Virus record (IMG/VR): IMGVR_UViG_3300050821_012097
Coordinates: 1 to 20,887 of that record
Source of the DNA: a virus
Strand: one strand, 5' to 3'
DNA length: 20,887 nt
Shown here in pieces: positions 1 through 20,887 of this stretch; position 1 is the stretch's first letter, and each line of letters starts with the position of its first letter. The notes beneath the pieces were generated by a model. The model made no database searches. It was not told the origin of the DNA and saw only the letters and a list, made by a program, of their open reading frames with translations. Both the position numbers and the translations under genes were made by a program.

Positions 1-1
1 G

Positions 2-895
2 ACCGCTAACTTGGCGACGCTCACCACTGCTCAGACATCATCATTATTGCCGTCGCAAGTGGCTGGTCTGACATCAACGCAGTTGGATAACCTCACCACC
101 GGTCAATTAACCAATCTCACTACTGCGCAGATCGCCGCCGGGTTGACACCATCGCAAGTGGCGTCGCTGACAAGTGCACAGGTCGATATCCTCACTACTG
201 CACAGGTCGCTGCATTGACGCCACCGCAAGTCGCCGCGTTACCGACAAGTTCATTGGTAGCTATGACAAATGGTCAGGTCGCCGCATTCACTACAACACA
301 GGTCAATCAGGGGCTCACGCCTGTGCAAATCGCCGCAATGACAACAGCGCAATTGGCGCAATTTACTACCGGTGATATCGCCGCCATCTCGATATCTGGC
401 GTGGCCGCACTCACAACTGCGCAAGTCAATTCACTCGGTACCGCTGATATCGCGGCGTTCACACCTGCGCAGGTGGGTGCGCTTACTACTGCGCAAGTAG
501 CACAGGGACTCAATACCGCCGATGTGGTGGCGCTGACTAATTCGCAGGTTGCCGCCATCTCGACGGCTGATATCGCCGCCATGATGACTGGTCAAGTCGC
601 CGTATTGACGAATACGCAGATTGTCAATGGATTGACGAGTTCGCAGATCAGTGCATTCACGACGGCGCAGGTCGCGGCACTCACGCCGACACAGGCTGCC
701 GAAATACCGAACGCAAATATGAAGTATCTCACGCCTACTCAGATCTCGGCCATGACTACTGCTCAGATCAATGGGCTAACAACAGGTCAAATTGGAGGAC
801 TTACATCGACGCAGTTAGCTGCCATGACGACCGCGCAGTTGTCGGCGCTTACGACCTCTCAGGCGGCTGCACTTACGGCAGTGCAAAAGGTAGGG
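2..895 (+). repeat. Degenerate 24-bp tandem repeats encoding octapeptides
   Basis: About 36 imperfect 24-bp units encode A-x-L-T-x-x-Q-V/I/L octads. Recurrent DNA words are 'actactgcgcag' and 'gcaagt', but codons vary freely, so selection is on the protein period rather than the DNA. A few units have one extra residue (for example N-Q-G-L-T-P-V-Q-I), which shifts the register by one residue. Confidence 0.85.
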
Positions 896-1378
896 TTGCA
901 GGCCGCACCGGTGGTTACATTCCCATTGAAATCACCTTCTGCTTTCTCAGGTGGCGATAGTTACACGCCGCCATTTGGAAAAAACTCTGTTACGCCAATG
1001 TTCCGTCTTGGCGAAGAGTCGCCGAAAAATACTCCGATCGCATTATCGCCACCGACGCCAGTACCAGCAACGATAGTTGCTGGTGATACCTACAATTCAG
1101 GGTACTTTTACATCAAAGATTTGTCGTCGTTGCAAGTACTGTTCTCAGTCACACAGAACTGCACGGTAAGTATCCAGAGGGCCAAGGATTCGGTTGGAGC
1201 CATACCAGTTGGTGCGGCAATAAGTGTGAACGCCATCGCATCTGGTACAGCCGTTTCGGGGAGCGTGGCTGTCAACGATGGATTGCTCTACAACTATGCA
1301 AATGTGTCGATCAACAACACATCCGCTCTGTCATCATTTTCATCTTATGTAAGAATCCTCGGGGAGTTGCCAGCATGA
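2..1378 (+). CDS. Octapeptide-repeat fibre-like protein, 5' end outside window
   Basis: The reading frame is open from the first bases of the window and already in repeat phase (T-A-N-L-A-T-L-T-T-A-Q), so the true start lies upstream; the TTG at 11 is not needed as a start. The first 300 or so residues are tandem 8-residue units of the type A-A-L-T-T-A-Q-V, occasionally 9 residues, with a hydrophobic residue at fixed positions and Thr/Gln between them. This periodicity suggests a regular solenoid or stalk. The last 160 residues are non-repetitive and beta-rich, ending in Y-V-R-I-L-G-E-L-P-A, and could be a jelly-roll-like tip. Similar LTTAQ repeats occur in bacterial adhesin-like and phage tail-associated proteins. 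Its stop overlaps the next start (ATGA), so the two are probably co-translated. The role as tail fibre or adhesin is inference. Confidence 0.75.
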   Translation, partial: TANLATLTTAQTSSLLPSQVAGLTSTQLDNLTTGQLTNLTTAQIAAGLTPSQVASLTSAQVDILTTAQVAALTPPQVAALPTSSLVAMTNGQVAAFTTTQVNQGLTPVQIAAMTTAQLAQFTTGDIAAISISGVAALTTAQVNSLGTADIAAFTPAQVGALTTAQVAQGLNTADVVALTNSQVAAISTADIAAMMTGQVAVLTNTQIVNGLTSSQISAFTTAQVAALTPTQAAEIPNANMKYLTPTQISAMTTAQINGLTTGQIGGLTSTQLAAMTTAQLSALTTSQAAALTAVQKVGLQAAPVVTFPLKSPSAFSGGDSYTPPFGKNSVTPMFRLGEESPKNTPIALSPPTPVPATIVAGDTYNSGYFYIKDLSSLQVLFSVTQNCTVSIQRAKDSVGAIPVGAAISVNAIASGTAVSGSVAVNDGLLYNYANVSINNTSALSSFSSYVRILGELPA

Positions 1379-3462
1379 AGAGATTTTTGATCGGCTGTCT
1401 ATTATTTGTCGTCGGACTGTCGGCGAATGCTCAAAACGTTTATCAGAATGGATCTTCGCAACCTGCATTTGATCAGAATGGAAATTACACTGGTGTATTG
1501 ACGCCGACGCATAATCAGGCTGGTTTCTATGGGTTCGTTCCGCCGACACAGAATTATGCTGGCATCATGGCGGCGTTGCATGCTGCAATTGCTTCGCCTA
1601 TTGCGAAGAACGTTTTATTTGAGTCTGCCACCTATAATTTGGGAGCGAATTATGTTCCACTGGTTAGTGGAATTGGATATATCGGATCGCCACCAGAATT
1701 GAATTATACGGCTGGCCACGATAGCCAGGCGAATAGTGTAGTAGCAGGAACAATCTTCACTGGATCTGGTTCTGTGATGATGTGGGATGGTGCTGCAGAT
1801 TTAAGTGCCATTACAACTACTTTAGCTACGCAGACTTCAACGACGACATCTGGAAGCACGAATATTGCGGTGCCAAACAGTTCCTTGTTCACAGTTGGAC
1901 AACGAGTATATTTGACTACTTATGGTGGTGGTTTTTACTCTGGAATTTCGTATTATGTTTTGAGCGCTGCAGCCAACAAAATAACGCTTGGTTTGCCAGA
2001 TATGGTGGCAATCAACGCAACATCTAGTGCCACCATATCCATTGCTGCTAGCTTCCCGAATGACAGCACAAGTGGCATCTTGATTAAAGACTTGGCATGC
2101 AACAGCTGCAATACCTTTATCAAAACTGGCGCGAAGAATACTGGCGGTTTGCAATTCTCAAAAATCGAGAATATCCAAGTGCACGGAACTGCGGGTTATC
2201 GCGCGATGGATAATTCTAATTTCAACGCTTTGGTCGTAACGCGAATTTATACGAACGATTGCGATGGGCAGTATTGGGGTAGTAATTCGCCAGGGGACGG
2301 TTTCCAATGGGGAAATTCATTCTTTAGTGGGCTGCTGAATAGTAACAATGGCGGGTCGAGTACGCCACTTGCGCAGCATGGCATTATTTTTCAAGCTGAG
2401 AACGCTTCGAATTTAAATGAATTGCACATCGCCTCTGTGCAAAATAATAATGCCTATATCAGTACTCAGGTTGTTACGACTTCCGCGCTGACAAATACAT
2501 CGCCAAATATTCCTGTCGCAAATTCTGCTCTTTTTCCGGTTGGTTTGCCAGTATGGATATCAACAACGTCTAATCCTAACGGCTTCACGACTAGCTTGAT
2601 TTATTGGGTCGTCTCCAGTTCAGCAAATGTGATTCAGTTGGCGACAACTAAGGGAGGGACCGCAGTAAATTCTACTGGCACGCTCACGATGAACATTAGT
2701 AGCCAAGGATTTTCTGGATTGGAAATCGTTGGCATTGGATCTGGCGTTATCGGTAATTCAGATGCATCAGGTTTAGACATAGAGGGCCAATCGTCTGCTT
2801 TGATTACATTGCAGCACGCAAACGTCACTATCCCAGAAATCGGGCAAGCTAATACGCCGGATGGTCATGTGGTTGCTGTGTGGCGCGCTTATTCTGGAAT
2901 GTTCGGCGCTTGGAATAATGCCGCGTCCATTGACGCAGACTCCGTAAGTTCGCCTCATTTTTTCGGTCAGAAAGCTTCTGGATATGGGAATTTGTATAGT
3001 TCCGGCATGTGGTACGACAGTGGACAAGGTGTGTGGACGATGAATTTATACCCTGGCAATAACCAAGCCACGCCGACGATGCAGTCAATTATCACCACTG
3101 CAAGCGGGGAAATTGTTAAATTTAATTCTCCTGCGGTCAGCCCTAATTTCACACAAGACACTTCAAAAACTTACGGTTTCCCGAAAGGAACTACAGTATT
3201 TAGCGGAGCAACCGGTCAGACAATGACACTGCCGACGATTACGAATGCCAGCGCCGCGACATCGATGTTGGGAATTCCATTCCCATTTTTTAACGCAAGC
3301 ACAAACAATTTAACCATTGCTACCAACGGCACGCAGACTCTTGGCAATAAAGCAGGGGTCACCAGCATGACACTAACTCCGCAGCAATGGGGTACATATT
3401 TCGCATGCATTAACGCGGCTGCAACTTTATTCTGGTGTGTCCAAACCAATGGAACTTTCTAA
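1375..3462 (+). CDS. Tail-spike-like beta-helix protein with signal peptide
   Basis: This 695-aa protein starts at an ATG overlapping the previous stop, with GGGGAG 8 nt upstream. Residues 1-20 form a classical Sec signal peptide: K-R, a hydrophobic core L-I-G-C-L-L-F-V-V-G-L, then A-N-A before Q20. Residues 225-500 are rich in short beta strands, Asn and Gly with the irregular repetition of right-handed parallel beta-helix proteins (spikes, pectate-lyase-like depolymerases). Two copies of a 75-residue module (151-224 and 364-442) share P-V-A/P-N-S-x-L-F-x-V-G, x-Y-x-V-x-S-x-x-A-N-x-I-x-L and a closing N-A/S-T-x-x-x-T-I/M-x-I. The C-terminal 100 residues are a separate beta domain. A role as receptor-binding spike or polysaccharide depolymerase is inferred from shape and context; no catalytic residues can be assigned. 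The signal peptide is unusual for a virion protein. Confidence 0.7.
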   Translation: MKRFLIGCLLFVVGLSANAQNVYQNGSSQPAFDQNGNYTGVLTPTHNQAGFYGFVPPTQNYAGIMAALHAAIASPIAKNVLFESATYNLGANYVPLVSGIGYIGSPPELNYTAGHDSQANSVVAGTIFTGSGSVMMWDGAADLSAITTTLATQTSTTTSGSTNIAVPNSSLFTVGQRVYLTTYGGGFYSGISYYVLSAAANKITLGLPDMVAINATSSATISIAASFPNDSTSGILIKDLACNSCNTFIKTGAKNTGGLQFSKIENIQVHGTAGYRAMDNSNFNALVVTRIYTNDCDGQYWGSNSPGDGFQWGNSFFSGLLNSNNGGSSTPLAQHGIIFQAENASNLNELHIASVQNNNAYISTQVVTTSALTNTSPNIPVANSALFPVGLPVWISTTSNPNGFTTSLIYWVVSSSANVIQLATTKGGTAVNSTGTLTMNISSQGFSGLEIVGIGSGVIGNSDASGLDIEGQSSALITLQHANVTIPEIGQANTPDGHVVAVWRAYSGMFGAWNNAASIDADSVSSPHFFGQKASGYGNLYSSGMWYDSGQGVWTMNLYPGNNQATPTMQSIITTASGEIVKFNSPAVSPNFTQDTSKTYGFPKGTTVFSGATGQTMTLPTITNASAATSMLGIPFPFFNASTNNLTIATNGTQTLGNKAGVTSMTLTPQQWGTYFACINAAATLFWCVQTNGTF

Positions 3463-4999
3463 ATCAGTCCAACAACCAGATATCTCCGCTGGTACCGAGA
3501 TCGGCGACGATATCTATTTTCAGCATGCCAGCGGACCAGCATGTGGTCCTGTGCGCGCTAAGGGGCAGCATGGCGTAACGGTGCATCATGCCGGTAAGCA
3601 TCATCAGGTCAAATGGGAACACGTTCTTGGTCACAAGAAGCGCGCGGCCATCAAGTACGATATCGTTGACGAGGGTGAGGATGGGCTCATCGTTGCCGGA
3701 CAGGATGGCGCTAAGAAGTTCATGAAGATACCGCCAGAAGCGCGGCTTGGCGACATGGTTCTGGAGAAATCAATTGGTGGCGATCGCGTTGTCATGCTGA
3801 AGTCGATGGCGCCGCGCGCCAGCCTATCCCGCAAGTTGATCACCGATAAGAATGGCGTGCAGGTGAACAAGTGGGTGCGCACCGGCCAAGATGCAGCAAA
3901 GCCGCGCCAATCCGCTGCGGCCGATGAACATCCGACGCACGTAAAATTTCAACATGGTGACTTCAATGGTGAGGGGAAAGTGCTATACAGTGGCGCCGAT
4001 GGGCATACCGTCCAGGATGCTGCCGGTGGCGTTCACAGAATACCGCATGCCAGTGTGACGCATACTGCACCAGTGCAAGATGACGAAACCATTCACCCAG
4101 ACAAATTCAGCGCGGCCGACTTCGCCAAGCAGCATGATGATCCGGATGTCACTCCAGAAAGCATCATGGCTGCGCAGACGCCAGAGGTGCGTGAACGCGC
4201 GGCCAAGACGGTTGAAAAGCTCAGCACTGTCAAGTCGACAGACCAAGAGCATTCGCAAAACGGCATCTGGAACCCTGAACGCGCGGCGCTACAGCGCAAG
4301 ATCATGTTCGATGGCGTTGAAATAAAAGGCAAGAAGGTACCTGGGTTGCTCGCACCAGATCGGATCAAGGCTGCTACACCGGCGCCAAGCACTAAACCAA
4401 CGTTCATCGCGCTCGGTGGCCGCGGTGGTTCTGGCAAGTCCACGCTGAACGGCAAGGTCTACCAGGAAGAGAATGCCATCGTGCTAGACGCCGATCACAT
4501 CAAGGGGATGTTGCCTGAGTACGCTGGTTGGAACGCGCACCAGGTTCATGAAGAGTCTGGGCATATCCTTGATAGCGTGCTCGCAATGGCAAAGATACTC
4601 GGCGTCAATGTCGTGTTGGACGCCACCATGAAGACTGGCAAGTCGCTAGAAGACAAAATCAATTCGTTCAAGGATGCCGGATTCCGCACCGAAGCGCATT
4701 ACATGCACCTTCCGCGCCAAGAAGCGGCCAAGCGAGCAATGTCGCGGTTCGCCGACGGCGGTGAATCGGGGCGATATGTGCCGCCGGAAGTGGTACTCGG
4801 TAACACTGAGAACGAAGCCAATTTCGACAAAATCAAGAATAACGTCGATGCATGGTCATTCCATGACAACAACCGCACCAAAGAAGAAGGTCCCAAGCTG
4901 ATCAGTCAACGTGGTACGCCCGCACTTGTCTCAAAAAAGATCATGACAAAGGCGATCAGTAGGCATATACTGTTCATGAGAGGGGCGCATCATGGCTGA
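3449..4999 (+). CDS. Zeta-toxin-like P-loop kinase with N-terminal extension
   Basis: A protein of about 516 aa (520 if the in-frame GTG at 3437 is used; ATG 3449 is preferred, though neither start has a strong Shine-Dalgarno). The gene overlaps the end of the spike gene. The C-terminal third is a zeta-toxin/polynucleotide-kinase-like domain: Walker A G-G-R-G-G-S-G-K-S-T at residues 323-332, then V-L-D-A-D-H-I-K, where zeta enzymes have their catalytic Asp, and V-V-L-D-A-T-M-K downstream. Zeta toxins phosphorylate UDP-N-acetylglucosamine, but related kinases do other chemistry, so the substrate is not claimed. The N-terminal two thirds hold two small beta-rich repeats (Y-F-Q-H-A-S-G-P and V-K-F-Q-H-G-D-F), then V-V-M-L-K-S followed by D-K-N-G-V. 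No epsilon-like antitoxin gene is adjacent. Zeta domains are known components of phage polyvalent proteins. The motif I-M-T-K-A recurs near the C terminus. Confidence 0.75.
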   Translation: MELSKSVQQPDISAGTEIGDDIYFQHASGPACGPVRAKGQHGVTVHHAGKHHQVKWEHVLGHKKRAAIKYDIVDEGEDGLIVAGQDGAKKFMKIPPEARLGDMVLEKSIGGDRVVMLKSMAPRASLSRKLITDKNGVQVNKWVRTGQDAAKPRQSAAADEHPTHVKFQHGDFNGEGKVLYSGADGHTVQDAAGGVHRIPHASVTHTAPVQDDETIHPDKFSAADFAKQHDDPDVTPESIMAAQTPEVRERAAKTVEKLSTVKSTDQEHSQNGIWNPERAALQRKIMFDGVEIKGKKVPGLLAPDRIKAATPAPSTKPTFIALGGRGGSGKSTLNGKVYQEENAIVLDADHIKGMLPEYAGWNAHQVHEESGHILDSVLAMAKILGVNVVLDATMKTGKSLEDKINSFKDAGFRTEAHYMHLPRQEAAKRAMSRFADGGESGRYVPPEVVLGNTENEANFDKIKNNVDAWSFHDNNRTKEEGPKLISQRGTPALVSKKIMTKAISRHILFMRGAHHG

Positions 5000-5165
5000 A
5001 GAAAAGAAGGTTCACGGCATACCGCATGGACATTTTGATGGATACGATGGCGGTACCGAGCTGCCAGCGGAGTTCATCTCTGAATTGTTGAAAGGTGCAC
5101 CGCCAGAGATCAAGGCGCGTGCTGCTGAATTCGCTAAAGAACGTGCCACAAAAAAAGATGAATAA
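4992..5165 (+). CDS. Small conserved-looking protein, 57 aa
   Basis: This short gene overlaps the kinase gene by 8 nt and has a strong Shine-Dalgarno (GAGAGGGG, about 6 nt before the ATG). The product begins M-A-E-E-K-K-V-H-G-I-P-H-G-H-F-D-G-Y-D-G-G and ends in a charged helix (A-K-E-R-A-T-K-K-D-E). It has no membrane segment or recognisable domain. The tight overlap, ribosome site and phage-like codon use make it a real gene. Co-translation with the kinase could mean a partner or regulator, but no function is claimed. Confidence 0.7.
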   Translation: MAEEKKVHGIPHGHFDGYDGGTELPAEFISELLKGAPPEIKARAAEFAKERATKKDE

Positions 5166-5169
5166 TCGC

Positions 5170-5199
5170 TTGACAAAGTTTATTCAAATTTGATCTAAT
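5170..5199 (+). promoter_or_regulatory. Sigma70-type promoter
   Basis: A perfect -35 box TTGACA (5170-5175), an 18-bp AT-rich spacer and -10 TCTAAT (5194-5199, 5 of 6 matches). The predicted transcript starts near 5206. This gives a 20-odd nt leader before the GAAGG/ATG of the Ig-like gene and rules out the ATG at 5198 as its start. Transcription could continue into the structured RNA region. Confidence 0.7.
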
Positions 5200-5227
5200 G
5201 CAGATGTTCTGTCGTGAAGGTAAATTT

Positions 5228-5683
5228 ATGTTCGAATGCTTCCATCGCCATCGGCACGAAGCTCGGCGATTAACTATTATTAAGGTTGAAAAACTCATGG
5301 ATATCAAATTTCAAGTCGGTGGCGTGCTCACCGAAACCGTTCTGGCTGTGTTCAAAGATGCTGAGGGAAATGTCACCAACGCGCATGGTGCTGTCGTATT
5401 TACCTCGTCTGACGAAACCATTGCGACCGTCGTTGAAGGTGCTGACGGTGCATCGGCTGTGGTGACTGGTACCGGAAAGGTTGGTACAGCCACCATCACC
5501 GCTACTGACGCTGCTGATCATGCATCCGATATCGCCACAGTGACTACCATTGCCGGCGAAGCCGTGTCGCTCACACTCGAAGAAGCGCCTGCGCCAGTCG
5601 TGGCGGAAGCTGTTGAAGCAGCGCCAGTCGAAGCGGCTCCTGCTTCTGAACCGGTACCTGAAGCAGCAGCGCCAGCGGCTTAA
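5228..5683 (+). CDS. Ig-like (BIG2-type) domain virion protein
   Basis: A protein of 151 aa. I chose ATG 5228 because GAAGG lies 7 nt upstream and because the in-frame ATG at 5198 lies inside the -10 box; ATG 5297 (M-D-I-K-F-Q-V-G-G) is a possible later start with a weaker site. Residues 24-115 read as one bacterial Ig-like domain of the BIG2 type: alternating strands, V-F-T-S-S-D-E-T-I-A-T-V, then G-x-G-x-V-G-T-A-T-I-T-A-T-D. The C terminus is a low-complexity Ala/Pro/Glu tail (A-P-A-P-V-V-A-E-A). Such small Ig-like proteins in phages are commonly head decoration or tail surface proteins that bind the host surface weakly; which one cannot be told here. It has its own promoter, consistent with high expression. 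Confidence 0.75.
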   Translation: MFECFHRHRHEARRLTIIKVEKLMDIKFQVGGVLTETVLAVFKDAEGNVTNAHGAVVFTSSDETIATVVEGADGASAVVTGTGKVGTATITATDAADHASDIATVTTIAGEAVSLTLEEAPAPVVAEAVEAAPVEAAPASEPVPEAAAPAA

Positions 5684-5709
5684 TTCGATAAGTTGTAATT
5701 TAGACGCAA

Positions 5710-5731
5710 TGATGCCTCTTCGGAGGCATCA
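5710..5731 (+). other. 9-bp hairpin with UUCG tetraloop
   Basis: TGATGCCTC-TTCG-GAGGCATCA folds into a perfect 9-bp stem with an ultra-stable UUCG loop, 27 nt after the Ig-like stop codon. No U tract follows, so it is more likely an mRNA 3'-end stabiliser, processing boundary or first helix of the RNA region than a true intrinsic terminator. Confidence 0.7.
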
Positions 5732-5800
5732 CATGAATTGGCAGTGGAGTATTGGAGAAATCTGTACTCAAGGTGGAGAGCCGCACTGCCAATCCATGTG
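5730..5800 (+). ncRNA. Multi-arm stem-loop RNA element
   Basis: A long closing stem pairs CACATG (5730-5735) with CATGTG (5795-5800) and TTGGCAGTG (5738-5746) with CACTGCCAA (5784-5792), separated by a 2x2 internal loop: 15 bp in total. Inside are an arm GAGTA/TACTC (5747-5751/5765-5769) and a weak GGT/GCC arm. It shares its first two bases with the preceding hairpin. The shape recalls a reduced tRNA (seven-base-pair acceptor-like stem, single base, CCA at 5794-5796), but it lacks canonical D or T loops. It is probably a domain of, or a companion to, the large RNA downstream. Confidence 0.5.
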
Positions 5801-5867
5801 ATAAAAGCGGATGCCGTGGAAACGATTCGATAGGTCACCATGGTGTAGCGAGTAGTCACAAGATTAC

Positions 5868-5939
5868 AGCGGGGGAATGTGATGGTGCAGGAGAGTCTCA
5901 TAAGATCTCAGACCGGTTCGATTCCGGCGACCGCTACCA
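5868..5939 (+). tRNA. tRNA-Met(CAU)-like gene, degenerate
   Basis: The sequence has a canonical T arm (CCGG-TTCGATT-CCGG), a canonical anticodon loop CTCATAA with anticodon CAT at 5899-5901, a short D arm with a GG-containing loop (GATGGT) closed by three pairs, and an encoded CCA at 5937-5939. The acceptor stem pairs AGCGG with CCGCT (5 bp), but its two inner pairs are mismatched. The anticodon stem has one A-G mismatch, and the whole is 72 nt including CCA, about 4 nt short. It may be a decayed phage tRNA or a tRNA-like domain of the structured RNA. Strand and limits are clear; function is not. Confidence 0.5.
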
Positions 5940-5944
5940 GATAT

Positions 5945-7233
5945 TATAGAAACACCGTGAGAGAGAGCAGTACGCCAGTGAACAGCACTGCAGGCACTTG
6001 GCGGTGTTGTGCTTCGGAGTGATCTGAGGTCCAACACCAGAGAGCATGAACAAAACCAGTTTCACCGCTAGTTGAGCGGCTCAGGAGAAATCCGGAAATC
6101 AGCGTTTCAAGGCTAGTTGGTGCCTGTTAATCATGCTCTCTGGTATTGGTGAATGCACGGACTGACGTGTAATTTGAACAAAACGCGCGTTCGCGGTGTG
6201 GAGTTCAACCGCCAAATGTCGGGGATCAGTACCGACCACCAACACCACTATTGCGCACACAAGTGGCTAAAATTGTGTAAGAGTCCAAATTGTTGAATGA
6301 CTCAACGTCGGATCGTACCGACAACTGGTTTGGTGGAAACCTTACTGGTGAAAACTCTACAATGAATTACACGACAACATAGATACATCTTGGCGTCGTT
6401 ACTGAATTTTTCCTTGTGACCTCTGCACTTGTTGCATGAAGGAACCCGGCGCAACGTCACAGAAGTATGCCGGCGTGAGTGATGAATAGCAATCGCGGCA
6501 TGAGAAAGCCTGGAGTCAGTAGATCATGGAACGGCTTGACGCTCGGAGAGACGAGAAAAATAGAAAAGTGCGGGTTTGATTCCCGATCAATTGCAGAGGG
6601 CTTGGTAGCGACGAGAGAGTGGTTCGAGTCCACTGATGTGCGACAGGGACGCAAAGGCATGGCAGGCTGGGAAGACAGCCACGGAATTGATGAATTGGTG
6701 ATGCGCGCAGGCATGCAAACAAAACCACTTCAAAGGTCTGTCAATACGATTCAACACATGGCATCGAAAGCATTGTTGAATAAGTGAATGGTGTGGTTCC
6801 GGCCAGTTGACAACATAGTTGGTATTAGCGACTTTCGACAAGCGATATTAGCAACGGAACTACGAATATAGCCCAACGCCGGCTGCTGTAATGGATTGAG
6901 GCCATTCTCGATGTGGCGACATCGGGGTAATCAAGAGCTTCGCACGAGAGCTTTCCTCTGATCGTGAGTGTAAGCGGCCCCGATCGGCCTGGCTTATAAG
7001 CGTCAGCCGCGTACACACAGGCCAAGGCAGTGGAATGCTGCCATGAATTCAGATATGGCTGTTCGGATGACGATCTGGTATTCCCTGTAAATCAAGATTT
7101 TGGCCGGCACTCTTGTAAATAAAACCGGACGATGATTACCCTACGCGCGGATGCGCAAAATCTGCCACATGATACGGTGGACGCAGGAACCAGTAACCTG
7201 CTGCGATGAACCCGGCTCCGTGCCGGGTTTTTT
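5945..7233 (+). ncRNA. Candidate large structured non-coding RNA (GOLLD/ROOL-type?)
   Basis: About 1.3 kb with no convincing protein gene but many precise helices, ending at an intrinsic terminator. Examples: 5951-5957/6002-6008; 6036-6049/6131-6144 (14 bp perfect, extended by 4 bp 6031-6034/6146-6149) enclosing the hairpin 6065-6079; 6218-6222/6232-6236; 6307-6311/6318-6322; 6371-6375/6395-6399; 6415-6420/6456-6461 enclosing 6431-6435/6451-6455; 6750-6756/6774-6780; 6793-6801/6855-6863 (9 bp, one G-U); 6909-6914/6919-6924; 6986-6991/7018-7023; 7026-7030/7038-7042; 7096-7102/7156-7162. Large ornate RNAs such as GOLLD and ROOL are known from phages, lie near or contain tRNAs, and are this order of size. 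Membership in either family is inference from size, context and structure; it may be a new class. Transcription could come from the 5170 promoter or a local one I do not see. Confidence 0.6.
7209..7233 (+). terminator. Rho-independent terminator
   Basis: AACCCGGC pairs with GCCGGGTT around a 5-nt loop (TCCGT), followed directly by a run of six T (7228-7233). It sits at the 3' end of the structured region and 160 nt before the next gene, so it ends the RNA transcript rather than a protein gene. Confidence 0.85.
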
Positions 7234-7392
7234 CACATCTAGTGACAATACACTCAACCCATGCCGTAGCAGGCTGCCGTCAGCGGGCGTGGGCAATTAA
7301 ACCACCGCAGTGCGCCATGGTGGTGTGGATGTGTGGACCACGGTTTTTCGGCTGCCAGGGGCGCGCGCTCGTCGTGATCATATTCTAGCAAG
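7234..7392. other. GC-rich leader upstream of MuF gene, nothing identified
   Basis: There is no credible ORF, clear promoter or Shine-Dalgarno here. Short inverted repeats (GTGG/CCAC near 7325-7342) are present but weak. It must contain, or lie downstream of, whatever drives the MuF gene. Confidence 0.4.
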
Positions 7393-8535
7393 ATGACCCT
7401 ATTAATCGACGTTGGCGCGTGCTGCGATGCGCATACTGATAGCACATTGGAGCATCTTCACAAGGCGATCGGTGAGGGTGATGATGACGCACTTTTTAAC
7501 CCACATCATTCCCCATTTATTTCTAAACTTATAGAACTGTTCACGCAGCGCGGCCTGTTGCGTCTCGATGGATTCCGCAACGAACTGACTCAGTGGCTCG
7601 CAGGTGAGCGTCACGTCGAAGGTTACAAGCTACCTCGCCCGGGTATGATGGATCGCTGGACCGATTCAGAAATCAAGTTGGTCAAGTTATACCTTGAGGC
7701 ATTCCCTCCTGGCGAATTCACGTTGGACGATTACATGCTGTGCGTGGATATGCTGGTGCAGAAATACTTGCCGGCTGATGCGTTGCGCACTGAGGCAGAA
7801 TGGCTCGCAACACGATCTGTTCTGATGGGGCGCGTGCAGGCCAACATGGCGAACTTGACCACCAAGCAGGCCGATATGTTGTTGGAAACGTTGCCTACTA
7901 CCGTGGCGGCTGCCGAATCAGAATTCCCGTTCACGCCAATACAGCGCGCCGTTCTCGAATACGCCAATGCGGCAGGTGCCGAAAATATCGTCAATTTACG
8001 CGAAGGTGCACGGCATGCCATCAAGACGATCATTCGCCTCAAAATGGCAGCACAGACACTCGGAACTGATCGACCATTAAATCGACTGCAAACTGAGTTG
8101 TTCGATTACTTCGGCGATCTCAATCGCGACTGGCGCCGGATAGCTTTGACAGAGGTTGCCGAAAACAGTAACCAAGGATACATCGCCAGTCTATCGCCAG
8201 GTACCTACGTTCGGCGCCAAGAAAGGTACAAGGGCGCGTGCCCATTCTGCCGCAAGATTGATGGTCGTGTGATGGAAGTTGTGCCGCCTGGTATGGCCGA
8301 TAAAGACGGTGAGACGCAGATATGGGTTGGTAAAACAAATATCGGTCGTAGTGCTGCGCCGCGTCGCCGCGTCGCTGGTGTGCTGATTGAGAGGCAACCT
8401 GATGAAAAATTTTGGGTCGCAGCAGGCGTTCAACACGTAAACTGCCGCGGCACATGGCTTCCAGAGATCACTGACTTACCCGGGGAAGACCCAGAATTTG
8501 GGAAATGGCTACGGGAAACACTGAGGAATAAATAA
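7393..8535 (+). CDS. MuF-like minor head protein (head morphogenesis)
   Basis: This 380-aa protein carries the C-terminal MuF signature: D-W-R-R-I-A-L-T-E-V (246-255), the pair C-P-F-C at 283-286 followed by K-I-D-G-R, and H-V-N-C-R-G-T-W at 348-355. In the family these Cys/His residues form a compact fold in a protein present in few copies per head, next to the portal, needed for head assembly and often injected with DNA. The N-terminal 200 residues are helical and unrecognised. No good Shine-Dalgarno precedes the ATG at 7393, so the start is less certain than the frame. Its stop overlaps the next start (TAATG). MuF domains are also a common building block of phage polyvalent proteins, matching its neighbours. 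Confidence 0.85.
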   Translation: MTLLIDVGACCDAHTDSTLEHLHKAIGEGDDDALFNPHHSPFISKLIELFTQRGLLRLDGFRNELTQWLAGERHVEGYKLPRPGMMDRWTDSEIKLVKLYLEAFPPGEFTLDDYMLCVDMLVQKYLPADALRTEAEWLATRSVLMGRVQANMANLTTKQADMLLETLPTTVAAAESEFPFTPIQRAVLEYANAAGAENIVNLREGARHAIKTIIRLKMAAQTLGTDRPLNRLQTELFDYFGDLNRDWRRIALTEVAENSNQGYIASLSPGTYVRRQERYKGACPFCRKIDGRVMEVVPPGMADKDGETQIWVGKTNIGRSAAPRRRVAGVLIERQPDEKFWVAAGVQHVNCRGTWLPEITDLPGEDPEFGKWLRETLRNK

Positions 8536-9152
8536 TGACTGACGCTATCAAATGGCCTGAAAAACCAACCTGTCATCAAGGCGGCATCCATGCAAGCGAA
8601 GAAGTATGGTGCCCTGCTGGTGTAAAGCTGCATCCAACCGATGGCACCATTCCAGCGTTCCGAACATGCAGTTATTGCGGATCGATGCATCATGAAGATC
8701 TCATGAACGCCATTGCGTCTGGTGCGACTATGGGTGGTGCCGACTGGAAGTATGGTTGGCCACACAAGTTCTATGTCGATAAAATTCCAAATCCGCATGC
8801 TGGCGTGCGCGAGTGCCGCGCCAGTACATCGCGCAGTGATCGCAATCCGATGCCAGAAGAAGAGCGTATCGCTGCCGGATATGATCCTGCTGAGATCAAA
8901 GAGGAAATCGTTACCACCAAGATCAATGGCGTCGTCGAGAATTCCAGATCGACTATTTCATTGATTTATAAAAAATGGACACCAGCGGCCGCGACGACGC
9001 ACGGCAAGTGGTACAACGAGCATTTCAAAGACCTTGAACCTGCTGCATTTGCGGCGTTGGCTGAAGTAATTTTCGAAAAAACCAAGATCCGATTCATCAT
9101 GGATGATCTCGGATTGAAGTTTTTGGCACCTCACATGGGTTATCAGGCATAG
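8535..9152 (+). CDS. Phage protein with zinc-ribbon-like CSYCGS motif
   Basis: This 205-aa protein is translationally coupled to the MuF gene (TAATG) and has TGAGGA 7 nt before its ATG. It has an N-terminal Cys/His cluster: C13, H15, H19, C26, then C-S-Y-C-G-S followed by M-H-H-E-D-L (about residues 45-55), which could bind one zinc ion. The centre (K-F-Y-V-D-K-I-P-N-P) and C terminus (F-I-M-D-D-L-G-L-K-F) resemble uncharacterised phage proteins with an R-T-C-S-Y-C-G-S start. No enzyme motif is visible. Being between MuF and other virion-side genes, it may be a minor structural or packaging factor; that is inference. Confidence 0.7.
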   Translation: MTDAIKWPEKPTCHQGGIHASEEVWCPAGVKLHPTDGTIPAFRTCSYCGSMHHEDLMNAIASGATMGGADWKYGWPHKFYVDKIPNPHAGVRECRASTSRSDRNPMPEEERIAAGYDPAEIKEEIVTTKINGVVENSRSTISLIYKKWTPAAATTHGKWYNEHFKDLEPAAFAALAEVIFEKTKIRFIMDDLGLKFLAPHMGYQA

Positions 9153-9154
9153 CC

Positions 9155-9490
9155 ATGAGTCAGATATCAAAAAAGTTACGTGATTGGGATGGCGATGGAC
9201 AAAAAGGTCTGTTATTTTTCTGTCCTGGTTGCAATAAGGCGCATTCTATCCGCACTGATGAAGGGGGATGGAATTGGAATGGCGATATTGAAAATACGAC
9301 TTTCATGCCATCGGTAAAAGTCACCTATCCAGCTTATCCTAAAGCTAGTGAAAAATTTAAAGAATGGCACACTGAACGTATCTGCCATTCATTCGTTAAG
9401 GATGGCATGATTCAATTTCTCGGAGACTGCACACATACGCTTGTTGGGCAGACTGTTCAGCTTGCAGATTTCCCGGAGCATTACGGATGA
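9155..9490 (+). CDS. DUF6527-like small protein
   Basis: This 111-aa protein starts 2 nt after the previous stop. It shows the pattern I associate with DUF6527: F-F-C-P-G-C-N-K-A-H-S near residue 21, G-W-x-W-N-G-D, M-P-S-V-K-V, then C-H-S-F-V-K-D-G-M-I-Q-F-L-G-D-C-T-H-x-L-x-G-Q-T-V-Q-L near the C terminus. The conserved Cys and His residues suggest a metal-binding fold. The family is small, common in proteobacterial phages and of unknown function. The gene ends in an ATGA overlap with the next large gene, so it belongs to the same operon. Confidence 0.75.
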   Translation: MSQISKKLRDWDGDGQKGLLFFCPGCNKAHSIRTDEGGWNWNGDIENTTFMPSVKVTYPAYPKASEKFKEWHTERICHSFVKDGMIQFLGDCTHTLVGQTVQLADFPEHYG

Positions 9491-11418
9491 TTCTATTTTT
9501 GAAATCATTGCGGGTGGGTCAGCCACCAGACGTAGGCGATCAACTCGAATTCGAAAGTGACCGCCACACCGACAAGGGTCCAGCGATCGGTAAGGTGACT
9601 GCATGCAAACCAACCGTCGATGGCTATTACGTCACGGTGTCATTTGGCGATGAGCAGCAATCGTTCTCGTGGGATGATCTGCGCGATGGAGCGATTAAGC
9701 ATAAGCATGCGTGGCTGATCAAGTCTACCATCGATGAGAGATACCAGCGCCTACTCGAACGTCGCACTGGTGGCGACAAGAGCGCCATGGCGCGCGAGGA
9801 TGCTATATTCACCGCCAAGGCGCGACGCTACACCAAACCTACTCCAGCGCAGATCGCCGCCGGCAACTATAAAAAGCCGCGCATTGCTTGGTATGGTCTT
9901 GAAATCGCCATTGAGAATCCTGCCGGATCAACGCGCAGCGGAATCAAGCCTAATGGCGATAAGTGGTCGACCAAGATGGTGTATCCATACGGATATTTTT
10001 GTCGCACTGAGGGTAGTGATGGTGATGAGGTGGATGTTTTCGTTGGTCCGGACGAAGACGCCAGGCAGGTCTATGTGGTTCACCAGCGCAAGGTTGGCGA
10101 CTGGGAAAAGTATGATGAAGACAAGGTAATGGTAAATTTCAAGGATGAGTCATCAGCCAAAACGGCATTTCTGGCGAACTATGACGATGCACGATTCCTC
10201 GGTCCCATCACCACAATGTCTGTCGATGAGTTCGTCGAAAAAGCCAAGAAAACTTATGAGAAACCTGCCATGATCAAAGCGCTATTATTCATTAAGTCCC
10301 ATGTCAAAGGCTATACCAGAAAAGACGGCACGGTTGTTGCGCCACATGAGGATAAGAGAAAAGCAAATTTAGCTGGACCAAGGCCGCAAGATTATGGCTT
10401 GACTATCGAGCTGGGTAAGGCGTTGAAATTCAACAAGCCAAGCCGTGTTCCTGGATTGCCACAAGAGTTATGGAATCGCGCTGGTGAGTTCAAAAGCAAG
10501 ATGATGACTGTTCGAAATAATAGGTATGAAAATTCAAAATTTAAAGATTCTGATCCGCTTGTAATTTTCAATCATCAGCGAAAACTTGTTGTTGAAAGAG
10601 ATGCTGTTGGGGATGCTTTAGCTGCTGCAAAAAATAAATCGAAAACACCTTTGATTGACGGATTGAACGCCGTTAGTGATCGTGAAAAACAAAAACAAAA
10701 AGTTGAAGAAGAACAAAAAGAAAATGAATTTATAAAAAAGTACATGGATAACCCAATCGCATCATCTTGGAAAAAAGACCTTGCTGAAAAGGTCAAAGAA
10801 GCTGCCAAACATAAATTCATGAAGATTGGCGGAGATCCAGATAAAGAAGCACGTCTGGCCACACTTGAAGCAATTGTGCGATTCGCTAAGAAAAAAGGTT
10901 GGGAAGTTGAGCATACATCAAAGGGCGGTTCGCGCGTATCATCGCGCTACATAAAAATACCTGGTCGTGGAACTGTTCGTGTTTCTGACCATTATTTGCC
11001 AATGACGCAACAGCGTGAATATAATCACAGTATTGGCCTCACTGGTCGATGGGATGATGAGGTAGTTGTCGACGATTGGCGTGATATGTCGATTCAAGAT
11101 TACATGTCTCGATTGGAGCATGGTGCAGATTGGCAGGAGCATAAACCAATGGCTAAATCTATACTGTTTTTCAAGTCGGATCACTTGTCACCATCGATGC
11201 GCGCCAAGATCGGTACCGTTGGCAGTACCAAACGCGCCGATGAGCCCGAGGACGTGTTCCTGGAGCCTGGTTCGCGCAAGTATCCAGTCAAGACGAAGGT
11301 CAACGGCGAGTGGAAGTACTCGATCAAACTGCTCGAAGCTGCCGCCGCGCGTGCGCGCATGGAGGGCCGGGCCGATCTGGCCAGCCGCGCCGACAAGATC
11401 CGCGCTGATCAAGCGTGA
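9487..11418 (+). CDS. Three-module polyvalent-type protein with InPase-like domain
   Basis: A 643-aa protein, ATGA-coupled to the DUF6527-like gene. It begins M-I-L-F-L-K-S. Residues 107-258 match the inorganic-pyrophosphatase-like (InPase) domain of phage polyvalent proteins: G-Y-F-C-R-T-E-G-S-D-G-D-E-V-D-V-F-V-G-P then Y-V-V-H-Q. At 262 a second module starts (M-I-K-A-L-L-F-I-K-S, then Y-T-R-K-D-G-T-V-V-A-P-H), with a Lys/Glu-rich coiled-coil stretch and a C-terminal part R-Y-I-K-I-P-G-R-G-T-V-R-V-S-D-H. At 555 a third starts (M-A-K-S-I-L-F-F-K-S) with R-K-Y-P-V-K and a helical tail. Each module border carries the hydrophobic-x-K-S/A motif, so proteolytic processing is plausible. The third module has its own ribosome site (11135-11139). 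Whether the InPase domain is an active pyrophosphatase is not known from sequence. Confidence 0.75.
   Translation: MILFLKSLRVGQPPDVGDQLEFESDRHTDKGPAIGKVTACKPTVDGYYVTVSFGDEQQSFSWDDLRDGAIKHKHAWLIKSTIDERYQRLLERRTGGDKSAMAREDAIFTAKARRYTKPTPAQIAAGNYKKPRIAWYGLEIAIENPAGSTRSGIKPNGDKWSTKMVYPYGYFCRTEGSDGDEVDVFVGPDEDARQVYVVHQRKVGDWEKYDEDKVMVNFKDESSAKTAFLANYDDARFLGPITTMSVDEFVEKAKKTYEKPAMIKALLFIKSHVKGYTRKDGTVVAPHEDKRKANLAGPRPQDYGLTIELGKALKFNKPSRVPGLPQELWNRAGEFKSKMMTVRNNRYENSKFKDSDPLVIFNHQRKLVVERDAVGDALAAAKNKSKTPLIDGLNAVSDREKQKQKVEEEQKENEFIKKYMDNPIASSWKKDLAEKVKEAAKHKFMKIGGDPDKEARLATLEAIVRFAKKKGWEVEHTSKGGSRVSSRYIKIPGRGTVRVSDHYLPMTQQREYNHSIGLTGRWDDEVVVDDWRDMSIQDYMSRLEHGADWQEHKPMAKSILFFKSDHLSPSMRAKIGTVGSTKRADEPEDVFLEPGSRKYPVKTKVNGEWKYSIKLLEAAAARARMEGRADLASRADKIRADQA
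11135..11151 (+). promoter_or_regulatory. Internal Shine-Dalgarno and start codon
   Basis: AGGAG (11135-11139) lies 9 nt before an in-frame ATG at 11149 that opens the third module, M-A-K-S-I-L-F-F-K-S. This could direct a separate 89-aa product ending at 11418, or be a relic of a once independent gene now fused to the upstream ORF. Confidence 0.45.
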
Positions 11419-11456
11419 TGCTAAGGTGGTGAAATACCCACCAATTGGTCACGGCG

Positions 11457-12389
11457 ATGCTGATACTTATGAAATCCGAGCAACTGGATCTGTTCGATAT
11501 GCCTGTGCATGTGGCGGCATCGGTCGACAAGAATGGTGTCAAACGCGCTGCGCACATGAGTCGGCGCCGGAAGCGAGTAGAGACATCGCCAATGGCGCAT
11601 ACCGAGACGCCATCGCAGTTGGATACTTTCATCGGCCGACATGGCGGACCAGCGCACTTAAAAGACACTCTCGAAAAACTCACACCTGAGCAGCGTGCCA
11701 AACTGATTGATGCCATGGCGCATATGGAAGGTATCGACCATGATGGTGTGATGAGTAGATTGGATCAGCAGCCTGTTCCAGTGATAGAGTCGGTCATTGT
11801 GCCAGAACCGGTACCAAAACCACCAAGCGTGCTGGATTACTTTGCCGAGGTCAAGAAAGAGTATCTTGACCTCACTAGCAAGCTCGACGCTGCGTTGGGC
11901 GCTGGTGCAATCACGATCGAGCAGCACGCCGATGCGACCGCCGGTGCCGCACGTGCTGGTGCGGCCGGTGCGTTGGCCGCATTGAATCCACCCATGAAGA
12001 CGTTCGGCTGGGATGCTGTCAAGTTATCAGATGCTTATACTGAGGAAGAATTACTGAGATTGCAGAAGGTTGTCCAGGGTGAGCATGCAAATCCGTTTGG
12101 TATTGATGGTAGCCGCTATTATGAGAACAGCAACCCGACTCTCAATTTGTACAACAAATCTGGCAGAAAAAAACTCGACAAGATCGCCATGGCAATGTTC
12201 TATCGCATGGGTGAGCGCAAGAAGCGCAATGAGGTTGAACTGGCAGAAGACCGCGCCGATCTGGCCGATGAGATGCACAACAATCCTGGCGGCCCGCGCG
12301 CCAAGGAGTTGATGGAGAAGATTATTCTGGCTGAGGCTGGACACCAAGCAAGCGAGCATCACGAAGCTGCTTCGCAAACTCACGAATAG
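11457..12389 (+). CDS. Virion-associated protein of unknown function
   Basis: About 310 aa. In-frame starts are TTG 11445, ATG 11457 and ATG 11469; none has a strong ribosome site. I chose 11457, giving M-L-I-L-M-K-S-E-Q-L-D-L-F, which matches the N-terminal motif of neighbouring proteins. It continues V-D-K-N-G-V-K-R and a basic stretch S-R-R-R-K-R, as in the other motif-bearing proteins. The middle is Pro/Val-rich (P-V-P-V-I-E-S-V-I-V-P-E-P-V-P) and then Ala-rich helical; the last 100 residues are charged helices (E-E-E-L-L-R-L-Q-K, R-K-K-L-D-K-I-A-M). No domain is recognised. Its 3' end overlaps a minus-strand gene by 68 nt. Confidence 0.65.
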   Translation: MLILMKSEQLDLFDMPVHVAASVDKNGVKRAAHMSRRRKRVETSPMAHTETPSQLDTFIGRHGGPAHLKDTLEKLTPEQRAKLIDAMAHMEGIDHDGVMSRLDQQPVPVIESVIVPEPVPKPPSVLDYFAEVKKEYLDLTSKLDAALGAGAITIEQHADATAGAARAGAAGALAALNPPMKTFGWDAVKLSDAYTEEELLRLQKVVQGEHANPFGIDGSRYYENSNPTLNLYNKSGRKKLDKIAMAMFYRMGERKKRNEVELAEDRADLADEMHNNPGGPRAKELMEKIILAEAGHQASEHHEAASQTHE

Positions 12390-12492
12390 CCGCATGGTCA
12401 CGCTTGTCGGCGTAGACAACATATGGCTTGAAACCGGCAGCGGCGAACCTGGTGCGCTCTATGCGCTTGCGCTCGGCGGTGGACTTGGCCAT
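12322..12492 (-). CDS. Small RHH/antitoxin-like protein, 56 aa
   Basis: This 56-aa minus-strand gene is coupled to the gene before it: the TAA at 12494-12492 shares a base with its ATG (TAATG). The product reads M-A-K-S-T-A-E-R-K-R-I-E-R-T-R-F-A-A-A-G, then V-V-Y-A-D-K-R-D-H-A-A-I-R-E-F-A-K-Q-L. An A-E-R-K-R helix, an A-G turn, a short strand and an I-R-E-F-A helix are typical of small ribbon-helix-helix-like DNA-binding proteins found in phages. It could be the autoregulator of this operon, acting at the palindrome 13319-13330; that is inference. The 3' end runs 68 nt into the convergent plus-strand gene. Confidence 0.65.
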   Translation of the reverse strand: MAKSTAERKRIERTRFAAAGFKPYVVYADKRDHAAIREFAKQLRDARLLGVQPQPE

Positions 12493-12764
12493 TATGCGCT
12501 AATTGCGCAATTTGGCGCAGTTAAATAATTATCCAATGATTCAAGAGTAGCTTCTATTCCAATATCCCCACAAACATTGCGGATAACCGGTGTGATTTCT
12601 TTTGCTTCGCCATTTTGATAAGTAACTGACATGGTACGAACGAATCTTTTTACATCGTAATGACCACCAAGATACTTACTGCGCTCTGTTGATGAAAATT
12701 TTTCTGTTCTTGTTTCAAGAAATGCTTCGAACTTTAATTCATTGTTTGATAATGTAGTTGTCAT
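12492..12764 (-). CDS. Hypothetical protein, 90 aa
   Basis: The third gene of the minus-strand operon starts 2 nt after the previous stop, with GGAG 7 nt before the ATG (inside the preceding codons). The product begins M-T-T-T-L-S-N-N-E-L-K-F-E-A-F-L-E-T and continues with S-K-Y-L-G-G-H-Y-D-V-K-R-F and V-T-Y-Q-N-G-E-A-K-E. It is soluble, mixed alpha/beta, with no recognised domain. It is lower in GC than the plus-strand genes, like the rest of this operon. Confidence 0.65.
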   Translation of the reverse strand: MTTTLSNNELKFEAFLETRTEKFSSTERSKYLGGHYDVKRFVRTMSVTYQNGEAKEITPVIRNVCGDIGIEATLESLDNYLTAPNCAISA

Positions 12765-12766
12765 GG

Positions 12767-12940
12767 TTAAACTCCAGCCAATTTTGCAATTTTTTTCAAT
12801 TCAGAATCAGATTTGAAGCATAGCGATAAGAACGTATCACCAACATCAAAAGCCTTTTTCTGTTCTTTAGCATGAAAATCCAAGTGCGAAATAATCGTCC
12901 ATATCAAATCACCTTTTTGTTTTATAGTCATTTTTTTCAT
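12767..12940 (-). CDS. Hypothetical protein, 57 aa
   Basis: Second gene of the minus-strand operon. ATG 12940 has GGAG 6 nt upstream (12950-12947), the same spacing as the first gene. The product is M-K-K-M-T-I-K-Q-K-G-D-L-I-W-T-I, then H-L-D-F-H-A-K-E-Q-K-K-A-F-D-V-G-D and S-E-L-K-K-I-A-K-L-A-G-V. It is short, helical and basic; no family is recognised. Ribosome-site quality and tight packing argue that it is translated. Confidence 0.6.
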   Translation of the reverse strand: MKKMTIKQKGDLIWTIISHLDFHAKEQKKAFDVGDTFLSLCFKSDSELKKIAKLAGV

Positions 12941-12977
12941 TACTATCTCCAGATAGGTTCATTTCGGCACCAGTTAA

Positions 12978-13274
12978 TCAAAGGTGTGTATCAAGTCCAG
13001 TTTCGGCGGTGAATATGCTTTGCAGGTGGTCGGCGTAGACGCCTGCATGTTGTGCAATTTCGGTAACTTTTACACCAAAATACTTGATGAATTTCATGGT
13101 GTATGTGTCATCGCTTTCAAGCGAAATTTTCACATAGTTGATACCTTTTTTTGCAAATCGTGCTGGAAGTTGAAACGATAATGCATCGCCATCAGCCAAG
13201 AAATTCTTCGCGCCGGTCATCGTAGCGAACTTATGTGAACCTAGTTGTTTCAAAATCATGTCTGCTGTTTTCAT
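12978..13274 (-). CDS. Conserved phage protein of unknown function, 98 aa
   Basis: First gene of the minus-strand operon. I chose ATG 13274 because GGAG (13284-13281) lies 6 nt upstream; the frame is open to an ATG at 13313, but that codon overlaps the predicted -10 box. The product begins M-K-T-A-D-M-I-L-K-Q-L-G, then F-A-T-M-T-G-A-K-N-F, L-S-F-Q-L-P-A-R-F-A-K-K-G-I-N-Y-V-K-I, D-D-T-Y-T-M-K-F and G-V-Y-A-D-H-L-Q-S-I-F-T-A-x-T-G-L. This pattern (MTGAKNF, GVYADxLxxIFxxxTGL) is familiar from many phage and plasmid small proteins of unknown function. Its lead position suggests an early or regulatory operon. Confidence 0.75.
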   Translation of the reverse strand: MKTADMILKQLGSHKFATMTGAKNFLADGDALSFQLPARFAKKGINYVKISLESDDTYTMKFIKYFGVKVTEIAQHAGVYADHLQSIFTAETGLDTHL

Positions 13275-13310
13275 TTCCATCTCCAGTAATTTTCCATCCG
13301 ATAAGTTCAT

Positions 13311-13338
13311 CATATACCGTGACTAGTCACAAGTAAAC
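13311..13338 (-). promoter_or_regulatory. Minus-strand promoter with internal operator
   Basis: Read on the minus strand, a -35-like GTTTAC/TTTACT (13338-13332) and a -10-like TATATG (13316-13311) are 15-16 bp apart and would start the minus-strand operon near 13304. The operator palindrome fills the spacer. Box matches are moderate. Confidence 0.5.
13319..13330. promoter_or_regulatory. Perfect 12-bp palindrome, probable operator
   Basis: GTGACTAGTCAC is perfectly self-complementary and lies between the -35 and -10 boxes of the minus-strand operon, the classical place for a repressor to block RNA polymerase. Its half-site GTGAC is one base from the GTAAC repeats next to it. Confidence 0.65.
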
Positions 13339-13365
13339 CATATTTGATTAATATTTCTAATATTC

Positions 13366-13630
13366 GTAACAGCGTTACCGGTTACAAATAGTAAGTCATT
13401 GATTTTAAAGTGGTAACAGGTAACGGTAACAAACAGGATAGAGACATATACATATGTATGCGTATGTGTGCGCGTAAATATATTACTATAAAGAAATATA
13501 TAATTCTCTCTATGTATCTATTACTATATTTACTGTTACCTTGTTACCTATAGAAATATATTAATAAAATCAAAGACTTATCGGTAACAAATTCGTAACA
13601 ATTAGCGTAACGCTAACAAAAGTCTGTTAC
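13366..13630. repeat. Cluster of 12 GTAAC/GTTAC repeats around an AT-rich core
   Basis: GTAAC or its complement starts at 13366, 13374, 13381, 13413, 13420, 13426, 13535, 13543, 13584, 13595, 13607 and 13626, mostly as GGTAAC(A). The first two form an inverted repeat with a 3-nt gap; the trio 13413-13430 is direct; TTAGCG-TAA-CGCTAA surrounds the 13607 copy. Between the left six and right six copies lie about 100 bp of A/T-rich and alternating purine-pyrimidine sequence (13431-13534). The layout resembles an iteron replication origin with an unwinding element, or a multi-site control region between two divergent genes. No initiator gene is recognised in the window. Confidence 0.6.
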
Positions 13631-13677
13631 CGGATAATTTGGCGATTATTTTGGTGTCGTGAATACATCATGGTTGA

Positions 13678-16600
13678 ATGACGACCATACTTTTCTTCAA
13701 ATCATCGATACCTGACGGTGCCCGTTGGATTAGCGTCAGACCAAATGGACCAGGGACAAAAGGTCAGCCGGTATTGATCCAACCTACTCCAGATGGCGGG
13801 GCCCGAGTAATCGGCGGCGCAGGGGGTTCTCTCAATTACTTGAAGATTCGACATGTAAAGTCAGAATCAGAATACAAACAGGAAGCTTCACAAAAGCAAA
13901 AAGACAAGCAGGAAGCCGCCAAGGCGCAGCGCAAAGCCGACAAAGCCGCTGGTCTGGTCGACTCGAAGAAAAAGGCACATGCAGACATCAAGAAGCAGCG
14001 CACCGAGCACGAAAAGAAATTCGTCCAGGCGGTTGCGCAGTCGATGGGTTGGAAAGACGAAGAACTCAAGTTACCAGAGTCAGCCACCAAAGATTTATCA
14101 GAGGCAGCCGTCAATAAGGCCACCGAACAGCGCCACCGCGATCTTGTCGCGCGCGCCAACGAGGCGGTCGACCTACAACGTCGCATGCTTGTCGATGACG
14201 CGGCTGTCCGCATGGAAGCAGATATCGGAGAGATTCCGCTCGAATCGACTGATCCTGACGTCTTGTCCGTCGAGGATATCAACCCGGTCAAATCGGAGTC
14301 TGGTGGCCTCGGCTTCGCGCCGCACTACAAGGAACGTGCCGAAGAGGCGGGGTTAAAACCTGAAGAACTCAAGCAAGAGGCTGATGCGGTCAAAGCGATA
14401 AAGCAACAGGCCATGTCGCCGGCGCAGCGCAATGCAGCAGTGAAGCGTGGAGAAACTGCCGATATGGTCACCGCCGAATTGGCGAATATCCGCGAACCGA
14501 TCACCGTCAACGCGCCGTTGAAGTTGGTAGAGGCAAAAAAAGCCGTCGAGTTGATGAAAGCGCAAAAGGAATTGCGCCAGATCGTCAAAAAGACGCAAGT
14601 TGCCAACAAGGAAATATCAAAGTCGGCGGCTGAGCCGAAAGCGTACGTGATCGAGTACACCGCTGATCCGGATGCAGATAAATCCATCAAATCTGACATC
14701 GAGAACGATTTACGCACGGTCAAGACAAAAGCATTCCTGTCCGAGTACGAGCGTCTGGCCGGCGACGCGTCCACCGAGACGCTTGGCAGGTACATCGGCG
14801 TGGGCGCGTACAACAGCATAAATTCGCTTGCGCTTGCGGTCGGTGGCGATGCGTTGGTTGATCGCTCCGTCGTGGATGTGCTCGGCATTGCAGGTGCCGC
14901 GCAGGTGCTTGCACGCCGGATCCATACTGACTTGCCTGATACGGTTGAAGACATTACGACCGGCATGCAAGAATTCCACATGGACCATTACATGAAGGCG
15001 TCCGAATCGGCACTCTCCGATGCGCGTGACCTCATGGAGACGGCCCGCGAAATAGAACTTGGCGAAATGGCCAGTGGCACCGATCTGCAGGCCGGACAGG
15101 AATTGAATGCACGCCGACGTAGCGCCATTACCGACGCTCAAAAAATACTCGGACAGACGCTTGGCGAGCTCGAAGCCAACGCGGCATTGGTGGTTGCATT
15201 GAAGCAAGGTAAGAAAAACGACTTTCAGGTATCGCTTGGCAAGAAGTCCATCGAGAGTTCGATTCAACAGGCGCGCGCGATCGGGTTGCAGCGTGGCGAT
15301 TACACCATTGAGGAAGTGGCTGGCGACAAGTTCCTCACGATCAATGGCGCCGGACTAGATCGTCTGGCCAAGCCGGTTAATCCAGCCGACGTCGCGCAGG
15401 TGAAGCGCAATATCGCTATTATCCGCGGTGATGATGACCAAGATGGCTGGTTGCCTGGCGGCGTGGCTGATCGCCCTGATCTCGCGATGGATGTCAAGGC
15501 CGGCGCGGCACCGCAATTGGCTGAACCTTTTGATCCGGGCCCAGACCTTGAACAGTCCTTACGTGATTACATCGGCGGCCGCGCCGCTGATGGCGATACG
15601 GCTGGCGACATCATTGCAGATATCCAGTCGGCTGCGTTCTTTGCAAAAGCAGGTGACAACGATGCGTACCGCGCCGCATTGGAAGTGGTTGCGCCGCTGG
15701 GTTCAGGCCAATTGCGCGCGGAGACGTTTGAACCGATGTTCGACAAGTATGCCGATGAGTTTGTCGATAAAAGGTATGGAAATACGCGATCGACGTTGAA
15801 CAAGCAGAAATTCACGGTGGATCAGAAGTCCGTCGACGCGCTGCACCGCGCACTGGCGGATACACCAGAGGGTACGGCGGCGTACAAGCCGATCGGCGAA
15901 CTCACCGGCACCGATCAACGCGCCATTCGCGAGTTCTTTCACCGCAATATCGCCAAAGAGTCGCCAGACGCTGGTTCACTGCGTAGTGAACTAGAGTCGC
16001 ATAACGCAGCCAAGCCATCGGAAAAAGTGCAAGACATGTTCGGCGATGAGGTTGACAACCCATCGCACTCGGATTGGCGTGCTCGGCGTGATGAACTAAC
16101 TGCGCGTGTGAAAGATTCCAGTCTGACATGGGGTAAATATGTTGCTGCGATGCATGGTAATGAAAACGCCTATGCTTCCGTCCAGGATTTGATTCGATCG
16201 AAAGTTGGTAAGTCGTTTGCGGATATTCACAATAAGCTCAACCCTGATGCGCCCATCAAACTTGGTAAGTCGGTCATCCGTGGCAACCTGAATCATCTTG
16301 ATGCGGTCGACCCGGTTGCTCGTGAGGCGCGCCTCGCTAGTGATCGCGCAATGGTGGACAGCTTACGCGAACGCGCCGGCGGCAAGTATGCTTCCGGTTC
16401 GGTAGCGCACAAGATCGACGCCGCGCGCGATCAGAAAGAGGCATTTAATCAATCACAAATGGGGTTCTTTGCAGATGACTCGCCGCCGGATGATGCCAAG
16501 TTGGTACAGATCGGACAGGATGAGCGGCATTCGTTGGGACATGCGGCTGAGCGGCAGATTGCCGGTATGATGGAGCATGTCGGAAAAAACTTCAAGCCCG

Positions 16601-18198
16601 GGCAGCCTACTAAGATCTGGGCACCATCCATGAGCGGGGGCAAGAACGCTGCGCGCCAACGCCTAGTAAAACTGGTCGATGCGAATAAACGTGTGATGGC
16701 TGCCTTCGGCACCGGTAGCGGCAAAAGTTTGTTGCAACTTGCATCTTTTACAAACTTGAAGGAACAAGGCAAAGCAAAGCGTGGTATCGCGCTGGTACCG
16801 TCGATCGTGCAAGGGCAGTTCAATGGCGAAGCGCTGCGATACATGACGCCTGGGAAGTATAACTTCCATATTCAACCTGGCGCAAGTAGAGATGAACGCA
16901 TCGCTGCTTACAAAAATCCTGAGCATGATTTTTGTGTGGTGACGCATCAAAGTTTCCGTGATGACATGTTGCACCTTGGCGCGCAGCACGCTGGTATGTC
17001 GCCGACCGAGATGAGTGCCAAGTTGAATACTGTGACGCGTGGTGAGCGCCAAGAATGGATGAGAGGCGTCATGGATAAAGAGGGGATCAACTTCGATTAC
17101 CTCACTGTCGATGAATCTCAGAATACGCTCAACCGTGCTGGCAAAGAAAACTCCGGCTTGGCCAACATCGCCGATGCGCTGGGCGACAATACTGAGTATC
17201 TGCTTCACGCAAGCGGGGACCCAGTAAAGAACGATGCAAGCGAAGTGTTTGATTTATTGTCAAAAATGGACCATAAACGGTACACTGACCGTGCCGCTTT
17301 CATGCGTCGATATGGTGCCGATACGCTCGCCAGTAAAGATGCGCTCAAGCGTGAAATGGCACGGTACATGTACCCATCGCGTATTGATCCTGATGTCGAG
17401 GCTGATCGTCGCACTGAGACAGTACCGTTATCGGCTGGGCAGAAGCTTGCCATGGCGGAAATGGACAAGCATTTCAGTGACGCTCGCATCGCGCGCATGC
17501 AGGGTAAAGTTGATATTGATGCAGTCAAGGCCATATCACCTACATCGTTCGATGGCGTTCCTGCAGATCAGCATGAGGTGATCGCCGCAGACTTGCAGGC
17601 CAACATCGGCATCTTGAAGCAGTCGGCGATGCAAAAAATCATCAATACGCATGCTGATAATGCCAAGATTGATCGCATATCTGCAATGGCCAAAGAGCGT
17701 AAAGGGAAACCAGGTGTCGTATTCGCGCATTCGCTGGATGCTGTAAAAGAGATTTCAGCGCGGTTGCAGAAAGAAGGGCATCGCGTGGTATCTCTGACTG
17801 GCGCCGACTCATCCACCGAAAAAGAGCGTAAGCGGCTTATTTTCAATCCAGAGAGCGGTGAAGCTGGCGCCGATATCATGGTGGCTTCTGACGCCGGCGC
17901 AACTGGAATGAATATCCAGCGTGGGCAATGGATGGTACAGATGGATATCCCCCAAACGGCTTTGACGCACGCTCAACGAAATGGACGAATATTCAGAACT
18001 GGTCAAAAAAACAATGTAGAGTTGACCGATCTTGTCGCCGACCACGCCAGCGAGCGCAAGGCGCGCGACAGGTTGACGAAAAAGTATGGGCTACGCGATA
18101 TGATGACGTCGCCTATGGATGGGTTCGACGATGTTGGCGTGGCGGCTTTCTTGAACCAGCGGAATTCGCACAAACAGGATAGCCAACAAGTAGCTTAA
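13678..18198 (+). CDS. SNF2-type helicase polyvalent protein, 1506 aa
   Basis: This very large protein begins M-T-T-I-L-F-F-K-S followed by the W-I-S-V-R-P-N-G-P-G-T-K-G-Q-P-V segment I associate with phage polyvalent proteins. Residues 60-330 are charged coiled-coil; about 330-950 are alpha-helical and unassigned. The C-terminal third is an SF2/SNF2-type ATPase: Walker A G-T-G-S-G-K-S at 1011-1017, motif II D-E-S-Q at 1145-1148 (DEAH or DESH is usual), motif III S-G-D-P, motif V G-A-T-G-M-N-I-Q and motif VI Q-R-N-G-R-I-F-R-T-G-Q at 1433-1443. Such proteins are thought to be packaged and injected to protect or remodel incoming DNA. No methyltransferase motif is visible, although many relatives carry one. 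No clear Shine-Dalgarno precedes ATG 13678; a three-codon ORF (ATG 13670, M-V-E-stop) overlaps it. Confidence 0.85.
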   Translation: MTTILFFKSSIPDGARWISVRPNGPGTKGQPVLIQPTPDGGARVIGGAGGSLNYLKIRHVKSESEYKQEASQKQKDKQEAAKAQRKADKAAGLVDSKKKAHADIKKQRTEHEKKFVQAVAQSMGWKDEELKLPESATKDLSEAAVNKATEQRHRDLVARANEAVDLQRRMLVDDAAVRMEADIGEIPLESTDPDVLSVEDINPVKSESGGLGFAPHYKERAEEAGLKPEELKQEADAVKAIKQQAMSPAQRNAAVKRGETADMVTAELANIREPITVNAPLKLVEAKKAVELMKAQKELRQIVKKTQVANKEISKSAAEPKAYVIEYTADPDADKSIKSDIENDLRTVKTKAFLSEYERLAGDASTETLGRYIGVGAYNSINSLALAVGGDALVDRSVVDVLGIAGAAQVLARRIHTDLPDTVEDITTGMQEFHMDHYMKASESALSDARDLMETAREIELGEMASGTDLQAGQELNARRRSAITDAQKILGQTLGELEANAALVVALKQGKKNDFQVSLGKKSIESSIQQARAIGLQRGDYTIEEVAGDKFLTINGAGLDRLAKPVNPADVAQVKRNIAIIRGDDDQDGWLPGGVADRPDLAMDVKAGAAPQLAEPFDPGPDLEQSLRDYIGGRAADGDTAGDIIADIQSAAFFAKAGDNDAYRAALEVVAPLGSGQLRAETFEPMFDKYADEFVDKRYGNTRSTLNKQKFTVDQKSVDALHRALADTPEGTAAYKPIGELTGTDQRAIREFFHRNIAKESPDAGSLRSELESHNAAKPSEKVQDMFGDEVDNPSHSDWRARRDELTARVKDSSLTWGKYVAAMHGNENAYASVQDLIRSKVGKSFADIHNKLNPDAPIKLGKSVIRGNLNHLDAVDPVAREARLASDRAMVDSLRERAGGKYASGSVAHKIDAARDQKEAFNQSQMGFFADDSPPDDAKLVQIGQDERHSLGHAAERQIAGMMEHVGKNFKPGQPTKIWAPSMSGGKNAARQRLVKLVDANKRVMAAFGTGSGKSLLQLASFTNLKEQGKAKRGIALVPSIVQGQFNGEALRYMTPGKYNFHIQPGASRDERIAAYKNPEHDFCVVTHQSFRDDMLHLGAQHAGMSPTEMSAKLNTVTRGERQEWMRGVMDKEGINFDYLTVDESQNTLNRAGKENSGLANIADALGDNTEYLLHASGDPVKNDASEVFDLLSKMDHKRYTDRAAFMRRYGADTLASKDALKREMARYMYPSRIDPDVEADRRTETVPLSAGQKLAMAEMDKHFSDARIARMQGKVDIDAVKAISPTSFDGVPADQHEVIAADLQANIGILKQSAMQKIINTHADNAKIDRISAMAKERKGKPGVVFAHSLDAVKEISARLQKEGHRVVSLTGADSSTEKERKRLIFNPESGEAGADIMVASDAGATGMNIQRGQWMVQMDIPQTALTHAQRNGRIFRTGQKNNVELTDLVADHASERKARDRLTKKYGLRDMMTSPMDGFDDVGVAAFLNQRNSHKQDSQQVA

Positions 18199-18224
18199 GA
18201 CTATCCAATACAATCTTTTTTGAT

Positions 18225-18230
18225 TATAAT
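18225..18230 (+). promoter_or_regulatory. Possible -10 box of a near-leaderless gene
   Basis: A perfect TATAAT lies 9 nt before the ATG at 18240, with TG two bases upstream of it but a poor -35. If used, the transcript would begin at or within 3 nt of the start codon, in keeping with the lack of any Shine-Dalgarno there. Confidence 0.35.
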
Positions 18231-18239
18231 TAATAAATC

Positions 18240-18488
18240 ATGCAAACCAACGTCGACACCACCACCAAGCATCTAGGCGAACTGGCCGCCATGGCGCACC
18301 AGACTGAGGCGGCTGAGCGGCGCATTCTCAGTATTGCGACGCGTCGACTTGCCGAAGTGCAGCAACAGATTGAAAAATCGTGGCGCGGTGCTATCACCAC
18401 AAATGGCGTGGCCTACATGGATCTCATCCGCGAGCGCGGCCAATTGAACCAAGTCATCGCGAAAGCGAACCAGGTTCTGTCAAACTAA
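18240..18488 (+). CDS. Small coiled-coil protein, 82 aa
   Basis: The product begins M-Q-T-N-V-D-T-T-T-K-H-L-G-E-L-A-A-M-A-H and is almost entirely helical and charged (E-A-A-E-R-R-I-L-S, A-E-V-Q-Q-Q-I-E-K-S-W, L-I-R-E-R-G-Q-L-N-Q-V-I-A-K-A-N-Q-V-L), predicting an antiparallel or dimeric coiled coil. It has no ribosome binding site and a TATAAT just upstream. It lies between the SNF2 gene and a terminator that closes the unit. A structural or accessory role is possible; no function is claimed. Confidence 0.65.
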   Translation: MQTNVDTTTKHLGELAAMAHQTEAAERRILSIATRRLAEVQQQIEKSWRGAITTNGVAYMDLIRERGQLNQVIAKANQVLSN

Positions 18489-18510
18489 TTTTCAGCGTGC
18501 CTCCCCTTTG

Positions 18511-18531
18511 CCGCCTTCGGGCGGTTTTTTT
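18511..18531 (+). terminator. Rho-independent terminator
   Basis: CCGCC-TTCG-GGCGG (5 bp, UUCG tetraloop) is followed by seven T (18525-18531), 22 nt after the coiled-coil gene. It separates the SNF2 unit from the HNH gene. Confidence 0.85.
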
Positions 18532-18543
18532 GAATGAAATAAA

Positions 18544-19305
18544 ATGTTGAAATGCTTGCCAGATGATTCTGTACAAAAAATTTGCACCTGTTGTAAGCAA
18601 TCATTTCCAGCGACATTTGATTATTTTCATAAAAAGAATCGGCGCGGTAGAGTAGAGTTACATCCTCGTTGTAAGGAATGCGTCAAAGCTGAAATTTATC
18701 GACGTAGATACGAAAATCCAGAAAAAACGAAGGAAATTTTAGCAAAATCAGTTGCAAAAAATGGAGCAAAACATAACGAGACACGGCGCATAAAAATCGC
18801 CAATGATCCAGAATATCGAGAAAAGCGTTATGCTCATACACGTGAATGGGCAAAGAAAAATTCTGATTATGTATCGCTTCAGAAAATGGCGTGGAATTTA
18901 GAGAATCCAGAACGACAAAAGGCAAATCTTCAAGCATATTATCTACGAACAAAGCTTAAGCAACAGGCATGGAAACGTGCTCGTCGTGCAAGGATGCGTG
19001 GAGCAGAAGGTAATTTCCTGCCATCCGATATAGAAAAACAAATTAAAGACCAGGATTGTAAATGTTTCTGGTGCAAGGTTGATATTAGCGATGGCTATCA
19101 TATCGACCATTACATCCCATTGGCAGAAGGCGGGACAAATCATCCTTATAATATTGTAATATCATGCCAAAAATGCAACACATCAAGACGGCATAAACTT
19201 CCAATAGAATTTTTCAAATATTTACGAATGATTCAATCAAATCAACTTGTGATTGCATCTATGCGTTCCAATATCCGAGAAAAATTGTCTACAGCAACAA
19301 AATAA
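18544..19305 (+). CDS. HNH endonuclease (probable free-standing homing type)
   Basis: A 253-aa protein with two zinc sites. The N-terminal C-T-C-C (C14-C17) and C-K-E-C (C43-C46) form a small ribbon, a long basic helix follows (60-155), and the HNH core at 172-215 has C-F-W-C (174-177), H-I-D-H-Y-I-P-L (186-193), N203, and C-Q-K-C-N (208-212). The family cuts DNA with one divalent metal ion; this domain order is common in mobile phage HNH genes. It starts 13 nt after a terminator and has no strong ribosome site. It is markedly lower in GC than its neighbours, and nothing ties it to the operon, so recent insertion as a selfish element is likely. Its target, if homing, may be the uninterrupted junction between the SNF2 unit and the protease gene. 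Confidence 0.85.
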   Translation: MLKCLPDDSVQKICTCCKQSFPATFDYFHKKNRRGRVELHPRCKECVKAEIYRRRYENPEKTKEILAKSVAKNGAKHNETRRIKIANDPEYREKRYAHTREWAKKNSDYVSLQKMAWNLENPERQKANLQAYYLRTKLKQQAWKRARRARMRGAEGNFLPSDIEKQIKDQDCKCFWCKVDISDGYHIDHYIPLAEGGTNHPYNIVISCQKCNTSRRHKLPIEFFKYLRMIQSNQLVIASMRSNIREKLSTATK

Positions 19306-19329
19306 TAATCAATTAATCGTCGTGACATC

Positions 19330-20241
19330 ATGATTGCTTTCATGATGAACGACACCGAACTGTTGGCAACAATCCCTGATTTCGTGAGCTTTCCTCTGCT
19401 CATGAAGGCGACTGCTGCTGAAGAATATGGTAAGCGAATAATTTACGTCGAAGCTAGCAAAGAGTCGCGCGACCAGCAAGGTGAAATCGTACTTGCCAAG
19501 GCGTTGCGTGATTCGGCTGATACGTTCAAGAAGTTCGGCGTGCTCGACCTTGACCATAAATCAATGCCATCAATTGCCTCTAAATACGGCATCGAAAATC
19601 CCAACGATTGGATCATCGGGCAACCGATTGATGTTCATTTCAATGGCGACACAACAATCGTTAAGGCGCAATTGCGTGATGGCGACAGTTACCTAGCAAA
19701 ACACGCCAATGAAGTGTGGGAAGGTTTGACGAAAATATCCCCTCCAGATCGATATTATGCGTCTGTTGGCGGCATGGTTACTGGCAGAGATATCCGCATT
19801 GATCAAAAAACAGGCGATAAGGTTCCGGTAATTACTGGGACCCGTTGGGATAATTTGGCGCTTAGCTTGCTACCTGTCCATGCTGGTTTGAGCCCAGCAT
19901 CGGTGACGCCAATTGGTACATTCTCAAAGTCGTTCGGCGCGTTTGTGATGGCTAAAGCCCTCGAAGCCAGCTACAGCACCGACGTCGCTAACCTATCTGG
20001 CGGGGCTGCATTAAGCATGCAGTCTCTCGACGGCGCCCCATCAAACTATTTCGATTTCAGAAACAAGCTTGCAGACGCGATGAAAAGCGGCGCCGCCGGC
20101 GCAAACCCATCAGCACGCACGCTTGTCGATTATTGCAAAAAGATTTTTGGTCTCTCGCCCAGCGATGCGGCCGAATATGTAGAGCGGTTTTACCGCGATT
20201 TGAAAACTGGTCTTAACAAACGGAGAGTTAGCCATGAGTGA
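19330..20241 (+). CDS. Prohead (maturation) serine protease-like protein
   Basis: This 303-aa protein follows the pattern of HK97/XkdF-type prohead proteases: V-E-A-S-K-E-S-R-D-Q-Q-G-E-I-V (40-54), the His site L-D-L-D-H-K-S (H76), I-I-G-Q-P-I-D-V, and the Ser site R-Y-Y-A-S-V-G-G (S145). The family assembles inside the prohead and cleaves scaffold, capsid delta domain and other head proteins, then itself. Overall similarity is remote, so the catalytic pair H76/S145 is a proposal. The region after residue 210 (A-L-E-A-S-Y-S-T) is extra and may be a scaffold-like tail. Four hydrophobic-x-K-A sites (L-M-K-A, L-A-K-A, I-V-K-A, M-A-K-A) could be self-cleavage sites. The start has no clear ribosome site. 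The stop overlaps the next gene by 8 nt, the usual protease-capsid order. Confidence 0.7.
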   Translation: MIAFMMNDTELLATIPDFVSFPLLMKATAAEEYGKRIIYVEASKESRDQQGEIVLAKALRDSADTFKKFGVLDLDHKSMPSIASKYGIENPNDWIIGQPIDVHFNGDTTIVKAQLRDGDSYLAKHANEVWEGLTKISPPDRYYASVGGMVTGRDIRIDQKTGDKVPVITGTRWDNLALSLLPVHAGLSPASVTPIGTFSKSFGAFVMAKALEASYSTDVANLSGGAALSMQSLDGAPSNYFDFRNKLADAMKSGAAGANPSARTLVDYCKKIFGLSPSDAAEYVERFYRDLKTGLNKRRVSHE

Positions 20242-20887
20242 ATCAAACGCAACTGGAGCGCAGGCAGGTCCATTCGAAGCGCTGTTGAGCGAGCTGGACA
20301 CCATGACCAAAGCTATTCCGGCGGGAGATGGCGACAAAGCTATTGCTGCCGCTGCGAGTGGCACTGGCAAAAAAGGTGGAAAGAAAGCCGGCGGCAAAAC
20401 AACTGGCGATGTAGTCGCCAAGGCAGATGGTGATGGTGGTGCAGGTGACCAAGATCCTGACGATGACGATGATGAAGAAGGCGAAATGGGCGGCGAGATG
20501 ACGAAATCCATTCAGGTCACGATGCCTGATGGTAGCGTCGTTGAAGCCCAAGACGGTACCGAGATGATCAAGTCCATGGTGGCACGCTTCGACGAAACGG
20601 AAAACGTTATCGCCAAGGCGCTCACCAGCACACTCGACATCGTGCGCGCGCAAGGCATCGTAATTGCCCAACAAGGCGAATTGATCAAGTCGCTGCAAGC
20701 CGATCAAAAAGCCATCGGTAATCAGGGTAGCGGTCGCAAGACACTTTTGAATATCGCCGAACACAAGTCCGTCATGGCTAAATCTGAGCCTGAAGGTATG
20801 AGCGGCAATGAATTCATGGTGAAATCTCAGTCCGCATTCGACAAAAAGCTGATTACCGGCAAAGAATTCACCATCATCGACGTCTCG
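20234..20887 (+). CDS. Acidic scaffold/capsid delta-domain-like protein, 3' end outside window
   Basis: The frame is open from ATG 20234 (GGAG 8 nt upstream) to the window end: 218 residues so far, no stop. It starts M-S-E-S-N-A-T-G-A-Q, then has a Gly/Lys-rich linker, an acidic run (D-P-D-D-D-D-D-E-E-G-E), and a helical region (I-V-R-A-Q-G-I-V-I-A-Q-Q-G-E-L-I-K-S-L). Eight hydrophobic-x-K-S/A sites fall in it (for example M-T-K-A, M-T-K-S, M-I-K-S, M-A-K-S, M-V-K-S). Following a prohead protease, this is what a scaffolding protein, or the N-terminal delta domain of a major capsid protein, would look like; the visible part cannot decide. Confidence 0.65.
   Translation, partial: MSESNATGAQAGPFEALLSELDTMTKAIPAGDGDKAIAAAASGTGKKGGKKAGGKTTGDVVAKADGDGGAGDQDPDDDDDEEGEMGGEMTKSIQVTMPDGSVVEAQDGTEMIKSMVARFDETENVIAKALTSTLDIVRAQGIVIAQQGELIKSLQADQKAIGNQGSGRKTLLNIAEHKSVMAKSEPEGMSGNEFMVKSQSAFDKKLITGKEFTIIDVS

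Follow-up and report, generated by a model that had tools for sequence, protein, structure and literature searches.

Organization of the locus

The window, that is, the whole stretch of 20,887 nt analysed here, comes from a bacterial virus and contains about 1.7 kb devoid of any credible gene between a small Ig-domain gene (ending at 5683) and a minor head gene (starting at 7393). An earlier note, made from the sequence, had described a large structured non-coding RNA locus embedded in a phage structural gene cluster and lacking any credible protein gene. Both statements agree with the present data, as 5716–7233 carries no credible gene, the small ORFs of this gene-free stretch of 1.3–1.5 kb have no match in Pfam and the region displays more helices than shuffled sequences. 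The minor head protein is common to phages of 90–95 kb (Bordetella phage PHB04, Pseudomonas phages Dolphis and Jeremy, Aeromonas phage ST4) and is also found in 25 IMG/VR loci. Among the named relatives, the corresponding interval is either short or occupied by other genes, so that the site is variable. Elsewhere in the window, a protein with many short repeats of the LTTAQV type is encoded at the very start (2–1378), and the interval separating the head genes from the protease encodes a 1506-aa protein with motifs that look helicase-like by eye (13678–18198).

The search for known RNAs was negative. In the window, no Rfam 15 covariance model reaches its gathering score, nothing convincing (GOLLD and ROOL included) appears at a relaxed threshold of E ≤ 10, the models of tmRNA and permuted tmRNA give no match and ARAGORN calls neither tRNA nor tmRNA. 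The Rfam models of self-cleaving ribozymes match neither the window nor the relatives searched, and no DNA similarity links the whole region to named phages or plasmids.

The folding statistics are those of a structured region. Ten helices of at least 8 bp are observed versus 3.7 ± 2.0 in 100 dinucleotide shuffles. The folding energy of 5945–6745 (plus strand) is below that of shuffled sequences (z = −3.9) and this segment folds better than coding controls (z from −2.0 to +1.6), the 3′ part (6440–7240, plus strand) being weaker (z = −1.7). The locus is a non-coding structured-RNA locus of a phage structural cluster and belongs to a tRNA/tmRNA island.

Structural modules of the region

The structured region had been placed at 5945–7233; it is indeed structured but begins earlier, all its features lying on the plus strand. 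Its first element is a 19-bp hairpin (5728–5802, 95% complementary) directly 5′ of a tRNA remnant. In a close metagenomic relative, L048, the equivalent hairpin (CACACGAATTGG..CCAATTCGTGTG) precedes a tRNA-Met and shows a T-A to C-G compensation relative to the window. The remnant itself, recognized by sequence, is a degenerate tRNA-Met (5868–5939) that retains an AGCGG/CCGCT acceptor, a CTCATAA anticodon loop with the anticodon CAT at 5899–5901, a T-arm at 5914–5928 with the T-loop GGTTCGATTCC, and a CCA end at 5937–5939.

The next module, M2 (6012–6156), consists of CTTCG..GAGG, a 19-bp helix (6031–6049/6131–6149, 95% complementary) and then GGTGAATGC. This main helix, which includes the perfect 14-bp helix noticed previously (6036–6049/6131–6144), is beyond chance, no helix of 14 bp being reached in any of 100 dinucleotide shuffles. 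Among the loci compared, M2 is found elsewhere only in the syntenic locus of L025, which carries two copies whose stems differ from that of the window yet remain complementary, and whose flanks (CTTCG..GAGG and GGTGAATGC) are the same. These two copies thus bring compensatory support to the 14-bp helix. The L025 segment (8405–9330) harbours the two M2 copies in tandem, together with three tRNAs and a number of orphan T-arms that end in CCA.

Downstream, a stem (CCGGC 6446–6450/GCCGG 6469–6473) lies just 5′ of a pseudoknot core (6472–6566) that is described by a covariance model, R1, and supported by covariation (see below). The stem is recognized by sequence and reads CCAGC/GCTGG in L132 and L133 and ACGGC/GCCGT in L023. 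The core is followed by two hairpins that resemble T-arms in sequence (CGGG TTTGATT CCCG, 6571–6585, and AGTGGTTCGAGTCCACT, 6618–6634), both kept in L013 (1225–1341), and by a possible diverged second copy of hairpin C of the core (GGCTG GGAAGA CAGCC, 6665–6680), which is included in a weak R1 match (6585–6690, 11.9 bits, E = 1.8).

In the 3′ half of the region, the 9-bp hairpin reported earlier (6793–6801/6855–6863) is present by sequence but finds no comparative support, since the close relative L048 has no counterpart and shows a different hairpin there. The covariation anticipated for the helices of the earlier note is therefore seen at the 14-bp helix and not at the 9-bp one. The 9-bp hairpin is followed by a 3′ domain (6864–7024) defined by its similarity to L048 (8875–9034; 73% identity, E = 2e-19). 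The alignment of these two sequences over 6860–7062 includes 36 consensus pairs, of which 10 are changed on both sides yet paired and six on one side. A small hairpin (GCAGG AACCAGTAA CCTGC, 7183–7201), recognized by sequence, corresponds to GCCAG..CTGGC at the same place in L004. The last element, 7205–7233, is a terminator-like hairpin (AACCCGGC/GCCGGGTT) with a T-run. What had been presented as a textbook terminator is visible by eye, as a hairpin (7209–7229) followed by T, and its neighbourhood (7158–7233) is 82% conserved in L004, but a strict terminator scan does not list it. Globally, the comparative data favour separate modules, i.e. the pseudoknot core, the long helix, the 3′ domain and the T-arm-like hairpins, variably present among relatives.

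Syntenic relatives

Metagenomic relatives often carry a tRNA/tmRNA island in the corresponding interval, and the locus is of a kind found near tRNAs. A tRNA-Met(CAT) occupies the syntenic place in L009, L010, L017, L025, L048 and L053; it is intact in these relatives where the window carries the degenerate copy, and the island of L048 also includes a tRNA-Tyr. In L017, a phage-borne permuted tmRNA (4260–4510; RF04321, 92.6 bits) is found with the tRNA-Met just 5′. These tRNA-Met and permuted tmRNA genes occupy the syntenic spot in six relatives (L017, L048, L053, L009, L010 and L025), whereas the window has only the degenerate tRNA-Met and no tmRNA match.

Other sequences recur in these islands. 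A hairpin module, M1 (GCYGGAGACGTAACCRGC), is present in L048 (8842–8875), on the reverse strand of L040 (6797 and 7052) and in L010 (7527), with compensatory changes in the stem. Segments of the CCCTCACGCATGCG type recur in the same island of L009, L010, L053 and L023; in the first three, they lie opposite CGCAGTCGTGAGGG, and they form long-range stems. An insertion that looks like an intein seems to split the minor head gene of L048 (9213–11420; 735 aa; ...HPNCFISRNVNIYTV...VVVHNCRGSW...). The pseudoknot core was sought in L048 and is absent from it.

A family of pseudoknot cores

A nhmmer search with the window alone retrieved a single syntenic relative of 6437–6551, in L023, the first external member. 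Matches in unrelated contigs were then obtained by scanning for an exact pattern, and additional scans brought the core set to 24 members, one of them in a prophage-like part of a Defluviitaleaceae MAG (L065); phage zth2-2 is the 25th. Pattern matches in L131 and in the group L035/L039/L042/L044/L045 were dropped, being apparently coding sequences without the pairing. A 17-base pattern scan of genomes gave 14 matches, of which only L065 has a downstream pairing partner.

The core, of about 75 nt, comprises an H-type pseudoknot (helices A and B), an invariant GAC linker and then a hairpin, C, with a freely varying stem and an invariant GGAGAGA loop. The window displays all of this: helix A (6497–6499/6515–6517), helix B (6506–6510/6533–6537) and hairpin C (6542–6545/6552–6555, loop GAGAGA), together with the conserved TGAC and GGAGAGA. 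The R1 match on 6472–6566 reaches 87.1 bits (E = 6.8e-20), the window being part of the training set.

In a MAFFT alignment of 21 members built without any structure information, the 5 bp of helix B form in every sequence and three of these pairs change on both sides, and the middle pair of helix A varies between GC, CG, UA and AU. L112 and L132, scored as broken at helix A, probably agree with it since they carry an insertion after the 5′ strand. Over the 25 distinct members and the three helices, 96.3% of the cells are paired and nine of the 13 pairs change on both sides. This amounts to 63 cells with two-sided compensatory changes versus 16.5 ± 3.8 after shuffling (none of 500 shuffles as high), while sliding the partners by 1–3 columns lowers pairing to 26–40%. 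Helices B and C, but not helix A, guided the fitting of the 25-member alignment; the 21-member one was unfitted. On this comparative ground, the full pseudoknot can be taken as proven for the 25 core members only.

Some core members lie beside terminase or portal genes (L060, L106, L132, L134) and others beside replication genes (L062, L142). A packaging RNA, suggested by the former neighbourhood, was rejected because of the latter. A cellular origin was also rejected: in 291 bacterial genomes, the only match of the motif is an already known prophage, and E. coli genomes gave no match.

A wider family sharing the 3′ half

A BLAST query with a hand-written consensus of the core (92 nt) gave matches, mostly intergenic and through the 3′ half, in phages of Vibrio, Gordonia, Aggregatibacter and Rhodobacter, among others, and a second consensus added phages of Planktothrix, Erwinia, Mannheimia, Bacteroides, Rhizobium, Sinorhizobium and Stenotrophomonas. 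Many of these matches have individual E-values near 1 and rest on the logic of the hairpins. Vibrio phage L141 displays, by eye, the same topology, i.e. a GACGT..ACGTC hairpin whose CAAGTT loop pairs with AACTTG, located just before TGAC and a GGAAAGA hairpin.

Scanning for the 3′ half (GTGACANNNCGGAGAGACG) retrieved at least 120 viral contigs, versus about eight expected by our own estimate. Three further stem pairs are all present in 94 of the 115 distinct listed copies (22 ± 3.5 with shuffled partners), and in 53 of 108 loci (13.6 ± 2.9 expected) the 70 nt upstream include a perfect complement, corresponding to helix B, of the five bases preceding GAC. Most copies of this wider set match R1 mainly in the 3′ half.

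The motif is associated with tRNA genes and with itself. A tRNA lies within 1 kb in 27 of the 108 loci versus 13.3 expected for random positions in the same loci, and all 27 are on the strand of the motif. The distribution peaks with nine tRNAs that begin 26–33 nt after the motif start, i.e. a few bases past the hairpin; tRNAs located upstream end 81–710 nt before it. Additional copies within 600 nt are all on the same strand (27 versus none on the opposite one), compared with three in about 1 Mb elsewhere, and L219, L179 and L125 carry three tandem copies each. The next gene is convergent in 32 of the 126 contexts scored with rough ORF calls. No enrichment of sigma-70-like promoters was found upstream of the motif in 142 loci, phage promoters being possibly different; a promoter-linked leader finds no support in this result.

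Relationship to known RNAs and possible functions

The earlier note had hesitated between a divergent member of GOLLD or ROOL and a new class. The former is contradicted by the lack of any match to these covariance models at gathering score or at E ≤ 10; the latter is borne out, the core family being absent from Rfam and displaying covariation. With no match in Rfam 15 and no description of the motif in a literature search of partial coverage, we regard this RNA family as new; should it turn out to be a ribozyme or to act like put, it would represent a novel form of an already known kind.

Variable stems combined with an invariant loop, tandem reuse and a strand shared with the tRNAs are the signature of docking sites. 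That stems vary while loop and linker are invariant, in units repeated on one strand, argues for recognition of a shared factor or for a self-acting RNA instead of DNA signals or coding sequence, and the spread among hosts suggests that the partner is universal. CsrB/RsmZ-type sponge RNAs similarly repeat a hairpin whose loop is constant and whose stem varies; the present family differs from them by its GGAGAGA loop and GAC linker, unlike the ANGGA site of CsrA, by the adjacent pseudoknot and by its association with tRNAs.

We tentatively favour, at slightly less than an even chance, a phage non-coding RNA made of reusable docking hairpins and tied to untranslated tRNA-island transcripts. The island transcript would most likely be made together with the RNAs of the tRNA island, each module would dock one conserved factor, or another RNA, and docking might protect, process or retain the untranslated transcript during infection. 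Against this stand the majority of the 108 loci, which have no recognized tRNA within 1 kb, the lack of the core in L048 and the convergent genes mentioned above. More broadly, it seems an evenly balanced proposition that this is an undescribed virus-specific RNA class whose tandem pseudoknot-plus-hairpin module would dock a universal cellular factor (or self-cleave) and thereby govern how tRNA-island transcripts are processed or whether they survive, in phages that infect several bacterial phyla.

The first alternative, which we consider unlikely, is that the module acts in cis in RNA processing, perhaps as a small self-cleaving ribozyme, and would separate the tRNAs and other RNAs of the island transcript. 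Such a role would suit a compact pseudoknot in which unpaired bases are conserved, as well as the tandem copies located between genes and the nine copies whose end lies a few bases 5′ of a tRNA. There is also a precedent for phage ribozymes at tRNAs, the HDV-like theta ribozymes, which cleave at tRNA 3′ ends and are mostly known from gut phages (PMC10879173). These are likewise small pseudoknotted RNAs associated with phage tRNA genes, but they are located 3′ of the tRNAs whereas the present module is mainly 5′, the order of helices is different and no Rfam ribozyme model matches. The position of theta cleavage sites, at most 5 nt from the 3′ end of a tRNA, does not fit either, the nearest tRNA in the peak class being downstream of the motif, and many copies are far from any tRNA.

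A cis-acting antitermination element that would bind RNA polymerase like put of HK022, shielding untranslated islands and operon starts, appears quite improbable. In its favour, some copies are located before genes for terminase (L060, L134, L137) or replication (L062, L142) or after a Q-like antitermination gene, protection from termination would be required by untranslated tRNA islands and the host spread suggests a universal target. Moreover, put is also a short folded phage RNA with conserved residues and a presumed host-factor target. However, put consists of two stem-loops downstream of early promoters (PMC9378689), without such a pseudoknot, whereas no enrichment of sigma-70-like promoters is seen upstream of the present motif and several copies precede convergent genes; the two were set apart by description.

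ROOL and GOLLD are phage-encoded, non-coding and ornate RNAs that are often found near tRNA islands (PMC12286853), and the window shares these features. That the region forms a comparable large RNA-only assembly, the hairpins being intermolecular contacts, would account for its size and helices, its phage origin and its tRNA neighbourhood, but is very improbable: the window matches neither GOLLD (RF02032) nor ROOL even at E ≤ 10, and the widespread part of the family is a module of about 75 nt, often in tandem and often just one short module. A very weak GOLLD match (E = 3.3) occurs in L065 (1–214), directly beside a tRNA and 6 kb from the core. Finally, a decaying tRNA island, whose helices would be tRNA or tmRNA remnants without present function, would account for the degenerate tRNA-Met, the orphan T-arms and the intact tRNAs or permuted tmRNA of relatives, but it is disfavoured, to the point of being highly improbable, by the covariation of the core, kept with compensatory changes in unrelated phages, and by the lack of any match that would make the core tRNA-derived.

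Few classes of phage non-coding RNAs are known and most have no known function. The module proposed here as a docking site is small enough for in vitro tests and has a clear structure whose invariant positions can be mutated, and its 3′ half is found in named phages whose hosts can be cultured (Vibrio, Gordonia, Rhodobacter, Erwinia, Stenotrophomonas, Sinorhizobium, Planktothrix and Bacteroides). Its neighbourhood with tRNA genes raises the testable question of what phages place between their tRNAs and of which host factor they use. Two further observations concern the surroundings of the core in L040. On the reverse strand, at about 6612–6660, a hammerhead-like sequence (CCTGATGAGTCCGTGAAATTCGGACGAAAC) that does not exceed the Rfam gathering score lies 5′ of the core. 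Downstream of the core, the minus strand (4791–5687) encodes a protein that resembles, by eye, the variable proteins of diversity-generating retroelements and ends with GRALIRGGCWYSGG..RNVGFRS.
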